A DNA stretch of 64,000 nt from Anaerolineae bacterium (GCA_016926255.1 JAFGOY010000002.1:1-64000); one strand, 5' to 3'. Positions 1-64,000 are shown, counted from the first letter of the stretch. The notes: a model not told the origin generated them from the sequence alone. Numbers and translations: made by a program.

Positions 1-485
1 GGCGGCTCGGAGCGCATCAGCGGCGGCAGCCCTGACTCGTCTGCCGGTGGTGCAGATCGCATAAAATCCGGCAGCCCTGAGTCCTCGGCAGGTAGTGTAG
101 CTCGCATGAAGTCCGGCAGCCCTGAATCGGCGGCCTCCTCGGAACGCATCAGCGGTGGCAGCCCAAAATCGTCAGACGGCTCCGGCACTGCTGGTTCTGG
201 TGGCTCTGGTAGAGCCGGCTCCGGGGGCGGGGCAGGCTCCGCCTCTTTACCCTCCAGTTTATCGAGCTGCTGGCTGGCCCAGGCGTCGCCCGGCTTGAGC
301 CGCAGTATCTGCCTCAGACAGAAGATCGCTTCCTTTTTGTCCTTCGCAAGCCGGGCCATTCCCTGCCAACCGGCCAGGTTGTCCCGATCCTGCCGCAGCA
401 GGTCTTGCAGCACTGAACGCGCTTCTTCCTTGTTCCCAGCCTTGATCAGTTCGAGCGCGCGCTGGATTGCTTCGTCATGCGCCAT
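1..485 (-). CDS. TPR-like N-terminal domain protein with SGLPxxMR repeats (partial, runs off window start)
   Basis: The frame is open from an ATG at 485 to the window edge, so the C-terminus is missing. The start is supported by AAGGAC nine bases upstream, the same leader arrangement as in the upstream paralogue that starts at 1609. Residues 1-75 are helical and TPR-like (DEAIQRALELIKAGNKEEA...), nearly the same as in that paralogue. A Pro/Glu-rich linker follows, then at least four imperfect tandem units of about 15 residues built on D/E-SGLP-D/P-F/L-MR. Role unknown; I infer a scaffold or interaction protein. It is probably the second gene of an operon with the paralogue, 86 bases apart. 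Confidence 0.8.
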   Translation of the reverse strand, partial: MAHDEAIQRALELIKAGNKEEARSVLQDLLRQDRDNLAGWQGMARLAKDKKEAIFCLRQILRLKPGDAWASQQLDKLEGKEAEPAPPPEPALPEPPEPAVPEPSDDFGLPPLMRSEEAADSGLPDFMRATLPAEDSGLPDFMRSAPPADESGLPPLMRSEP

Positions 486-571
486 TGCAAATAAGTCCTT
501 ATCCACTGACAATCAACGCAAATTTACCTTTATCGTCCTTCAAATTACGTCCCGATGCAAACTGCGTTCGC

Positions 572-1609
572 TCACTCGGCACCAAACATACTCTCCGGGT
601 CTTTCCAGACACTGAGCGTGTAAAACCCCGCCGTGAAATTCCGCACCTGGATCGTGTACGGGCCTGTATAGGGCAACGTCATTTCGATCACCGCGTTGCG
701 CGTGGTGTTGTCGAGATCGTCGTTGTTGGCAATGATCTGGTTTGACGAGTCGTAGAGCAGCACTTCCGGGTCGCTTGTTCCGTCACTCTGTACCAGAATC
801 ATGGCATACTCGTTCCCGGTGCCGTAGAACGAGTAGTTGTGCGCCTCGTCCTCGGATTCGAAGTTTCTGGTGAGCATCGACAGATACTCGATCTCGCCCA
901 TGTTACTGATCTTGAAACTCATCCCCGCCGGGCGCGTCTTGTCGACCGGCGGCAGCGTGGGATGCGGCCCGCTTTCTGCGGGAGGGCCTTCGACGGCCTG
1001 GGTCAGGGCCACGATCGCCTCATTCATCTGCCCCTGGACCATCAGGCCGGGCAGTCCGCTGCCTTCGCCAGCTTCACCGATAGTCCCCAGCGCGGTCATC
1101 TGCCTGAACACCAGCATCGACCCGATGATGAGCAAAACCAGCGCACCACCAAGCACATAGAGGCCGATCCCCCCCAGACAGCCGCGTTTTTTCTGTGATT
1201 TCCACTTGACCGAACTACTGTAAGTTGACGAGGGTGTGATGATCTCCGGGGGAGTCTCTGGCATCGCGGCTGGCCGATCTTCCGCCGGGGCAATCCGGTA
1301 AATCTCGGCGCGTTCAGCCGGAGGGCTGGCCGCCGGCGGCGCGGAAGGGGGTACCTCGATGGCCTGCGCAGGCGGTTCGAGCCGGGCAAGCTGTTCGGTC
1401 GCCCACTGATTGCCGGGGTCTAACCTGAGGATTTGCTTCAGGCAGAAGATCGCTTCCTTTTCGTCATTCGCGAGGCGGGCCATTCCCTGCCAGCCGGCCA
1501 GGTTATCCCGATCCTGCCGCAGCAGATCTTGGAGCACCTGCCGCGCCCCGTCTCTGTCGCCCGTTTTGATGAGTGCTACCGCGCGTTGAATGGCTTCGTC
1601 GTGCGACAT
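572..1609 (-). CDS. TPR-like / single-TM protein with C-terminal PPC-like domain
   Basis: 345 aa from MSHDEA. This start is preferred over an ATG 21 bases further upstream because AAGGAC lies nine bases before it. Residues 1-75 are a TPR-like helical region with strong similarity to the downstream neighbour. A Pro/Ala-rich linker follows, then one membrane segment near residues 145-168 (GLYVLGGALVLLIIGSMLVF). The C-terminal 110 residues look like a bacterial pre-peptidase C-terminal (PPC) beta-sandwich: EVLLYDSSNQIIANNDD, then TGPYTIQVRNFTAGFYTLSV. The likely topology is a cytoplasmic TPR and an external PPC domain. Molecular role unknown. Confidence 0.85.
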   Translation of the reverse strand: MSHDEAIQRAVALIKTGDRDGARQVLQDLLRQDRDNLAGWQGMARLANDEKEAIFCLKQILRLDPGNQWATEQLARLEPPAQAIEVPPSAPPAASPPAERAEIYRIAPAEDRPAAMPETPPEIITPSSTYSSSVKWKSQKKRGCLGGIGLYVLGGALVLLIIGSMLVFRQMTALGTIGEAGEGSGLPGLMVQGQMNEAIVALTQAVEGPPAESGPHPTLPPVDKTRPAGMSFKISNMGEIEYLSMLTRNFESEDEAHNYSFYGTGNEYAMILVQSDGTSDPEVLLYDSSNQIIANNDDLDNTTRNAVIEMTLPYTGPYTIQVRNFTAGFYTLSVWKDPESMFGAE

Positions 1610-1828
1610 AATGAAGTGGTCCTTACGCACTAAGGATAATGAGTACCTGCCCTATCCTGCTCTAAAATTCGATTATTCGCAAGCAGAGGGCGTTACAATA
1701 ATACTAAAATCGCGATGCCCCGCCCGTCCCCGGCGAACTGCTTGCGGTGGTGGGCGGTGGCGCGCTAATTCATTTCCCTATAGAGTCATTGTGATAGTGT
1801 AAGTGATTGTCCCCGGGGAGGTGATGGT

Positions 1829-2077
1829 ATGATCGATTGGGAAGAACAGGTCAAAGAACTGCGCCAGATGGCCGACGAACTGGAACAGTGGGCGATGAGT
1901 TCCGAGGGACGCCAGCGCCTGGTGCTGGGCCGCATCGCCGACGAGCTTGTCAGGTTATCCAAAGAGATCGAACACGTGCTGGACGAAGAAACAAGGGTCG
2001 ATACCAGCGACGTTCAAAACAATGTATCCATCCCCGATTGGCTCTCCGATGCCGATGTTGGGCGGCTGGTCGAATAG
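1829..2077 (+). CDS. small acidic helical hypothetical protein
   Basis: 82 aa. A strong ribosome site (GGGAGGTGATGGT) immediately precedes the ATG. The sequence is Glu/Leu-rich and predicted helical, with a coiled-coil-like run in residues 3-60 and a C-terminal SIPDWLSDADVGRLVE tail. No family recognised. The stop lies just upstream of the next membrane-protein start, so the two are probably co-transcribed. Confidence 0.7.
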   Translation: MIDWEEQVKELRQMADELEQWAMSSEGRQRLVLGRIADELVRLSKEIEHVLDEETRVDTSDVQNNVSIPDWLSDADVGRLVE

Positions 2078-2099
2078 TACTTCTTCAGGAACCGATCAC

Positions 2100-2456
2100 G
2101 TGACCATCGCCTGGCCGAAAGTAATCCCCGTTCTCATCTCGATTGCGATCATCATCCTGGTTGCCATCCTCAGCGATTCGCTCCCGATGGTCGCCGCGAT
2201 CACTGCCACCGCCCCAATGACCTTCCCCCTGTCGATGTGGGTAGTCTATGCCTCCACCGGCAACGACCGCGAAGTCCTTGCCAGTTACACCCAGTCGATG
2301 ATGGTCGGGTTGGGCGCAACGCTGGGATTCGCCATCGGGGTGTGGATCGCCACGCGGTACAGGCTCGGCCTATGGGTTACGCTGGGGATCGGCTATACGG
2401 CGTGGGGCGTGACGCTGGCGATCATCTTCGGCCTGCGGCGGGTGATTGGATTCTGA
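2100..2456 (+). CDS. small integral membrane protein (DUF3147-like?)
   Basis: About 118 aa from a GTG at 2100 with AGGA nine bases upstream. An ATG near 2056 in the same frame is an alternative that would overlap the previous gene. Three to four hydrophobic segments are visible: VIPVLISIAIIILVAIL, VAAITATAPMTFPLSMWVV, a glycine-rich segment around MMVGLGATLGFAIGVWIA, and VTLGIGYTAWGVTLAII. Size and topology resemble the DUF3147 / GlpM-like membrane family, but this is a guess from pattern. Function unknown. Confidence 0.65.
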   Translation: MTIAWPKVIPVLISIAIIILVAILSDSLPMVAAITATAPMTFPLSMWVVYASTGNDREVLASYTQSMMVGLGATLGFAIGVWIATRYRLGLWVTLGIGYTAWGVTLAIIFGLRRVIGF

Positions 2457-2487
2457 TCCCCTTCCTGCACAATTACATCGAATCCTT

Positions 2488-2530
2488 GCCCCCTTCCAGG
2501 GGGAAATGTCCCGCAGGGACAAAGGGGGTG
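2488..2530. repeat. dispersed palindromic repeat, CCCCCTT...AAAGGGGGTG family
   Basis: Outer arms (CCCCCTT / AAGGGGG) enclose a CCCCC-GGGGG mini-hairpin and a central stem TGTCCC-gca-GGGACA. The same flanks with a different central stem occur at 17233-17275 and 40101-40147. It sits between convergent genes. Confidence 0.75.
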
Positions 2531-2587
2531 CTCTGCCCGCCTTCTCGATTCCTCCAGTATGCGCGCCAAACCACCTGTTCAGATGGC

Positions 2588-3907
2588 TCAGCCCCACACA
2601 ATCCGAAAACCGTTGCGGGTGCCACGACTGTGCGGAGGCCTGCTGTCACGAGAAGCGGCACGTGCCGAGTTAGCTTTGCTGTTCCACGAGCCGCCCCGAA
2701 CGACACGCGGAGCATCGAAAGTCGGGGCCAGCTGTTGGAGATCATGGTACTCATTCAGGCACCATTCCCACACGTTTCCACTCATATCCATCACACCGAA
2801 TGGGCTGGCTCCCGCCGGGTAAAAGTCAACCGGGGTTGTTTTCTGGAGTGCGCTTTCATAGGTGTTGCAGCGGTTCTGATCGAAGTCATTGCCCCAGGGA
2901 TACAACATGCCATCCGGTCCCTGTGCGGCCCACTGCCATTCCCACTCAGTCGGCAGCCGGATTTGCGCCCTCACCCCTGGCCCTTCTCCCTCAGGGAGAG
3001 GGATTGAAGGCGAGGGCAAACGGGCCACTCCAGCAGTCAGCCATCGGCAGAAGGCCACTGCATCGTACCACGAGACGCTGTCGCGGGGGAGATGCTTTTC
3101 ATGGGTGAATTTTTGCTTCCCCGGCGTTTTCCAGCGGCGGTCGGCAGATGTCAGTCCTTCCCACCATTCCGGATTTTTGAAGCCCTCCGGGTCGTCTATA
3201 AAGACCTGAAACTGCTCGAAGGTGATCGGGTACTTTGCCATATAGAAGGGCTGCACGTCGAATATTTCCACATAGCCTTCCAGCGATACCTGCCCTGCCG
3301 GTATCGCGCACCATTCGAACGGCGGCGGGAGAATATCGAGAATGGGATCGGGAGCCAGTATGGACAGTTTGGGTTCTGTCACCATCCGGGGCGGCTCGAC
3401 CGGCTGATCCCGATAGACAATATCCCTGCCTGCTACCGTAATGTTCCCGGCATCCCCGCCGATATGAACGTGAATCGTCGTGCTGGCGCTGGTCGGCTCC
3501 GGAGGATGGCTGGGTTGTTCTTCCCGCAGCCGCGCCAGGATTCGAAGCAGCACAGCGTGGTAGTCGTCGTCGATCCCGTCGACCCACTGAATTTGTCTCC
3601 AGAACAGGGGCGGTTCGCAGGGCTGGTAGTCGATGGGGATGATCTGCATTTTGCCCTGCTTTTCGAGTGAGAGCGCACAGTTGAATTCAAAGTTGACCCA
3701 TTTGGAATCAACGGCTGCCGGGCTTATCAGCAGCAGCATATGGGTCGATGTGCTGAGACCGCGTTCGATAGCAGCGACCCAATTTTCTCCTTCGAGGATG
3801 CTCTCCGGTGCCTTCCAGACCGGAACTCCCGCCGACCGGAGATCGGTTGCGAGTTGAAGCGCAAATTCGGCATCGACTGTGCTGTGGCTGAGGAAAACCT
3901 GTGTCAT
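2588..3907 (-). CDS. TIR domain - FGE-sulfatase (C-type lectin fold) fusion protein
   Basis: 439 aa. Residues 1-130 are a TIR_2-type domain: VFLSHSTVDAEFALQLATDL, then SKWVNFEFNCAL, where Glu74 sits at the position of the catalytic NADase glutamate of active TIR domains. Residues about 148-162 carry a glycine-rich VHIGGDAGNITVAGRDI motif of the kind I associate with bacterial conflict-system linkers. Residues about 200-439 are an FGE-sulfatase domain (WCAIPAGQVSLEGY, RLPTEWEWQWAAQ, GVMDMSGNVWEW, VVRGGSWNSKANSARAASR, GFRIVWG). The paired cysteines of true formylglycine-generating enzymes are absent, so a ligand-binding rather than catalytic role is inferred. About 18 residues near position 310 derive from a repeat inserted in frame. 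A defence or signalling role is inferred from the domain pairing only. Confidence 0.85.
   Translation of the reverse strand: MTQVFLSHSTVDAEFALQLATDLRSAGVPVWKAPESILEGENWVAAIERGLSTSTHMLLLISPAAVDSKWVNFEFNCALSLEKQGKMQIIPIDYQPCEPPLFWRQIQWVDGIDDDYHAVLLRILARLREEQPSHPPEPTSASTTIHVHIGGDAGNITVAGRDIVYRDQPVEPPRMVTEPKLSILAPDPILDILPPPFEWCAIPAGQVSLEGYVEIFDVQPFYMAKYPITFEQFQVFIDDPEGFKNPEWWEGLTSADRRWKTPGKQKFTHEKHLPRDSVSWYDAVAFCRWLTAGVARLPSPSIPLPEGEGPGVRAQIRLPTEWEWQWAAQGPDGMLYPWGNDFDQNRCNTYESALQKTTPVDFYPAGASPFGVMDMSGNVWEWCLNEYHDLQQLAPTFDAPRVVRGGSWNSKANSARAASRDSRPPHSRGTRNGFRIVWG
2966..3018. repeat. REP-like palindromic repeat inserted in the TIR-FGE coding sequence
   Basis: A CCCTCACCCCTGGCCC block, a palindrome TCTCCC-tca-GGGAGA, and a closing GGCGAGGGC. 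This is the form of a common intergenic repeat, but here it is read in frame (LPEGEGPGVRA) inside the FGE domain, between AFCRWLTA and the conserved RLPTEWEW block. Confidence 0.75.
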
Positions 3908-4156
3908 GGTCCACCTGATGAAGTGTTACATAGGGAAATATCTCAGTCCTCATTATACAGGACATCGGCCAGAAGCTAATAATCGCCGGAGTCTACCGGC
4001 ACTCAGTGGTTGTAGAGAAATAACACTGTAGTTTACAGGGATCAAGTCCCCTCGACATGAGGAAGGGGATTCAGAGGCGAGGGCAGAGAAACACGTTGTT
4101 CTGTGATGCTGCCGCACCGGGAATCTACGTGCAAAAACCGGGCTATTTGCTCCCTC

Positions 4157-4534
4157 TCAGCCCGATTCAAGCCGCCCGGCGATATGGTCGCACAGTTCGA
4201 CGATATCGAACGGTTTACGAACGTAGGATACCCCCTGCTGTTTCAGCGCGTCGTTTTCATCGCTCAGAGCGGTGGACGCACTGAGAAACACAAACGGGGT
4301 GTCCGTGTAACCGGGATAGGTGCGTACTGCTTCCAGCAGTTCCAGGCCGTCCATCCCCGGCATGAGCATATCACTGATGATCAGGTCGGGGGGGATGTGG
4401 GTCGAATCATCCAGCCACCTGAGCGCAGCACGACCAGACCCAACCGCTTTGACCTGATACCCGGCATCAGTGAGAATATCGGCCAGGGCAATTCTTAGAT
4501 CGTGTTCATCTTCAACCAGCAGTATCTCGGCCAA
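4157..4534 (-). CDS. single-domain response regulator (CheY-like receiver)
   Basis: About 125 aa from a TTG at 4534. GGGAGG lies five bases upstream, inside the 3' end of the sensor-kinase gene, which makes this start better than any ATG. The receiver domain fills the protein: acidic LLVEDEHDL pocket, phospho-acceptor Asp in LIISDMLMPGMDG, Ser/Thr position in FLSAS, and Lys in YVRKPF. There is no output domain, so it probably signals by protein contact. It overlaps the kinase stop by about 23 bases, indicating translational coupling and a cognate pair. Confidence 0.9.
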   Translation of the reverse strand: MAEILLVEDEHDLRIALADILTDAGYQVKAVGSGRAALRWLDDSTHIPPDLIISDMLMPGMDGLELLEAVRTYPGYTDTPFVFLSASTALSDENDALKQQGVSYVRKPFDIVELCDHIAGRLESG

Positions 4535-7500
4535 TGTCACCTCCCTCGGCAGGCAGCCACACGGTAAAGACTGCTCCTTTACCCAACCCTTCACTGTTAA
4601 CATCGATCAAACCGCCGTGACGGTCGACGATCTCTTTAGCGATGGTCAAACCCAGGCCGGTGCCCGGCGCACCCGAATCGCGCCCGGCCTTGCCCCGGAA
4701 GAATCGCTCGAACAGCCGAGCCCGGTCTTCGGGAGATATCCCCGGCCCCGTATCGCTGATACTGAAACAAACATACTCACGACCTTCGCGGGAGTCGACC
4801 CGCGTGCTGATGGTCACCGTACCACCAGTCTGTGTGTAGTTTAATGCATTGGTCAATAGAATACTAACGACCTGGTCCAGCTGGTTCCTGTCGGCACTGA
4901 CCGGCGGCAGATTGGCCGATTTCTTGATAGCAAGGGTCAGGCCTTCCTGTTCGGCCACCGCCCGCCGATCGTTGACGTACACCTCAAGCAGTTCGTTCAA
5001 ATAGACCGGATCGAACGTAAACTTGACCCGCTCCTGATCGAGGCGGGAGACAGCGAGCAGGTTCTCGACAAGATTCTCCAGGCGGGTCAACTCGCGCTGC
5101 AGCGACATGGTGTAAGCGTCCCGCTTTTCGGGTCGCAGGTTCAGCGCGTGGAGATTGACCTTGAGGCTGGTGATCGGCGAGCGGAGTTCGTGGGAGACGT
5201 TCGAGATGAATTCGTCTTTGACCCGGCTGAGGGCTAGCAATTGCCGGTTGGCCGATTCCAGTTCGACGGTGCGGGCAGCGACCAGGTCTTCGAGGTGTTC
5301 GCGGTAGCGTTCGAGTTCCTGAGCGGCCTGTTTGCGCGCGGTGATGTCACGGAAAAGGGCACCCATCTGGCCCGGCGAAATCTGGAAGGCGTTGACTTCA
5401 TAGGCCCCTACAATATCGCCATGCTGGTAATCGATCTGCTCGGCGAACCAGGCTTTACCTTCCGAAGCCGCCCGGCGGTAGCGGGCGGGCACTTCGGTAT
5501 CGGCCAGGGGCGGGAAAGCCTCTTCGAGCGGTTTGCCGACGAACTGTTGATTCTCAACGCCGAGGATTCGATCAGCCGCCGGGTTGCTTCCTGAGAAGAC
5601 CAGCTTCCCATCCGGCTCCAGCCGATAGAGATGTATACCGAGCGGCAGTGCCTCGACGATATTGCTCAGACGTTGTTCGGATTCCAGGAGCGCTTTTTCG
5701 GCGCGTTTGCGCTGGGTGATGTCGAGGGAAGTGGAGATCACCCCAAGGTCCCAGTTATCAGGGTCAAGGGGGGTCGAACTGAGCAGGATGTCGAGGACGG
5801 TGCCATCTTTGCACTGCCAGCGCGTTTCGACCGTCCCGATGCCATGTTCACGGATCAGATCGTACTTTTCCTGCCCGACACGCTCGTACTCCTCCTGGTC
5901 GACATACAGAATGCAGGCATTCTGGCCGATCAACTCGTCGCGGGTATAGCCCAGCATGTTGCAGAAATACTCGTTGACCTCCAGGATGTTGCGATTACTG
6001 AGCAGGATGATGCCAATCGGTGAAGCCTGAACAAGCGACTCGAAGCGTGCCCGGCTTTCACGAAGTTCGCGTTCGGCTTTTTTCTTCTCGGTGATATCCC
6101 GCAGAAAGATCACTGAATAGGTATTCCCACTCAGGGTATAGGTCGAGATGTGGACATCGATGTCAAATTCGGTGCCGTCCCGGCGAAGGCCGACCGTCTC
6201 ATAGGGCGGCGTGAGCGTACCACTGAGCGCATGGCGGCGGATTTTCTGGGCAACGCGCTCCCGCTCGGACGGCGGGATCAGGTCGAGCACCGGCTTGCCG
6301 ATCAACTCGGACATGTCGTCATAGCCATACATCTTCAGGTAAGCGTCATTGACCGCAATATGGAGCGCATTCCTGCTTACAGCGATGGCATCAATCGAGT
6401 TTTCGAAGATCGCGCGGAAGCGCGTTTCGCTGTCTTTGAGCATTTCTTCTCGAAGTTTGCGATTGGTGATATCACGCGAGATTTCGGAGAATCCCTTGAC
6501 CTTACCCTCTTCAATAATGGGCGTGAATGAAAACTCGAAGTGGCGAAGCTCACCCTTCACCACCGGATAATTGTACTCCACACGGAACGATTCGCCGCCC
6601 AGAACCCGCCTGTGAAGGCCCTCCCAGTATGCAACCGCCGATTTATCGGCGAGCAGAGTGTGGGGCTTGATGCCGGGTTTCATTTCGATGCCGATCAGGT
6701 CTTTCATCACCTGTTTGTAGGCATTGTTGAATAGTACCGGTGCGCCGGTCTCATCGCCGATAACGATGTAATCGCTCGAATTGTCCATCAGGGCGGTCAG
6801 ATGGCGGTGGGAGGTGCGGAGCTGCTCCTCCGTCTGCTTCAGCGCGGTAATGTCGGGGAACATGATCAGCCCGGCGATCAGGTTTCCCTCGTCATCGTAC
6901 ACAGGTCCCCCATCGACCAGTTCCCAGCGTTCACTGCCATCTTTCCTGACAACGCGCATTTCCCGCTGTTTCGTCGTTTTGCCCTGGAGAGCCTGTGCCA
7001 GCGGTAGTTCCTCGGTAGGGATATGGCTGCCGTCGGCACCGTAATCTATCCAGGTCTTTTCGAAATCAAAAAGATTGATTCCGGCACCGGTTTCCGGTTC
7101 ATCGAGAACACCAAGCTGTTCCCGACTGGCCTGATTGACCATCTCGATCATCCCGTCCGGTCTGGCAACGATAATCGGGATCGGGGCCTGCTCGATCACC
7201 GAGGTCAGCAGCAGCCGGGTTCTGACTAACTGATCCTCGGCCTGCTTCAGTTCGGTGATGTCGGGGAAGATCGCCACCCCGGCGATCAGGTTGCCCTCCC
7301 CGTCATAAACCGGGATGCTGTCGACCAGCACCCAGCGCTCGCTGCCGTCTTCCCTGACGACGCGTATTTCTTTACCTTTCACCGCTTTGCCCTTCAGGGC
7401 CAGCGCCAGCGCCATCTGGTCATCGGCGTTCAGGTTCCCCTCGACATCGTATTCTTTCCAGGGCTGCTCGAAATTGAAAACTTCCGGGATATCAGGGGCA

Positions 7501-8099
7501 TCCTGTATACCCAGCAGTTCTTTCCCGGCATCGTTGACCATCTCCAGGGAGCCATCCGGCCTGGCGATGGCGATCGGAGTCGGCGACTGCTCGATCACCG
7601 AAGCCAGCAGCGATTGGGTTCGGGTCAGTTCCCTTTCGGCCAGCCTGAGCGACGAGATATCGCGCAGCGCAATGACCTGAAAGATATGTTTATCGAACGG
7701 AATTGGCTTGATGCGGATTTCGGCAGAGAATGTACTACCGTCCTTGCGCTGCGCGGTTACTTCGTAACTTTCCTCCGAACCGGAAAGCACCTTCTGGGCG
7801 ACAATCTCCCGGTCTTCAGGAATGACCCATTCCTCAATCTTCTTGCCGAAAGCTTTCCCGACGGAGCAGTCAAACATCTCCCCGGCGGCCTGGTTTATTC
7901 CCAGGCAAATCCCCTCTTCGGTAAGAAAGAGAGCTTCAAAGGCTGCCTCGGAAAAACTCTGCAAAGTTCCGATTATCTCGTCCAGTTGATGTTCGTATTG
8001 TACAGGTGGAGGGGCGCGATCTTCCAGTTCTTTAACCCGCTCGCGCAGTGCCGCTAATTCGCTGACAAGCTCTTCCCTTGATTTACCTGTATCACCCAT
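4512..8099 (-). CDS. multi-PAS sensor histidine kinase
   Basis: 1195 aa, with no membrane segment seen. A short N-terminal coiled coil (SREELVSELAALRERVKELE) is followed by seven PAS modules at roughly 45-160, 165-290, 295-425, 430-555, 560-685, 690-805 and 815-930. Then come a HisKA domain with FISNVSHELRSPITSL (phospho-His near 971) and a HATPase_c domain with N-box LLTNALNYT, DTGPGIS and GTGLGL. PAS 2 and 3 are clearly a tandem duplication (both contain SVIEQxPxPI, ARPDG, MVN and FPDIT). The GGGAGG ribosome site before the ATG is strong. It is a soluble, presumably cytoplasmic, multi-input sensor paired with the downstream receiver. Signal unknown. Confidence 0.93.
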   Translation of the reverse strand: MGDTGKSREELVSELAALRERVKELEDRAPPPVQYEHQLDEIIGTLQSFSEAAFEALFLTEEGICLGINQAAGEMFDCSVGKAFGKKIEEWVIPEDREIVAQKVLSGSEESYEVTAQRKDGSTFSAEIRIKPIPFDKHIFQVIALRDISSLRLAERELTRTQSLLASVIEQSPTPIAIARPDGSLEMVNDAGKELLGIQDAPDIPEVFNFEQPWKEYDVEGNLNADDQMALALALKGKAVKGKEIRVVREDGSERWVLVDSIPVYDGEGNLIAGVAIFPDITELKQAEDQLVRTRLLLTSVIEQAPIPIIVARPDGMIEMVNQASREQLGVLDEPETGAGINLFDFEKTWIDYGADGSHIPTEELPLAQALQGKTTKQREMRVVRKDGSERWELVDGGPVYDDEGNLIAGLIMFPDITALKQTEEQLRTSHRHLTALMDNSSDYIVIGDETGAPVLFNNAYKQVMKDLIGIEMKPGIKPHTLLADKSAVAYWEGLHRRVLGGESFRVEYNYPVVKGELRHFEFSFTPIIEEGKVKGFSEISRDITNRKLREEMLKDSETRFRAIFENSIDAIAVSRNALHIAVNDAYLKMYGYDDMSELIGKPVLDLIPPSERERVAQKIRRHALSGTLTPPYETVGLRRDGTEFDIDVHISTYTLSGNTYSVIFLRDITEKKKAERELRESRARFESLVQASPIGIILLSNRNILEVNEYFCNMLGYTRDELIGQNACILYVDQEEYERVGQEKYDLIREHGIGTVETRWQCKDGTVLDILLSSTPLDPDNWDLGVISTSLDITQRKRAEKALLESEQRLSNIVEALPLGIHLYRLEPDGKLVFSGSNPAADRILGVENQQFVGKPLEEAFPPLADTEVPARYRRAASEGKAWFAEQIDYQHGDIVGAYEVNAFQISPGQMGALFRDITARKQAAQELERYREHLEDLVAARTVELESANRQLLALSRVKDEFISNVSHELRSPITSLKVNLHALNLRPEKRDAYTMSLQRELTRLENLVENLLAVSRLDQERVKFTFDPVYLNELLEVYVNDRRAVAEQEGLTLAIKKSANLPPVSADRNQLDQVVSILLTNALNYTQTGGTVTISTRVDSREGREYVCFSISDTGPGISPEDRARLFERFFRGKAGRDSGAPGTGLGLTIAKEIVDRHGGLIDVNSEGLGKGAVFTVWLPAEGGDIGRDTAG

Positions 8100-8403
8100 C
8101 GATGCCTCCCGGATAACTTATCCATTCGAACAAGATATGGAAGGTCAAGTACACTTACACTATTCGTAGTTGAAAAGAAAAGTGTGATCCATAAATACCG
8201 ATAAAAAATCGACATACCAACCAGATCGGCTTTCTCGATTGGCCTCCGCTGCACTTCTTTTTTAAGCGGCAATACTGGAGTAGCATCACCATCTTATCAT
8301 AAGAACGCAAATTGGAGAATTGAAGCTGGAATCGACGTTTTGCCCGGCAGTTGAGGTATAATCGAAACAGACAGGCCACGAAGCACCCCAGGGAGGTGAA
8401 TCA
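8100..8403. other. intergenic region between divergent kinase and bacterioferritin genes
   Basis: 304 bases between divergently transcribed genes. It is AT-richer than the surroundings. It must hold promoters for both directions. A TATAAT box at 8357-8362 faces the bacterioferritin gene. No hairpin, RNA gene or convincing ORF was seen. Confidence 0.6.
8357..8362 (+). promoter_or_regulatory. -10 box for the bacterioferritin gene
   Basis: A perfect TATAAT 42 bases upstream of the start. No good -35 at 16-18 bases is visible, so it may need an activator. The gene has its own GGGAGGTGA ribosome site. Confidence 0.45.
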
Positions 8404-8901
8404 ATGCATGAAAAAAGTATTGAATTATTGAACAAAGCTGTCGCCGATGAAATGTCGGCGATTCATCAGTATATGTATTTCCATTTCCACTGTGATGACC
8501 AGGGCTTTGACCTGCTCGCCCTGATGTTCGAGAAGATCGCAATGGACGAGATGATACACGCCGAGCGGCTGGCGGAGCGCATCCTGTTTCTGAAGGGCGA
8601 TGTCGAGATGGTGGCGTCGATGGCTGTGCAGAAAGTGCACGATGTCAAAACGATGCTCGAAATCGTCAGGGGGATGGAAGAAGCCGCCATCAAAGACTAC
8701 AACAAGTGGGCGAATGAGTGCTCGGCCAACGCCGACTCGGTTTCGAAGGCGCTGTTCGAATCGCTGGTTGTGGAAGAGGAAGGCCACTACGACCAGTTCG
8801 ATACCGAACTCGACAATATCGAGCGGTTCGGCGACAGGTATCTGGCGCTGCAATCCATCGAGCGCAGCAAGGCAAGGTCGGCAGGGGCACCCCCGGCCTA
8901 G
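8404..8901 (+). CDS. bfr: bacterioferritin / ferritin-like iron storage protein
   Basis: 165 aa, close to the usual bacterioferritin length. Four-helix bundle signatures: LLNKAVADEMSAIHQY (first ferroxidase Glu), KIAMDEMIHAERLAERILFL (Glu plus ExxH), a third helix around LEIVRGMEEAAIKDYNKW, and SLVVEEEGHYDQFDTELDNIERFG (ExxH). It would oxidise Fe(II) and store it as a mineral in the cytoplasm. The ATG follows GGGAGGTGAATCA. A clear hairpin terminator follows. A haem-ligand Met is not obvious at the usual place, so a non-haem ferritin of the Bfr family is possible. Confidence 0.9.
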   Translation: MHEKSIELLNKAVADEMSAIHQYMYFHFHCDDQGFDLLALMFEKIAMDEMIHAERLAERILFLKGDVEMVASMAVQKVHDVKTMLEIVRGMEEAAIKDYNKWANECSANADSVSKALFESLVVEEEGHYDQFDTELDNIERFGDRYLALQSIERSKARSAGAPPA

Positions 8902-8929
8902 TCCGTACGTATCACAATCACCATCACAA

Positions 8930-8954
8930 CCTCGCCACCCGGCGAGGTTTTCTT
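8930..8954 (+). terminator. intrinsic terminator after bfr
   Basis: A seven-base stem CCTCGCC/GGCGAGG with loop ACCC, followed by TTTTCTT. Confidence 0.8.
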
Positions 8955-9021
8955 GTACCTGATGAATTCCAACAGCATAATCGGTTAAAGTCCCATCTGG
9001 CACAATGAACGTCCCAATCGA

Positions 9022-9027
9022 TATAAT
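9022..9027 (+). promoter_or_regulatory. -10 box upstream of the GH63 gene
   Basis: TATAAT 68 bases before the GH63 start. A weak TGGCAC-like -35 lies 18 bases upstream. Probably the promoter of the three-gene solute cluster. Confidence 0.4.
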
Positions 9028-9094
9028 GGTAATGTGAACCCACTGTTGTCCACCGGCCTCCAAAGACATCAAACTTAGAACTACAGAGAAACCC

Positions 9095-10900
9095 ATGTCG
9101 AATCAAAAAGCCCAGACGTATATTGAACTTATGCGCGATCAAATCGATATCACCCGCGTCCCTTTTAGCGATCGCGGCTCCCGGCTGATGATCATCAAAG
9201 ACCCCAGTAAGGACCTTTTGCTGGTTCGGTTAGCCGAACGCCTGACCAGCCTCCAACCCGGACTCGACACCTACCGAAAACGCCCACCTTTCATACAGGA
9301 ACTATGCCTTATCGATGAAGATGGAATTCCCCTGGAGTGGCAACTCGAAACTTATCCACATCTGCTGGTGTTCCATACCCGGCTGGGAGAATTCAAGCTG
9401 GTGTTCCACGGGAATCAAATGATCGCCTTTGGACTGCCTGACAAGATATCAGCGGGGCTGCGATTTTACGTTGAGCCTCAGTTCTGGCAGGCAACCGAAC
9501 ATGGCGGCATGTTGAAGGCAGTGCGCAACGCAGCCTATGTCAGCAACGCCGACCCGGTGCAGAATCAAATCACACCGGAGGAGGGCGGCTACCGGGTTCA
9601 ATTCATCGTCGAGGCCAGGACAGATACGACTATTCTGCTTGCTATTGGAGACAATCTCTCGTCCGACATCCCGGTGCCACCTTTCAACAGCATCTATGCC
9701 GGGGCAGAAAAACGCTGGCATGACTGGTTCAACAGCGTCCCGCCGGTCGATGAACGCTATCGTAAGACTTATGCTTATGCCTGGTGGGTGATGGCGAACA
9801 ACCTCATCAGTCCACGCGGGAGCATCACCTACGAGGCGATGACCCCCTCCAAGCTAAACTATGTCGGTCTGTGGCTGTGGGACAGCGCACTGCATACGCT
9901 GGCCTATCGACATGTCGACCCGGAACTGGCCTACAATCAGCTCCGGGCAATGACGGTCTGCCAGCTTCCCGACGGGATGCTGCCCGATGCGGTCTATGAC
10001 GAGGGGATCATCTCAACAATCGAGCATCCGTTCACCGCCGAAGTCACCAAGCCGCCGATCATGGCCTGGGCAGCACTGAAGCTGTACGAGAAGACGGGCG
10101 ATCTGGGCTTTTTGGAGGAAATCTACGTATCGCTCGTTCGATGGAACGCGTGGTGGTTCAGCATGAACGACGACGACCTGGACGGCGTGGTGCAGTACAA
10201 TCACCCGTATTCCTCCGGGCTGGACGACAGCCCATTGTGGGACTATGGAATGCCGGTCGAGTCGCCGGATTTGAACACCTATCTCTGCGTGCAGATGGGA
10301 TCGCTGGCAGAGATGGCCGAGGCGCTGGGGATGGACGCCGAAGGCGCGATGTGGCGGCGAAGAGCGGCGGCGATGGTGCGCAACATGATCGATAAAATGT
10401 GGGATAACGAGACCGGGGTATTCCGGGCACTGCACGAGAAACAGCCCCTCCCGGTGATCACACCCTTCAACCTGTTCCCCTTGTGGACGGGCCAGCTCCC
10501 CGACGATATCAAAGGCCGTTTGCTCGAACACCTCACCAATCCCGGCGAGTTCTGGGGTGAGTTCGTCATCCCGACGGTAGCACGCAATGATCAGCATTAC
10601 GATCCACATACGATGTGGCGGGGGCCGATCTGGGTGAACATCAACTATTTCTTCATCGAGGCGCTGCGACAGATCAGCGAGGAGGAGTTGGCCAACGAGC
10701 TGCGTGAGAAAACATTGGAACTGGTGATGCGGCACAACGGTATTTACGAATACTACAACGCCGAAACCGGCAGCCCGCCGGAAACGGCAGCCTATACTTT
10801 CGGTTGGACTGCGGCGGTGTTTATCGACCTGGCGATCCAGGCCAGCCAGTCAGTCCAAACCGGGAAGGCAGCTGATTCTGAGGAGATCGACGATGGGTAA
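9095..10900 (+). CDS. GH63-type glycoside hydrolase (solute hydrolase)
   Basis: 601 aa. The (alpha/alpha)6-barrel part (residues about 220-590) has the family blocks: YVGLWLWDSALHTLAYRHVD, LPDGMLPDA, SGLDDSPLWDYGMP (the Asp is the expected general acid), DPHTMWRGPIWVNINYF and ETAAYTFGWTAA. The N-terminal 200 residues are beta-rich. GH63 includes alpha-glucosidases and mannosyl- or glucosylglycerate hydrolases. No signal peptide is seen, so the substrate is intracellular. It overlaps the next gene (GT4::phosphatase) by eight bases and heads the cluster, which suggests recycling of the solute made by the following two genes. The exact substrate cannot be read from the sequence. Confidence 0.85.
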   Translation: MSNQKAQTYIELMRDQIDITRVPFSDRGSRLMIIKDPSKDLLLVRLAERLTSLQPGLDTYRKRPPFIQELCLIDEDGIPLEWQLETYPHLLVFHTRLGEFKLVFHGNQMIAFGLPDKISAGLRFYVEPQFWQATEHGGMLKAVRNAAYVSNADPVQNQITPEEGGYRVQFIVEARTDTTILLAIGDNLSSDIPVPPFNSIYAGAEKRWHDWFNSVPPVDERYRKTYAYAWWVMANNLISPRGSITYEAMTPSKLNYVGLWLWDSALHTLAYRHVDPELAYNQLRAMTVCQLPDGMLPDAVYDEGIISTIEHPFTAEVTKPPIMAWAALKLYEKTGDLGFLEEIYVSLVRWNAWWFSMNDDDLDGVVQYNHPYSSGLDDSPLWDYGMPVESPDLNTYLCVQMGSLAEMAEALGMDAEGAMWRRRAAAMVRNMIDKMWDNETGVFRALHEKQPLPVITPFNLFPLWTGQLPDDIKGRLLEHLTNPGEFWGEFVIPTVARNDQHYDPHTMWRGPIWVNINYFFIEALRQISEEELANELREKTLELVMRHNGIYEYYNAETGSPPETAAYTFGWTAAVFIDLAIQASQSVQTGKAADSEEIDDG

Positions 10901-12935
10901 AGACAAACCAACGACAGCAATCATCCACTATACCGCGCCGCCGGTGATCGGCGGGGTCGAAATGGTGGTCCGGGCACATGCCCAGGTCTTTATCCGGCAC
11001 GGCTATCCGGTTGCGATCATCACCGGGCGCGGGGAAAAGGAGTCGCTGCCGCCGGGATGCGACCTGGTGGTGATACCCGAAATCGACTCACAGCACCCGG
11101 AGATTCTCGAAGCGAGTGTCAGCCTTGAAGAGGGCAGAGTCCCCGCAAACTTCGATCAGCTAACCAAGCGGCTGTCCGACTCCCTGAGACCGCTCGTCGA
11201 GCAGTTCGACAATGTTATCGTCCACAACATCTTTACCAAGCATTTCAACCTGCCGCTGACCGCCGCCCTGATCGAACTGCTCGACAGCGGGGCGATCCGC
11301 CACTGCATCGCCTGGTGCCATGACTTCACCTGGACAAGCCCGCGTTCGCAACACAAGGTACACCCCGGCGATCCCTGGGATATGCTGCGTACCTGCCGGG
11401 CGGATATGGATTACGTGGTCGTTTCGCAGCAGCGCCAGCAGACACTGGCCGATCTGATGAGCTGCCCACCCGAACAAATCGAGGTGATCTATAATGGAGT
11501 CGATCCGGCCAGCATGCTGGGGCTGTCGGGAGAAGGTAAGGCACTGATCGAACGGCTGGGCTGGCTGGAAAGCGACCTCAACATCCTGATGCCGGTGCGG
11601 GTGACGAAGGCCAAGAACATCGAATACGCGCTGCTGGTCGTGGCGGCCCTGAAAAAGCAGGGCTGCTCGCCGAAGCTTTTGGTGACCGGCCCCCCCGATC
11701 CCCATGACCCGGTAAGCCTGGACTATTTCCACGAATTACAGGAGATGCGCCGCAGCCTGAAAGTCGAGAATGAGATGCGCTTTGTCTTCGAATCAGGCCC
11801 TGAACCGGATGCCCCCCTGGAAATCCCGATGGCGGTAGTTGGCGAACTGTACCGCGCTGCCGACCTGATGTTTATGCCCAGCCACCGGGAGGGATTCGGG
11901 ATGCCGGTGGTCGAAGCCGGGCTGGTGGGGCTGCCTGTTTTCAGTACGGAGATACCAGCGGCGGCAGAGATCGGCGGAGACGACATTGTGATATTCGATA
12001 AGACCGATGAGCCAGGCCGTATTGCCGCAAAGATATTGAAGTGGATCGAGGCGAACCCGCTCTCACGTTTCCGGCGGTGTATCCGCCGATCCTATACCTG
12101 GGATGCGATTTTCCGCGACCAGATCATCCCCCTGATTAACGAAAGGCAGCACACCGTGACGTTTCCCCCACACCTGATGGCAAAGATCGAACAGGCCGGA
12201 CGGCTATATCTGTTTCTGGATTATGATGGCACCCTCGCCGATTTCGCTCCGACCCCTGACATTGTCGAACCCGACCTGGAAGTGGCAGAGATCGTCAGAC
12301 AACTGGCGGATAATCCGCGCATCCGAACGGCGATTATCAGCGGGCGGCGGCTCGACCAGATCGTCAAGCTGGTGCCGGTTGAGGGGATTCTGCGGGCGGG
12401 GACGTATGGAATCGAGATGCTGACCGCACAGGGCGAATCGATCAGCCGGGTAGATTATGACGAGATTCGCCCGGTGCTGGACAGTCTCAAGCCGATCTGG
12501 GCATCGCTGATCGAGGGGCATGATGGATTTTTCCTCGAAGACAAAGACTGGTCACTGGCGCTGCATGCACGATGGGCCGATAATGAAACCGGTGAGCAGG
12601 TATTGATCGAGGCACGGCGGCGGGCGGCGGAGATCGCCCCCGGCAATGTGTTCCGAATTCTGGGTGGGGATCGCTTTCTGGAAGTCGGGCCGACGCTGGC
12701 ACATAAGGGAAAAACCATCGAATATCTGCTCGATGCCGATCGGGAAACAAATTCGCTGCCGCTGTATATCGGCGATGACGATAAGGACGAAGAAGCATTC
12801 GAGGTGATCAAGGCGCGAGGCGGGATCGCCGTAGTGGTGGACGCAGAACCACGCGACACTGTGGCCGATCACCGGCTGGAGTCTCCGCAGGAGGCTCGCC
12901 GCTGGTTGAGACAATTATCGGAACATTTGAAGTAG
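10893..12935 (+). CDS. GT4 glycosyltransferase fused to trehalose-6-phosphatase-like HAD phosphatase
   Basis: 680 aa. Residues 1-420 are a GT-B fold family-4 glycosyltransferase: N-terminal PPVIGGVEMVVRAHAQ, donor-binding MPVRVTKAKNIEYALLV, and the EX7E motif in HREGFGMPVVEAG. Residues 430-680 are an OtsB-like HAD phosphatase: YLFLDYDGTLADF (DxDGT nucleophile), ISGRRLDQI, and GDDDKDEEAF (Mg2+ ligands). The fusion suggests sequential glycosyl transfer and sugar-phosphate removal on one polypeptide. The start overlaps the GH63 stop (ATGG...TAA). With the GT20 downstream, it likely builds a disaccharide or trisaccharide compatible solute. Whether the GT4 half acts before or after dephosphorylation is unknown. 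Confidence 0.88.
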   Translation: MGKDKPTTAIIHYTAPPVIGGVEMVVRAHAQVFIRHGYPVAIITGRGEKESLPPGCDLVVIPEIDSQHPEILEASVSLEEGRVPANFDQLTKRLSDSLRPLVEQFDNVIVHNIFTKHFNLPLTAALIELLDSGAIRHCIAWCHDFTWTSPRSQHKVHPGDPWDMLRTCRADMDYVVVSQQRQQTLADLMSCPPEQIEVIYNGVDPASMLGLSGEGKALIERLGWLESDLNILMPVRVTKAKNIEYALLVVAALKKQGCSPKLLVTGPPDPHDPVSLDYFHELQEMRRSLKVENEMRFVFESGPEPDAPLEIPMAVVGELYRAADLMFMPSHREGFGMPVVEAGLVGLPVFSTEIPAAAEIGGDDIVIFDKTDEPGRIAAKILKWIEANPLSRFRRCIRRSYTWDAIFRDQIIPLINERQHTVTFPPHLMAKIEQAGRLYLFLDYDGTLADFAPTPDIVEPDLEVAEIVRQLADNPRIRTAIISGRRLDQIVKLVPVEGILRAGTYGIEMLTAQGESISRVDYDEIRPVLDSLKPIWASLIEGHDGFFLEDKDWSLALHARWADNETGEQVLIEARRRAAEIAPGNVFRILGGDRFLEVGPTLAHKGKTIEYLLDADRETNSLPLYIGDDDKDEEAFEVIKARGGIAVVVDAEPRDTVADHRLESPQEARRWLRQLSEHLK

Positions 12936-12950
12936 CCGGTATTTTCCATT

Positions 12951-12971
12951 GGTACATTCACTTGATGTACC
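12951..12971. promoter_or_regulatory. inverted repeat in the leader upstream of the GT20 gene
   Basis: Perfect seven-base arms GGTACAT/ATGTACC around a seven-base loop, 23 bases before the leader-peptide ATG. There is no T-run, so it is more likely an operator or an mRNA hairpin than a terminator. Confidence 0.5.
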
Positions 12972-12993
12972 GGTACACAGGGAGGTTAGCCGC

Positions 12994-13029
12994 ATGCCCA
13001 TCTTCAAGAGGATGAGCAGCAGCAGATGA
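12994..13029 (+). CDS. 11-codon leader peptide overlapping the GT20 start
   Basis: ATG to TGA encodes MPIFKRMSSSR. A strong GGGAGG lies eight bases upstream of this ATG, while the GT20 start itself has only weak Shine-Dalgarno pairing. The stop TGA (13027-13029) overlaps the GT20 ATG (13026) in an ATGA arrangement. The sequence therefore suggests that ribosomes load on the mini-ORF and re-initiate on the GT20 gene. Not verified as translated. Confidence 0.5.
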   Translation: MPIFKRMSSSR

Positions 13030-14510
13030 TTATGAAAGAGATCAAACGAGAGAAAAGACAGAAGCCGCTGATTGTCATTGCCTCAAACCGGGGGCCATTT
13101 TCGTTTCAACAGGAAGAAAATGGTTCGTTTACGGTAAGACGTGGATCGGGTGGGCTGGTAACGGCCTTAGGATCACTGGCTGAGCGGTATCAGGTATTGT
13201 GGGTGGCGGCGGCGATGAGTGATGAAGATCGCCGCTGGGCACAATCAAATGAGGAGAAGATACAGCATGTGGAGGGAATCTATCTGAGGCTCATCCAGCC
13301 CGATCCCGATGCCTATGAGCTTTACTACAACCAGATCGCCAATCCCCTGCTGTGGTTCATCCAGCACCAGCTGTGGGACATCCCCCGCTCCCCGACAATC
13401 AACGCCGAAACGTGGCAGGCATGGCGCGATGGCTACGCGGCGGTCAACCGGCAGTTCGCGGAGACCATTGCCGACAGTGTCAAGCATACCGATCACCCCG
13501 TGATCGTCTTCCCACAGGATTACCATCTTTACCTGGTTTCGGGTTATCTGCGCCAGATGCTCGGCGACCGGGTGCAGATTCAGCCCTTCCTGCATATTCC
13601 CTGGCCCGGCCCCGACGCATGGCGCATTTTACCAAAGGGGATGCGCGACGCGATGCTCTACAGCCTGCTCGGCTCAGACCGGATCGGGTTCCAGACACAG
13701 CGCGATGCCTTCAACTTTGTGCAGACCTGCCGCTTCTATCTGCCCGACGCCCACTCGCTGGGCAGCCGGAACAGTATCAATTACGCAGGCCGGAAAATCG
13801 AGGCCAAAGCCTACCCGATCTCAGTCGATGTAGAGCAGTTGGAATCACTGGTCGAAGAACCCGAAGTCCGGCTGCTGCGCTCGCAGGTGCTCAATAATAC
13901 AGGGGATCGAAAGCTCATCCTGCGGGTGGATCGGGTCGAGCCGAGTAAAAATATTCTGAGAAGCCTCGTCGCGTATCGCGCCCTGCTGGAGAATCATCCG
14001 GAACATCATGACCGGGTACAAATGCTGGCCCTGCTGGTGCCATCGCGGATGGAGGTCTACGAATATCAGAACTACCTGCGGGAGATCATGGCCGAGGCGG
14101 GGATGATCAATGCTGAGTTCAGCGACGAACTATGGGAACCGGTGCGGGTGGTGGTCGGGGAGAATTATCACCGGGCAGTGGCCGCCCTGCAATTATATGA
14201 CGTTCTGATGGTCAACCCGCTGGCCGATGGCATGAACCTGGTAGCGAAAGAGGGTGTGCTGGTCAATCAGCGGGATGGGGTGCTGCTGCTGTCGGAGGAC
14301 GCCGGGGCTTTTTACGAACTGGGCGAGCACGCGCTGATCGTGCCCCCGTTTGACATTTACAGCACGATGGAGGCGATCCACGAAGCGTTGAATATGTCGG
14401 AGGATGAACGCCACCGACGGGCCGAGGCTCTGCGCGAACTGGTACGTAGATCGGGAGTCCGGCGCTGGTTCCAGCACCAGGTTGAGGATGCTATGCAGGC
14501 GCTCAGGTGA
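13026..14510 (+). CDS. GT20 family glycosyltransferase, divergent trehalose-6-phosphate synthase homologue
   Basis: 494 aa, usual length for OtsA. GT20 blocks are clear: ASNRGPFSF, GSGGLVTALGSL, LYYNQIANPLLWFIQH, FLHIPWPGPDAWRILP, VDRVEPSKNILRSL, NPLADGMNLVAKE and LLSEDAGAFYELG. Several signature residues differ from canonical OtsA: the catalytic HDYH is PQDYH, RLDYSKG is RVEPSKN, and PLRDGMNL is PLADGMNL. I recall similar variants in other bacteria annotated as trehalose-phosphate synthases, but their activity is not known to me. It likely makes a glycosyl-phosphate intermediate for the fused phosphatase upstream. The acceptor could be glucose-6-phosphate, glycerol-3-phosphate or another phosphate ester. 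MKEIKRE, six bases downstream, is an alternative start. Confidence 0.85.
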   Translation: MIMKEIKREKRQKPLIVIASNRGPFSFQQEENGSFTVRRGSGGLVTALGSLAERYQVLWVAAAMSDEDRRWAQSNEEKIQHVEGIYLRLIQPDPDAYELYYNQIANPLLWFIQHQLWDIPRSPTINAETWQAWRDGYAAVNRQFAETIADSVKHTDHPVIVFPQDYHLYLVSGYLRQMLGDRVQIQPFLHIPWPGPDAWRILPKGMRDAMLYSLLGSDRIGFQTQRDAFNFVQTCRFYLPDAHSLGSRNSINYAGRKIEAKAYPISVDVEQLESLVEEPEVRLLRSQVLNNTGDRKLILRVDRVEPSKNILRSLVAYRALLENHPEHHDRVQMLALLVPSRMEVYEYQNYLREIMAEAGMINAEFSDELWEPVRVVVGENYHRAVAALQLYDVLMVNPLADGMNLVAKEGVLVNQRDGVLLLSEDAGAFYELGEHALIVPPFDIYSTMEAIHEALNMSEDERHRRAEALRELVRRSGVRRWFQHQVEDAMQALR

Positions 14511-14609
14511 ACTCGCCGGAGGGCGGATCATCGAAGCTCGCCGGGGAATGCCGCTGCACGGCGCTATAATCGGGATATATATCACCATCAACAGGAGGGA
14601 GCCAGCCTG

Positions 14610-15491
14610 ATGCCAACCACCAATTTATCAGCCGACGAGCGAGAGAAGATACTGGCCTTCCAGAAGGCGGAGATCACCGGCAAGGAAACCTATTCCCGGC
14701 TGGCCCACCGGATCAAAGACCCGCACAACCGGGAGATCGTCGAGCAGATCGCCGAGCAGGAAGCGGCCCATTACAAGATTTTCAAGACCTACACCGGGCA
14801 GGATATCGGCCCGAACCGGTTCCAGGTGTTTTTCTATGCGATGCTCGCCCGGCTTTTCGGGCTGACCTTCGGCATCAAGCTGATGGAGCGCGGCGAGGAG
14901 TGGGCACAGGCCGAGTACGACTATCTGGCCGAAAAAGTGCCCGAACTCCCCCAGATCATCACCGAGGAGGAAGAGCATGAGGATAAGCTGATCGACATGC
15001 TGGACGAGGAGGCGCTGCGCTACGCCGGATCGGTGGTGCTGGGGCTGAATGATGCGCTGGTCGAACTGACCGGGGCGCTGGCCGGGCTGACCTTCGCCTT
15101 CCAGAACACGCGCCTGATCGCACTGACGGGGCTGATCACCGGCATCTCGGCCTCGCTCTCGATGGCGGCCTCGGAGTACCTCTCGACCCGCGCCGACGAC
15201 CCGGAAAGCAATGCGTTCAGGTCGGCGCTGTATACCGGGATCGCTTATGTGGTGACGGTGGCTATTCTCGTACTGCCCTACCTGCTGCTCGATCATTACA
15301 TTCTCTGCCTGGTGTGGACACTGGCGAACGCGCTGATCGTGATCGCGGTGTTCAACTATTATCTGTCGGTGGCGAAGGATTTGAAGTTCGGGAAGCGGTT
15401 CTTAGAGATGGCATTGATCAGCCTGGGCGTGGCTGCGTTCTCGTTCGGGATCGGGGTTGTGATCCGGCAGGTGTTCGGGATCGATGTGTGA
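14610..15491 (+). CDS. ferritin-like domain fused to VIT1/CCC1 iron transporter (MbfA-like)
   Basis: 293 aa. Residues 1-145 are a rubrerythrin/ferritin-like helical domain with repeated Glu/ExxH motifs (KAEITGKETYSRLAHR, IAEQEAAHYKIF, ITEEEEHEDKLIDML). Residues 146-293 are a VIT1/CCC1 membrane domain with about five membrane spans, starting GSVVLGLNDALVELTGALAGL and including MAASEYLSTRA. This architecture matches membrane-bound ferritin A, an iron exporter in alpha-proteobacteria. The ribosome site is AGGAGGGA. It lies about 100 bases after the GT20 gene and may share its transcript. Together with bfr this gives iron detoxification capacity. Confidence 0.9.
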   Translation: MPTTNLSADEREKILAFQKAEITGKETYSRLAHRIKDPHNREIVEQIAEQEAAHYKIFKTYTGQDIGPNRFQVFFYAMLARLFGLTFGIKLMERGEEWAQAEYDYLAEKVPELPQIITEEEEHEDKLIDMLDEEALRYAGSVVLGLNDALVELTGALAGLTFAFQNTRLIALTGLITGISASLSMAASEYLSTRADDPESNAFRSALYTGIAYVVTVAILVLPYLLLDHYILCLVWTLANALIVIAVFNYYLSVAKDLKFGKRFLEMALISLGVAAFSFGIGVVIRQVFGIDV

Positions 15492-15504
15492 AGCAGCGGC
15501 GATC

Positions 15505-15598
15505 ATTTGTCCGGGGCGCTGCCCCGTGCCCCGGCAGGGAATCAAATTCCCTGCACCCTGCATTCCTGCATCGTGCTGCGCACGATACAGGGAGATGA
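15505..15598. repeat. intergenic palindromic repeat cluster
   Basis: A run of small palindromes: GGGGC-gct-GCCCC, then CAGGGAAT-caa-ATTCCCTG, then ATCGTG-ctg-CGCACGAT-like. The GGGGCGCTGCCCC form is typical of dispersed repeats. It sits between the VIT1-like gene and a hypothetical gene. Confidence 0.5.
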
Positions 15599-15639
15599 TG
15601 GGGTTGGAGTCGTAGAACGATAGGCAAGGGTTTGAAGTA

Positions 15640-16296
15640 ATGGCGGAGCAAGGCGGAGCCGGGAACGCTAAGACAAATCGAAGGCGGCAAAGACTGGCGA
15701 TCATTGCGCTGGCAATAATCACTGCGTCGATTGTATCGATCCTAATTTGCACTGTTCTTATAGGGAACCCTCATCCCCGCGCACCCGAACGCGATTTTGA
15801 CTATGCCGACCTGCTGATTGTCGAGGAGATTGCACCTTCGAACTGGATGGTTGATCCGATGTCGTCAGGTAGAACAGACGGCGATTCGTATTATGACTAC
15901 TACTTCACTCATCACTATGAGGTTTCTGTCGTTGACGGCAAGCAAGTTTTTGCTGGCTATACCAGTTTATACTACGACGATAGAATTGATCCCACAGACT
16001 TCCTAGATTTTACGCGCCACTATATCAATATGGCAGATGGTCCAGCCCCGGATGAGTTGATCCCTGCTATAGAGTATGCTGATCAGTGGGATATTGGGTG
16101 TGAAGTTATAGAGATTCTGGATAGCGAAAGCTGTAAGTTTGCTGCTTCATATCAGGAGGTCATCTTTACGCTTGTCATGCATACAAAAGAAACACTCCGC
16201 TTTGACGATTTGCCAGAAGAAATCATGGCGCAGATCGTGGGGCTGATTGAGACGCAGGATCGGCACATCGGCGAGATGATGGGAATGGATGGTTAG
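15640..16296 (+). CDS. hypothetical membrane-anchored protein
   Basis: 218 aa. One N-terminal membrane segment (IIALAIITASIVSILICTVLIG, residues 22-43) follows a basic KTNRRRQR stretch, so the acidic, Tyr-rich remainder should be outside the cytoplasm. There are no recognisable motifs. Two cysteines about 11 residues apart (IGCEVIEILDSESCKF) may form a disulphide. The second half is AT-richer than nearby conserved genes, as with other accessory genes here. It is convergent with the next gene. Confidence 0.7.
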   Translation: MAEQGGAGNAKTNRRRQRLAIIALAIITASIVSILICTVLIGNPHPRAPERDFDYADLLIVEEIAPSNWMVDPMSSGRTDGDSYYDYYFTHHYEVSVVDGKQVFAGYTSLYYDDRIDPTDFLDFTRHYINMADGPAPDELIPAIEYADQWDIGCEVIEILDSESCKFAASYQEVIFTLVMHTKETLRFDDLPEEIMAQIVGLIETQDRHIGEMMGMDG

Positions 16297-16405
16297 GATA
16301 TGTCCCCCTCTGTTGGCAGCCGTTTGCGGCTGCATACATCATCCCCTGGGGGGGCGATCAGGGTTGGCGCAGATTGCGGTACTTTCATGCGGTTGATGAA
16401 TTTAA

Positions 16406-17008
16406 TCAAATAATGTTGAGTCTGTAGTTGATCGCCTCGCGGATCATCTCCGCATCGGCGCGGGTGATCTCCCGCCCAAAGCGGACGGTTTTGCCCTGGT
16501 ACTCAAATCGCAAAGTCGTATATTTCCAAACCCTGGAAATGCGCAATCTGTCAACCCCGTAACGTTGAAAGCCATCGACCAACAGATCGGCTGCCGGGGG
16601 GCGAATATCGATATCGATGGATTGGATATGCTGAAAATGGTATACAGCCTTCCGGTTCCAGGGATCGTAATCAAAGCGGATTGTTATTTGCTGAGGATCA
16701 ACGATAATCCGCTCCCGCCCGGCCTGACGCCACGCCCCCATTCGAATCGATATCAACCAACTATACAGTAGTACAACCGACAGGCTTATATTAAACAGGA
16801 ACCACCAAAGAGATTCTGTTGAAAAGCCACCAAACGCTGCGAACAAAAACAGACAAAGCGGCGCAACAATAAATACACTTGCGTAACGGAGATTCTCATA
16901 CAGAACAACATTTTTCGCTGCCGGAATATCGATGAAGGTCTGGTGACCTCTCTCGGTGATCTCGGCACGATCTTTGACCGGGGAGAGAATATACATGTAA
17001 GAATACAC
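16406..17008 (-). CDS. hypothetical two-TM membrane protein, PH-like C-terminal region
   Basis: 200 aa. Two adjacent membrane segments (ASVFIVAPLCLFLFAAFGG and LWWFLFNISLSVVLLYSWLIS, residues about 45-95) are followed by a beta-rich domain (RIIVDPQQITIRFDYDPWNRKAVYHFQHIQSIDIDI). This layout resembles bacterial PH-domain membrane proteins. Function unknown. The start is uncertain: MYSYMY or MYILSP a few codons later. Confidence 0.65.
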   Translation of the reverse strand: MYSYMYILSPVKDRAEITERGHQTFIDIPAAKNVVLYENLRYASVFIVAPLCLFLFAAFGGFSTESLWWFLFNISLSVVLLYSWLISIRMGAWRQAGRERIIVDPQQITIRFDYDPWNRKAVYHFQHIQSIDIDIRPPAADLLVDGFQRYGVDRLRISRVWKYTTLRFEYQGKTVRFGREITRADAEMIREAINYRLNII

Positions 17009-17339
17009 AGGTGACTCCTTTTGCTGCCGCCCGAAATCGGATTGGTTTGCGTCAATTCTATCATCTTTTTGCCGGTAGAGATCGAGGGGTGGAGTGAACC
17101 CCTAACATTTGGGGCCTGAGCCGACAGACGGCACGGTAAAATCGAGTTGGATTACGTCAGTTCTATCATCTTTTTGATGGCAGGCATCAAGGCGGTCTCA
17201 TCCGATACATACAAAACACAAATCACCTGATCGTCCCCCTGTGGGGGAGATGGCCCGTAGGGCCAGAGGGGGTGATTATCCACACATAAATTCCGCCCTA
17301 TCTGTGAAATCTGCCCCATCTGTAGACTATAATTACCCC
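17009..17339. other. intergenic region with imperfect direct repeat and palindromic repeat
   Basis: 331 bases between divergent genes. Two imperfect copies of a 45-base segment start near 17040 and 17145, sharing TTCTATCATCTTTTTG. A CCCC-GGGG mini-hairpin lies near 17100. A copy of the dispersed palindromic repeat is at 17233-17275. No ORF or RNA gene is convincing. Confidence 0.6.
17233..17275. repeat. dispersed palindromic repeat, CCCCCTT...AAAGGGGGTG family
   Basis: CCCCCTGTGGGGG followed by an inner stem TGGCCC-gta-GGGCCA and GAGGGGGTG. Same layout as 2488-2530 and 40101-40147 with a different inner stem sequence. Confidence 0.75.
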
Positions 17340-19022
17340 ATGACCTATCGACACCGACTCACACCCACAATAGCCGCGCTGCTCGCCGCGCTGGCTCTCG
17401 CTGCCTGCGCCGATCCAACGCCGTCGCCGACGGCTGCTCCCGTTCCCCGCGCCAAACCAACCGAAGTCGAGATCGGCACCGCGACTCCCTTCCGCCAACC
17501 GGGCACGGATACACCAATCCCCACGCCAACCGATCTGCCACCATCGCCCTCGCCCGAACCGACATCAACTATCGCCCCGGCTGTAGAACTATCGGGCAGC
17601 GCCGATCTCGCAATCGGCGTCACGCCATCACCGACCATCACACCAACCCCCGCCGACCCCGCCGAAGATCGCCCGCCCCTCGACCTGATCGATTCGCTCC
17701 CCGCCGCCTATCGCACCCCGGAGCAGTCTCTCGAAGTCGAGTTGTTCTATGCTGACCGCTGGGCGCGGGTCGAGCAGACGATTCTGATCCCCAATACGTC
17801 CCCCGACGAATGGGAAGAGGTTGTGTTCAACGTGCCGCTCGCCGCCACCGAGGGCGCATTCGATTTGCAGCGGGTGGCCGTCGAAGGCGAGGGCTACGCC
17901 CTGAATGAAGTTGATGCAGACCTCGACGGGATCGCGCTGCACGTCCCGCTCCCCGAACCCGCCGCCCGGCATGATACCGTCCGCGTGGAGATCGACTACA
18001 ACCTGTTTTTCCTCCCTGTCCGGCCCAACAGCACCTTCCCCATCGGCCTGACCGGCTACACCGGCGATGTCGTCCGCGCGGGCGAGTGGTATCCTGTCCT
18101 CGCTCCTTACCAGGGCGGCGAAGGCTGGCAGACTTACAACTATCACCCCGTCGGTGACCCGGTGATCTATCCCGCGACCAACACCCAGATGGCGGTCGCC
18201 GCGCCGGAGGGGATCACTATTGCGGGCAGCGGCCCGATTGCGCAGGAACCGCGAGTCGATCAGCCCGGCCTGATCTGGCGATTCGAGGTCGATGCCGCGC
18301 GTGGGATCGCTTTCTTTGCCAGCGACCGCTACCGCGTGTTGACCGGTGAGGCCGCCGGGATTCACATCTACAGTTATTACCATCTGGGTGGCGAAGGCGC
18401 TGCCCAGCAGGCCATCTATGCGGCGGGTGATGCTTTAGCCCTGTATCATTACCGCTTCGGCCCCTACCCTTACGATAGTCTCACCATCGCCCAGAACGGC
18501 TATCGCTCCGATATGGAATACTCTGCCCTGATCTCGCTCTCGAACCGCGTTTATAACAACTATCAGGGCAGCCCGCACGATCTAGTCCATGTGTTGGTTT
18601 CGCACGAAGTGGCGCATCAATGGTGGTATGGAGTCGTCGGCAATGACCAGGTCAACGAGCCCTGGCTCGACGAGGCCCTGGCGTCGTACTGCGAGGTGCT
18701 CTACTACGAAGCCTACTATCCCGACGACCGCGAGTGGCGGCTCAACCAGTACACCAACAAAGCCGAACCCGGCTGGCTCGACGAGCCGATCTATTCTTAC
18801 ATCTCCACGTTTGTCTACGTCCGTGATATTTACCCGCGCGGTGTGATGTTCATCCACGAGCTTCGCCGGGCGATGGGCGACACGGTTTTCTTCGCCTTTT
18901 TACAGGATTACGCCAGCAGCTATTCGGGACGCCTTGCCACCGAAGCCGATTTCCGCGCCGTTCTCGCCGAACACGACGACCGGCCTGCCGTCAATGCGGT
19001 GGTCAACCACTATCTGCGCTGA
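17340..19022 (+). CDS. M1 family zinc metallopeptidase lipoprotein
   Basis: 560 aa from MTYRHRL. An upstream in-frame ATG exists but would put the signal peptide mid-protein. Lipobox LALAAC at about residue 22, then a Thr/Pro-rich linker to about 110. The N-terminal beta domain is followed by the thermolysin-like core: HEVAHQWWYG with the third ligand Glu in LDEALASY, exactly 18 residues between second His and Glu. A substrate-anchoring DMEYSAL block replaces GAMEN. It is an aminopeptidase-type enzyme predicted to be anchored outside the cytoplasmic membrane, probably for peptide scavenging. No obvious operon partner. Confidence 0.9.
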   Translation: MTYRHRLTPTIAALLAALALAACADPTPSPTAAPVPRAKPTEVEIGTATPFRQPGTDTPIPTPTDLPPSPSPEPTSTIAPAVELSGSADLAIGVTPSPTITPTPADPAEDRPPLDLIDSLPAAYRTPEQSLEVELFYADRWARVEQTILIPNTSPDEWEEVVFNVPLAATEGAFDLQRVAVEGEGYALNEVDADLDGIALHVPLPEPAARHDTVRVEIDYNLFFLPVRPNSTFPIGLTGYTGDVVRAGEWYPVLAPYQGGEGWQTYNYHPVGDPVIYPATNTQMAVAAPEGITIAGSGPIAQEPRVDQPGLIWRFEVDAARGIAFFASDRYRVLTGEAAGIHIYSYYHLGGEGAAQQAIYAAGDALALYHYRFGPYPYDSLTIAQNGYRSDMEYSALISLSNRVYNNYQGSPHDLVHVLVSHEVAHQWWYGVVGNDQVNEPWLDEALASYCEVLYYEAYYPDDREWRLNQYTNKAEPGWLDEPIYSYISTFVYVRDIYPRGVMFIHELRRAMGDTVFFAFLQDYASSYSGRLATEADFRAVLAEHDDRPAVNAVVNHYLR

Positions 19023-19142
19023 TTTCCTCCCGCACCGCCGCCCCCCGGCACCCGAATCTCCCTCCCCATTGCACCGCTGCCGTACTTTTTGTTATATGAT
19101 AAAAGTGGTTGGTAAAGATTCTTGTTTGAAAGGAGCGAGACA

Positions 19143-19613
19143 ATGAATAATAAAACGTTAGCCATCATCCTGATCGTTCTCGGTTTGATCCTTGTGCTGG
19201 TCGGTTTGCTGGGGCCTGCACAGGGTATCGTGGGATGGGAGTGGGCCGTCCTGATCGTTGGCATCCTGCTGCTGATCGTTGGCATCCTCCTGCTGTTCGT
19301 CAAAGGTACAGCCACCGAAGCCGAACCCACCACACTGGGCGCAGCGGTACCGGTCGCCGCCAAAACCGACGACCTGACCCGCATCGAGGGGATTGGCCCC
19401 AGGCTCCAGGGCATTCTCTACGAACTCGGCTACAAAACCTACGCATCCCTGGCCAACACCAACCCCGATCAACTCATGGCAGCGGTGAAAGCCGCCGGTT
19501 TCAAGGCACCGTTCGACCCGGCGAGTTGGCCCCAGCAGGCGACGCTGGCCGCTGCTGGCAGTTGGGATGACTTGAAGGAACTTCAGGACAGGCTGTCGGG
19601 TGGGCGTATGTAA
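19143..19613 (+). CDS. two-TM protein with helix-hairpin-helix (DUF4332-like) domain
   Basis: 156 aa from MNNKTL, preferred because AAGGAGCGAGACA precedes it. Two membrane helices (TLAIILIVLGLILVLVGLLG and WAVLIVGILLLIVGILLLFV) lie in residues 4-60. A cytoplasmic helix-hairpin-helix segment follows: DDLTRIEGIGPRLQGILYELGYKTYASLA, of the type seen in DUF4332 and in ribosomal-protein-like tails. It may bind nucleic acid or protein. Function unknown. Confidence 0.75.
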   Translation: MNNKTLAIILIVLGLILVLVGLLGPAQGIVGWEWAVLIVGILLLIVGILLLFVKGTATEAEPTTLGAAVPVAAKTDDLTRIEGIGPRLQGILYELGYKTYASLANTNPDQLMAAVKAAGFKAPFDPASWPQQATLAAAGSWDDLKELQDRLSGGRM

Positions 19614-19643
19614 CCATCGGCAGCATTGTAAGGGGAGGAAGAA

Positions 19644-19973
19644 ATGGGTCAGATAGAAGACCGCCGGGGAATCCCCGGATACTCGGCTCTATTTATCATG
19701 ATATTTACCTGCGTGCTGCCCTATATCATCCTCTGGTTCATGCTCGATCTCGACACAAGAAAGCCGATGTTCAGCATCCTTTTGATCTCAGTCACCGTCA
19801 TCGGCTATGCTGTCTGGAACATGATTTGTACGCGCCTGCTCGACCGGGAATACCGTCCCCCCCCAGACCCTGATCGATGTCAACGTCAAAAGGAGGGGAG
19901 CCAATCGATCCCGGCTCCCCTCTCCAGTCCCTCTTCCGCTTACCCGATCACCAGCGGCAGCAGCCACCCGTAG
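19644..19973 (+). CDS. small membrane protein, C-terminus overlapping a terminator
   Basis: 109 aa, with AAGGGGAGGAAGAA before the ATG. Two membrane segments (ALFIMIFTCVLPYIILWFML and MFSILLISVTVIGYAVWNMI) occupy residues 14-65. The last 35 residues are low-complexity and are encoded across the perfect hairpin at 19893-19922 and into the convergent gene. The true protein may originally have ended earlier. Function unknown. Confidence 0.55.
   Translation: MGQIEDRRGIPGYSALFIMIFTCVLPYIILWFMLDLDTRKPMFSILLISVTVIGYAVWNMICTRLLDREYRPPPDPDRCQRQKEGSQSIPAPLSSPSSAYPITSGSSHP
19893..19922. terminator. bidirectional intrinsic-type hairpin between convergent genes
   Basis: A perfect ten-base stem GAGGGGAGCC/GGCTCCCCTC with a ten-base loop. 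It lies inside the 3' end of the upstream ORF and just past the stop of the convergent one. No clear T-run, so the strength is uncertain. Confidence 0.55.
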
Positions 19974-20332
19974 CCGAGTCCCCACAGCGCGTTCAGGGCG
20001 ACACACTCCGGGATTCCGCCCGCGCCTTCCGACGAGCGAACGACTGCCGCGCCGATGCTGAACAGCACCGTCAGCCCAACACCCGCCCAGAAGATCAGCG
20101 GTTGAGCAGCGGTCGGCCAGCGCCCGTGTATCAACACGAATACCAGCGCCACGACCGCCCCGAAGATGATCGCCGCTGCCGAAAATGCGAAAGTAAACAA
20201 CCTGCGCGTTTCGGTAAGCCCCTTCGCCGCGATATCCTCCGCACCGGCAACCGGCTCGATGCGCGTATAGATGATCACCCCGGTCAGGCAGGCAATCGCC
20301 AGAATAACCAGTGCTGCAATCAATACCTTCAT
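19940..20332 (-). CDS. small four-TM membrane protein
   Basis: 130 aa from MKVLIA, with GAAGGAGGATCGATC before the ATG. Four hydrophobic helices: VLIAALVILAIACLTGVIIY, FTFAFSAAAIIFGAVVALVFVL, PLIFWAGVGLTVLFSIGAAVV, and a C-terminal LNALWGLGYGWLLPLVIG. No family recognised. It begins 13 bases after the stop of the next upstream membrane-protein gene, so the two are almost certainly one operon under the TetR regulator. Confidence 0.7.
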   Translation of the reverse strand: MKVLIAALVILAIACLTGVIIYTRIEPVAGAEDIAAKGLTETRRLFTFAFSAAAIIFGAVVALVFVLIHGRWPTAAQPLIFWAGVGLTVLFSIGAAVVRSSEGAGGIPECVALNALWGLGYGWLLPLVIG

Positions 20333-20345
20333 GATCGATCCTCCT

Positions 20346-21056
20346 TCAGTTTCCAGCCGTACCGATCCGTCGATCCGGCTCGGCACGAAGCAGACTCACC
20401 ATGATAAAGCCGAACGCCGCGATGGACATCACCCCGCCGAGCATGGACGGAGTCGCTACCAGCCGGGGCATATCGAACATCACGCCGGGGCCGATGGGCA
20501 GAGTCGCCACACCGCTCAGGGCCAGCAGTCCACCGCCGACACGGAACGGCTTCCCCCGTCGATACAGCAGCCCGCCGAACACCAGCGCGGGAACGCTCAA
20601 CATGAAGTAGCCGAACTGGTCGAAGTAGCCCAGCGATCCCTCCGGCGACATCTGTATCAACTGGTGGAGCAGGGCGGAGGCTCCCGACGCCATATCGGGC
20701 ATGGCGGCGAGTTCGAGCAGCCGGGGGATGAGTACAAGCTGCGACAGATAAGAGAACAGGTTGAGAAAGGCGACCACCGGCAGCAGGATGATCCCCATCT
20801 CCGCCCAGCCGGGGCCGTCATTTTTGAGCATGGCGTACAGCCCGGCATACACCAGCGCATTGAGCAGGGTATAGACCACCGCGTTCGCGTAGCTGAATCG
20901 ATAGTACAGCCAGTGCTGTTCGGTGGCGAAGGCCAGCGCCTCCTGATGATTCTCCGGGACGCGTCCCGTTACCGTTATTGCGATCATGATTGCCATCCAG
21001 CCGAGCAGCGAGACGAGGTCGACCAGCATGACGATCCCAAGTGTCTTTCGTTTCAT
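20346..21056 (-). CDS. multi-TM membrane protein (TetR-linked)
   Basis: 236 aa from MKRKTL. About six membrane helices are visible, including TLGIVMLVDLVSLLGWMAIMIAI, ANAVVYTLLNALVYAGLYAML, GIILLPVVAFLNLFSYLSQLVLI and YFMLSVPALVFGGLLY. The overall layout resembles the DUF4386 group, but I am not certain. Position between a TetR repressor and another small membrane protein suggests a repressor-controlled stress or efflux-related operon. The ribosome site AAGGAG is 13 bases from the ATG, a little far. Confidence 0.7.
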   Translation of the reverse strand: MKRKTLGIVMLVDLVSLLGWMAIMIAITVTGRVPENHQEALAFATEQHWLYYRFSYANAVVYTLLNALVYAGLYAMLKNDGPGWAEMGIILLPVVAFLNLFSYLSQLVLIPRLLELAAMPDMASGASALLHQLIQMSPEGSLGYFDQFGYFMLSVPALVFGGLLYRRGKPFRVGGGLLALSGVATLPIGPGVMFDMPRLVATPSMLGGVMSIAAFGFIMVSLLRAEPDRRIGTAGN

Positions 21057-21124
21057 AGCTAAGCTAAATCTCCTTGCGAAAAAAAGTGAGGCAAACCTTA
21101 AAAGTCCCTGCGGGACCGGTTTGC

Positions 21125-21673
21125 TTACGATCCCATACCGCCGATACCGGTCAGCGCGAAGAACTCCTGCATGAAGGCGACCAGGTCTTCCCCCACAATC
21201 GGGGGGATGACCGAGTAGCAGCCGACGAGCAGGGTGTTCATCAGGCGGGAAAACGCATAAGCCTGATCGTCGCTGGCTGAGACGTCCCCCAGCCAGCGGC
21301 GGACGATCTCCACGCGGCCTGCGTCGACGCGTTCGACGCGGGCACGAACGTCCTCGTCGCGTATCGCCCAAGCCCGGATCGCGATCTCCGATCCGGGGTC
21401 GGTCTGGGCAAGGGCGGCGATGAACCGGCTGAATATCTCGCGAGGATCGTCGGTGCCTTCGGTGAGGGCGACAACCCCCTGGGTGAGCGTCTCCTCCCAG
21501 TAGTCGAGAAGCTGCTCTTTGAAATCCTGGTAGCTGCCGAAGTGGTGGTAAAACGACCCCTTGGTCACGCCGAGTCGTTTCGTCAGTTGGTCGATGGTAG
21601 GTGAGTCGCCCCCGTTTTCGCTCAGGGCGTTGAATGCCGTTTCCAGCCAGTCCTGCTTTGATTTCCGAACCAC
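21125..21673 (-). CDS. TetR family transcriptional regulator
   Basis: 182 aa from a GTG at 21673. TTGGAG lies eight bases upstream, and a longer N-terminus would run through the operators. Residues 1-50 hold the HTH: KQDWLETAFNALSENGG, then SPTIDQLTKRLGVTKGSFYHHFGSYQDFKEQLL. The remainder is the ligand-binding helical domain. Two matching palindromes upstream imply autoregulation and control of the downstream membrane-protein genes (69 bases away, same strand). Confidence 0.9.
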   Translation of the reverse strand: MVRKSKQDWLETAFNALSENGGDSPTIDQLTKRLGVTKGSFYHHFGSYQDFKEQLLDYWEETLTQGVVALTEGTDDPREIFSRFIAALAQTDPGSEIAIRAWAIRDEDVRARVERVDAGRVEIVRRWLGDVSASDDQAYAFSRLMNTLLVGCYSVIPPIVGEDLVAFMQEFFALTGIGGMGS

Positions 21674-21690
21674 GCTTTGCGCTCCAATCG

Positions 21691-21707
21691 TACCATACGG
21701 TATGGTA
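21691..21707. promoter_or_regulatory. TetR operator O1
   Basis: A perfect palindrome TACCATAC-G-GTATGGTA, located just downstream of the predicted start point of the minus-strand promoter. Confidence 0.75.
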
Positions 21708-21715
21708 TGTTTCGG

Positions 21716-21745
21716 AATATACCATACCGCAGGGTATGGTGTCAA
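21716..21745 (-). promoter_or_regulatory. promoter of the TetR operon
   Basis: -35 TTGACA (21745-21740) and -10 TATATT (21721-21716) with an 18-base spacer on the minus strand. Operator O2 fills the spacer and O1 lies just downstream, so bound repressor would exclude polymerase. Confidence 0.75.
21721..21740. promoter_or_regulatory. TetR operator O2
   Basis: ACCATACC-gcag-GGTATGGT. It shares half-site CCATAC with O1 and lies between the -35 and -10 of the TetR promoter. Confidence 0.7.
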
Positions 21746-21801
21746 GAGAGAACCAAAAATATTCGATCCATCGGTGGGGTATTCCTCTTTCCCCTCCACC
21801 C

Positions 21802-21831
21802 TTGACATCCTCACCTCATTCCCTTTATAAT
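21802..21831 (+). promoter_or_regulatory. consensus promoter of the lacI-gal operon
   Basis: Perfect TTGACA (21802-21807) and perfect TATAAT (21826-21831) with an 18-base spacer. The predicted start point falls inside the palindromic operator. Confidence 0.8.
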
Positions 21832-21834
21832 GAT

Positions 21835-21864
21835 TACGAAACCGGTTGCGCAACCGGTTTCGTA
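21835..21864. promoter_or_regulatory. 30-bp perfect palindrome, LacI-family operator
   Basis: Two 15-base arms, each TACGAAACCGGTTGC read inward. It contains two AACCGGTT cores that fit the CG-centred operator of LacI-family regulators, so it may bind two dimers. It covers the start point of the lacI promoter and implies autorepression. Confidence 0.75.
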
Positions 21865-21891
21865 TGCGCGGTTGAACCCGGAGCTACATTG

Positions 21892-22932
21892 ATGAAACGC
21901 ATCACCATGCGAGATGTCGCAGAACAGGCCGGTGTATCGAAATCCACCGTCTCCCATGTGCTCAACGACACCCGCTTCGTCACCGAAGAAACCCGCCAGC
22001 GAGTCCTCGACGCAATCGAGGCGCTGGGCTATCACCCCAGCCAGATCGCCCGCAGCCTGGCCGCCGATCACACCAACACCGTCGGCCTGCTGATCTCCGA
22101 CATCGGCAGCCCGTTTTACCCGCCGGTGATCAAGGGGGTCGAAGAAGTCGCCCTTGCCCACGATTACACCGTCTTCTTCTCGAACATCAGCTACGATCTG
22201 GACCGGATCGTCCGCAGCATCCACACGATGATCGACCGGCGCATCGATGGTGCCATCGCCATGTCAACCCGCTTTTCGTCCGAGATGGCCTCCGAGCTCC
22301 TCGACGCCCAGATTCCGACCGTCGTCCTGGATTGGGATGATGAGGCGATGCAGGCATATCGTGACCGGGTCGGTGTGCTCTCCTTCGATTTCGGGAGTGG
22401 AATCAAGCAGGCGACCCGGCACCTGGTCGATCTCGGCCACCGCCGGTTTGCCCATATCAGCGGCCCGCTCGATGTGTGGACGTCGCACCGCCGCCGTGAT
22501 GCGTTTATCGATGCCCTGGCGGAGTTCGGCATTCCCGCCGATCAGGTGATGATCGTCGAGGGCAATTTGCAGATCGAAGGAGGGAGAGCGGCCCTTCGCC
22601 AGCTTGCCGAATCGGACCAGCCGCCGACCGCGATTTTTGCCGCTAACGATCTCACCGCGCTCGGCGTTTTATGGGAAGCCCGCAAGCTCGGCCTGCGCGT
22701 TCCGGAGGATATATCGCTGGTTGGCCTTGACAATATCCCCCTTGTCGAGCAGACCACCCCGGCGCTGACGACCGTCGCCCTGCCGATCTACGACATCGGC
22801 CAGGCGGCGATGACCATGCTGCTGGAGATCATCCGGTGCAATGACGACAACCAGCCCGGCGAATGTATGATGAGCCAGACAATCCCAACCCGGTTGATCG
22901 TCCGTGAATCGACCGCGCCGTGCCCGGATTAA
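21892..22932 (+). CDS. LacI family transcriptional regulator
   Basis: 346 aa from MKRITM. The N-terminal HTH and hinge are textbook: TMRDVAEQAGVSKSTVSHVLNDTRFVTEETRQRV, then LGYHPSQIARSLAADHTNTVGLLI. The periplasmic-binding-protein-like ligand domain follows (VGLLISDIGSPFYPPVIKGVEE, FAANDLTALGVL, PEDISLVGLDNI). The 30-bp operator lies 28 bases upstream. galT and galK follow on the same strand, so a galactose-like inducer is the simplest inference, although LacI specificity cannot be read from sequence. Confidence 0.92.
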   Translation: MKRITMRDVAEQAGVSKSTVSHVLNDTRFVTEETRQRVLDAIEALGYHPSQIARSLAADHTNTVGLLISDIGSPFYPPVIKGVEEVALAHDYTVFFSNISYDLDRIVRSIHTMIDRRIDGAIAMSTRFSSEMASELLDAQIPTVVLDWDDEAMQAYRDRVGVLSFDFGSGIKQATRHLVDLGHRRFAHISGPLDVWTSHRRRDAFIDALAEFGIPADQVMIVEGNLQIEGGRAALRQLAESDQPPTAIFAANDLTALGVLWEARKLGLRVPEDISLVGLDNIPLVEQTTPALTTVALPIYDIGQAAMTMLLEIIRCNDDNQPGECMMSQTIPTRLIVRESTAPCPD

Positions 22933-22985
22933 CGTTAGCCCGGGGCTTTTTAGTGATCGAATTTAGCGCAAATACAACGCGGTTT

Positions 22986-23025
22986 TGCTCCCTCTACCTT
23001 GAGGAGGGACGGGGAGGGGGTGAAA
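22986..23025. repeat. short GC-rich palindromic repeat between lacI and galT
   Basis: CTCCCTCTACCTTGAGGAGGGA followed by GGGGAGGGGGTG, related to the dispersed repeats elsewhere. It separates the regulator from galT and may cause partial termination. Confidence 0.5.
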
Positions 23026-23095
23026 ACGTGGCTATATGTTGCTTTACTATTTTTTTGGAAATCTTCAATAGCGCCAGTAACCAGAGGTTCTGCCT

Positions 23096-24142
23096 ATGAA
23101 ATTCAACCCGACCGATCACCCCCATCGACGCCTCAACCCGCTCACCGGAGAGTGGGTGCTGGTGTCGCCTCACCGGGCGAAACGTCCCTGGCAGGGCCAG
23201 GTCGAAAAGCTCCCGCCCGATATCCGCCTCGTCCACGACCCCGACTGCTATCTCTGCCCCGGCAATGAGCGCGTCGGCGGGGTCAGGAACCCGGCCTACG
23301 AATCGACCTATGTCTTCACCAACGATTTTCAGGCGTTGCTGCCCGAAAAGGTCGAGCCGCCCGAACCGATTCACCCGCTGCTGCGCCTCGAACCGGTCGA
23401 CGGCACCTGCCGGGTGATCTGCTTTTCGCCGCGTCACGACCTGACGCTCCCCGAAATGCCCGCCGCCGACATCCGCAAGGTGGTCGACGTGTGGGCGGAG
23501 CAGACCGCCGAACTCGGCGAACGGTATCGCTGGGTGCAGGTCTTCCAGAACAAGGGCGCGATGATGGGCGCATCGAACATGCACCCGCACGGGCAAATCT
23601 GGGCAGGGAGCGCCGTTCCCAACGAACCCGCCAAAGAAAATCGCCAGCAGCACCAGTATTATGAGGTCAATGGATCGCCACTGCTGGTCGATTATGCCGA
23701 TCTCGAAGCGCGCGAGGCAGAGCGAATCGTCGTCAAGAACGACGAATGGCTGGCGGTTGTCCCCTACTGGGCGATCTGGCCCTTCGAAACGATTGTCCTC
23801 CCCCGCCGCCATGTGCGCCGTCTGCCCGACCTTGACCGCGATCAGCGGGATGCCATCGCCGATCTGCTCAAGCGGCTGCTCACCCGCTACGACAATTTAT
23901 TCGAAACCGCTTTCCCCTATTCGATGGGCTGGCACGGTGCCCCATTCGATGGTGAGGCGAACGATCACTGGCAGCTTCATGCCCATTTCTATCCACCGCT
24001 GCTGCGCTCAGCGACCGTCCGCAAGTTTTTAGTCGGCTATGAGATGCTGGCCGAAGCTCAGCGCGATCTGACCGCAGAGCAGGCCGCGCAGCGGCTCCGA
24101 GATCTTACTGAAATTCACTACAGGCAGGTAAACAATGGTTGA
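23096..24142 (+). CDS. galT: galactose-1-phosphate uridylyltransferase
   Basis: 348 aa, standard family length. It converts UDP-glucose plus Gal-1-P to UDP-galactose plus Glc-1-P in the Leloir pathway. Diagnostic features: [20 protein letters not shown] at the N-terminus, Zn-binding CYLCPGNER, and the active-site HPHGQIW with the nucleophilic His. It overlaps galK by eight bases, so the two are translationally coupled. Confidence 0.95.
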
Positions 24143-25295
24143 AACTATCGATCTCCAGCAGTTCATTCGTGACGTATTCCAGTCGAAATTCGGCAGCCCA
24201 CCCGCGCTCGTCGCCAAGGCACCGGGCCGGGTCAACCTGATCGGCGAGCACACCGATTACAACGACGGCTTCGTCCTCCCGATGGCAATCGACCGCGCCA
24301 TCTGGATGGCGGTCAGCCCGCGTGACGACCGGCGGGTCGTGCTCCATTCGCTCGACTTCGACAGAGTGGACGAGTTTTCACTCGACGACATCCAGAAGGG
24401 CGATTTAGGCCCGGTTGAATATGTCAAGGGGATTGCCCACTTTCTGAAGGAAACCGGCCTCGATCTGGTCGGGTTCGACGGCATGATGAAAGGCAATGTG
24501 CCGGTCGGAGCCGGTCTTTCCTCATCGGCGGCGCTCGAGATGGTCACGGCGAGAGTTTTCACCGCGCTGTCCGGTGCCCCCTGGGACCCGGTCGCGATGG
24601 CGAAGCTGGCCCAGCGTGCCGAAAATCAATGGGTGGGAATGAACTGTGGAATCATGGATCAGTTGATCTCGGCAGCCGGGCAGGAGGGCAGGGCTTTGCT
24701 CATCGACTGCCGCTCGCTGGAACTCAAGCAGACCCCCCTACCCACCGGCACCGTCGTCGTGGTGATGGATACAAACACCCGGCGCGGGGAGCACGGTCAC
24801 ATGGATTCGGCCTACAACGAGCGGCGCGAGCAGTGCGAGGAAGCCGCCCGGATCATCGGTGTGCCCGCCCTGCGTGATGTCTCGATGGCGCAGCTTGAAG
24901 CCAGTAAGGATCGCCTCAGCGACGTCACCTACCGCCGCGCGCGCCACGTCGTCAGCGAGGACGAGCGGACGCTGAAGGCGTATGACGTGATGCTCGCCGA
25001 CGATCCTGCCGCGCTGGGCCGCCTGATGAACGAGGCGCATACCAGCATCAGCGATGATTTCGAAGTATCGAGTAAAGCCCTCGACGCGATGGCCGAGATC
25101 GCGCAGGCGCAGCCGGGATGCTTCGGGGCGCGGATGACCGGCGGAGGATTCGCCGGGTGCGCGGTCGCGCTGATCGACGAGAAGGTGGTCGAGGCGTTTA
25201 CGGCGGATGTCGCGCGGCTGTACGAGGAGCAGATCGGGATCGAGCCGCAGTTGTACGTCTGCCGGGCATCGGCGGGGGCGGGGATCGTCGAGTAA
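24135..25295 (+). CDS. galK: galactokinase
   Basis: 386 aa. GHMP-kinase motifs in order: [24 protein letters not shown] (galactokinase signature, residues about 28-50), [12 protein letters not shown] (ATP loop), and [16 protein letters not shown] (motif 3). It phosphorylates galactose at C1 for GalT. It starts inside the end of galT. No galE or galactose transporter is in the window. Confidence 0.95.
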
Positions 25296-25410
25296 GAACT
25301 GCTCATCACCCTGTCTGATGTAACACTATTCCCGATTCCATCTCGCAGGGGCGACCCTCGCGGTCGCCCACCGCCGATCTTTTACTCAAACCAGGCTTCT
25401 AACAGGCGAA

Positions 25411-25447
25411 AAACCACCGTACCTTGAGTTTCAGGGGATGGTGGTTT
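25411..25447. terminator. long hairpin after galK
   Basis: Outer stem AAACCACC/GGTGGTTT and inner stem CCTTGA/TCAGGG around a GTT loop. Lacks a long T-run. Upstream at 25354-25373 is another palindrome, GGGCGACC-ctcgc-GGTCGCCC, a common repeat form. Confidence 0.45.
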
Positions 25448-25555
25448 ATGCTTGTTCCGTTGAGAGCGGGCCGGTTGTTTTCTCTAATTTCCATCTTATC
25501 ACCATCACCTCCGCCTGTTGCCCAGAGTGAGATTCAACCGGAACAGGAGAGCAGT

Positions 25556-26017
25556 ATGAAAGCAACTTTCGAAGACGTACTGATGAAAATCGTGATAGGT
25601 ATTGCTATTGTGGGCAGTATTGTCATTGCGGGTTACTTCTGTTTTCTTGTCTTATTCGTTATTGTCTTCGATGCCGATTACAATCCATCGGCGAAGAAAA
25701 TGACAGAGTATTTCAATGCCAACCAGAGCCATTTCGAGGAAGCCATCCCGATCATGATGGAGAATAAAGTCTGTAGCTACACCTGCCCGGCCCCCGATGA
25801 GATACGAGAATGGGCTGGAGAGGATGCTTATTTCTACAATTGCTACGGAAAAGAAGACCCGCCCATGTACGATCTGGCAACCGAGGGAGGAATCTTCACC
25901 TACATACCCGATCAGGAAAGTATTCCGGGATACTGGTCACCCTGCACGGCGGTGAATGCAAGCTGCTCAGATCAAATCGCTGGTAACTGGTTCAGGTGTC
26001 GTCGAAGTTTCGACTGA
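25556..26017 (+). CDS. hypothetical single-TM protein, Cys-containing exterior
   Basis: 153 aa from MKATFED, with AGGAG six bases before the ATG; the longer frame from 25424 lacks such a site. One membrane helix (MKIVIGIAIVGSIVIAGYFCFLVLFVIVF, residues 10-38). The rest is probably external and has several Cys (CSYTCPAP, YNCYG, SPCTAVNASCSD) that may form disulphides. No family recognised. Confidence 0.65.
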   Translation: MKATFEDVLMKIVIGIAIVGSIVIAGYFCFLVLFVIVFDADYNPSAKKMTEYFNANQSHFEEAIPIMMENKVCSYTCPAPDEIREWAGEDAYFYNCYGKEDPPMYDLATEGGIFTYIPDQESIPGYWSPCTAVNASCSDQIAGNWFRCRRSFD

Positions 26018-26056
26018 TGTGCCGTATGATGATCGTCAAACCAGATAGGATTAAAT

Positions 26057-27031
26057 ATGAAAAAACGATACTGGCTGATCATCCCGGCGGTTGTGATTGC
26101 CTTCATTCTTTTTCAGGCGTTCTTCGGCGGCTGGCCCTCGATGGTGCCGCCCAAGGATCACTTCGACGTGATCGCCCACCGGGGCGTACACGTCAACTGG
26201 GTGGAAGGTTCCTATGATCTCGGCACCGGCTGCGAGGCCACCCACATCGTCGAGCCGACACACGGGTACATCGAGAACACCATCGAGTCGATTGGGGCGG
26301 CCTTCGATATGGGCGCGACCATCGTCGAGATCGACATCCGCCAGACCGCCGACGACCGGCTGGCGATCTTCCACGATTACGCACTCGAATGCCGCACCGA
26401 CGGCGAAGGTCTGATCCGCGATCACACGGTCGAGTACCTGCAAACACTCGACATCGGCTACGGCTATACCGCCGACGGCGGCCAGACTTACCCGTTTCGC
26501 GGTGAGGGAGTCGGCCTGATGCCCACCCTCGAAGAAGTCCTATCCACCTACCCCGACCGCCGCTTCTGGATCGATCACAAAGACGGCGACCTGGAATCGG
26601 CGGCGCTGTTCGTCGAGGTCGTGAAGGGGCTGCCCGCCGATCAGCAGGCACGGATCACCTACTGGGGGCCGGAGGATATTTACGATTTCGTCCACGCAGA
26701 AGTTCCGGCGGTCACCCGACTGATCGCCAATCGACCGCTGACCAAACGCTGCTTCTTCCCCTATATGTTGAGCTTTGGCCTGGGTGGATTCCCTGACGAG
26801 TGCAGCGGCGAAGGGCTGGGGATGCCGTTCGCGTATCGACGGCTGGGATGGGGATGGCCCTATCGCTTCCTGCGAACCGTCGACCGGAACGACCTGCGCT
26901 TCTACGTCCTCGCCGATACGGTCGATCAAGCCGCCGCCGTTGGAGATTTGCCGGTTGATGGGATCATCACGGAATATATCGAGGTGGTCGGGCCGTCAAT
27001 TCGGGAATCGCAGTCCGCCGATCAGGACTGA
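26057..27031 (+). CDS. glycerophosphodiester phosphodiesterase family protein, membrane-anchored
   Basis: 324 aa. An N-terminal membrane anchor (YWLIIPAVVIAFILFQAFFGG) is followed by a GDPD TIM barrel: VIAHRGVHVNW (catalytic His-Arg), GYIENTIESIGAAFDMGATIVEIDIRQTADDRLAIFHDY (metal-binding Glu-x-Asp and catalytic HD), then LEEVLSTYP and GIITEY. It hydrolyses glycerophosphodiesters to glycerol-3-phosphate and an alcohol, probably outside the membrane. The insertion after HRG is larger than in UgpQ. Confidence 0.88.
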   Translation: MKKRYWLIIPAVVIAFILFQAFFGGWPSMVPPKDHFDVIAHRGVHVNWVEGSYDLGTGCEATHIVEPTHGYIENTIESIGAAFDMGATIVEIDIRQTADDRLAIFHDYALECRTDGEGLIRDHTVEYLQTLDIGYGYTADGGQTYPFRGEGVGLMPTLEEVLSTYPDRRFWIDHKDGDLESAALFVEVVKGLPADQQARITYWGPEDIYDFVHAEVPAVTRLIANRPLTKRCFFPYMLSFGLGGFPDECSGEGLGMPFAYRRLGWGWPYRFLRTVDRNDLRFYVLADTVDQAAAVGDLPVDGIITEYIEVVGPSIRESQSADQD

Positions 27032-27040
27032 TAGGACAGG

Positions 27041-27388
27041 TTATTCAGGCCCAACGCCCTTTTCAACCAGACAGTCATAGAGACTCTGTGCATCATATTG
27101 CTGTTCGGACGCACCCTGCTGGAAACATTCATGATATTCAATCGTGTATTGCTGCACATCATCTGACCACGCTTCACATGCAGCCCGATCCATATCAGGA
27201 TTATTCTCCATACAGGCAGATGGAAGGCGGGTTGCATGGATCGCCGGGCTGAGTAATACAAGGATAGTTGCCGCCCAACAAATCAACACGCAAAGAACGA
27301 CAGCCCCCGCAGCGATTCCTACATAGATCAGCCAGCGGGGTAAGTTGCGTCTGGATGGTGTCTCATTACTTGCAGATTGATCGGTCAT
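27041..27388 (-). CDS. small hypothetical membrane-anchored protein
   Basis: 115 aa. One membrane helix (WLIYVGIAAGAVVLCVLICWAATILVLL, residues 19-46) and an external 65-residue acidic, Cys-containing tail (ACMENNPDMDRAACEAWSDD, HECFQQG, LYDCLVEKG). Four evenly spaced Cys suggest disulphides. No family recognised. Convergent with the GDPD gene, ten bases apart. Confidence 0.65.
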   Translation of the reverse strand: MTDQSASNETPSRRNLPRWLIYVGIAAGAVVLCVLICWAATILVLLSPAIHATRLPSACMENNPDMDRAACEAWSDDVQQYTIEYHECFQQGASEQQYDAQSLYDCLVEKGVGPE

Positions 27389-27434
27389 GGTGTTCCCTGT
27401 TTTCTATTAATTCAATTCACCATGTGCAAATGAC

Positions 27435-28376
27435 CTACGTCTCAAACGCCTCCACCTCGTCCCACGTGGGCGGATCGGCACCGGCGCGGGTGCAGTTGAT
27501 CGCCGCCGCGCGGCTGGCAAAGTCGAGGCAGGCGGTTAGCTGCGCCTCCGACAGCGCCTTGAGCCGCTCCCGGTCATAGAGCACGCCCTCCCGATCGCAG
27601 TAAGCCAGCGCCGCCGCGAGAAAGGTATCGCCTGCGCCGACGGTGTCGACGACCTCGACCTTTGGCGTCGGGACTTCCGCCCGCGCCCCCGCTGCCGTAT
27701 ACCCGGCGGCCCCATCGCCGCCCAGCGTGACGATGCACAGCGCGACGCCGTTCTTCAGCCATCGCCTGACCGCCGCCTCGATCTCTCCACCGGGATAGAT
27801 GTACTCGAAGTCGGCGCGGCTCAGCCGCAGAATATCGACCTGCTCGACCCAGCCCTCGAAGCGCTCCCGGTAGGCATCCCGATCCTCGATCATCCCCTCG
27901 CGGACGTTCGGGTCGAGGGAGATGATCCGGCGGCGGCTCTCGCGCCGCATCAGGGTTTCGAGCGCGGTCGCGCCGGGTTCGAGAAGCAGAGAGAGTGATC
28001 CGAAATGGAGCACCGTCACATCGCCCGGCAGCTCAGGCAGATCGTCGACACGCAGCAGCCGGTCAGCCGAATCGTTTGTATAGAAGATGTAGCGCGGCTC
28101 CGCACCCTCGCCTTCCGGCAGGCTGACGAAGGCCAGCGTGGTCGGGTCATCGCCCCGAACCACGTAGCGGGTATCGACCCTGTTCTCCGCGAGATAGTCG
28201 ATCAGCATGTCGCCGAAGAAATCGGTCGAGACGCGGCAGAAGAACCCGGCGGGCGCTTCGAGCCGCCCCAGCCCGACGGCGATATTGAACACCGATCCGC
28301 CGACGCAGGGCCGGTAGCCGCGAACATCGGGCAGGGGGACAAAGTCGATCAGGGCTTCACCACAGCACAGTATCAT
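27435..28376 (-). CDS. PfkB family carbohydrate kinase (fructokinase-like)
   Basis: 313 aa from MILCCGE, where GGGAG lies seven bases upstream and the family N-terminus begins. PfkB signatures: GGSVFNIAVGLGRLEA (signature 1) and DTVGAGDTFLAAALAY (signature 2 with the catalytic Asp). The N-terminal CGEALIDFVP is typical of fructokinases. It phosphorylates a sugar such as fructose with ATP. The sugar cannot be fixed from sequence. Confidence 0.9.
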   Translation of the reverse strand: MILCCGEALIDFVPLPDVRGYRPCVGGSVFNIAVGLGRLEAPAGFFCRVSTDFFGDMLIDYLAENRVDTRYVVRGDDPTTLAFVSLPEGEGAEPRYIFYTNDSADRLLRVDDLPELPGDVTVLHFGSLSLLLEPGATALETLMRRESRRRIISLDPNVREGMIEDRDAYRERFEGWVEQVDILRLSRADFEYIYPGGEIEAAVRRWLKNGVALCIVTLGGDGAAGYTAAGARAEVPTPKVEVVDTVGAGDTFLAAALAYCDREGVLYDRERLKALSEAQLTACLDFASRAAAINCTRAGADPPTWDEVEAFET

Positions 28377-28430
28377 GACAGGACTCCCTTGATTGGCTAG
28401 TGATACCGATATTCGCCCAGGAGTCAATCG

Positions 28431-28458
28431 TTGTCAACCGGGGGATGCATGCTATAAT
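28431..28458 (+). promoter_or_regulatory. promoter of tRNA-Ser
   Basis: -35 TTGTCA (28431-28436) and perfect TATAAT (28453-28458) with a 16-base spacer, 12 bases before the mature tRNA 5' end. Confidence 0.75.
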
Positions 28459-28470
28459 TGTCGAACGTCC

Positions 28471-28558
28471 GGAGCGGTAGCATAGTCCGGCCTAATGCGC
28501 GCGCCTGGAGAGCGCGTGGGCGGTTTCCGCCCCGTGGGTTCGAATCCCACCCGCTCCG
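28471..28558 (+). tRNA. tRNA-Ser (GGA anticodon)
   Basis: 88-nt class II tRNA. Acceptor GGAGCGG pairs with CCGCTCC. The anticodon stem is CGCGC/GCGCG with loop CTGGAGA, anticodon GGA at 28507-28509. The long variable arm is GGGCGG-ttt-CCGCCC. The T arm is GTGGG-TTCGAAT-CCCAC. The discriminator is G and the following CC belongs to an encoded CC(T). Its 3' part is repeated downstream at 30951-31000 and partly at 29798-29812. Confidence 0.95.
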
Positions 28559-28579
28559 CCTGAATCAGAACGCCCGACA
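28530..28579 (+). repeat. 50-bp direct repeat, copy 1 (tRNA-Ser 3' end plus terminator left arm)
   Basis: Identical over 50 bases to 30951-31000. It spans the last variable-arm bases, T arm, acceptor 3' strand and the left arm of the terminator. A shorter divergent copy lies between at 29798-29838. Geometry is like attL/attR of an element that uses a tRNA 3' end. Confidence 0.85.
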
Positions 28580-28598
28580 GATCGTCGGGCGTTTTTGT
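28570..28598. terminator. terminator after tRNA-Ser, also serving the convergent FGE gene
   Basis: Stem ACGCCCGAC/GTCGGGCGT, loop AGATC, then TTTTTGTG. The convergent FGE gene stops 26 bases beyond. Confidence 0.85.
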
Positions 28599-28623
28599 GT
28601 GTATCTGAAGTTGGAAGGAAGCC

Positions 28624-29637
28624 CTACGGATTGTGCGAGAGGGCGCAGCGAAACCCGACTCTGTAGTACTCCAGGTCTGGTATAATCCAGTCACGGTAGG
28701 CCGCGCGAACGAAGTACGTTTCGAAGTACCAACCGCCTCCCCGCGCACTCCGGTATTCGCCACCATCCGGCCCCTGTGGGTTTGTGCCGGGCGACACGGC
28801 ATAGTAGCCAGAATCGTACCAGTCGTTGACCCACTCCCAGGCGTTGCCACTCAGGTCATAGGCCCCCACCCAGGATACACCGCCGGGGTACGATCCTACC
28901 GGCGCGGCGTACTCATACCCATCATCGATGCCTGTATCCGCCCAATCAACAAAGGGACAGTTTACATCACAGAAATTCAGTAACCCGCCGTTAAAATCAT
29001 TCCCCCAGGGAAAGGCCAACCCGTCCGGCCCGCGTGCAGCGTATTCCCATTCCGCCTCGGTTGGCAGGCGCGCCCCACGGCTTTCACAGTGCGCCTGTGC
29101 GTCAAACCAGGTAAGATTTTCGCGTGGCAGGTTGCCCGGTCCATATGTGGTCCATGAGCCATACTGTGCGTTGGACACCTCAAACACATCGATCCAGAAT
29201 GGCTCATCGAAGCACACTTCATGCCGGGGCAGTTCAGCCTCGAACCGTTCAAGCTGGCAATCGTCACGTGTTGCATTGCACAATGCAAAAGCGGCACTGA
29301 CTTCTTCCCCGGTGCTGCCCATCTGAAAGCATCCCGCAGGTACCAGCGCCATCGGCACGCCGTTCTTCTCCTCAATCACCGATGTCCAGTCGGCGTTGTG
29401 GGTTAACGGTGCAAAGCCAACCGGCAGCGGAGTTCCGGTTGGTGTCGGGGATGGGGTTGGCGTGGCGCTCGGCATCGGTGTGTCAGTTGCGGTGGCGGTC
29501 GGTGTATCCGTGGCCGTCTGCGTGGGGATGCCGGTTTCGGTGGACAAAGATGCCGCAGTTGGTTTCGTCTCCGGTGTACAGCCAACCACGATCAGCGAAC
29601 AAACCAATGCAATGATGATTGCTATGCGAGACTTCAT
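28624..29637 (-). CDS. FGE-sulfatase domain lipoprotein A
   Basis: 337 aa. Lipoprotein signal with lipobox IVVGC (Cys about 20), a Thr/Pro-rich linker to about 85, then an FGE-sulfatase domain: NGVPMALVPAGCFQMGSTGEE, EPFWIDVFEVSNAQYG, RLPTEAEWEYAARGPDG, WVGAYDLSGNAWEWVNDWY, SARGGGWYFETYFVRAAYRDW and GFRCALSHNP. The Cys pair of catalytic FGE is missing in the RGGGW region, so a surface binding role is inferred. It ends with the same 30 bases as paralogue B. It lies between tRNA-Ser-derived repeats. Confidence 0.88.
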   Translation of the reverse strand: MKSRIAIIIALVCSLIVVGCTPETKPTAASLSTETGIPTQTATDTPTATATDTPMPSATPTPSPTPTGTPLPVGFAPLTHNADWTSVIEEKNGVPMALVPAGCFQMGSTGEEVSAAFALCNATRDDCQLERFEAELPRHEVCFDEPFWIDVFEVSNAQYGSWTTYGPGNLPRENLTWFDAQAHCESRGARLPTEAEWEYAARGPDGLAFPWGNDFNGGLLNFCDVNCPFVDWADTGIDDGYEYAAPVGSYPGGVSWVGAYDLSGNAWEWVNDWYDSGYYAVSPGTNPQGPDGGEYRSARGGGWYFETYFVRAAYRDWIIPDLEYYRVGFRCALSHNP

Positions 29638-29797
29638 ATTTTACTCTCGTTACCTGAATAGCCTGAAATGTCCTTTACCTGTCAGCGCATCAATGGAGAC
29701 CGGGAATTGACGTCAGTTCGTGGTGCGTAGAAAGTGCTCCTAACACTATCGATTTTATTCACGTATCGCCTGGCAGACAAACCCGTGGATAAGTCAT

Positions 29798-29841
29798 CGC
29801 TCCGCCTGAATCGGGACGCCCGGCGATCTGCCGGGCGTTTT
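29798..29841 (+). repeat. partial copy 2 of tRNA-Ser 3' end and terminator
   Basis: CGCTCCGCCTGAATC is identical to the tRNA acceptor end and its downstream bases. The same terminator layout follows with compensatory changes in the stem (ACGCCCGGC/GCCGGGCGT) and T-run. The T arm is degraded. It separates FGE genes A and B. Confidence 0.8.
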
Positions 29842-29868
29842 ACATATCTGACCAAGATAATGCAGGCA

Positions 29869-30822
29869 CTACGGATTGTGCGAGAGGGCGCAGCGAAAAC
29901 CAAGATTAAAGTTCGAGGAATCCGGATCATTCCAGCTGCGATTCGCACTGCGCATGTGGATCGAACTGTGGTTATCCCACGGCCCTCCCCGCATAACGTG
30001 ATCATCTCCTGTGTCAGGTCCCAGCGGGTTGATGACCCCATCTGCAAGCGTACCGTAGTATTCCTCGTCATACCAATCATTGACCCATTCCCAAACGTTG
30101 CCGCTCAGATCATTGGCTCCCACCCATGAAACCCCACCTGGCTTGCTGCCAACGGATGCTGTGCCTCCCGGATTGTTCTCACCATACACAGTATTGTCTG
30201 CAACAAATGTATTTCCCCACGGGTAAATGAGGTTGTCTGGCCCACGCGCCGCATATTCCCATTCCGCTTCGGTTGGTAGCCGTGCCCCACGATCTTCGCA
30301 GTGTGCTAAAGAATCATACCAGTTGATACAAATAGCTGGTTGGTTGCCGCTGAATGAATGACTGGTGCAATTTGAGGCGGCCCCTCCAACCTGCTTGTTC
30401 GTCATCTCATACACGTCAATCCAGAACGGCTCTTCAAAACACACTTCATGGACTGGCGATTCATCGCTATCTCCACCCTCGCTGCCCATCATGAAGCACC
30501 CGGCGGGTACCAGCGCCATCTCGACCCCGTTGATCTCCTCGATATATGGCTCCCAGTCATCGTTACGCGAGACACCGGCCAGTGCCAATGTAATCACCGC
30601 ATCAGGGATTTCCATGGTCGGCTCGTCAGTTGGCGTTTGAGTGGGCGGCTCCGGGGTAGCGGTAGCCGGTTTATCAGTGGCCGCAGCCGTTACCATCGTC
30701 GGTTGCTGCGTTGGGGGTGGTGTTGATGTGGCAGTCGGCACACTGACGATCCCCGCAGAGCAGCCCGCCAGCAGAGTCGCAGCGACAAGAATCCCTGATG
30801 GTAAACGACGATCAAATTTCAT
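29869..30822 (-). CDS. FGE-sulfatase domain lipoprotein B
   Basis: 317 aa from MKFDRRL; AAGGTG lies seven bases upstream and this gives a proper signal peptide with lipobox LLAGC. Thr/Pro linker to about 90, then the FGE-sulfatase domain: VEMALVPAGCFMMGSEGGDSDES, EPFWIDVYEMTN, RLPTEAEWEYAARGPDN, WVGANDLSGNVWEWVNDWY, VMRGGPWDNHSSIHMRSANRSW and GFRCALSHNP. No FGE catalytic Cys pair. Paralogue of the genes at 28624 and 35585. The short variable segment before GFRC differs strongly from A while the last 30 bases are identical. Confidence 0.88.
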   Translation of the reverse strand: MKFDRRLPSGILVAATLLAGCSAGIVSVPTATSTPPPTQQPTMVTAAATDKPATATPEPPTQTPTDEPTMEIPDAVITLALAGVSRNDDWEPYIEEINGVEMALVPAGCFMMGSEGGDSDESPVHEVCFEEPFWIDVYEMTNKQVGGAASNCTSHSFSGNQPAICINWYDSLAHCEDRGARLPTEAEWEYAARGPDNLIYPWGNTFVADNTVYGENNPGGTASVGSKPGGVSWVGANDLSGNVWEWVNDWYDEEYYGTLADGVINPLGPDTGDDHVMRGGPWDNHSSIHMRSANRSWNDPDSSNFNLGFRCALSHNP

Positions 30823-30950
30823 TGAGGCACCTTTCATGGTAGACATACAGCGCCTGTCGCCGGTTTTTTGCAATGTGATATTGATGAAGTGTCCAGCCCA
30901 GGACAATCGTAACAGCGAGTCTTATTCAGCGCAATTCGCCAGTGGGCTGA

Positions 30951-31018
30951 CCCCGTGGGTTCGAATCCCACCCGCTCCGCCTGAATCAGAACGCCCGACA
31001 TTCCTGTCGGGCGTTTTG
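30951..31018 (+). repeat. copy 3 of tRNA-Ser 3' end with terminator
   Basis: 30951-31000 is a 50-base perfect match to 28530-28579. The terminator stem ACGCCCGACA/TGTCGGGCGT (30991-31014, loop TTCC) differs only in the loop, and TTTTGTG follows. No 5' half of a tRNA precedes it, so this is not a functional tRNA. Confidence 0.85.
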
Positions 31019-31047
31019 TGTTTATCCGCGGATAAAGCTGTATTTGA

Positions 31048-31458
31048 CTACTGCGGGACGAAGGTCAGAGCTTCGCCGTCGGAGCGGTAGATCAGCAGGC
31101 GGCTGCCGTCGATCTCAAAGCGTGCAGCATCGTAGAAATAGCTCAGAAATTCCTGTTCCTGCGTCATCAAGCCTTCCGGTTCCATGCAGGCCATTTCGGT
31201 ATAGGCGAGGTCGGTAAAGGTGATCCGATCTCCCTTTATTTCATACTCTCCGAAGTATGAATTGCAGCCCGTCGATCCCTGCACCTCACCACCGGCGAAA
31301 TTGGCGGTGATGGTCGAGCCGGGGACGGGGACGGCCTTGCCGTATGTAGAAAGCGTCCAGGCGGTGCCGTCGAGCGGATCGGCGGTCGAGCCACAGGCGG
31401 TGAGGATCAGTGCGATCAGCCCAAGCAGGCCGAGAACTATCAGGGTTTGTTTCTTCAT
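31048..31458 (-). CDS. META domain (HslJ-like) lipoprotein
   Basis: 136 aa from MKKQTLI, with AGGAG eight bases upstream. Lipobox LILTAC. The remainder is one META domain: LDGTAWTLSTYG, ITANFAGGEVQGSTGCNSYFGEYEIKGDRITF, AYTEMACMEPEGLMTQEQEFLSYF. HslJ-type META proteins are linked to outer-envelope stress and drug tolerance; the exact role is unknown. It lies directly beyond tRNA repeat copy 3. Confidence 0.88.
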   Translation of the reverse strand: MKKQTLIVLGLLGLIALILTACGSTADPLDGTAWTLSTYGKAVPVPGSTITANFAGGEVQGSTGCNSYFGEYEIKGDRITFTDLAYTEMACMEPEGLMTQEQEFLSYFYDAARFEIDGSRLLIYRSDGEALTFVPQ

Positions 31459-31635
31459 AGTTTTTACTCCTATCTGTTTCCCTATCACCGATTATAGGAC
31501 GCCGGAACAATAAAATCAGTTCCATGCGGAAGTCAAATCGATCCGGGCGCAGGGGTGTTTGCATTGCTGAGGGATCGACTTTACACTCACGGGCTAGCAT
31601 TATCCTGTGCCATCAACCAAAGGAGATAGACCCGC

Positions 31636-32400
31636 GTGGACGCGACACTACAGGCCAGTATTTTCCTCAAGGCGATCATGCCGCTGATGGAAAACCTCGT
31701 CGAGTACGATCAGGAGGCGGCAGCCGCCATCGAAGGCGAAAAGCTGACCGTTCAATTCGACATCAAAGACGGTCCCGCCGCCTACCTGACCGTCGAGAAT
31801 GGGGCGGTCAGGCACGGGATCGGGAAACACGCCAAGCCCGACCTGTGGCTGACCTTCCCCACCGCCGATCATTTCAACAATATGATCGCCGGGAAAGGTA
31901 AACCGGGCATCCGCAAAGGGTTCACCCGGCTGGGCTTCCTGACGAAAAAATTCCCCGTGCTCGGCAAGCGGCTGATGTACCATCTGCGGGGCGAAGGCAA
32001 AGACGACTCCAGCCCGGAAGCGCGGCGGTTCCAGGTGGAACTCGGATTCCGGGCGCTGCTGGGCGGGATGGTGGCAGTGGTAAGCGACGATCCGAAGATG
32101 AAGTCCATCGCCGAGTCGATGCCCGTCGGGACGTTATACGCCAGAGTGCTGCCCGATGGTCCACAGGGGTCGTTCGGGAAGGTGGCGGACAACACGTTCA
32201 CCGCGACATTCGGGGAGGCGGTCGAAAATCCCAACGCAGTGATGGAACTGGGCAGCCTGGAGATCGCCCGGCAGTTGATCAACGGAGAGACACTCCCGGT
32301 GATCGCCATCGGCACGGGTGACGTGGTCATTCACGGGTCGATCCCGCTGGTCGAGAAAATCAATGTACTCCTGGGGCGAGTCTCCAGAGTGATGGGATAG
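31636..32400 (+). CDS. SCP2 sterol-binding domain protein
   Basis: 254 aa from a GTG with AAAGGAG upstream. Residues 15-120 match the SCP2/sterol-carrier fold (GEKLTVQFDIKDGPAAYLTVENGAVRHGIGKHAKPDLWLTFPTADHFNNMIAGKGKP). The C-terminal half is a second helical/beta part of unclear relation (FRALLGGMVAVVSDDPKMK, NPNAVMELGSLEIARQLINGE). It probably binds lipids or hydrophobic molecules in the cytoplasm. It precedes the aminotransferase by ten bases, so one operon. Confidence 0.8.
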   Translation: MDATLQASIFLKAIMPLMENLVEYDQEAAAAIEGEKLTVQFDIKDGPAAYLTVENGAVRHGIGKHAKPDLWLTFPTADHFNNMIAGKGKPGIRKGFTRLGFLTKKFPVLGKRLMYHLRGEGKDDSSPEARRFQVELGFRALLGGMVAVVSDDPKMKSIAESMPVGTLYARVLPDGPQGSFGKVADNTFTATFGEAVENPNAVMELGSLEIARQLINGETLPVIAIGTGDVVIHGSIPLVEKINVLLGRVSRVMG

Positions 32401-32410
32401 GGAATCCGCA

Positions 32411-33643
32411 ATGAACAGCTATCAAAAATCAGAGGAACTGTTTCTCCGCGCCACAAAGGTAATCCCCGAAGGGATTTACGGGACGCGCAAGCCGGGCTTC
32501 GTACTGCCGAAGGCCAGCCCCTATTTCGCGGCGCGGGGCGCGGGCGGCCACTACTGGGATGTCGACGGCAACGAGTTCATCGACTTTATGTGCGGCTATG
32601 GCCCCAACGTGCTGGGCCACGCCCACCCGGAAGTCGATGCGGCAGTCAGGGAGCGGGTGAGCCAGGGGTTCAGCTTCAACCAGCCGACCGAGGAGATGGT
32701 CGAACTGGCCGAGTTGATGACCCGGCTGGTGCCCATCGCCGATTGGGCAGTGTTCGCCAAGAATGGGTCGGATGTCACCACCTGGGCGATCCGGGTGGCG
32801 CGGGAGCATACCGAGCGCAGCAAAATCCTGGCGACGAAGGGCACCTATCACGGGTCGCACGCGTGGTGCGCCGCCTACCCTGCCGGGGTGACCGCCGAGG
32901 ACAAGGCCAACATTGTCTACTTCAACTGGAACGACCTGGAGCAGTTCGAGCGGCTGGTCGAGAAGCACCGGGGGGACGTCGCCGGGGTGATCATGACGCC
33001 TTATTACCACCCCGCCTGCGCGCCGTCGATCATGCCCGCCGAAGGCTTCTGGAAGGGCGTCCGCGAGATATGCGATCGCGAGGGGATGCTGATCATCCTC
33101 GACGATATCCGGGTGGGGTTCCGCGTGCATATTCAGGGCAGTTATGCAATGTTCGGCATCGAGCCGGATTTGATCTGCCATGCGAAGGCGATGGCGAACG
33201 GGTATCCCATCGCGGCGGCGATGGGCACGAAAGAAGTGCTCGGCGCGGCGGAAGCGGTGTTCATCTCCGGCACCTACTTTTATTCACCGATGGAGATGGT
33301 CGCCGCGCTGACGACGCTGCGCATCCTCGAAGAGACGGACGCCATCCCCGAAATAGCGCGGATGGGCACCCGGCTCAAAGAAGGTCTGGAGTCGCTGGGT
33401 AAATCGCACGGGTACAATGTGACGGTCAGCGGCCCGGCGGCGATCCCCTACCTGAGCTTCGACGATCACCCCGATCTGTATCACATGCAGACCTTCTGCC
33501 GCGAGGCGATTGCGCGCGGCGTGTTCTTCCACCCGCATCACAACTGGTATATCTGCGCCGCCCACACCGACGAGGACATCGACCGGGCGCTGGAAGCGGC
33601 GGACGCAGCGTTCAAGGTGGTGAGGGAAGAGCTGGGGGGATAA
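32411..33643 (+). CDS. class III (PLP-dependent) aminotransferase, HemL-like
   Basis: 410 aa. Fold-type I aminotransferase: YWDVDGNEFIDFMCGYGPNVLGHAHPEV, AVFAKNGSDVTTWAIRVAR, MLIILDDIRVGFR (PLP-ring Asp; ILDE is usual) and the catalytic Lys in ICHAKAMANGYPIAAAMG. Nearest in pattern to glutamate-1-semialdehyde aminomutases and related enzymes. Without other haem genes nearby, and with SCP2 as partner, the substrate is uncertain. Confidence 0.85.
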   Translation: MNSYQKSEELFLRATKVIPEGIYGTRKPGFVLPKASPYFAARGAGGHYWDVDGNEFIDFMCGYGPNVLGHAHPEVDAAVRERVSQGFSFNQPTEEMVELAELMTRLVPIADWAVFAKNGSDVTTWAIRVAREHTERSKILATKGTYHGSHAWCAAYPAGVTAEDKANIVYFNWNDLEQFERLVEKHRGDVAGVIMTPYYHPACAPSIMPAEGFWKGVREICDREGMLIILDDIRVGFRVHIQGSYAMFGIEPDLICHAKAMANGYPIAAAMGTKEVLGAAEAVFISGTYFYSPMEMVAALTTLRILEETDAIPEIARMGTRLKEGLESLGKSHGYNVTVSGPAAIPYLSFDDHPDLYHMQTFCREAIARGVFFHPHHNWYICAAHTDEDIDRALEAADAAFKVVREELGG

Positions 33644-33654
33644 GAAAAGGGTAA

Positions 33655-33690
33655 AAATCAAGCCCGGTGCCATCACACCGGGCTTGATTT
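33655..33690. terminator. intrinsic terminator after the aminotransferase
   Basis: A perfect 15-base stem (AAATCAAGCCCGGTG and its complement) around a CCATCA loop. A-rich on one side and T-rich on the other, so it can act in both directions. Confidence 0.8.
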
Positions 33691-33853
33691 ATCTTCCACA
33701 GCATACAGCTTCGATCCGGCACAGTTGACCTTTTCCCCGGATGGCTATACGATGGAGGTAATAAGAATCTGGAGTCTCTATCGTAGCAGTGTCCTGTTAT
33801 CGTCTCGATCCTGTTAGCAACGAATCCTTTTAAAGATAATTGGAGAAATCACC

Positions 33854-34048
33854 ATGGTACTTAGATCGGTGATTAGCGCTGCGGTTCTTATCCTCTATTA
33901 CCTGTCAACCGGCCTGATTATTCGACAGATCGGCTATGGCGAATCTGCCCCGCCAGAAGAAGAGCAATCCTATCACTCGGTGTCCGGCCCGCGCACCGTC
34001 CGGCGTACGCGGTGGAGTCGATACGGCATCCCCGACAATTCGTATTAG
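33854..34048 (+). CDS. possible small single-TM protein
   Basis: 64 aa. GGAG lies eight bases before the ATG. One hydrophobic helix (VISAAVLILYYLSTGLII), then a polar tail. It overlaps the end of the convergent DoxX gene by four bases. No homologue recognised, so it could be spurious. Confidence 0.35.
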   Translation: MVLRSVISAAVLILYYLSTGLIIRQIGYGESAPPEEEQSYHSVSGPRTVRRTRWSRYGIPDNSY

Positions 34049-34437
34049 CCCGGAAACAAAGTAGGATCGTACTGCAGAAAACGCCCATAGTCGACGAACA
34101 TCGCCAGGGCGAACAGCACGACGTTGACGACGACCATCCGGTATTCTTTGCGCTTCCAATGAGTGACCGCTGCACCGACCATCGTCAGGGCCAGACCCTC
34201 CGCCGCCATCTGGGTGAGAATCGGGGCGAAGCCGAACACGTAAGGAACGACAATCCCTACCCCGCCAAGCACCTCGAACACCCCGATAGTCTTCACCAGA
34301 CCGGGGCGCATATCCTCGACCCAGCCCATGAAATCGTATTCGAGCAGTTCCTCGTTCGACCGGATGATCTGGAAAATCCCGGCAGCCAGAAATACTACCA
34401 TCAGCACGATTTGAGCGATCCACAAAGCGACATTCAT
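34045..34437 (-). CDS. DoxX family membrane protein
   Basis: 130 aa with four membrane helices. DoxX-like features: LWIAQIVLMVVFLAAGIFQII at the N-terminus, VKTIGVFEVLGGVGIVVPY and EGLALTMVGAAVTHW. DoxX/DoxD-like proteins are small quinone-pool or stress-linked membrane proteins. The specific role here is unknown. Confidence 0.8.
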   Translation of the reverse strand: MNVALWIAQIVLMVVFLAAGIFQIIRSNEELLEYDFMGWVEDMRPGLVKTIGVFEVLGGVGIVVPYVFGFAPILTQMAAEGLALTMVGAAVTHWKRKEYRMVVVNVVLFALAMFVDYGRFLQYDPTLFPG

Positions 34438-34500
34438 AGGTTTCCTCGATAGTCAGTATTCAATACAGGGTGGGATTATACCGGCTTTTGAGCGCGGCGG

Positions 34501-35385
34501 TCAGTCGGCGCTGTCAACCCGGCGGAGACGCTTCAGCCGGGCGCGGGCCAATCGCCTGATGCGCGGGAGCGCCAGCGACACACAGGCTTCGCCCGCCGCG
34601 ATGATATCAGGGGCACGGTGAAACCCGGTAACTGCTGATACTTCGCCGGGGATGCTGGGATGGAGGATCACGTCGGGGCGGGCCGCTTCCAGCCGTCGAT
34701 TGACGATCACCTGCGATGACAGCGATTGAGCACGCCACGCATTATGGACGATCCGCATAGGCGGCGGGGTGGTCGGCGAATCGACCAGTTCTATATCATA
34801 GAAGTCGAGGCCCACATCCACCGCGATCACAATATCGGCGCCCATTTCACGGGCGACATCGGCAGGGACATTGTTGAGCACCCCGCCATCGGTGAAGCGG
34901 TAAGAGTCGATTTTGACCGGGTCGATCACACCGGGGAATGCCGAAGTCGCGCGGACGGCATCGACGACCGAACCCTCGTGAAGATGGACTTCCTCGCCGC
35001 TGATCAGGTCAACGGCGACGACCGCCAGAGGAACGGTCATCTGGTCGAAGGATAGATCGCCGCCAAGCTTTTCGACCAGATAATCGCGCAGTCCTTTGGC
35101 CGATATCAGGCCGGTGCGGGCGAGGGTCAGATCGAGAAAGCGGAGCATGTTGCGCGGGCGGGTAATGTAGAGCGCCTCTTCCTCCAGTTCGACGACCGAC
35201 ATCCCCGCGGCATACATCGCACCGATGATGCCGCCCATGCTCGTCCCGGCGATGAAATCGAAGGGGATGCCTTCGCGTTCGAGTGCCTTCAATACGCCCA
35301 CATGGGCCAGTCCGCGCGCGCCGCCGCCACCCAGGGCGAGCCCGATGGTGGGTTGATCCAGAGATGCTTTCAGAAAGTTGAACAT
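34501..35385 (-). CDS. patatin-like phospholipase (RssA-type)
   Basis: 294 aa. Patatin fold with oxyanion loop LALGGGGARGLAHVGVL, nucleophile elbow IAGTSMGGIIGA (catalytic Ser) and catalytic Asp in FTDGGVLNNVP. No signal peptide. A cytoplasmic lipid acyl hydrolase is the usual inference. Confidence 0.92.
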   Translation of the reverse strand: MFNFLKASLDQPTIGLALGGGGARGLAHVGVLKALEREGIPFDFIAGTSMGGIIGAMYAAGMSVVELEEEALYITRPRNMLRFLDLTLARTGLISAKGLRDYLVEKLGGDLSFDQMTVPLAVVAVDLISGEEVHLHEGSVVDAVRATSAFPGVIDPVKIDSYRFTDGGVLNNVPADVAREMGADIVIAVDVGLDFYDIELVDSPTTPPPMRIVHNAWRAQSLSSQVIVNRRLEAARPDVILHPSIPGEVSAVTGFHRAPDIIAAGEACVSLALPRIRRLARARLKRLRRVDSAD

Positions 35386-35485
35386 ACCGTGTTGAGTCCC
35401 TTTGATGACGATAGGTTTCCGGCCAGATTGCGATATATGATACCGTATTCAGGGGTCGGCTGACAGGCTGTCACTTATTCCGATC

Positions 35486-35540
35486 TGGTTGTCGATGGGT
35501 TCCCGACACAAAAATCGGGCGCAGCGTGCTGCGCCCATAC
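35486..35540. repeat. palindromic repeat after the FGE gene
   Basis: Contains a perfect GGGCGCAGC-gt-GCTGCGCCC palindrome, a common intergenic repeat form. Confidence 0.5.
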
Positions 35541-35584
35541 GAGATGGCCTGAGGGATGATGAATATGGGTACGCGCCTGACAGC

Positions 35585-36505
35585 CTACGGCTCGTACGAC
35601 AGCGCGCAGCGAAAGCCGGTGTAGTCGTCGGCTTCGTCGACGCCGAAATAGTCGCGATAGGCCGCGCTGACGGCGCTCGGAACATTGATCCACGAGCCGC
35701 CCCGCAGCACCCTGTAATCACCGGTATCAGGCCCCTGCGGGTTCGTGCCGGGCGATGCTGCATAATAGTCTTCGCCATACCAGTCACTGACCCACTCCCG
35801 GACGTTGCCACTCAAATCATAGGCCCCGACCCAGGATACGCCACCAGGGTATGACCCGACCGGTGCAGTGCGGGCATACCCGTCATTGAAATCTACATGC
35901 ACCCAATTTTCCGGGCAGTTCTGGTCACAGAAGTTCAGCAGCACGCCGTTGAAATTGTCGCCCCAGGGATAGACCAGACCATCTGCGCTGCGTGCGGCAT
36001 ACTCCCATTCGGCTTCGGTCGGCAGGCGCGCCCCGCGCGATTCGCAGTGAGCCTGTGCATCGAGCCAGGTGATCGATTCGCGCGGCAGGTCGTCGCCCTC
36101 CCGTTGGCCGGACGATCCGTACTGCTCATTGGTGACCTCGTATACATCGATCCAGAACGGCGCATCGAAACAGACTGTGTGGCGGGGCAGCTCGTCCTCG
36201 AACCACGCCAGGAAGCAGCCGCCCAGGGTATCATTGCACAGCGCCAGCGCTGCCTCGGCCTCTTCCCCGGTGGAACCCATCGGGAAACAGCCCGCCGGAA
36301 CGAGCGCCATCGGCACGCCGTTTTTCTCTTCGATCACCGGTGCCCAGTTGGTGTCGCTCTCCACCAGATCAGCTTCATCGGTGATGGGAGCGGACGTGAT
36401 AGTCGGCTCAGTGGACGGCCCTGAGACTGCGGTCGATCCCAGCCCGCAGCCCAGCGCGGTGAGAAGGGAAAGCAGGACAATAGTAACTGCCGTGCGTGAT
36501 CTCAC
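35585..36505 (-). CDS. FGE-sulfatase domain lipoprotein C
   Basis: 306 aa from a GTG at 36505 with GGGAG seven bases upstream; this gives a signal peptide with lipobox LTALGC. FGE-sulfatase domain: NGVPMALVPAGCFPMGSTGEEAEAALALCNDT, APFWIDVYEVTNEQYG, RLPTEAEWEYAARSADG, WVGAYDLSGNVREWVSDWY, VLRGGSWINVPSAVSAAYRDYF and GFRCALSYEP. Closest in the window to lipoprotein A (same GSTGEE insert with extra Cys). No FGE catalytic Cys pair. No tRNA-like repeat flanks it. Confidence 0.88.
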   Translation of the reverse strand: MRSRTAVTIVLLSLLTALGCGLGSTAVSGPSTEPTITSAPITDEADLVESDTNWAPVIEEKNGVPMALVPAGCFPMGSTGEEAEAALALCNDTLGGCFLAWFEDELPRHTVCFDAPFWIDVYEVTNEQYGSSGQREGDDLPRESITWLDAQAHCESRGARLPTEAEWEYAARSADGLVYPWGDNFNGVLLNFCDQNCPENWVHVDFNDGYARTAPVGSYPGGVSWVGAYDLSGNVREWVSDWYGEDYYAASPGTNPQGPDTGDYRVLRGGSWINVPSAVSAAYRDYFGVDEADDYTGFRCALSYEP

Positions 36506-36594
36506 TTCGAATCTCCCTGTATAAATATACCGGTTAAGAAGACTCAGAAAATCATAGCATGATTGAGAATCGAGGGACAGCGCGGGGCGGGGTA

Positions 36595-37875
36595 CTACTG
36601 AACAACACCCCACAGGCGAACGGTGTTGTCGCCGCCCGATGTGGCTAAGATGTGCCCGTCGGGTGAGAAGGCGACTGCCGTGAGAGTGGAGTAGTATCTG
36701 CGTTCGTTATCTTCATGGGCTTGAAACTGCGCGACCATCTCGCCTGTCTCGACGACCCACAGAAACACCTGACCATCATTGGTGCCGGTAGCAACGAGGC
36801 TGCCGTCCGGGCTGATCGACATGGCACTGACCCGACCGGTATCGTCGGGGAAGGCAATTTCACATTGCACCGCCAGTCCTTCAATATTCCAGACATACAG
36901 CATTGTGTCTGTGTTGTCCTCATCTTCCTCGATCTGGCCTGGTACCTGCTCTAAATAGAGATGATATTTACCATCCGGGGTGACATTTTCGCCCAGCGGG
37001 GAATAACCCCGGTGAACCACCTCATCATTTGCCAGATAGCGAATACTTGTCGATACAACCGCCGGAGAATACGAAAAGAGCCATGAGCGATTTCCGTGAT
37101 TCCCGGTCAATGTGGTTCCATCAGTTGACCATTCGAGTGACCACATGCTGTCACTTCCCAGCCGGACGATCTCGCCGAGCGAATCGGCATTCTCAGCATC
37201 GATCTCCGGTAGATCGCCGAACCCTTCCGGCAGTGGAACCGTGCTGGCGCTCAGTGCCAGGATCAACTCGTCCTCGTCCCACACTTCCAGTTGATTCGCT
37301 TCTTCGTTGAGCAGCAATGAAGGATCGGAGAAAGCCGGAAATACGTCTTCGCTAAGTTCTCGCCCATAGCAGTTCTGATCGTCGAGATCGCATTCATGAA
37401 GAAAGAAGTCGGTATAGTAGACATCCATACCACCTGCGACGACATCGGCTTGGGTTAGGTGGTAACGATGACCATCGAACTCGACGCTGCCTACCTCAGC
37501 AAGCTCGGCTCCATCCGCCCACAACGAGAAAAAGGTAATTACGCCCAGTCCGCAGGCCATGATACAAGAGACTAGGGTGGCGATAACCACCATTCGTCTC
37601 CTGGCCTCGGAAAGGATCAATAGAAGAATCGATGCAATCGGAATGATAATCGCAAACAAGCGAACGAAATTACAATTTCTCATGGTGTGATTCGAAATAA
37701 GTTCGGAGTAATTGACCGGGTCGAAATACGAATTGGCATAATAACTGGGTGGCATGGTGCAAGGTTGAAACCAGACAAAGACTACCCCGGCAATCGTGAT
37801 GACAAGAAGCGCGAGGGATACCCGTAGAATCCAGTTTTTGTGGTCGGATGGATTTGAAGGCTCTTTGTCTGACAT
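36595..37875 (-). CDS. membrane-anchored WD40-repeat protein
   Basis: 426 aa. Three membrane helices in residues 15-120 (VSLALLVITIAGVVFVWF, FVRLFAIIIPIASILLLIL, MVVIATLVSCIMACGLGVITFFSLW). The C-terminal part has at least two clear WD40 blades: VSAMSISPDGSLVATGTNDGQVFLWVVETG and LTAVAFSPDGHILATSGGDNTVRLWGV. The middle is weaker blade-like sequence. Probably a protein-interaction propeller. Function unknown. Confidence 0.8.
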   Translation of the reverse strand: MSDKEPSNPSDHKNWILRVSLALLVITIAGVVFVWFQPCTMPPSYYANSYFDPVNYSELISNHTMRNCNFVRLFAIIIPIASILLLILSEARRRMVVIATLVSCIMACGLGVITFFSLWADGAELAEVGSVEFDGHRYHLTQADVVAGGMDVYYTDFFLHECDLDDQNCYGRELSEDVFPAFSDPSLLLNEEANQLEVWDEDELILALSASTVPLPEGFGDLPEIDAENADSLGEIVRLGSDSMWSLEWSTDGTTLTGNHGNRSWLFSYSPAVVSTSIRYLANDEVVHRGYSPLGENVTPDGKYHLYLEQVPGQIEEDEDNTDTMLYVWNIEGLAVQCEIAFPDDTGRVSAMSISPDGSLVATGTNDGQVFLWVVETGEMVAQFQAHEDNERRYYSTLTAVAFSPDGHILATSGGDNTVRLWGVVQ

Positions 37876-37959
37876 TCGATGCTCCCCATATCGACACGCC
37901 CAGACTTGAAAGCAATCGTATCACGGTTGGGAGTCGATGCAAAGCGCGGAGTCAGGGCA

Positions 37960-39117
37960 TCACGCCTCCGTCACCCGCCGACGGATGAACAGCACGATCC
38001 CCATCAGCACGACCGCGAGACCAAGCAGCAGTTCCATTCCACCGTCCTGACCCGCGCCGATCCGCCCCTGCACCCAGGGGACGGTCAGCGGGCCGATGTT
38101 GCCCGCCGCGCTCAGGATGCCGGTCACCTGGCCGAGCGAGCGCGGGAAGGCGTCGCTGGCCAGCGCCATCGAGAGCGGGAACAGGGGGCCGATCCCCACG
38201 CCGATGACAAACGCGCTGCTGATCGCAACCGTCTGATTGGTCGGGGCGATCAGCATGATCGATAATCCCAGCACGACGACCCCAATCGATATCACCAGCA
38301 GGGTGATCGGCTTCGCCGACCGGGCAAGGCGGGAGAACAACAGCCGCGACAGGGTGTAGCCCGCCCAGAACATCGACGCGGCGAAGGTCGCCATCTCAAG
38401 CACGGCACCGGCAGCGAGCCGCACCTGGGGCACGATCCACGTACCGAAGCTGACCTCGGTGCCCATCACGCAGTAGAACAGCAGCAGGAAGGGGATCAGC
38501 TTCACGATGTCGATCCGGCGGCGGTTCCCGGATTCATCACGGTCATCGGGCGGGCACAGGTTGACGAAGGCCAGCGGGATCGTGACCAGCGCCAGCAAAC
38601 TCGCGGCGAAGAGATAGGCCAGCCGCACCTCGCTCAAAGCCGCGCCCAGCGTGACCAGCTGCGGGGAGAGGATCGCACCGACGCCAAAGACGAAATTGAT
38701 CGTCCCAATCGGCCCGGCGGGGTTGTCCGGGTTGAGGCGGGCCATCAGGACGTTGGGGCCGATCATGAAGTTGCCGAAGCCCAATCCCAGCAGCAGCGCG
38801 CTCGCCATCGCCGCGACCCTTGTCGGCGCGAAATACAGGCCGAACAACGCGGCGGCCATCACAGCCGAGCCGACCGGAAGCATGATCCGCGCGTTCAACC
38901 GGTCGTAGAGCCGACCGGCAAACAGGGCGGCGGCAATCGCACCAACTGCCATCATCGTCTGGAACAGCCCGCCGTCGCTGATCGGCATGTCGAAGCGGAT
39001 GGTCAAATCCTCGACGGTTGTGCCCAGCAGGGGAAGCCCAACACCGAGAATAAAAACGGAAACGAACAATACAATCGTGATCCGGCGCTTACCGGGCAGT
39101 GATAGGCTTTCTTTCAC
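37960..39117 (-). CDS. MFS transporter
   Basis: 385 aa with about 12 membrane helices and MFS loop features (GRLYDRLNARIMLP between TM2 and TM3; FSRLARSAKPITLL in the second half). It starts with GTG, whose G-T-G-A overlaps the panC stop, so it is translated with panC. A pantoate, beta-alanine or pantothenate substrate is possible but only inferred from coupling. Confidence 0.85.
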   Translation of the reverse strand: MKESLSLPGKRRITIVLFVSVFILGVGLPLLGTTVEDLTIRFDMPISDGGLFQTMMAVGAIAAALFAGRLYDRLNARIMLPVGSAVMAAALFGLYFAPTRVAAMASALLLGLGFGNFMIGPNVLMARLNPDNPAGPIGTINFVFGVGAILSPQLVTLGAALSEVRLAYLFAASLLALVTIPLAFVNLCPPDDRDESGNRRRIDIVKLIPFLLLFYCVMGTEVSFGTWIVPQVRLAAGAVLEMATFAASMFWAGYTLSRLLFSRLARSAKPITLLVISIGVVVLGLSIMLIAPTNQTVAISSAFVIGVGIGPLFPLSMALASDAFPRSLGQVTGILSAAGNIGPLTVPWVQGRIGAGQDGGMELLLGLAVVLMGIVLFIRRRVTEA

Positions 39118-39956
39118 TCAACACCAACCAGCATATTGTCGATCAGGCGAACGTCGCCAATATAGACAGCCATACTCAACAGGGCGGATTCGACGGGGCC
39201 GGTCAACTCCTGCAAGGTGGCCGGGTCGGCGGCGCTGACGTAATCGACGCGGGCCAGGGGTTCGGCTTCGAGCAGGGCGAGCATCGACGCGCGGAGGTGA
39301 TCGGCATCCCGCCGCCCTGATTCCCATTCGGCGACGGCGGCGGCGAGTGAGCGATTCAGGACGAGCGCGGCTTCACGTTCGGCGGGATTCAGGCGCGTGT
39401 TGCGGCTCGACATCGCCAGCCCGTCGGGTTCGCGGACAATCGGGCAGACGACGATCTCCAGGTTGAAATCGAGATCGCGCACCATCTGTTTGATCACCGC
39501 TACCTGCTGGGCGTCCTTCTGCCCGAAGTAAGCGCGGGTCGGCTCGACGGCGTTGAACAGCTTGGCGACGACGGTCGCCACGCCCGCGAAGTGGCCGGGT
39601 CGATGCGCGCCTTCGAGTAGTTTGGTGATCGCCTCGACGATGATGGTCGTCTGGTAGCCGGGTGGATACATGATCAACTCGGTGGGTGCCCAGACGAGCT
39701 CGCAGCCCTCGGCTGCGAGCAGTTCACAGTCGCGTTCGAGGGTGCGCGGATATTTTTCGAGATCGGCGGCGTTATTGAACTGGGTCGGGTTGACGAAGAC
39801 GCTCACCGCGACTCGATCATTCTCCGCGCGCGCACGGCGCACGAGCGAAAGGTGCCCTTCGTGCAATGCCCCCATCGTCGGGACGAGGCCCCAGGTCAGG
39901 GATGGATCGGCCCAGCGCAGGGCGCGTAGTTCTTCGATGGTTTGGACGATGTTCAT
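39114..39956 (-). CDS. panC: pantothenate synthetase
   Basis: 280 aa from MNIVQTI with AGAGG upstream, standard length. It condenses pantoate and beta-alanine with ATP. Motifs: VPTMGALHEGHLSLVRRAR (HxGH), VSVFVNPTQFN, FGQKDAQQVAVIKQMV and AMSSRNTRLN. Coupled to the MFS gene by a GTGA overlap. panB and panE are about 9-12 kb away. Confidence 0.95.
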   Translation of the reverse strand: MNIVQTIEELRALRWADPSLTWGLVPTMGALHEGHLSLVRRARAENDRVAVSVFVNPTQFNNAADLEKYPRTLERDCELLAAEGCELVWAPTELIMYPPGYQTTIIVEAITKLLEGAHRPGHFAGVATVVAKLFNAVEPTRAYFGQKDAQQVAVIKQMVRDLDFNLEIVVCPIVREPDGLAMSSRNTRLNPAEREAALVLNRSLAAAVAEWESGRRDADHLRASMLALLEAEPLARVDYVSAADPATLQELTGPVESALLSMAVYIGDVRLIDNMLVGVE

Positions 39957-39977
39957 AAGTACCTCTGTGAAGGGTGT

Positions 39978-40147
39978 CCCCACAACCCCCTCTGACGAAC
40001 CTGCGGTTCAGCCACCGGCGAATTGGCTTGCCAATTCGCTTAAGCAATTGCTCCGCAATTGCCCCACCCTTACAGGGGGCGAGTATGATCATTTTTATTT
40101 GCCCCCTTGAGGGGGAAATGGCCGACATGGTCGGCCAAAGGGGGTGG
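39978..40147. repeat. compound repeat region upstream of panC
   Basis: Tandem small hairpins (GCGAATTGG-ctt-GCCAATTCGC, then GCAATTGC-tcc-GCAATTGC) followed at 40101-40147 by the CCCCCTT...AAAGGGGGTG element with inner stem GGCCGAC-at-GGTCGGCC. No gene fits. Confidence 0.7.
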
Positions 40148-40188
40148 ACGATGCAATCCAGAAATTGCGTTGGTAGAAGTATAATCGC

Positions 40189-40698
40189 CTACCAGTTCTC
40201 CCAGCGGACGATCTGGTCGAGGGGCTTGCGCTGCTTGACGCGGCCCGCATCGTCGGGATAGCCAAGCGGCGTAAAGACAATCGGTTCGGCCTCGTCGGGC
40301 ATGCCGAGCACCTCTCGCGCCACGTCCGGCTCGAATGCGCCGATCCAGCAGGTGCCCAGCCCCAGCGAGGTCGCGGCCAGGATCATGTGATCCATCGCAA
40401 TCGCGCAGTCGACGTCGGCGTAGTCCTTGCCCCGCCGACCGACGTAGGCCTCGTCACGCAGGGCGGCGATCACCATCACAATGGGGGCTTCGACAAACCA
40501 GTCTTTGTTGTAGATACGGCGCAGTTCTTCCTCTCGGCCTTCAGTATGAATGACGAGAATCTGGAACGGCTGAAGGTTCTTGGCGGTCGGCGCGGCGCGC
40601 CCGGCTTCGAGCACCTGGTTGAGCACATCGTCGGGGATGGGATCAGGGCGATAGCCGCGCACGCTGACCCGTTCCTGGACAAGTTTGAGAAAATCCAT
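40189..40698 (-). CDS. nitroreductase family protein (FMN-dependent)
   Basis: 169 aa from MDFLKLV with CAGGAG eight bases upstream. Nitroreductase motifs: VQERVSVRGYRPDPIPDDVLNQVLEAGRAAPTAKNLQPFQILV (FMN-binding Arg and Ser cluster), AMDHMILAATSLGLGTCWIGAF and VFTPLGYPDD. It likely reduces quinones or nitro compounds with NAD(P)H. Substrate unknown. Confidence 0.9.
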   Translation of the reverse strand: MDFLKLVQERVSVRGYRPDPIPDDVLNQVLEAGRAAPTAKNLQPFQILVIHTEGREEELRRIYNKDWFVEAPIVMVIAALRDEAYVGRRGKDYADVDCAIAMDHMILAATSLGLGTCWIGAFEPDVAREVLGMPDEAEPIVFTPLGYPDDAGRVKQRKPLDQIVRWENW

Positions 40699-40873
40699 CA
40701 GTGGGACTCCTGTGTTCTGAAAGCAACTGCCCCATATTGTAACCAATCCACGCAATCCGGTCACGAGGAGTCGGTAGTTTTCGCTCGCCATTTGCCCTTC
40801 TGCCCGGTCGTAATGATATACTTGGATCGGGAGAACTACCCGCACCGCTGACCGGACAATCGCAGGAGACGCC

Positions 40874-42082
40874 ATGACCGATACGATAACCGTTTTTCTT
40901 GAACAATACCCGCTGCTGACCGTGATCGGCGCACTGGTGATCATTGTGCTGTCTTATTTCATCACCAGCCGTTTGATCGTCAACCTGATTGTCAAAATCG
41001 CCACCCGCACCGAGAACAAATACGACGACGTGGTGATCAAGCACATCAAGCCGCGCCGGTTGTCGCTGGCCGTCCCGCTGATCATCGCCAGCTACTTCAT
41101 CAACTTCCTTCCCGAAGATACCCAGCGACCGCTGCAAGTGATCGTTTTGCTTGGCGCGCTCTGGCTGGCGATTATCACGCTGAACAAAATATTCGACGCG
41201 ATCAACGAAATCTACGAGAGCAGCCCGTCTTTCACCGGCGAATCGATTGAAGGCTACATGGATCTCGTGAAAATCCTGGCGATCTGTGTCGGGGTCATCC
41301 TCAGCATTTCGCTGGTCACTGGCAAGTCAGCGGCAGGACTGCTGACCGGTCTGGGCGCGATCACCGCCGTGCTGATGCTCGTCTTCCAGAGCACGATCCT
41401 GTCGCTGGTCGCCAGCTTCCAGATCAATGCCAACGACCTGGTGAAGATCGGCGATTGGCTGGAAGTGCCCGATTACCAGGCGGACGGCGATGTGGTCGAT
41501 ATCACGCTGCACCAGATCAAAATCCAGAACTGGGACAATACGATATCGGTGGTGCCGACGCATAAAATGCTGGAGGTCGCCTACAAGAACTGGCGCGGGA
41601 TGAAGGAAAGCGGCGGGCGGCGCATCAAACGCTCGCTCTATATCGACCAGAGCAGCATCCGCCACTGCACCGACGAGATGATCGAGCGGTTCAGGTGCTA
41701 CGAGTTGATACAGGATTATGTCGACGAGAAGATGGCGGAGATCGAGCAGTGGAACGCCGAACACGGCGTCGACGCCGGGACGCTGGTCAATGCCCGGCGG
41801 ATGACCAATATAGGCACGTTCCGTGTTTATGTGAATGAATACCTGAAAAGCCGTCCCGAACTCCGCCAGGATATGACAATGATGGCCCGACAGCTCGCGC
41901 CCGGACCACAGGGCCTGCCGATTGAAATCTATGCCTTTACGAATACAACCGTCTGGGCCGAATACGAGGAAATCCAGGCCAACCTGTTCGACCGGCTGCT
42001 GGCGATCGTCCCGGAGTTTGACCTGCGAATCTACCAGGAGCCTTCGGGCGGTGATTTCGCCGGAGTCTTCAGGCGGGAGTGA
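40874..42082 (+). CDS. MscS-type mechanosensitive ion channel (YbdG-like)
   Basis: 402 aa. Four membrane helices in the first 170 residues. Pore helix GLLTGLGAITAVLMLVFQSTILSLVASFQI, then the beta domain ALVKIGDWLEVPD-type sequence (ANDLVKIGDWLEVP, ITLHQIKIQNWDN, VPTHKMLEVAYKNWRGM). The long C-terminal region resembles YbdG/MscM. Opens on hypo-osmotic shock and could release compatible solutes. Confidence 0.9.
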   Translation: MTDTITVFLEQYPLLTVIGALVIIVLSYFITSRLIVNLIVKIATRTENKYDDVVIKHIKPRRLSLAVPLIIASYFINFLPEDTQRPLQVIVLLGALWLAIITLNKIFDAINEIYESSPSFTGESIEGYMDLVKILAICVGVILSISLVTGKSAAGLLTGLGAITAVLMLVFQSTILSLVASFQINANDLVKIGDWLEVPDYQADGDVVDITLHQIKIQNWDNTISVVPTHKMLEVAYKNWRGMKESGGRRIKRSLYIDQSSIRHCTDEMIERFRCYELIQDYVDEKMAEIEQWNAEHGVDAGTLVNARRMTNIGTFRVYVNEYLKSRPELRQDMTMMARQLAPGPQGLPIEIYAFTNTTVWAEYEEIQANLFDRLLAIVPEFDLRIYQEPSGGDFAGVFRRE

Positions 42083-42148
42083 GCGTCGCTCCCGGAGTGG
42101 TGAACAGTAGGGCTAGTGTTGAGGGTGGATGGAAAGATATTTCATAAT

Positions 42149-42245
42149 ATGAAACCCCCACCTTAATCCTCCCCCTTGCAAGGGGGAGGAAGATCGAGCG
42201 TCGACGCAGTCGCCGACAAAGTCGGAGCGAGATCGGAGGGGGTTC
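42149..42245. repeat. long palindromic repeat between mscS-like and exchanger genes
   Basis: Arms AACCCCC.../...GGGGGTT enclose CCTCCCCCTTG-ca-AGGGGGAGG and a string of short palindromes (GTCGACGCAGTCGCCGAC-like). Larger member of the dispersed GC-rich repeats. Confidence 0.65.
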
Positions 42246-42320
42246 TGGCCACACGATCTACACATGAACCAACAGAAATAATTGTTGAGGGGACAAGTAC
42301 CAGTCGGTGGATGGTCTTTT

Positions 42321-43934
42321 ATGCTAGAAGACTTCTTTATCGGCCTGCCCCTGTTCGTCAATATCTTATTCGTCCTCGCCGCCCTCTACATTGTCACCCG
42401 ATCCTCCCACTACCTCGTCGACGGGGCGATCCATATCGCAACCGAGTTCAACATCAGCCCGCTGATCATCGGCGCGACCGTCGTGGCGATGGGCACCTCG
42501 TCGGCGGAACTGGCGGTCAACCTGGCCGTCGTGCTGGGCGGCGGCGATACAGCAGTGGTCGCCGGGAACATCCTCGGCTCGAACCTGGTCAACTTCGGGG
42601 TCGAACTGGGGATAGCGGCACTGATCGCCGGGGCGATCCTCGTGCCGCAGGAAGTGCTCGAAAAGGATATTCCGCTCTATCTGGCCGCGACCGGCCTGCT
42701 GACCTCGCTGGTCTTCGACAACCAGATCGGGCGGTTCGAGGCGCTGATCATGCTGGTGCTGTTCGGGCTGGCGCTCAACCTGATCATCCAGTATGCGAAG
42801 GCGAAGCATCAAAGTGGCATCCTGCTGGTCGAAGTGTCGGAGGTCGAGACGATCTCGCATCCCGCCGCGCGCGAACTGACGCGCGGACAGGCGCTTCTGG
42901 CGCTGTTCGGCGGGCTGGCGGTGCTGATACTGTCATCGCGGATACTGGTGCTCAACTGCGGGGCGGCGGCGCAGATGCTCAACATCCCGAAGTTCATCGT
43001 CGGGCTGGTGATCATCGGGCCGGGCACGTCGCTGCCGGAGATCGCCTCCTCGATCCAGGCCGCGCGGCGCGGCCATGCCAACCTCGTGCTGGGGACGGCC
43101 TTCGGGAGCAACCTGTTCAACCTGCTGTTCGGGCTGGGCCTCCCTGCCCTGATCCAGCCGCTGGAGATCAAAGAGACGGCGGTGCTAAGTTTTGTGTTTT
43201 TGAACGCGATCAACATCGCGCTGGTGGCGCTGATCCTGACCGACATCAAAGGACTGGGCGAGTCGAAGACGATCAGCCGCTTCACGGGGGGATTCCTGCT
43301 GGTGACCTATATCGGGTTCATCGCCTATCAGGTGATGCTCGCCGCCGGGGGCAGCATCAGCGAAGGGATCACCCTCGCGGTGAGCATCGGCGGGGGGATT
43401 GCGGCGCTGGGACTGATCTACCGGCTGATCAGCCAGCAGGCGATCCAGCGGATTCAGAGCGGCAAACCGGCGATCACGACGCGGATCATCTGCGCGACGC
43501 GGGGCGGCAGGGACAGCCAGCCGACCCATGCCAGCGCGATCCGGCTGGCGAAGGATCAGAACGCCGAAGTGTTGTTCCTCTACGTCTTCGATACGAGCAC
43601 ACTGCACCGGATGGCAACGCCCATCGTGATCAACCCGGAGGCGCAGATCAAGCAGATGCTCCACTTTTTGCAGACCACCGCGCAGGAGCAGGCGCAGCAG
43701 GCCGGGGTTCCGGCGCGGGTGATCGTGCGGACGGGGAGCCTGATCGAGCAGATACGGGAACTGGCGGAAGAAGAGAACGCCAGTCTGGTGGTGCTGGGGG
43801 CATCATCGGAGAACAGGGGCTTGTTCGAGGAGCGGGCGCTGGCGAGTTTCGCCATCGAGATCGAGCGGATCACCGGCGTGGCGGTTCACATCGCCGGGAT
43901 GGAGGATGTGGCGGCCTCGCCTTCACAGACTTGA
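42321..43934 (+). CDS. CaCA family Na+/Ca2+ exchanger-like protein fused to a universal stress protein domain
   Basis: 537 aa from MLEDFFI. Residues 1-370 have two internally repeated alpha motifs: ATVVAMGTSSAELAVNLAVVLGG...GNILGSNLVNFGVELG and GLVIIGPGTSLPEIASSIQAARRGHANLVLGTAFGSNLFNLLF, with about ten membrane helices. Residues 385-530 are a UspA domain (TRIICATRGGRD, VLFLYVFDT, NASLVVLGASSENRG). The fusion suggests nucleotide control of cation exchange. The start is uncertain (weak ribosome site; an upstream TTG at 42282 is possible). Confidence 0.87.
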   Translation: MLEDFFIGLPLFVNILFVLAALYIVTRSSHYLVDGAIHIATEFNISPLIIGATVVAMGTSSAELAVNLAVVLGGGDTAVVAGNILGSNLVNFGVELGIAALIAGAILVPQEVLEKDIPLYLAATGLLTSLVFDNQIGRFEALIMLVLFGLALNLIIQYAKAKHQSGILLVEVSEVETISHPAARELTRGQALLALFGGLAVLILSSRILVLNCGAAAQMLNIPKFIVGLVIIGPGTSLPEIASSIQAARRGHANLVLGTAFGSNLFNLLFGLGLPALIQPLEIKETAVLSFVFLNAINIALVALILTDIKGLGESKTISRFTGGFLLVTYIGFIAYQVMLAAGGSISEGITLAVSIGGGIAALGLIYRLISQQAIQRIQSGKPAITTRIICATRGGRDSQPTHASAIRLAKDQNAEVLFLYVFDTSTLHRMATPIVINPEAQIKQMLHFLQTTAQEQAQQAGVPARVIVRTGSLIEQIRELAEEENASLVVLGASSENRGLFEERALASFAIEIERITGVAVHIAGMEDVAASPSQT

Positions 43935-43969
43935 CCGGCTGCTTATCAGACTGCAAGCAGGATTATCCA

Positions 43970-44497
43970 ATGGCAGATGCTGCAAAGACAAATTGGCTCC
44001 GCAAACTTCGTATTCCCGCTGTCGTAGTAGCGATTTTTATGGTGGCTGCGCTTATTTGCTGTCGATCTTGCAGATCGTGGAATTGGACCCTTGCCCTTTC
44101 AGTACCGGACCCGCCTGATACCACTAAAACACATGTGAAAAGGTATGGTGGTTACCTAAGTGGTGTATTTATCTGGCATAAAGAGTATTGGATCGATGCG
44201 AGCCTGTATGAAGATGCTGAATCTGTACTACAATACTTCGATGTCTGGCTGCTTAACAATGGCTGGGTGCATACACCTAGCTACATGATAAGACCAGCTT
44301 CATGCACTACTCTGGCTGGTGTTCAACATGACGAAATGGAGAATACAATCTCAAGCAGGTATGTGTTAGAGGGTTGGTCAGCACCGGCCTCGCCAACGTT
44401 AACTTGCTTGGTGATAACAACTGAACCGGTTGAGCGAATTTATCATGTTCACCTGCTTACAACGAATCCAGATCCACTGTCAGGGCCCTTTGACTGA
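43970..44497 (+). CDS. hypothetical membrane-anchored/lipoprotein-like protein
   Basis: 175 aa from MADAAKT. Hydrophobic N-terminal segment (IPAVVVAIFMVAALICC) followed by CRSC, so either a lipoprotein or a single-TM anchor. No motif recognised; Tyr/Trp-rich exterior. Clearly AT-richer than neighbouring genes. Its stop lies directly at a truncated copy of the permease 3' end (44499-44577). Confidence 0.6.
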   Translation: MADAAKTNWLRKLRIPAVVVAIFMVAALICCRSCRSWNWTLALSVPDPPDTTKTHVKRYGGYLSGVFIWHKEYWIDASLYEDAESVLQYFDVWLLNNGWVHTPSYMIRPASCTTLAGVQHDEMENTISSRYVLEGWSAPASPTLTCLVITTEPVERIYHVHLLTTNPDPLSGPFD

Positions 44498-44498
44498 G

Positions 44499-44577
44499 GA
44501 GATAGATCAACAGAGTCAGCGGGGCACCGACCTTGATGAAATCGGAGAAGCGATACTGCCCCGGTTCGAACGGTGTG
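44499..44577 (-). pseudogene. fragment 1 of the SLC13-type permease 3' end
   Basis: Read on the minus strand it encodes PFEP-GQYRFSDFIKVGAPLTLLIYLL, matching the permease C-terminus at about 46700-46800. The ASLMVYG piece is deleted and the final codons are replaced. The conserved core of over 45 bases has very few changes. Confidence 0.85.
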
Positions 44578-44617
44578 CAGCATCTGCGGGTCGATACCAA
44601 CAAACTGGAAGGGAATT

Positions 44618-45295
44618 ATGGCCGGGAGAACGACATCAAAGATCGTGTTGGGCTTGCTCATCGCAGTTGTTATTGGAACGCTGCTGGCGGCCTGTCATTC
44701 GTCTGTGGCGTATGGCGATTTTGTAGATCAGAGTCTGATTACGGGCGATCCCTGCGAACCACCCTGCTGGTATGGCATCGAGCCGGGCATAGAAGAGAGT
44801 GAAGCATATGAGATATTGCAGGATATCTCTTTTGTCGATTCTGATACTATTGAATTTGTTACTCATGATTCTATCTATCATTGGCGATACTCTGAACCTT
44901 TTTCAGATAGTGGTGGAGCTCTTATCATTGAGAACGAGAAAGTTGTCTCTATTCACTACGGTTTACCTTGTGATCTAACTCTAGCTGAAGTCATCGAAAC
45001 ATATGATGTGCCATCTTGGTTACATATCAACATATACCGCCAATCTGGTGGACCTAAAGCTTTGGTCACAATAGCTTGGCCGAGAAATGGATTCCACGTG
45101 CAATTTTCGGAGAAAGTTGACCGTTACTCTACTGGCGCAGAGATTTATCCAGACACACTCATCGAATTAGTGACATATTTTGAACCCTATGACGGCAGTA
45201 TGGAGACTCTAGTTGAAGATGCTGGGGCTGATTGGGGGCAGTATGAGCAGTTCTACTATGAGTGGACAGGATATGGTCATATAGATTTCAAATGA
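44618..45295 (+). CDS. hypothetical lipoprotein
   Basis: 225 aa from MAGRTTS with GGAAGGGAATT upstream. Signal peptide with lipobox LLAAC. A C-P-x-x-P-C-W-like segment (GDPCEPPCWYGIEPG) and later NEKVVSIHYGLPCDLTLAEVIETYDVPSWL are seen, but no family is recognised. Strongly AT-richer than the flanking exchanger and permease genes, suggesting acquisition. Bounded on both sides by permease 3'-end fragments. Confidence 0.75.
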   Translation: MAGRTTSKIVLGLLIAVVIGTLLAACHSSVAYGDFVDQSLITGDPCEPPCWYGIEPGIEESEAYEILQDISFVDSDTIEFVTHDSIYHWRYSEPFSDSGGALIIENEKVVSIHYGLPCDLTLAEVIETYDVPSWLHINIYRQSGGPKALVTIAWPRNGFHVQFSEKVDRYSTGAEIYPDTLIELVTYFEPYDGSMETLVEDAGADWGQYEQFYYEWTGYGHIDFK

Positions 45296-45341
45296 CCATA
45301 TCAGGTTATAACTCAAAAGTGTGAAAATTAATCAATATACC

Positions 45342-45476
45342 CTACAGCGGCCACAGCACTGGGACGAGCACAATCGAGATCAGGTAGATCTGCAGGGTCA
45401 GCGGGGCACCGACCTTGATGAAATCGGAGAAGCGATACTGCCCCGGCCCGTAGACCATCAGGCTGGCCGGTTTGAG
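45342..45476 (-). pseudogene. fragment 2 of the SLC13-type permease 3' end
   Basis: 135 bases about 94% identical to 46665-46797, including the stop codon. On the minus strand it reads LKPASLMVYGPGQYRFSDF, then IKVGAPLTLQIYLISIVL, ending LWPL-stop. No start and no upstream part, so non-functional. Confidence 0.9.
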
Positions 45477-45506
45477 CAAAGCGATGCGACAGGAGCCAAC
45501 AACCAA

Positions 45507-46580
45507 ATGTATTTTCGTGATGTTTTTCGTCTCTCCATGGGGTTTATCCTGACAGTTGGACTTACATCATGCAAGATCGTGACAGAGAACCCACCATCAA
45601 TAACGGTCAGTAATGCTCTGCAATTGGAATCAATAGCTACGTTAAAAGGAAGACCGGAGAGTCAGGTTAATACAATAGCATTTAGCCCAGACAGCACTCT
45701 TTTGGCCGTTGGCAAAGGAGGTTATAACGATGCGTATACAGACAACAATGTTGTTGAGATATGGAATATTGAAAATCTCAACCTAATGACAGTACTGCCT
45801 GGGCATACCCTGCCAGTTACCGATGTCGAGTTCAGTCCTGATGGTACAGTCTTAGCCTCAGGAGCAGGATATCCAGATGGAGGGGCTAACAATGACACTG
45901 TACGGGTATGGAATCCCCAAACAGGAGTACAGTTGATTACACTCCCAGGCAATACGATGCCTTTCCAGAGTCTTGATTTTGAACCAGATGGAACTCATAT
46001 TGCGTATAATCAGGAAGAGGTAAGTCTTGGGAATATTCAAACAGGGGAAGTTGACATCAAGTTCGAAGTTGAGGGGTGGTATGCGGACAAGGTTGTCTTC
46101 AGTCCAGATGGCAACCTTCTGGCTGCCTCTATATATGATCGCCCCGGAGCAATTTCCACACAAATTTGGGAAGTAGAAACCTGTCAGCAAATGGCAACTC
46201 TTGAAACTCCTGGAGTATCAACCCTTGCATTCGGCCCTGAAAGTGATTTACTCGTAACAGCCAGCATAGACTACAAAGTCGGGAAAATACGCGTTCAATA
46301 CTGGAGCACAAGAACATTCACTGAAACTGCTCGTTTTGAACTGGATGGGAACTACGTACATCGTGTTTCATTCAGCCCAGATGGAGCAATACTCGCAGTT
46401 GTGGCCTCCGACGGATATCACGACCCAGGAAATTTGTATTTATGGAATAGCGTGACAAGGGAACGGTTGGCTACACTTGGGAATCAAGATATTAGAGTCA
46501 TGGCTTTCAGTCCAGACGGGATTGTGCTTGCCACTGGGCAAGTCGACGGTTCAGTACGACTCTGGGAAGTGTCCCCTTAG
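45507..46580 (+). CDS. WD40-repeat lipoprotein
   Basis: 357 aa from MYFRDVF with AGGAG eleven bases upstream; lipobox VGLTSC. A seven-bladed WD40-type propeller is likely: repeated FSPDSTLLAVGKG, FSPDGTVLASG, VRVWNPQTG, FSPDGNLLAAS, FSPDGAILAVVAS, LYLWNSVTRERLATL and FSPDGIVLATGQVDGSVRLWEV. Predicted to be displayed outside the membrane. AT-rich compared with its flanks. The previous gene is also a lipoprotein. A longer frame from 45321 would run through the permease fragment and is not credible. Confidence 0.82.
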   Translation: MYFRDVFRLSMGFILTVGLTSCKIVTENPPSITVSNALQLESIATLKGRPESQVNTIAFSPDSTLLAVGKGGYNDAYTDNNVVEIWNIENLNLMTVLPGHTLPVTDVEFSPDGTVLASGAGYPDGGANNDTVRVWNPQTGVQLITLPGNTMPFQSLDFEPDGTHIAYNQEEVSLGNIQTGEVDIKFEVEGWYADKVVFSPDGNLLAASIYDRPGAISTQIWEVETCQQMATLETPGVSTLAFGPESDLLVTASIDYKVGKIRVQYWSTRTFTETARFELDGNYVHRVSFSPDGAILAVVASDGYHDPGNLYLWNSVTRERLATLGNQDIRVMAFSPDGIVLATGQVDGSVRLWEVSP

Positions 46581-46661
46581 ATTTAGCAGATAAGGCAATC
46601 AATCTATATATCCTCGATATCACCATGCTGCTGACAATGACGCCTATCGAAACGACCTGGG

Positions 46662-48443
46662 CTACAGCGGCCACAGGATCGGGACGAGCACAATCGAGAT
46701 CAGGTAGATCAGCAGTGTCAGCGGGGCACCGACCTTGATAAAATCGGAGAAGCGATACTGTCCCGGCCCGTAGACCATCAGGCTGGCCGGTTCGAGCGGC
46801 GTGATGAACGAGCAGCTTGCCGCCAGCGCAATGATGATCGCAAAGCTGCGCGGGTTCAGCCCAAGCTGCGCCGCCGACTGGATCGCCACCGGGAAGACCA
46901 CCGCCGCCGACGCCTGGTTCGACATCGGCTGGGTGAGCAGCACGGTCAGTATGAAAAAGGCCGAGAGCAGCCAGATCGGGTGGGACGATCCAGACAGCGC
47001 CGCGATCTGCTCGGCGAGGAAGGCCGCCGTGCCGGTGCTCTCCATTGCTACCCCCAACCCCAGCATGCAGGCGATAACGATCAGCGCCGTCCACTGGACA
47101 TTCTTGTAAGCCTCCTCCGGCGTGATGCAGCGGGTGGTCATCGCCAGTGTTGCGCCGAGAAGCATCGCCACCGCAGGCGAGAGGATGTTGAAGGCCGAAA
47201 CGACCACCGCGCCCAGGAAGATCGCAATCGCCAGCGGCGCGCGTCGGCGGTTGGGTCGGCTGTGGGAGACGGTGCCCAGAAGCTGGAAGATGTTCTGCTG
47301 CTCAAGCGTGGCGATTTGCTGTCGATCCCCCTGCACCAGCAGGATGTCGCCGACCCGCAGGCGCACCTCACCCATTTTGCGGGTCAGGGTTTCACCACGC
47401 CGGTTGATCGCCAGCACCTGGAGATCATAGCGCTGGCGGACGTTGGCCCCTTTCAGCGTGCGGCGGAGCAGCGGCGACCCGGTCAGCAGGACGACTTCGC
47501 TCAGGCCCATGTCACCGCTTTCGAGGTTGGCCGATTCCAGGTCGACGTCCGGGCCGATGTCGATCCCGGAGTCGTCCTTGATGTCGAGGATGTCGGCCCG
47601 CCGCCCCTCGATCAGCAGGCGGTCGCCCTCTTCCAGCCGGGTCGAGGCGCGCGGTTGAAGGGGGGTGCGCCGACCATCGCGGATCACGCGCAGGACGTTC
47701 AGGTCCTGGTCGAGGCCCAGGCGGGATTCGAGGAGCGTCTTGCCGATCAGCGATGATCCACCCTTGAGGCGAATCTCGGTCAGGTAGATGCGGCTGCTGT
47801 ATTCCTCTTCGTCCGGCTCGACCGGGGCGCGGTCGGGCACCAGCCGCCGCCCGATGAATACCATGTAGAGCACGCTCACGATGGCAATCGGGATTCCGGC
47901 GGGCGTCAGCTCGAACATCCCAATCGGCAGCATGCCGGACTGGATCATCATACCGCTGACGACGATGTTGGTCGAGGTGCCGATCAGGGTCAGGGAGCTG
48001 GCGGCGATGGCCGCAAAGGAGAGCGGCATCAGCACCTTCGACGGGCTGAGTTTCGCCTGCCGTGCCAGCCCGGTCACGATGGGCAGCAGCAGCGCGGTCG
48101 AGGCAGTGTTGCTGATGAAGGCGCTGGTCACAGTTGCCACCGACATGATCACCAGTACCAGCCAGGTCGTCCCGTTGGAGCCTGTCCAGCGCTGCATCAG
48201 CACCCCGGCATATTCGGTGACGCCGGTATTGGTCATGGCCGCAGTGAGGATCAGCAGGCCAAAGACCATCACGAAGACTTCGCTGCCAAAGCCATGAAAG
48301 GCCATGTGCAACGGGAGCAGACCGGTCAGGATGAGGAAGAGCAGGATCAACAGCGCATTGATGTCGGCGGGAAGCCACTCGAATGAGAAGAGGATCACTG
48401 CCGCTGTCAGCGTAAAAAGCATCAGGATGATCTGGAAATCCAT
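46662..48443 (-). CDS. SLC13/DASS-type permease with two RCK_C (TrkA_C) domains
   Basis: 593 aa. Membrane halves flank a cytoplasmic insert: N-terminal helices with SAFISNTASTALLLPIVTGLA and LTLIGTSTNIVVSGMMI (substrate/Na+ motif), two TrkA_C domains (about 215-300 and 310-395: LIGKTLLESRLGLDQDLNVLRVIRDG; LLRRTLKGANVRQRYDLQVLAINRRG), then C-terminal helices with LTQPMSNQASAAVVFPVA. Probably an anion (sulfate or dicarboxylate) transporter. Its last 135 bases are duplicated twice upstream of its 3' end. Confidence 0.92.
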   Translation of the reverse strand: MDFQIILMLFTLTAAVILFSFEWLPADINALLILLFLILTGLLPLHMAFHGFGSEVFVMVFGLLILTAAMTNTGVTEYAGVLMQRWTGSNGTTWLVLVIMSVATVTSAFISNTASTALLLPIVTGLARQAKLSPSKVLMPLSFAAIAASSLTLIGTSTNIVVSGMMIQSGMLPIGMFELTPAGIPIAIVSVLYMVFIGRRLVPDRAPVEPDEEEYSSRIYLTEIRLKGGSSLIGKTLLESRLGLDQDLNVLRVIRDGRRTPLQPRASTRLEEGDRLLIEGRRADILDIKDDSGIDIGPDVDLESANLESGDMGLSEVVLLTGSPLLRRTLKGANVRQRYDLQVLAINRRGETLTRKMGEVRLRVGDILLVQGDRQQIATLEQQNIFQLLGTVSHSRPNRRRAPLAIAIFLGAVVVSAFNILSPAVAMLLGATLAMTTRCITPEEAYKNVQWTALIVIACMLGLGVAMESTGTAAFLAEQIAALSGSSHPIWLLSAFFILTVLLTQPMSNQASAAVVFPVAIQSAAQLGLNPRSFAIIIALAASCSFITPLEPASLMVYGPGQYRFSDFIKVGAPLTLLIYLISIVLVPILWPL

Positions 48444-48464
48444 AGTCCCTCGTGTCTCGGACAG

Positions 48465-49385
48465 TTACTCCCTGTGCCGGAGGTCCTCAATTGCTTTGAC
48501 AAGATGATAGAGCGTCGCATTGACCGGTGTCGGGACGCCGAGCGCCGCGCCTTCGCGCATCACTGCGCCGCAGATCAGTTCGATCTCGGTGGGTGCCCCG
48601 CGCTCCACGTCCTGAAGCATCGATGTGCGGTTGGTCGCCGTCTGCTCGCAGGCTTTCTCGACATAGGCGACCGGGTCATCATAGGGTAATGCGATTCCTT
48701 TTGCCTTTGCAACTGCGGCGACTTCCAGGGCGATATCGGCCATCAACTGGAGGGTCGATTCGGATTCGAGGAGGAGGCCGTTGCGCACGCGCAGAACAGC
48801 CGTCAGCGAATTGGCGGCGGCGTTGAGCACCAGCTTGCCCCAGACCAGCGAATCAATATTGCCGATTAGTTCGGTTTCGATCCCGGCCCGGTTGAACAGG
48901 TCGGCCAGGTCGCGCACCTGCGCGTCGAGGGCGGGGGTCGTGGCGATGGTCGTCAGGCCGCCGCCTGCATAGCGCAGCACGCCGGGGCCATCGGTTGCCG
49001 CGCCCTGGGTGGTGACCCCCTGCACGATGCGGGACTCGTCAATAAACTCGGCGGCAATCTCGCGGACGCCGATCCCGTTCTGGAGCACCACGGCCAGTCC
49101 GCCGGGCGCGAGAATCTGCGCAGCCTGTTGAGCGGCCTCGTGTAAATAGGCGGCTTTGGTGATGAAGATAACGACATCAACCGGGTCGACGGTATCTGCC
49201 GTCTCAACCGCGTTGAGGTCGACATAATCGACTTCATCGTCGGGGTAGATGAAGCGCAGGCGGGCGCGGCGCAGGGCTTCGATCTGCTCCGGCCACGTTC
49301 CGATCAGGGTGACATCGGCGAGGGGGGAAAGGCGGGCACCAAACAGGCACCCCATCGCCCCGACGCCAAAAATAGCGATGCGCAT
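48465..49385 (-). CDS. panE: 2-dehydropantoate 2-reductase
   Basis: 306 aa. NADPH Rossmann motif IAIFGVGAMGCLFGARL, VVLQNGIGVREIAAEF, and catalytic Lys in SLVWGKLVLNAAANSLTAVL; C-terminal helical domain. Reduces ketopantoate to pantoate between PanB and PanC. It lies just upstream of the permease on the same strand, 21 bases apart. Confidence 0.93.
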   Translation of the reverse strand: MRIAIFGVGAMGCLFGARLSPLADVTLIGTWPEQIEALRRARLRFIYPDDEVDYVDLNAVETADTVDPVDVVIFITKAAYLHEAAQQAAQILAPGGLAVVLQNGIGVREIAAEFIDESRIVQGVTTQGAATDGPGVLRYAGGGLTTIATTPALDAQVRDLADLFNRAGIETELIGNIDSLVWGKLVLNAAANSLTAVLRVRNGLLLESESTLQLMADIALEVAAVAKAKGIALPYDDPVAYVEKACEQTATNRTSMLQDVERGAPTEIELICGAVMREGAALGVPTPVNATLYHLVKAIEDLRHRE

Positions 49386-49423
49386 TGAATCTCCTCGTTA
49401 CGTTTTCTCACGGCAACGGATCA

Positions 49424-49457
49424 CCCCCTCTGGGCCTATGCCGCACAGCGCCGTAGG
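49424..49457. repeat. short GC-rich repeat remnant
   Basis: ACCCCCTCTGGGCC...GTAGGGGGC; a degenerate relative of the dispersed repeats, next to the methyltransferase stop. Confidence 0.4.
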
Positions 49458-49463
49458 GGGCAG

Positions 49464-50336
49464 TTATAACTTTTTGGCCACGACCCCCAACCATTCCGAA
49501 TTAGCGCGGTAGGGGGTGCCTTGCAGATCGCTCCAGATCGATTCGACGGTGAAGCCCGCTTCCTCCAGGATAGGGGTGATCGTCTCCGGAGTATAGTCGT
49601 TGAACCAGTTGCGGTAGATCGCCGTTGTGCCATCCGGTTCGATAACATGGTACTGGTCGAGAAAGATATTGTCATCAGGATAAGCGATATGCTGAACAAG
49701 GACAACATGCGGCCCTGGCCGCCAGAATCCACCGTCGGAGGCGTACCAGTCTTTCTGACCCGCGTCCGGGCGGTGCTTCTCCGGCGTCGACACGTCAAAG
49801 ACGAAATGCCCGCCGGTTTTCAACGCGCGGTAGACACCGCTCAATAGGTTGTCCCGGTCACGGGGGGAGAGCGTGCAGATCTCGCCGTAAATCTGCATCA
49901 CGACGTTGAACTGCGAACGGAAGGCCAGTTCTAAAAAGTCCTGGCAGAGATAGGTGATCGACAGGTCTTTGTTGTGCGCCTCCTGCCGGGCATGCTTGAT
50001 GGCCGTCCGGGAGATGTCGATGCCGGTCACCTCGAAGCCTTTGAGGGCCAGTTCGGTGGCGTAGAGGCCCGGCCCGCAGCCAAGATCGAGCACCTGCTCA
50101 CCGGGCTGAAGCTTGAGGAACCGGGTCAGCCAACCAACCGACTTTTCGATGATGTGGGGCGGTCGGCTGGCGGCGTCGGTATCGGGATCGAGATGGGCTT
50201 CGAGCACCTGCTGGGAAACATAGGGATCGACCCAGAAAAGCGAATCTCCCGGCGTGAAGGGGTCGGGTTGCTGCGCGAGGTCACGCAGGAGTTTGATATC
50301 GAGCTTACCGCCGGTCAGGAGTGTGCGATCAGGCAT
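49464..50336 (-). CDS. class I SAM-dependent methyltransferase
   Basis: 290 aa. SAM motif I EQVLDLGCGPGLYATELAL (residues about 82-100), FEVTGIDISRTAIKHA, and motif IV/post-I blocks (DFLELAFRSQFNVVMQIYGEIC). The C-terminal beta sheet is typical of small-molecule methyltransferases. Substrate unknown. Sits between panE and panB without obvious functional link. Confidence 0.88.
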   Translation of the reverse strand: MPDRTLLTGGKLDIKLLRDLAQQPDPFTPGDSLFWVDPYVSQQVLEAHLDPDTDAASRPPHIIEKSVGWLTRFLKLQPGEQVLDLGCGPGLYATELALKGFEVTGIDISRTAIKHARQEAHNKDLSITYLCQDFLELAFRSQFNVVMQIYGEICTLSPRDRDNLLSGVYRALKTGGHFVFDVSTPEKHRPDAGQKDWYASDGGFWRPGPHVVLVQHIAYPDDNIFLDQYHVIEPDGTTAIYRNWFNDYTPETITPILEEAGFTVESIWSDLQGTPYRANSEWLGVVAKKL

Positions 50337-50399
50337 GATGATTCCTGGGTTCTTGTAGAGAAATTATTGGATTTTTTGACCCGGTGCTTCAGTGCCGGG

Positions 50400-51299
50400 C
50401 TAAATTCCCTTTTGTTTTTCCTTTGCGCCCTCTGCGTCCTTTGCGGTTTGCAGTGACTCAAATTCGTCAGCGATCTCCGACCAGAGTTCGTCGGAAAAGG
50501 AAAATTCGTGTTCTCTGCCGGGGAACTCCCCGGCGCGAACGTCGGCACAGTAGGCGGCAAAAGCATCGCGCAGGGTGGTCGAGAGATCGGCGTATTTCTT
50601 CACAAAACGCGGCGTGAAGCGTTCGAACAGGCCGAGCATGTCATGGGTGACGACCACCTGCCCATCGCAGCCTGCCCCGGCCCCGATCCCGATGGTGGGA
50701 ATGGTGAGCCGGTCGGTGATCAGGGTAGCCAGCCGAGCCGGGATCGCTTCGATGACCAGGGCGAAGGCCCCGGCCTCTTCGATGGCGTGAGCATCGGCGA
50801 TCAGCTCGCGGGCAGCGTCAATTGATTTGCCCTGCGTCTTGTAGCCGCCGAACACGCTCACGCTCTGCGGCGTCAGTCCGATATGGCCCATCACCGCGAT
50901 ACCTGCATCGACCAGCGTTCTGACCGTCGGGGCAATGGGCTGCCCGCCTTCGACCTTCACCGCGTCGACTCCCCCTTCGGCGAGCAGGCGGGCGGCGCTG
51001 CGGAGGGCATCTTCCAGCGAGGTCTGATAGCTCATAAACGGCATATCGGCGATGATCAGAGGGCGCTTTGCGCCGCGCGTTACCGCCTGACAGTGAAGCA
51101 CCATCATGTCCATCGTGACGGGCAGTGTTGTCTCGAAGCCATGGACGACCATTCCCAGCGAATCGCCGACGAGGATCGTATCAATACCGGCCTGGTCGAG
51201 CAGTGCGGCGGTCGGGTAGTCATAGGCGGTGAGCATGGCGATTGGCTCACCGCGCTGCTTCTTTTCTTGCAGGGTATGGATCGTTACGCGGTCGTTCAT
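50400..51299 (-). CDS. panB: 3-methyl-2-oxobutanoate hydroxymethyltransferase
   Basis: 299 aa from MNDRVTI (MYRTM four codons earlier is possible; no strong ribosome site for either). Forms ketopantoate from 2-oxoisovalerate and methylene-THF. Motifs: MLTAYDYPTAALLDQAGID, ILVGDSLGMVVHG, VKVEGG, GHIGLTPQSV and IPTIGIGAGAGCDGQVVV. The last 14 residues (AKDAEGAKEKQKGI) are repeat-derived and beyond the normal family end. Confidence 0.95.
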   Translation of the reverse strand: MNDRVTIHTLQEKKQRGEPIAMLTAYDYPTAALLDQAGIDTILVGDSLGMVVHGFETTLPVTMDMMVLHCQAVTRGAKRPLIIADMPFMSYQTSLEDALRSAARLLAEGGVDAVKVEGGQPIAPTVRTLVDAGIAVMGHIGLTPQSVSVFGGYKTQGKSIDAARELIADAHAIEEAGAFALVIEAIPARLATLITDRLTIPTIGIGAGAGCDGQVVVTHDMLGLFERFTPRFVKKYADLSTTLRDAFAAYCADVRAGEFPGREHEFSFSDELWSEIADEFESLQTAKDAEGAKEKQKGI

Positions 51300-51452
51300 G
51301 GTTCTATACATGCCGTTCGACTATCAGGGATATTTCTAGTGCTGATTGTAACGCCGGGAAAGCCGTCGAGACAAGTAGGGTACTTCCCCCACGTTTGATT
51401 TGTGAAAAATTCATGACTTTTTTTGTTTGCCCATTCCTTTCCAGCAGACCCA

Positions 51453-51461
51453 TGCTATAAT
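51453..51461 (+). promoter_or_regulatory. extended -10 promoter upstream of the 51538 gene
   Basis: TGCTATAAT: a perfect -10 with the extended TGn motif. No good -35. The predicted start is about 51468. Confidence 0.5.
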
Positions 51462-51473
51462 GCAAATGTATTT

Positions 51474-51496
51474 GGGGCGGTACGCGCCTCTTTTTT
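51474..51496 (+). terminator. terminator-like hairpin in the leader of the 51538 gene
   Basis: Stem GGGGCG/CGCCTC (one G-T pair), loop of five, followed by TTTTTT. It lies between the promoter and the gene, so it might be an attenuator or might end a short upstream transcript. Confidence 0.45.
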
Positions 51497-51537
51497 ATTT
51501 AACATCGTCATACCTTTACCAGGGATACACTGCGAAC

Positions 51538-51951
51538 ATGAACAACATCGTCGCAACATGGTTTGACACCTCCAAGACCCAAATACTACTGACATACCAG
51601 AACGGATGGACCTGGGACGACTGGCTGTCATTGGACGAAACACTGGTGCAATGGCTGAACCGCGCCGATCACGAGATCGACCTGGTTCACGATATCCGGA
51701 GCGCGGAACTTCCCATGGATACCCTGAGCCGCCTGCCCGTTATTTCCAGCAGAACGGTCGGCCCCTGCCACCCACGCGCAGGGAACGTTGCCATAGCCGG
51801 GAGCGGCCCATCACAGGAAATCCTGGCCGACATTCTATCGCGCCTGTACGATAATAATGGGCGGCATATCCAATCAACGCCTTCAATCGAGGAGGCGGCT
51901 GATTTTCTGGTATCGTGCCGCCAACTGCTCGATACCGGGCAGTTGAACTAG
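51538..51951 (+). CDS. hypothetical STAS/anti-anti-sigma-like small protein
   Basis: 137 aa from MNNIVATWF. One compact domain: IVATWFDTSKTQILLTYQNGWTWDDWLSLDETLVQWLN, then VHDIRSAELPMD, and a C-terminal EEAADFLVSCRQLL helix. The alpha/beta pattern resembles SpoIIAA/STAS-like proteins, with weak confidence. Function unknown. A hairpin terminator follows. Confidence 0.65.
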   Translation: MNNIVATWFDTSKTQILLTYQNGWTWDDWLSLDETLVQWLNRADHEIDLVHDIRSAELPMDTLSRLPVISSRTVGPCHPRAGNVAIAGSGPSQEILADILSRLYDNNGRHIQSTPSIEEAADFLVSCRQLLDTGQLN

Positions 51952-52007
51952 CGTTCATTTCCGGGAAAACACCGGGCTAAAATCGAAACGCCACCGACGG
52001 CAACCGG

Positions 52008-52032
52008 GGACAACCAGTAAGGTTGTCCTTTC
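52008..52032 (+). terminator. intrinsic terminator
   Basis: Perfect stem GGACAACC/GGTTGTCC, loop AGTAA, then TTTCT; an outer GGCAAC/GTTGCC pair extends it. Confidence 0.7.
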
Positions 52033-52136
52033 TAGTTGCCGGCTCGTCCTCCCACCCCACTTGGCAAGCAACCCTACACCAGATAACATATCAGTAGTCC
52101 GTTTTGTATCGATCACAACCATTCCGGGAGAATGTT

Positions 52137-53492
52137 ATGCGCAGGTCGCCGCCCGCAATCACCGCAATATGTTTCGCGATATGGCTGACTGCCTGCCAGT
52201 TGATCGGCCCGACCGAGGGAACGAACCAGAGCGAGGATGTCGTTCCGACGGCCACCGTCCCGGCCCCCACGCTGGAAGCGGCGGCGGACACCGAAGAGAT
52301 CGCACCGGTGGACGAGGAGCCTGTCGACGAGAGCGGGCCATTGATCCTGACCGTGTGGACATCGGAACGCCATGCGCCGTCGAGCGAGTCGCCCGGCGGG
52401 CAGGTTTTACTGGAACAGCTCGCCGCCTTCGACGAGGCACGCCCGGATATCCAGGTCGAAGTGTACGTCAAGCGGGTCAGCGGCCCCGGCAGTATGCTCG
52501 CCTACCTTCGCAGCGCCCCGACAGTCGCCCCTGACATCCTGCCCGACCTGGTGCTGCTCGACCGCGAGGCGCTGGTGCAGGCTGCCAGCGAGGAACTGGT
52601 CGTGCCAATCGAGACACTGATCGACCCGGCGGTGGTGTCCGAACTGTACCCGGCGGCGGTTGAAGTGGGATCGGTCGATGAAACACTGATCGGGCTGCCT
52701 TACGTGTTAGAAACCGAGCATATCATCTACCGCACGTCGATCTATAAAGCCCCGCCCGTCACCTTCGAAGCCGTGCTGGAAAGCCCGGAGCCATTCATCT
52801 TCCCCGCCGGGACAATCGGCAAAGTCAACCGCACCACGCTGACCCAATACCTGGCGGCGGGGGGCACGCTGATCGACGAGAATGGCGACCCCGCATTGGA
52901 CATAGATGCACTCAATGCCGTGCTGGACTTCACCGCCGAGGCCCGAGAGAAGGGGGTGATCGACCCGGCGCTGTTCCAGCTTACCGATCCAGCGGAAAGC
53001 ATGGAGATGTACATCACCCGGCAGACATCGCTGGCCGTGACGACATCGACTAACTATCTGCACGAGATCGAGGTGCTGCGCAGCACCAGCGCTGCGGCGA
53101 TTCCGAACGTCGATGGCATCCCCTTTGCGCTGGCAACCGGCTGGTCGTGGTGTGTAACGACCGACGACCTCGACCACCAGACGGCGGCAATGGCGCTGCT
53201 CAACTTTGTGCTGAACCCGATCAACCAGGGCGAATACACTCAGGCCAGCGGATGGCTGCCGACACAGTCCCGGTCGCTGACCGTGTGGGGCGATGGCAAC
53301 GAATACGCCCAGTTCGCCGATCAACTTCTCGAAAACGCGATCATGCGGCCCAGCGCCACGACAATCGGCGAAACCGGGATGGCGATCCAACAGGCATTGG
53401 AAGACGTGTTGATTGATGAGATGCTGCCTGCCCAGGCAACCATGAAAGCCGTCCAGTCGCTGACACCTGAGTCAGTTGAACCGGCTTCCTGA
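52137..53492 (+). CDS. ABC-type extracellular solute-binding lipoprotein (family 1)
   Basis: 451 aa from MRRSPPA with CGGGAG six bases upstream. Signal peptide with lipobox WLTAC, an acidic Pro-rich linker to about 75, then a sugar-binding-protein fold: LILTVWTSERH, FDEARPDIQVEV, PDLVLLDREAL, IGLPYVLETEHIIYRTSIY and SGWLPTQSRSL. No ABC permease or ATPase gene is adjacent, so it serves a transporter encoded elsewhere or has another role. Ligand unknown, probably carbohydrate. Confidence 0.88.
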   Translation: MRRSPPAITAICFAIWLTACQLIGPTEGTNQSEDVVPTATVPAPTLEAAADTEEIAPVDEEPVDESGPLILTVWTSERHAPSSESPGGQVLLEQLAAFDEARPDIQVEVYVKRVSGPGSMLAYLRSAPTVAPDILPDLVLLDREALVQAASEELVVPIETLIDPAVVSELYPAAVEVGSVDETLIGLPYVLETEHIIYRTSIYKAPPVTFEAVLESPEPFIFPAGTIGKVNRTTLTQYLAAGGTLIDENGDPALDIDALNAVLDFTAEAREKGVIDPALFQLTDPAESMEMYITRQTSLAVTTSTNYLHEIEVLRSTSAAAIPNVDGIPFALATGWSWCVTTDDLDHQTAAMALLNFVLNPINQGEYTQASGWLPTQSRSLTVWGDGNEYAQFADQLLENAIMRPSATTIGETGMAIQQALEDVLIDEMLPAQATMKAVQSLTPESVEPAS

Positions 53493-53545
53493 TAACTATT
53501 AGCAGGTTTCCAGGATCGGGGAAACCCGGTCGATAAGGATTCACC

Positions 53546-54889
53546 ATGCTGAGACGGAGCTACCGGCAAAACGAGCCGCCCGATCTGCTCTTTGATGACC
53601 ACGAGGATCATATCTGGAGCCTCGTGAGTGCGGCGATGGCTGCCGCCGACCCGGCCAGGGCGCTCGAATCGAACTGGCCCTGGGTACTCTCCAAGGCGGA
53701 GCGGTTCTATATTGTCGGCGCGGGGAAAGCCGCGCTGGGGATGAGCCTGAAAGCGGAAGAACTGTGCGGCGACCGTCTGCTCGGCGGCGCGATTGCAGTT
53801 ATACCGGAGCGCCTGTCGCGGCTGCTTGAGAGCATCCAGGATCATGACCTGGCTTTCGAAGCGTTCCCGGTGGCCCACCCCTACCCCGACGAACGAAACG
53901 TGCGTGCAGCGGAAGCGATCGCTGACATGGCCCGCCGCGCCGGGGAAGGCGATCACCTGCTGGCGCTGATCTCAGGCGGTGGGTCGGCGATGCTGACGCT
54001 CCCAGCCGAAGGGTTGACACTCGACGACCTTGCGTCGATTACCAGGGCTTTGCAGCGGGCCGGTGCGCCGATCACACAGTTGAACATGGTGCGCAAACAC
54101 TGCGAGCAACTCAAAGGCGGCGGTCTGGCCCGGCTCGCCTACCCCGCCCAGGTCTGGGCGTTCATCCTCTCGGATGTAGTCGGCGACTCGCTGAACGTGA
54201 TCGCCTCCGGGCCGACTGCGCCCGATCCAACCACCTACCAGGACGCGCTCGACGTGCTGCACTATTATAACGTCGAGGAGGACGTCCCGAATGTCACCCG
54301 GCACCTGAGAGCAGGCGCGCGCGGTGAGGTGCCGGAAACGCTCAAGCCAAGCGACGAAGCGCTGGCACACGTCACCAACATGCTGATCGGCAGCAACCGG
54401 CTGGCGCTGGAAGCGGCCCGCAAGCACGCCATCGAGCACGGCTGGCGCGTGGTTGGGTTCGAGTTCGGGGTCGAGGGAGAGGCGCGGATCGCCGGGATGA
54501 ATCTGGCGCTCCGTTCACAGGACATCCTCCAACGGCCCGACCGCCCGGCGTGCTACCTGCTCGGCGGGGAGACGACGGTCACCGTACACGGCGACGGTCG
54601 GGGCGGTCGATGCCAGGAACTGGTATTGGCGGCGGCGATCCAGTTGGAGGGGATCGAGAATGTGGCAGTGGCCGCTTTTGCCACCGACGGGATCGACGGG
54701 CAGAGCGACGCTGCCGGGGCGTTCTGCACCGGCCAGACGGTTGCGCGTGGCCGGGAGATGGGACTCAACGCCGCCCGCTACCTGAACAATAACGACAGCT
54801 ATACTTTCTTCCAGCAGGTCGGCGGGCTGATCGAGCTTGGCCCGACCGGGACGAATGTCAACGATATTGCGATTGCGCTGGTATATTAG
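53546..54889 (+). CDS. glycerate 2-kinase (MOFRL family)
   Basis: 447 aa. GLYCTK/TtuD-type kinase: IVGAGKAALGMSLKAEEL, ALISGGGSAMLTLPAEGLTLDDL, SDVVGDSLNVIASGPTAPDPTTY, and C-terminal MOFRL domain with LLGGETTVTVHGDGRGGRCQELVLAAAI and TDGIDGQSDAAGAF. Phosphorylates glycerate to 2-phosphoglycerate. Its 3' end (QQVGGLIELGPTGTNVNDI) reappears as a diverged fragment at 61291-61374. Confidence 0.93.
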   Translation: MLRRSYRQNEPPDLLFDDHEDHIWSLVSAAMAAADPARALESNWPWVLSKAERFYIVGAGKAALGMSLKAEELCGDRLLGGAIAVIPERLSRLLESIQDHDLAFEAFPVAHPYPDERNVRAAEAIADMARRAGEGDHLLALISGGGSAMLTLPAEGLTLDDLASITRALQRAGAPITQLNMVRKHCEQLKGGGLARLAYPAQVWAFILSDVVGDSLNVIASGPTAPDPTTYQDALDVLHYYNVEEDVPNVTRHLRAGARGEVPETLKPSDEALAHVTNMLIGSNRLALEAARKHAIEHGWRVVGFEFGVEGEARIAGMNLALRSQDILQRPDRPACYLLGGETTVTVHGDGRGGRCQELVLAAAIQLEGIENVAVAAFATDGIDGQSDAAGAFCTGQTVARGREMGLNAARYLNNNDSYTFFQQVGGLIELGPTGTNVNDIAIALVY

Positions 54890-54924
54890 TCTATCCGAAA
54901 TCCACTGCGTGAACTTCGGATAGA
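54890..54924. repeat. CTATCCG hairpin repeat, site 1
   Basis: Ten-base arms TCTATCCGAA/TTCGGATAGA directly after the glycerate-kinase stop. Related hairpins follow other genes at 57454, 59997 and 62758. May act as a transcript end. Confidence 0.7.
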
Positions 54925-55066
54925 TGCGGATCGTGTAACGAGTATGGCAATTTCTCGATCCTGACTCTCTCAACATTACTGAAAGAGGAGCCAGTCACTA
55001 CTATCATATTCGGGCCTCTGACCACGAATGACAATAACCCCAAATCGATGAGAAGGCAGACAACTT

Positions 55067-55606
55067 GTGACTCGAATACGGCTAATCTATAAACGTGGGG
55101 TTGAAGCAATCTTCAGTACAAAACTTGGCTCCCGGATCGGTATGAATGCTGCCAGTCACATCGACCCCTTCCTGTTGAAAATGACAAAGGGAAGGTTAAG
55201 CGCAGGAAGCCCATGGGGGTATCCAGCCTTATTGCTAACAACGACCGGCGCAAAATCCGGCCTTAAGCGCGAAACCGCCCTTCTGTTCTTCCACGACGAG
55301 GATCGTATCGTGATAGTTGCGTCCAATGGCGGTGGCCCTCGGCACCCTGGTTGGTATTACAACCTGAAGTATACGCCAGAGGCTGAAGTGCTGCTGCACA
55401 ACTACAGCGGCACTTATACCAGTTACGAGGCTGCCGGTGAAGAACGCAGTCGTTTATGGATCAAGGCGAACGAACGTTGGTCGGGATACGAAACGTATCA
55501 AAAAAGAGCAGGTAACCGGCTCGTCCCCATCATGGTTCTGACCAGTGGTGATCGTGACCGTCTACCGTACCAGCAAGATCGACAAATACTGGAGCAAGGA
55601 CGATGA
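55067..55606 (+). CDS. deazaflavin (F420)-dependent nitroreductase family protein
   Basis: 179 aa, GTG start. DDN-like split-barrel features: GYPALLLTTTGAKSGLKRETALLFF, IVIVASNGGGPRHPGWYYNLKYTPEAEV, then FTxYEAxGEER-like TSYEAAGEERSRLWIKANERW. Members bind F420 (or flavin) and reduce quinones or enones. Its stop overlaps the ATG of the next mini-gene (ATGA). Confidence 0.85.
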   Translation: MTRIRLIYKRGVEAIFSTKLGSRIGMNAASHIDPFLLKMTKGRLSAGSPWGYPALLLTTTGAKSGLKRETALLFFHDEDRIVIVASNGGGPRHPGWYYNLKYTPEAEVLLHNYSGTYTSYEAAGEERSRLWIKANERWSGYETYQKRAGNRLVPIMVLTSGDRDRLPYQQDRQILEQGR

Positions 55607-55725
55607 AAGTAACCTATGACGCCGAGGATCACATGGTGGGTATTGAGATACTTGACGCATCTCAGCGGGTGGTCAATGTGCACGGGGTCGAATATACGAT
55701 CACGGGGTTGAGGCCGGTTGCATAA
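55603..55725 (+). CDS. truncated DUF2283-like mini-protein
   Basis: 40 aa. MKVTYDAEDHMVGIEILDAS matches the two ends of DUF2283 proteins (about 67 aa) with the middle missing. Overlaps the upstream stop by ATGA, so it should be translated. It may be an internally deleted relic. Function unknown. Confidence 0.6.
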   Translation: MKVTYDAEDHMVGIEILDASQRVVNVHGVEYTITGLRPVA

Positions 55726-55936
55726 CCCTTCATCCCGAAATCCTCTGATCCTGTGCTGGGAAGAATCGATAGTCGTCAACAATTAAGAGCCGGGAGAATA
55801 TGAAGACGCCGCATCTGCGGCGCAGTCCTCCCTGCCGGGAATCGCATCGGTAGAACTACGGATTGTGTTCTTATATTTGTACACTTTATCCGCACTCTGA
55901 TTCTCAGATACACCCATCGTTCTCTCAGGAGTCATC

Positions 55937-57451
55937 ATGCTGCTAGAGATTGAAGCCAGTGCCGTCATCGCCGTCGACAGCCCGATCACCTGGGAGTTGG
56001 TGGGACAGGTTCCGTGTTTTTCCGCTGATGAGGTAAGTGCCGTTGCGCAGACCGTTCGCGCCGCCCAACCTGACTGGGCCGCGTGGCCTATCCGGGAGCG
56101 CACGCAGATCGTCAAACGTTTTCACGATATCGTCCTGCGCGACCGGGACGAGATTTTCGACATCCTCCAGGCCGAGACGGGAAAATCGCGGCGGGATGCT
56201 TTCGTGGAAATCTTCGCCGTCGCCTCCGAAGCCCGCTACTACGCTTATCACAGCCCGCGTCACCTCAGACCCCGCCGCGTCAAATCGGCCATTCCGCTGC
56301 GCGACCGCACAAAGGTGATCTACCATCCGCTGGGAGTCGTGGGGATCATCAGCCCGTGGAACTTCCCCTTCATTCTGTCGGTCAGCGATGCGATCCCCGC
56401 GCTGCTGGCCGGGAACGGAGTCCTGCTCAAACCGGCGACCCTGACCCCTCTCAGCGCGGTGTGGGGCCGCGAGAAGCTGATCGAGGCCGGGCTGCCCGCC
56501 GACCTGTTCCAGGTCGTGACCGGGCCGGGGCGCGACCTGGGCGATGCGCTGATCGACAACAGCGATTACGTGATGTTCACCGGCAGCACCGAAGTCGGGC
56601 GCTCGGTCGCGCAGCGGGCGGCTGGCCGCCTGCTCCCTTTCAGCATGGAGCTGGGCGGGAAGAACGCGCTGCTCGTGCTGCCCGATGCCAACCTGAAACG
56701 GGCGGCCCGCGTGGCTATCGAGGGGGCATTCAATAACTGCGGGCAGGTATGCATCAACTGGGAGCGCCTGTACGTCCATACGGATAGTTACGACGCGTTC
56801 CGCGAGGAGATCATCCGCCAGACGCGTGAGCTGCGGCTCGGCGCAGTGAAGGATTTCAGTGTCGATCTGGGTTCGGTCATCAGTGAGGAGCAGATTCAAA
56901 TCACCGAAAACCACCTTCAGGATGCCGTTCACAAAGGGGCGAAGGTGATTGTGGGCGGGCAGCGCCGCGAGGACATCGGCCCGCTGTTTTACGAGCCGAC
57001 CATCCTGGAAGACGTCCAACCCGGTATGGACGTCTGGTCAAAGGAGACTTTCGGCCCGCTGCTGGCGATGTATCGCTACGGATCGGTTGATGAAGCCGTC
57101 CACCTGATCAACGATTCGTGTTATGGGCTGCACTGCGGGGTCTTCACCAGAAACCGCCGCCAGGGTGAGCAGGTCGCTGCCCGGCTGCAGGCCGGGTCGG
57201 TTTCGGTCAACGACTCGTACATGAACTGGGCGGCGATGGATGCGCCGATGGGCGGCGTCAAGGAGAGCGGGATGGGGCGGCGGCATGGCCCGGAAGGAAT
57301 CCGCAAGTACACCGAACCGCAGACCATCGTCACCAACCTGACCGGATTCCAGATCAGCAGTTACGAGACGGCGCTGGCGATCAACGACCGACTGGCCGGT
57401 GCGCTGGTCGTCCTGCTGCGCCTGTGGCGGCGGATTCCATTTCTCCGGTAA
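55937..57451 (+). CDS. aldehyde dehydrogenase (succinate-semialdehyde dehydrogenase-like)
   Basis: 504 aa. ALDH signatures: VGIISPWNFPFILSVSDAIPALLAGNGVLLKPA, VMFTGSTEVGRSVAQRA, FSMELGGKNALLVL (catalytic Glu) and NNCGQVCINWERLYV (catalytic Cys). C-terminal extension ends RLWRRIPFLR, longer than usual and hydrophobic/basic, possibly membrane-associating. CAGGAG precedes the ATG. Followed by the GMC oxidoreductase, suggesting an alcohol-to-acid route on a hydrophobic substrate. Confidence 0.92.
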   Translation: MLLEIEASAVIAVDSPITWELVGQVPCFSADEVSAVAQTVRAAQPDWAAWPIRERTQIVKRFHDIVLRDRDEIFDILQAETGKSRRDAFVEIFAVASEARYYAYHSPRHLRPRRVKSAIPLRDRTKVIYHPLGVVGIISPWNFPFILSVSDAIPALLAGNGVLLKPATLTPLSAVWGREKLIEAGLPADLFQVVTGPGRDLGDALIDNSDYVMFTGSTEVGRSVAQRAAGRLLPFSMELGGKNALLVLPDANLKRAARVAIEGAFNNCGQVCINWERLYVHTDSYDAFREEIIRQTRELRLGAVKDFSVDLGSVISEEQIQITENHLQDAVHKGAKVIVGGQRREDIGPLFYEPTILEDVQPGMDVWSKETFGPLLAMYRYGSVDEAVHLINDSCYGLHCGVFTRNRRQGEQVAARLQAGSVSVNDSYMNWAAMDAPMGGVKESGMGRRHGPEGIRKYTEPQTIVTNLTGFQISSYETALAINDRLAGALVVLLRLWRRIPFLR

Positions 57452-57453
57452 TG

Positions 57454-57491
57454 ATCTATCCGGAAGTTTACTCCGTTCATTTCGGATAGAT
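57454..57491. repeat. CTATCCG hairpin repeat, site 2
   Basis: Arms ATCTATCCG/CGGATAGAT immediately after the ALDH stop; the interior shares CGTTCATTTCGGA with site 3. Confidence 0.7.
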
Positions 57492-57678
57492 GTTCCTCAG
57501 CCGGTACGACCCATTGACTGCACCGGAGAGTAACTCCCGCGCGTGGTTTTAGTTTTAACATTCTGGGATACAACTCAGCCGAATCTTAACCTCCGGGCAG
57601 GTCGAGGGGATAGTCTCCTGTCCGGCAGGGTTGGGCCGATTCCGGCAGCGATCTTTGAAGCCAGACAGAGGAGCGAGC

Positions 57679-59310
57679 ATGTCACAGGAGAACCACGACA
57701 AAACATACGATTTCGTCATCATCGGGTCGGGATTTGGGGGCAGCGTCTCGGCGATGCGCCTGACGGAAAAAGGCTACGACGTACTGGTGATCGAACGGGG
57801 TAAGCGCTACCGTGACGAGGATTTCCCGCGCAACGACATGGGCATCAGGAAGTTGTTCTGGATTCCGGCGCTGCGCTGCTTCGGCATCTGGCAGTGGACG
57901 CTGCTCAACGGGGCGATGATCACACACGGGCGCGGGGTCGGCGGGGGAAGCCTGGTCTACGCTAACGTGTTGATGGAACCCAACGACGAACTGTTCGAGA
58001 TGAAGGACTGGCAGGCTCCGGTCAACTGGCAAACCGTCCTGCGCCCGCATTATGACACCGCCAAACGGATGCTGGGCGTGACGACCAATCCCTGCCTGTG
58101 GGCTGCCGACGAAACACTCAAAAGCATTTCCGACGAACTGGGAACCGGTGATACCTTCCGCCCGACACAGGTGGGCATTTTCTTCAACGAGGGCAGCCCG
58201 GAAGGGGAGATCGTCCCCGATCCCTATTTCGACGGAGAAGGGCCAGATCGTCAGGGCTGCATTCACTGCGGCGGCTGCATGACCGGCTGCCGGAACAACG
58301 CCAAGAACACGATGGTCAAGAATTATCTTTACTTCGCCGAGAAGGGTGGGACGGAAGTCTGGCCGGAGACGATGGCGACGGATATTCAACCCCTGCCGGA
58401 GGGCCAGCCGGATGGAGCGCGCTATGAAGTCGTCTACAGGAACGCAACGGCCCTGCTTGGTAATTCCACCCGGCGAGTCCGGGGCCGGAACGTGATCGTG
58501 GCGGCCAGCGCCCTGGGAACCAACCGGCTCCTGTTGAACTGCCGGGATGTGACCGGTTCGCTGGCCGATCTCTCGCCCCGGCTGGGTGAAAAAATACGCA
58601 CCAACAGCGAGGCGATCACGCATGTCACCAGTCGGGAAAACGGGACGGATTACTCGAAAGGAATCGCCATCTCCTCGATTTTCCTGGCGGATGATATCAC
58701 CCAGATCGAGCCGGTGCGCCTGCCGGATGGATCGTCGCTGCTGGCGAAGGCACTGGGCGCGCCGCTGGTCGCCGCAAAGGGCGGCCTTCTGATGCGAAAT
58801 CTGCGGGCGCTCTGGGAGATCATCCGCCACCCGGTCGATTTCCTGCGTTACAAGGTTTTCCCCAACTGGGGACGGCGCGGCACGGCTCTGCTGATCATGC
58901 AAACCGAGGACAACCTGATGCGCTTCAAGCTGGGGCGTAATATCTTCACACTCTTCCGGCGCGGCCTGGTTTGCGTGCGGGACGACGAACGCCCGATCCA
59001 GACCGGCCTGGAGATCGGCCACCGGGTGACGCGCCGCTTCGCGGAAAAAATCGACGGCGTGCCGGGGGAATTCTTCAACGAGACGCTGCTCAACATCCCC
59101 TCGACGGCCCACATCATGGGCGGGGTTCCGTTTGGGCGAAACGCGGACGAGGGCGTGATCGACATCAACTGCGAGGTGTTCAACTATCCGGGCCTGTACG
59201 TGGTAGATGGGTCGATCATGCCGGGTAATCCGGGGGTCAATCCCAGCCTGACAATTACGGCGCTGGCCGAATACGCCATGAGCCGGATCGAATCAAAGAA
59301 CGGCAGATAG
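57679..59310 (+). CDS. GMC oxidoreductase (cholesterol-oxidase-like)
   Basis: 543 aa from MSQENHD with AGAGGAG upstream. FAD Rossmann motif FVIIGSGFGGSVSAMRLTEKGYDVLVIERG, GRGVGGGSLVYANV, a Cys-rich CIHCGGCMTGCRNNAKNTM segment seen in sterol-oxidase-like GMC proteins, and C-terminal GNPGVNPSLTITALAEYAMSRI with MGGVPFG (active-site region). It probably oxidises an alcohol, perhaps a sterol or terpenoid. Substrate not determinable. Confidence 0.92.
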   Translation: MSQENHDKTYDFVIIGSGFGGSVSAMRLTEKGYDVLVIERGKRYRDEDFPRNDMGIRKLFWIPALRCFGIWQWTLLNGAMITHGRGVGGGSLVYANVLMEPNDELFEMKDWQAPVNWQTVLRPHYDTAKRMLGVTTNPCLWAADETLKSISDELGTGDTFRPTQVGIFFNEGSPEGEIVPDPYFDGEGPDRQGCIHCGGCMTGCRNNAKNTMVKNYLYFAEKGGTEVWPETMATDIQPLPEGQPDGARYEVVYRNATALLGNSTRRVRGRNVIVAASALGTNRLLLNCRDVTGSLADLSPRLGEKIRTNSEAITHVTSRENGTDYSKGIAISSIFLADDITQIEPVRLPDGSSLLAKALGAPLVAAKGGLLMRNLRALWEIIRHPVDFLRYKVFPNWGRRGTALLIMQTEDNLMRFKLGRNIFTLFRRGLVCVRDDERPIQTGLEIGHRVTRRFAEKIDGVPGEFFNETLLNIPSTAHIMGGVPFGRNADEGVIDINCEVFNYPGLYVVDGSIMPGNPGVNPSLTITALAEYAMSRIESKNGR

Positions 59311-59361
59311 TTTCCGTACGGAGGACTGACCGGCACTTATTCATTCACACGGAGGACGATC

Positions 59362-59994
59362 ATGACAGAAGCGACTCTTCAGGCACTTGCCAACCTGCGC
59401 AGCCCCGACAATTTCCAATGGTATATCATCCCGATATTCGCCATCGTGATATATATCTACTTCAACGAGATCGAGAAGAAGAACTGGGATGTCGTATTTG
59501 CCGGATTAGCGTTCTACGGACTGGAATGGTTCATCGAACTGCTGAATGCCCTATGGCTGCACTTTTCACAGCATTCAGCCGTGTGGACCGCCCCCGCCGA
59601 CTCGGCTTTCCTGATCACCGTCGGGCTGAATATCGAAATCACGCTGATGTTCGCCTTCGCCGGGCTGGCTTTCGCCAAGCTGTTGCCCAAAGATAAAAAC
59701 CTCAAAATCCTCGGAATCAACAACCGGATTTTCATGGCCTTCACCAACGCGATTTTCTGCGTGCTGATCGAAATCGTGCTCAATCGCTGGGATGCGCTGA
59801 TCTGGGAATACTGGTGGTGGAACTGGTACAACCCGGTGCTGATCATCCTGATCGGCTATTCGCTGTACATGTTCTTCTCAACCTGGGTGCATGACATGGA
59901 ATCGATCAGGAAGAAGCTGCTGGTGGTGGGGATCATGTTCGGCGTTGATATCGTAGGCTACGGCCTGTTCATGGGAATCCTTGGCTGGATATGA
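59362..59994 (+). CDS. multi-TM membrane protein of the redox cluster
   Basis: 210 aa with about six membrane helices, Trp-rich (WEYWWWNWYNPVL). No family recognised. Acidic and aromatic residues (EWFIELLNALWLHF, WVHDMESI) lie within or near helices. Located 51 bases after the GMC oxidoreductase, so likely co-transcribed; may deliver substrate or accept electrons. Confidence 0.75.
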   Translation: MTEATLQALANLRSPDNFQWYIIPIFAIVIYIYFNEIEKKNWDVVFAGLAFYGLEWFIELLNALWLHFSQHSAVWTAPADSAFLITVGLNIEITLMFAFAGLAFAKLLPKDKNLKILGINNRIFMAFTNAIFCVLIEIVLNRWDALIWEYWWWNWYNPVLIILIGYSLYMFFSTWVHDMESIRKKLLVVGIMFGVDIVGYGLFMGILGWI

Positions 59995-59996
59995 GA

Positions 59997-60025
59997 CCTA
60001 TCCGCACCGTTCATTTCGGACAGGT
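59997..60025. repeat. CTATCCG hairpin repeat, site 3
   Basis: Arms ACCTATCCG/CGGACAGGT with one mismatch, right after the membrane-protein stop. Interior CACCGTTCATTT matches site 2. Confidence 0.6.
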
Positions 60026-60187
60026 ACAAAAAATCGATTTCTGGACAGCTTGATAGTTTGCCCTGATTTGGCAGCCCTTCAAAACGGGGCTTATACTATG
60101 ATTGGCACTGTTAAGTGGTGTCCCCCAAAGAGGGTGAGTCTGAAAACTATCAAGGGATTCGAGTATCTGGAAAGGGAAGAACTGTAC

Positions 60188-60622
60188 ATGACCGTTGTCC
60201 AGAATAGTATCAAAGTCAATGCAGCGCCGGAGACCATCGAGGCTTATTCACGTTATGCGGAAAGCTGGCCGGACTGGTTCCCCGGCGTGGTCAGCGTTGG
60301 GGTTGACGATGCATATCCGGACGTTGGCAGCGTTGCACAGATTGAATTTCAGGCAGCAGGCGTAACGTTCGAACTGACCTTCACCGTGCTGGACTACGTG
60401 CCCGGTGTGCGGGTCGAGTATGAAATCCAGGGGATGGCGCATGGCCGCGCCAGCTTCGATCTCGCGCAGGATGGCGGCGAACAATGGGTCGCGGCAGAGA
60501 TCGAGTATGAACTGCCCGGCGGGGTGTTAGGGCGTATCGCCGACCGGGCGGTGGTCGAGCAGCGGGTAGAAGCGGCGCTGGCGGAAGCCCTCGCCAACCT
60601 GAAAGCGGGAGCCGAAGGCTGA
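60188..60622 (+). CDS. SRPBCC (polyketide cyclase/START-like) protein
   Basis: 144 aa from MTVVQNSI with GGGAAG eight bases upstream; the longer frame before it has no family match. START-like fold: IKVNAAPETIEAYSRYAESWPDWFPGVVSV, VAQIEFQAAGVTFELTFTV, and C-terminal helix EQRVEAALAEALANLKAGAE. Binds a hydrophobic ligand; likely partner of the oxidoreductases. Confidence 0.85.
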   Translation: MTVVQNSIKVNAAPETIEAYSRYAESWPDWFPGVVSVGVDDAYPDVGSVAQIEFQAAGVTFELTFTVLDYVPGVRVEYEIQGMAHGRASFDLAQDGGEQWVAAEIEYELPGGVLGRIADRAVVEQRVEAALAEALANLKAGAEG

Positions 60623-60665
60623 TCCCGGCGCGGACAAAATAAAAGCATCGGTACAGGAGCCAGCT

Positions 60666-61283
60666 ATGCGCAGGATAGAAACTGTTGCCATCGGCCTGAT
60701 TTTCGGGGCGGTTCCGGTCATCACCTGTGGGCTGGCCGGGTGGTGGCTGATCATCCCCTACGTGCCGGAGCGGCTGATCTTCGTCGGGCTGCTGGCCGGT
60801 TTTGTCACGGGGATAGTGATCGACGTGCTGTTCCTCAAGCGATGGATTCGGCGGGCCTATTCGATGCGACCCATCGCCTGGAGCGGCATCTATCTCTTCT
60901 ATTCGGTCGGACTCTTTGGGATGTTCATGGGCGTCCCGATCTTCAACGTCGGGCTGGCCGTACCGGCAGGCTGCTTCGTCGGGGCATACCTGGCGAATCG
61001 AGAAGCTCCGCCGCCGGAGGTGAAGACCGCCGCCCGGCGATCCTCGCTGGTGACGACCGGCATCCTGGCGCTGATCTGCGGCGCATCGGCCACCGTAGCG
61101 CTGATCGATCCCTACACGGCTGGCAACCTGCAGGGGCTGCTCGGACTGCCCTTCCACGTCACACCTATGATGATTATCGGCCTGATCCTGATCGGGGGGA
61201 GCTTCCTGCTCGCGCTGCAATGGTGGATCACGAAGACATCGGTCGAGCTGACCTACCGCTACTTCGTGCGCCACGCGGGGTAG
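60666..61283 (+). CDS. multi-TM membrane protein
   Basis: 205 aa with about six helices (VAIGLIFGAVPVITCGLAGWWLIIPYV, LIFVGLLAGFVTGIVIDVLFL, IAWSGIYLFYSVGLFGMFMG and others). AAGAxNR-like ANREAPPPEVKTAARRS loop in the middle. No family recognised. Last gene of the cluster before the glycerate-kinase fragment. Confidence 0.75.
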   Translation: MRRIETVAIGLIFGAVPVITCGLAGWWLIIPYVPERLIFVGLLAGFVTGIVIDVLFLKRWIRRAYSMRPIAWSGIYLFYSVGLFGMFMGVPIFNVGLAVPAGCFVGAYLANREAPPPEVKTAARRSSLVTTGILALICGASATVALIDPYTAGNLQGLLGLPFHVTPMMIIGLILIGGSFLLALQWWITKTSVELTYRYFVRHAG

Positions 61284-61290
61284 CTAATCA

Positions 61291-61374
61291 TTCTTCAAGA
61301 AGGTCGGCGGGCGGATCGAGCCTGGGTCGACCAGAACGAATGTCAACGATATTGTGGTTGCGGCGGTGTATTGA
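61291..61374 (+). pseudogene. 3'-end fragment of a glycerate kinase
   Basis: 28 codons incl. stop: FFKKVGGRIEPGSTRTNVN followed by DIVVAAVY. It aligns end-to-end with the C-terminus of the glycerate kinase at 53546-54889 (FFQQVGGLIELGPTGTNVN...). The DNA identity is roughly 84% and continues past the stop into a degenerate site-1 hairpin (61376-61415). No start, so non-functional. Confidence 0.85.
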
Positions 61375-61543
61375 GTCTTCCCGAAATCCGCTGGGCGGAG
61401 GGCGGATACTCATTGATCGCCGCAGCGAATTCCGAGTATAATTTCAGTAGTTGGATAAGCATCAATCGAATCATTGTCCGGTCTGACCGGGTGACGAAAC
61501 CTCAAATCGCATTTGAGATTTCACTCATACCCTGGCACATAGA

Positions 61544-61577
61544 CGCCACCTTGTCACAGGTGGCGCTTTTCTTTTTT
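61544..61577 (+). terminator. intrinsic terminator
   Basis: Stem CGCCACCT/AGGTGGCG, loop TGTCAC, then CTTTTCTTTTTT; ends just before the next gene's ribosome site. Confidence 0.8.
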
Positions 61578-61590
61578 GTCCGGAGGAAGC

Positions 61591-62733
61591 ATGACGCGCA
61601 GCGGATCATTATCAACTGTTTGTAGATACGCATCTATTCTGGTAATGCTTGTGCTGATCGCCTGCACCCCTGATGCTGCGACATCAGAACCACTACCGCA
61701 AGCCACAGAACCACCAATAACAGCAACCGTACCGCAAGACAGCCCGGAGCCAGCGCCTTTCCTGCTCTCAGAACGCGGCCCGTATCACGTGGGCATACGC
61801 ACGTATTCGTTTACGGATGCCGACCGTGATGGCCGCGGAATCGGGATCACCGTGTGGTATCCGGCAATCCGGCCCGCAGACGCCACCGGCAGTACTACCA
61901 GTGGTGCCGATCCGGACGCCAGCGGCGCGCCTTACCCGCTGATACTGTCATCAAGGAAAGTAGCGGATTTTTTTGGCTCTCACCTTGCCTCACATGGATT
62001 CGTCGTAGCAGGCGTCAATGGACTTGATTACTACATACCGTGGGATGAGAACTTGATCGACCAGCCGCTTGATATCCTTTTCGCCCTTGATCAGGTCGCT
62101 TCAAACCCGATCGAAGGTTTGGAGGGCCTTATTGATGCCGAGCACGCCGGAGTGATGGGATACTCTTTTGACGGCTATAATGCGCTTGCCATGAGCGGAG
62201 CTCGTGTTGATCCCGAATTCTATCTGTCGGAATGCGCCAGCACGCCCCTACAAGAGCACTGGATCCAGTTTGGCTATTGTAATATGTCAGGTGAATGGGA
62301 TCAGTTCGCTGCCCACGCAGGCGATGCAATCACGACCAGTGATGATGGCCTATGGAATCCAATAACCTCTGAGCGAATTCGCGCAGTCATGCCAATGGCT
62401 CCCGAAGGTGCGGTGTTATTCGGCGAACGAGGGCTGTCGGCAGTAGATCGTCCAACGCTAATTATCGGTGCAACAGAAGATGTTGATTGCGACTACAATC
62501 ACGAAGCCGTATTCATTTTCGAGCATATCGGCACATCAGATAAGACACTGATCTCTTTCATTGGCGAAGATCATTACATGGTATATGAGCCAGAGATGGT
62601 CTCCCGCATGAAACATTTCGCGACGGCGTTCTTCGGCTATTATCTCCAGGGGCGCGACGACTACAGCGAATACTTCTCGGAAGATTTCGTTTCGCAGCAT
62701 GACGACCTGGCCTGGGGCGTATATACTGAGTAA
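61591..62733 (+). CDS. alpha/beta-hydrolase lipoprotein (PAF-acetylhydrolase/dienelactone hydrolase-like)
   Basis: 380 aa from MTRSGSL with GGAGGAAGC upstream. Lipobox VLIAC, Pro/Thr linker, then a hydrolase fold: GIGITVWYPA, LASHGFVVAGVNGLDY, nucleophile elbow GVMGYSFDGYNAL (GYSFDG instead of GHSxGG), IIGATEDVDCDY (Asp) and GEDHYMVY (His). Predicted extracellular esterase. A 14-base-arm hairpin follows. Confidence 0.85.
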   Translation: MTRSGSLSTVCRYASILVMLVLIACTPDAATSEPLPQATEPPITATVPQDSPEPAPFLLSERGPYHVGIRTYSFTDADRDGRGIGITVWYPAIRPADATGSTTSGADPDASGAPYPLILSSRKVADFFGSHLASHGFVVAGVNGLDYYIPWDENLIDQPLDILFALDQVASNPIEGLEGLIDAEHAGVMGYSFDGYNALAMSGARVDPEFYLSECASTPLQEHWIQFGYCNMSGEWDQFAAHAGDAITTSDDGLWNPITSERIRAVMPMAPEGAVLFGERGLSAVDRPTLIIGATEDVDCDYNHEAVFIFEHIGTSDKTLISFIGEDHYMVYEPEMVSRMKHFATAFFGYYLQGRDDYSEYFSEDFVSQHDDLAWGVYTE

Positions 62734-62757
62734 CTGTGTGGTCTGTGCAACGAAAAG

Positions 62758-62797
62758 GACTCTATCCGAAGCCAACGGGAAGTCTTCGGATAGAGTC
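62758..62797. repeat. CTATCCG hairpin repeat, site 4
   Basis: Perfect 14-base arms GACTCTATCCGAAG and complement, 12-base loop. The strongest member of the family, between the hydrolase gene and the convergent DUF3795 gene. Confidence 0.8.
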
Positions 62798-62833
62798 TGC
62801 AAAAGCGATTATTCAGTTTGATTTCAATCGAGG

Positions 62834-63181
62834 CTACATAAACTTCTGGCGGATGAGGTCGAGGCGCTGGGCCACTTCGGGGCCGGTGCCGAACATCCCG
62901 GTCATCTTCTCGCAGATCGCGTCATCGCAGTGGGCGCAGGTTTCGACTCCGCGCTCCGTGGCGCAGGAGCGCACCGGGCAAACGGCACAGTGCGACATCT
63001 TGCGTCCCTCCGTCCGGCAGCCGTCGCACAGGCAGTCCGACGCCTTGATCTCCGCGCCGAACATCTTGCTCCACTTGACGGCCAGCGCTTCCAGCCCTGC
63101 CTGATCGTTCTTCTGAGTGAGCACATAAGCCTCACACTCGGCGCAGTTCAGGCCGCAGCTTCCAATCATTGATAGTTCCAT
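62834..63181 (-). CDS. DUF3795 domain Cys-rich protein
   Basis: 115 aa. CGLNCAECEAYVLT start and C-x2-C pairs (CLCDGCRTEGRKMSHCAVCPVRSCATERGVETCAHCDD) match DUF3795, a presumed metal-binding family of unknown function. Confidence 0.9.
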   Translation of the reverse strand: MELSMIGSCGLNCAECEAYVLTQKNDQAGLEALAVKWSKMFGAEIKASDCLCDGCRTEGRKMSHCAVCPVRSCATERGVETCAHCDDAICEKMTGMFGTGPEVAQRLDLIRQKFM

Positions 63182-63521
63182 CGCCTGCTGTCCCTTTCGT
63201 TGAACGTATGTTCTGATAATGCCGGTATTATAGCACGAATGTTCGGGGCGATCAATAGCAAAACGCCGAGTATTCCGCAGGATAAATCCTGTGGCTACAA
63301 TTGGCGACCCCCGGTCGCGGCGTCGACTTCGTCGACTTGGAGCCTATCCATAAAATTTATGGACAAATACTTACTGACATTTTCAGGTCAGCCTTGTTTT
63401 TAGTCGCCGCAGGCGACGTCGGATTTCTAGCCTGGGGATTCATCCCCAGGAATGTCGAACTTGTAGCAAACACCCGGATAGTCAATACTATCAGCATCCA
63501 TAAATCGGGCAGGGAGGAACA
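63182..63521. repeat. 340-base gap with array of short palindromes
   Basis: Successive palindromes: GGATAAATCC; GTCGACTTCGTCGAC; CATAAAATTTATG; GACATTTTCAGGTC (imperfect); GTCGCCGCAGGCGAC; CCTGGGGATTCATCCCCAGG. No RNA gene recognised, no credible ORF. Confidence 0.55.
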
Positions 63522-64000
63522 ATGACCGCAGCGGATTCGACCATCGAGACGGGGCACCGGTTCAGCATCAAAGCCTGGCGGACGGAGATTCTCTTCGCCG
63601 TGCCGATTGTCGCCCTGGTGATCACCCTGTACTACACGTGGTTCGCCGTCCGCGACCGCTACCAGATTTTCCTCTACTTTCACAACATGGGCGCGGGCTT
63701 CGATACCTCGCCGTTTGGCCGGGTGACCGCCAGCCGCTACTGGATGACCGGGCTGGTCGCCTCCGGTGCAGTGATGATCCCCTACCTGCTGGTCAACTTC
63801 CTGCTGGGGCGATTCGTGAAGAGCTACCGCCCGCCGGTCTGGTGGCGGGTATGGATTCTGTGCGCCGTGCCACTGACTATCGCCGTACCGCTGATCGTGA
63901 TGACGGTCAACGAGCCGGTGCTGCCGCTCGTCAACGCAATCCAGGTGATCGCCGCGCTGCTGGCGGCGCTGGCGGTGGCGGTCAGCCTGGGCGAAACCGC
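63522..64000 (+). CDS. membrane protein, partial (runs off window end)
   Basis: Starts MTAADSTIETGHRFS with GGGAGGAACA before the ATG. At least four membrane helices in the visible 159 residues: EILFAVPIVALVITLYYTWF, MTGLVASGAVMIPYLLVNFLL, WRVWILCAVPLTIAVPLIVM and IQVIAALLAALAVAVSL. C-terminus missing; no family assigned. Confidence 0.8.
   Translation, partial: MTAADSTIETGHRFSIKAWRTEILFAVPIVALVITLYYTWFAVRDRYQIFLYFHNMGAGFDTSPFGRVTASRYWMTGLVASGAVMIPYLLVNFLLGRFVKSYRPPVWWRVWILCAVPLTIAVPLIVMTVNEPVLPLVNAIQVIAALLAALAVAVSLGET

Follow-up and report, generated by a model that had tools for sequence, protein, structure and literature searches.

Homology-facilitated illegitimate recombination is known from laboratory selection in transformable Acinetobacter, Streptococcus, and Pseudomonas stutzeri. 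It has also been proposed to have built the arrays of orphan immunity genes in the T6SS clusters of V. cholerae, and the same idea has been noted for Rhs loci (Kirchberger 2017, PMC5361080), while arrays of 3' fragments lying behind an intact gene have been described for CDI loci (Poole 2011, PMC3150448). Here we describe arrays of comparable anatomy behind housekeeping genes of an uncultured Anaerolineae bacterium, for which the displacement mechanism already put forward for the T6SS immunity arrays appears, from our comparison, to be the best explanation.

Within the window (the whole 64,000-nucleotide stretch of DNA that was analysed), the permease has behind it, in this order, a WD40 lipoprotein gene, the displaced end R1, a second lipoprotein gene, the displaced end R2, and a third AT-rich gene (Table 1), and the repeats of its 3' end are far beyond chance. 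R1 aligns to positions 46662–46797 of the permease over 136 nt (94% identity, E = 1e-53), the homology stopping exactly at the stop codon; an earlier reading made from the sequence alone (hereafter the sequence-only reading) had recorded this repeat as 135 bases at 45342–45476, correctly as to its identity of about 94% and the inclusion of the stop, although the block runs to 45477. The shorter copy with an internal deletion, also recorded there, is R2, composed of a 65-nt block (44500–44564) with 94% identity to R1 and 92% to the permease gene, a 24-nt deletion flanked by CCGG repeats, and a further stretch of about 13 homologous nucleotides that reaches 44577. Against the permease gene, the 65-nt block carries five synonymous and no nonsynonymous differences. 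A DNA search of the whole genome found no further full copy of the permease 3' end; a 24-nt exact match on contig C9 was discarded because it sits in an unrelated gene that has an LMVYGPG motif in common with the permease.

Table 1. Features of the permease array and of the other host genes inside the window (positions counted from the first letter of the window)
Feature	Position	Strand	Evidence or remark
Host permease, SLC13/CitMHS type, two TrkA-C domains	46662-48443	-	Pfam
R0, proximal repeat: 3' end now carried by the permease	46662-46797	-	94% to 45342-45477, 136 nt
Insert 1, WD40-repeat lipoprotein gene, AT-rich	45507-46580	+	Pfam WD40 5.6e-35; lipobox LTSC read from sequence; GC 0.458, GC3 0.388
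R1, displaced permease 3' end, stop codon retained, single L to Q change	45342-45477	-	
Insert 2, AT-rich lipoprotein gene	44618-45295	+	Lipobox LAAC read from sequence; GC3 0.407
R2, displaced permease 3' end, truncated	44500-44577	-	24-nt internal deletion
AT-rich 175-aa gene, hydrophobic segment at N-terminus	43970-44497	+	Beyond last displaced end; GC3 0.409
tRNA-Ser(gga), host gene with same anatomy as permease	28471-28560	+	ARAGORN
tRNA insert, lipoprotein with FGE-sulfatase-like sequence	28624-29637	-	ORF; family assigned by eye
Displaced tRNA-Ser 3' tip and terminator	29798-29841	+	87%, 44 nt
Second tRNA insert, lipoprotein, same family as first	29869-30822	-	ORF
Displaced tRNA-Ser 3' end and terminator	30951-31026	+	92%, 77 nt; first 50 nt identical
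Glycerate kinase-type host gene	53546-54889	+	Assigned by eye; seven relatives have orthologues
Displaced glycerate kinase-type 3' end, decayed, pN/pS ~1	61282-61393	+	82%, 112 nt; after 6.4 kb insert

The inserted genes of the permease locus are complete open reading frames that start 30–40 nt past the displaced ends, and the third gene, said earlier to abut the shorter copy, ends 2 nt before R2. Their AT-richness is borne out by the comparison with 943 surveyed genes (GC3 mean 0.705, sd 0.076), all 943 of which lie above the three genes (GC 0.45–0.47, GC3 0.39–0.41). The 225-aa lipoprotein of insert 2 had no match in Pfam, PHROG, plasmids, or phages, and its homologues, found in 44 of 396 genomes, are distant (25–38% identity) and scattered in the class; the 175-aa gene likewise had no match in Pfam or PHROG.

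Displacement of 3' ends is a genome-wide pattern and not a one-off. Direct and inverted repeats were placed on called genes across 1.375 Mb of this genome (contigs C50, C23, C19, C9, C62, C15, C51, C40, C34, C39, C20, and C8, whole or in part), the genes being called by a codon log-likelihood script and not by a standard caller. For nine host genes, further copies of the 3' end, 14 in total, lay downstream and outside any host gene: three for an amylase-type gene, two each for the permease, tRNA-Ser, and ftsA, and one each for the glycerate kinase-type gene, the gene at C50:72735, a MacB-like permease, an MFS transporter, and the gene at C40:40928. The names glycerate kinase, amylase, ahcY, FtsZ, and FGE-type lipoprotein, given from reading the sequences and not from a library scan, are those that we presume to be right. 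All 14 displaced ends are direct repeats and 3' ends, none being a 5' end, and their homology begins 35–142 nt before the stop codon and runs to about that codon, ending within some 20 nt of it in most cases. Apparent 5'-end cases (C50:304 and C15:89598) were judged to be tandem paralogues, and one 5'-type signal was a spurious antisense call. Contig C50 carries five of the nine host genes, and C23, C19, C9, and C62 carry none; four genes were struck two or three times, which amounts to 6 coincident pairs where about 0.09 would be expected. No displaced end was found in 0.7 Mb of controls, namely 300 kb of E. coli K-12 and 200 kb each of G014 and G050, two genomes from other families of the order, whose lack of cases is weak evidence by itself, since about 2.6 would be expected in 400 kb at the observed density. 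Another genus of the same family (genome G008) has the 3' end of ahcY repeated together with its downstream hairpin, with a VapBC module in between; the frequency of displaced ends at the family level is based on few data.

The inserted genes are mostly toxin–antitoxin modules and lipoproteins. Behind the amylase-type gene there are a BNR-type lipoprotein, a HicB-type antitoxin locus, a response regulator, and a DUF5615 (PIN-like) module; behind ftsA, a histidine-phosphatase (gpmA-like) gene and a zinc-ribbon gene; behind both the MFS and the MacB-like genes, a PIN toxin with its partner; behind the C40 gene, an AT-rich lipoprotein; behind the gene at C50:72735, a methyltransferase and a polysaccharide-deacetylase-like gene; and behind the glycerate kinase-type gene, a block of oxidoreductases. 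Most inserts measure 0.6–1.5 kb and hold one or two intact genes, and several are of foreign composition. The convergence of insert and host described by the sequence-only reading holds for all three genes at the permease and for the tRNA locus, and also at the MFS and C40 sites; it is nevertheless not a rule, because the inserts have mixed orientations at the amylase-type gene and ftsA, and run in the same direction as the host at the glycerate kinase-type gene and at C50:72735.

The way in which the copies differ from their genes is informative about their origin. When each copy was aligned by codon to its gene, 65 of the 240 synonymous sites and 49 of the 678 nonsynonymous sites were counted as different (pS 0.27, pN 0.072, pN/pS 0.27). 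Neutral decay was rejected (p = 4e-12), and so was a model in which, of two equally long branches, one evolves neutrally and the other under constraint (p = 2e-4), bearing in mind that several copies of a gene are only partly independent of one another. The copies of the MFS and C40 genes have their own C-terminus and stop codon (..MEDAAAAI and ..VKPES, each followed by the stop), and the first ftsA copy retains its stop. Because the divergence is strongly synonymous and several copies have a stop codon of their own, the two versions are mostly alleles whose divergence arose in separate genomes while they were working, and which recombination then joined. The copy of the glycerate kinase-type gene and two of those of the amylase-type gene have a high pN/pS, nearer to neutrality, as would be expected of old, decayed fragments. 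The proposal that the permease 3' end has repeatedly captured accessory genes is supported, every event leaving a complete 3' end in place; where that proposal had the end rebuilt each time, the locus is better described by exchange, one end being the allele of a relative and the old end having moved downstream.

Two rival origins were weighed against these data. Tandem duplication of a host and its neighbor followed by loss of the 5' part, the outcome named in advance as contrary to capture, would agree with the two tRNA inserts being homologous lipoproteins, but it is very improbable, and at the permease it is contradicted by a tblastn search of 42.0–46.66 kb in which no 5' remnants were found, only residues 540–593 and 545–583 of the permease being matched; moreover, unrelated genes separate the copies at most sites and the divergence is too synonymous for decay. 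Marginally less credible still is the idea that the arrays are assembly chimaeras of strains co-existing in what is a metagenome-assembled genome. Its 82 contigs, its contamination of 2.67%, and the resemblance of the copies to alleles of relatives would fit, yet no common k-mer is visible by eye at the junctions of inserts and displaced ends, some arrays are stacks of two or three copies, some copies are decayed, and the case in G008 is independent.

Matches to Phage_integrase were absent from C50, C15, C51, and C40, the contigs on which the sites lie, the seven matches in the genome lying on C23, C62, C6, and C48, and Gibbs sampling of the repeats and junctions found no common attachment motif above that of random gene ends. 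These results speak against a single site-specific recombinase, and for the same reasons the likeness to integration at tRNA genes is one of form only. It could be argued that classical integrative elements were responsible, with different tyrosine integrases acting at gene 3' ends, replacement ends borne on their att sites, and later shrinkage to single genes. Gene and tRNA 3' ends are the typical targets of such elements, and replacement ends borne on attP, such as that of icd of E. coli, also diverge synonymously. Such an origin is improbable, however, given nine different targets, no integrase match on the same contigs, no common core, and the small size and one- or two-gene content of most inserts. 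Promoters borne by the repeats were not above the level of shuffled sequences. ComEC and DprA are encoded in the genome, which would permit the uptake of DNA but does not prove competence.

On balance, we believe that the array is probably the scar of sequential displacement of gene ends through homology-facilitated illegitimate recombination with DNA of related bacteria. The incoming DNA would carry a relative's version of the 3' part of the host together with an accessory gene X; pairing with the resident gene would allow homologous recombination at one end, and the other end would be joined illegitimately some 35–140 nt short of where the resident gene ends. The host would thus remain complete, with X behind it and its old 3' end downstream as a promoterless fragment, and repetition would give the order gene, X1, old end 1, X2, old end 2, Y, in which the farthest fragment is the oldest. 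Once X lies between direct repeats, RecA exchange could excise, move, or stack such units, and this, we suggest, may be why the same genes were hit repeatedly, variable flanks in the donors being another conceivable source of recurrence. What we infer from these structures is the donor, the join in two steps, the sequence in which the events occurred, and the stacking by RecA. The mechanism alone would not predict that 5' cases are missing (0 of 9), which a symmetric process should give; 5' fragments would retain promoters and start signals, so selection would remove them, while 3' fragments would be silent. Two traits sit less easily with gene-end displacement: the inserts are compact, complete genes and not random DNA, and the displaced ends are all short (35–142 nt).

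A rather unlikely alternative is that single genes or toxin–antitoxin operons move with a host 3' end as integrase-free cassettes, in circular or linear form, and use the repeat to enter the 3' ends of genes, helped by RecA or another recombinase, so that the repeats serve as sockets. In that doubtful case, the gene 3' ends of this family would be sockets for lipoprotein and toxin–antitoxin genes behind almost any gene, and each repeat would promote more RecA exchange, giving an integron-like growth of arrays without an integrase. The restriction to direct 3' ends, the repeated use of the same genes, the compact one-gene inserts with several toxin–antitoxin modules among them, the presence of a tRNA 3' end among the sites, and the case in a second genus all agree with it. 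Against it, no common motif and no recombinase accompanying the units were found, neither circular nor mobile forms were observed, and selection could produce the same 3' bias.

The relatives searched yielded neither a donor nor an empty-site genome for the displacement we propose. Among 60 genomes and the GTDB contigs, the nearest relatives of the permease have 54–57% identity, and the two permease regions inspected are non-syntenic and free of the duplication. The neighborhoods of ftsA, glycerate kinase, and amylase within the family were variable and contained no clean empty site, the neighbors of ftsA differing among the relatives (ftsZ, nrdR with ribonucleotide reductase, or others).

These arrays constitute a readable fossil record of single accessory genes entering chromosomes without an integrase or a transposase, and among the genes so recorded are toxin–antitoxin modules, whose mobility is poorly explained. 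The displaced ends mark each event, suggest the order of events, and preserve a sample of the earlier allele, and the same scan can be applied to any set of genomes, making the frequency of this route, its 3' bias, and its cargo measurable.

Among the systems known, integron arrays and CIMEs also have tandem single-gene units, toxin–antitoxin cargo, and direct repeats between units, but here there is neither IntI nor attC, no integrase accompanies the units or lies nearby, no one att core is common to the sites, and the repeats, different in sequence at every site, are the coding ends of host genes. The T6SS arrays, under the model proposed for them, have an upstream homology anchor, an illegitimate downstream join, and older 3' genes pushed downstream (PMC5361080), in which the present arrays would probably be alike; they differ in that their hosts are T6SS effectors and the immunity genes are kept, whereas here the hosts are housekeeping and tRNA genes, the inserts are unrelated lipoproteins and toxin–antitoxin modules, and the arrays are genome-wide. 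Orphan cdiA-CT/cdiI modules and Rhs-CTs share the arrangement in which an intact gene has an array of its own 3' fragments behind it, with another gene after every fragment (PMC3150448); theirs are ends of polymorphic toxins, while ours are near-identical alleles of a resident 3' end, and the hosts are not polymorphic toxins or effectors of the T6SS, CDI, or Rhs kind but a permease, ftsA, a tRNA, an amylase, and similar genes. Duplication in tandem followed by decay would leave 5' remnants, which were not found at the permease, and neutral divergence, which was rejected. The laboratory cases of homology-facilitated illegitimate recombination have one homologous and one illegitimate end and a net gain of foreign DNA, as would probably hold here too, and compared with them the present arrays are natural, recurrent, and confined to 3' ends: an intact host followed by direct fragments of its own 3' end, with other genes in between and a divergence that is allelic and constrained by coding.

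Displaced 3' ends, i.e., direct copies of the 3' end of a host gene lying downstream of the intact gene with other genes in between, were observed at several loci (table); the names glycerate kinase, amylase, ahcY and ftsZ were read from the sequence by eye. Behind the glycerate kinase-type gene, the stop codon of the insert's final gene falls at the junction, and the inserts at the amylase-type gene include a HicB-type antitoxin, a response regulator and a DUF5615 module. The ftsA gene has no ftsZ behind it, whereas in most relatives ftsZ comes next. At ahcY of G008, a genome from another genus of the same family, the downstream hairpin is duplicated too.

Loci in the window, on contigs C15, C23, C50 and C51 of its genome, and in G008 (L-handles, stretches of genomic DNA)
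Locus	Coordinates	Observation
tRNA-Ser(gga)	window 28471-31026	two repeats of 3' end and terminator; two related lipoproteins between
Glycerate kinase-type	window 53546-61393	3' end recurs 6.4 kb downstream, past oxidoreductase gene block
Amylase-type	L022:10918-15690 (C50:94918-99690)	three displaced 3' ends
ftsA	L106:3868-5124 (C15:23868-25124)	two displaced ends in 3' flank
ahcY	L173:1448-3830 (G008)	3' end displaced by VapBC module
Open frame	C23:61407-101936 (L067-L069)	single, repetitive; 13,510 aa (about 40.5 kb)
Intergenic repeats	C51:13700-23270	about 50 nt, interspersed, direct (CCCTCCCCCT..AGGTGGAGGGAG)
Intergenic repeats	C50:105400-160590	about 50 nt, interspersed, mixed orientation

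The giant frame probably encodes a surface protein, and the intergenic repeats are perhaps small mobile or terminator-like elements. The tRNA-Ser(gga) locus, whose lipoproteins look FGE-sulfatase-like by eye, shares its anatomy with the array at the SLC13-type permease.
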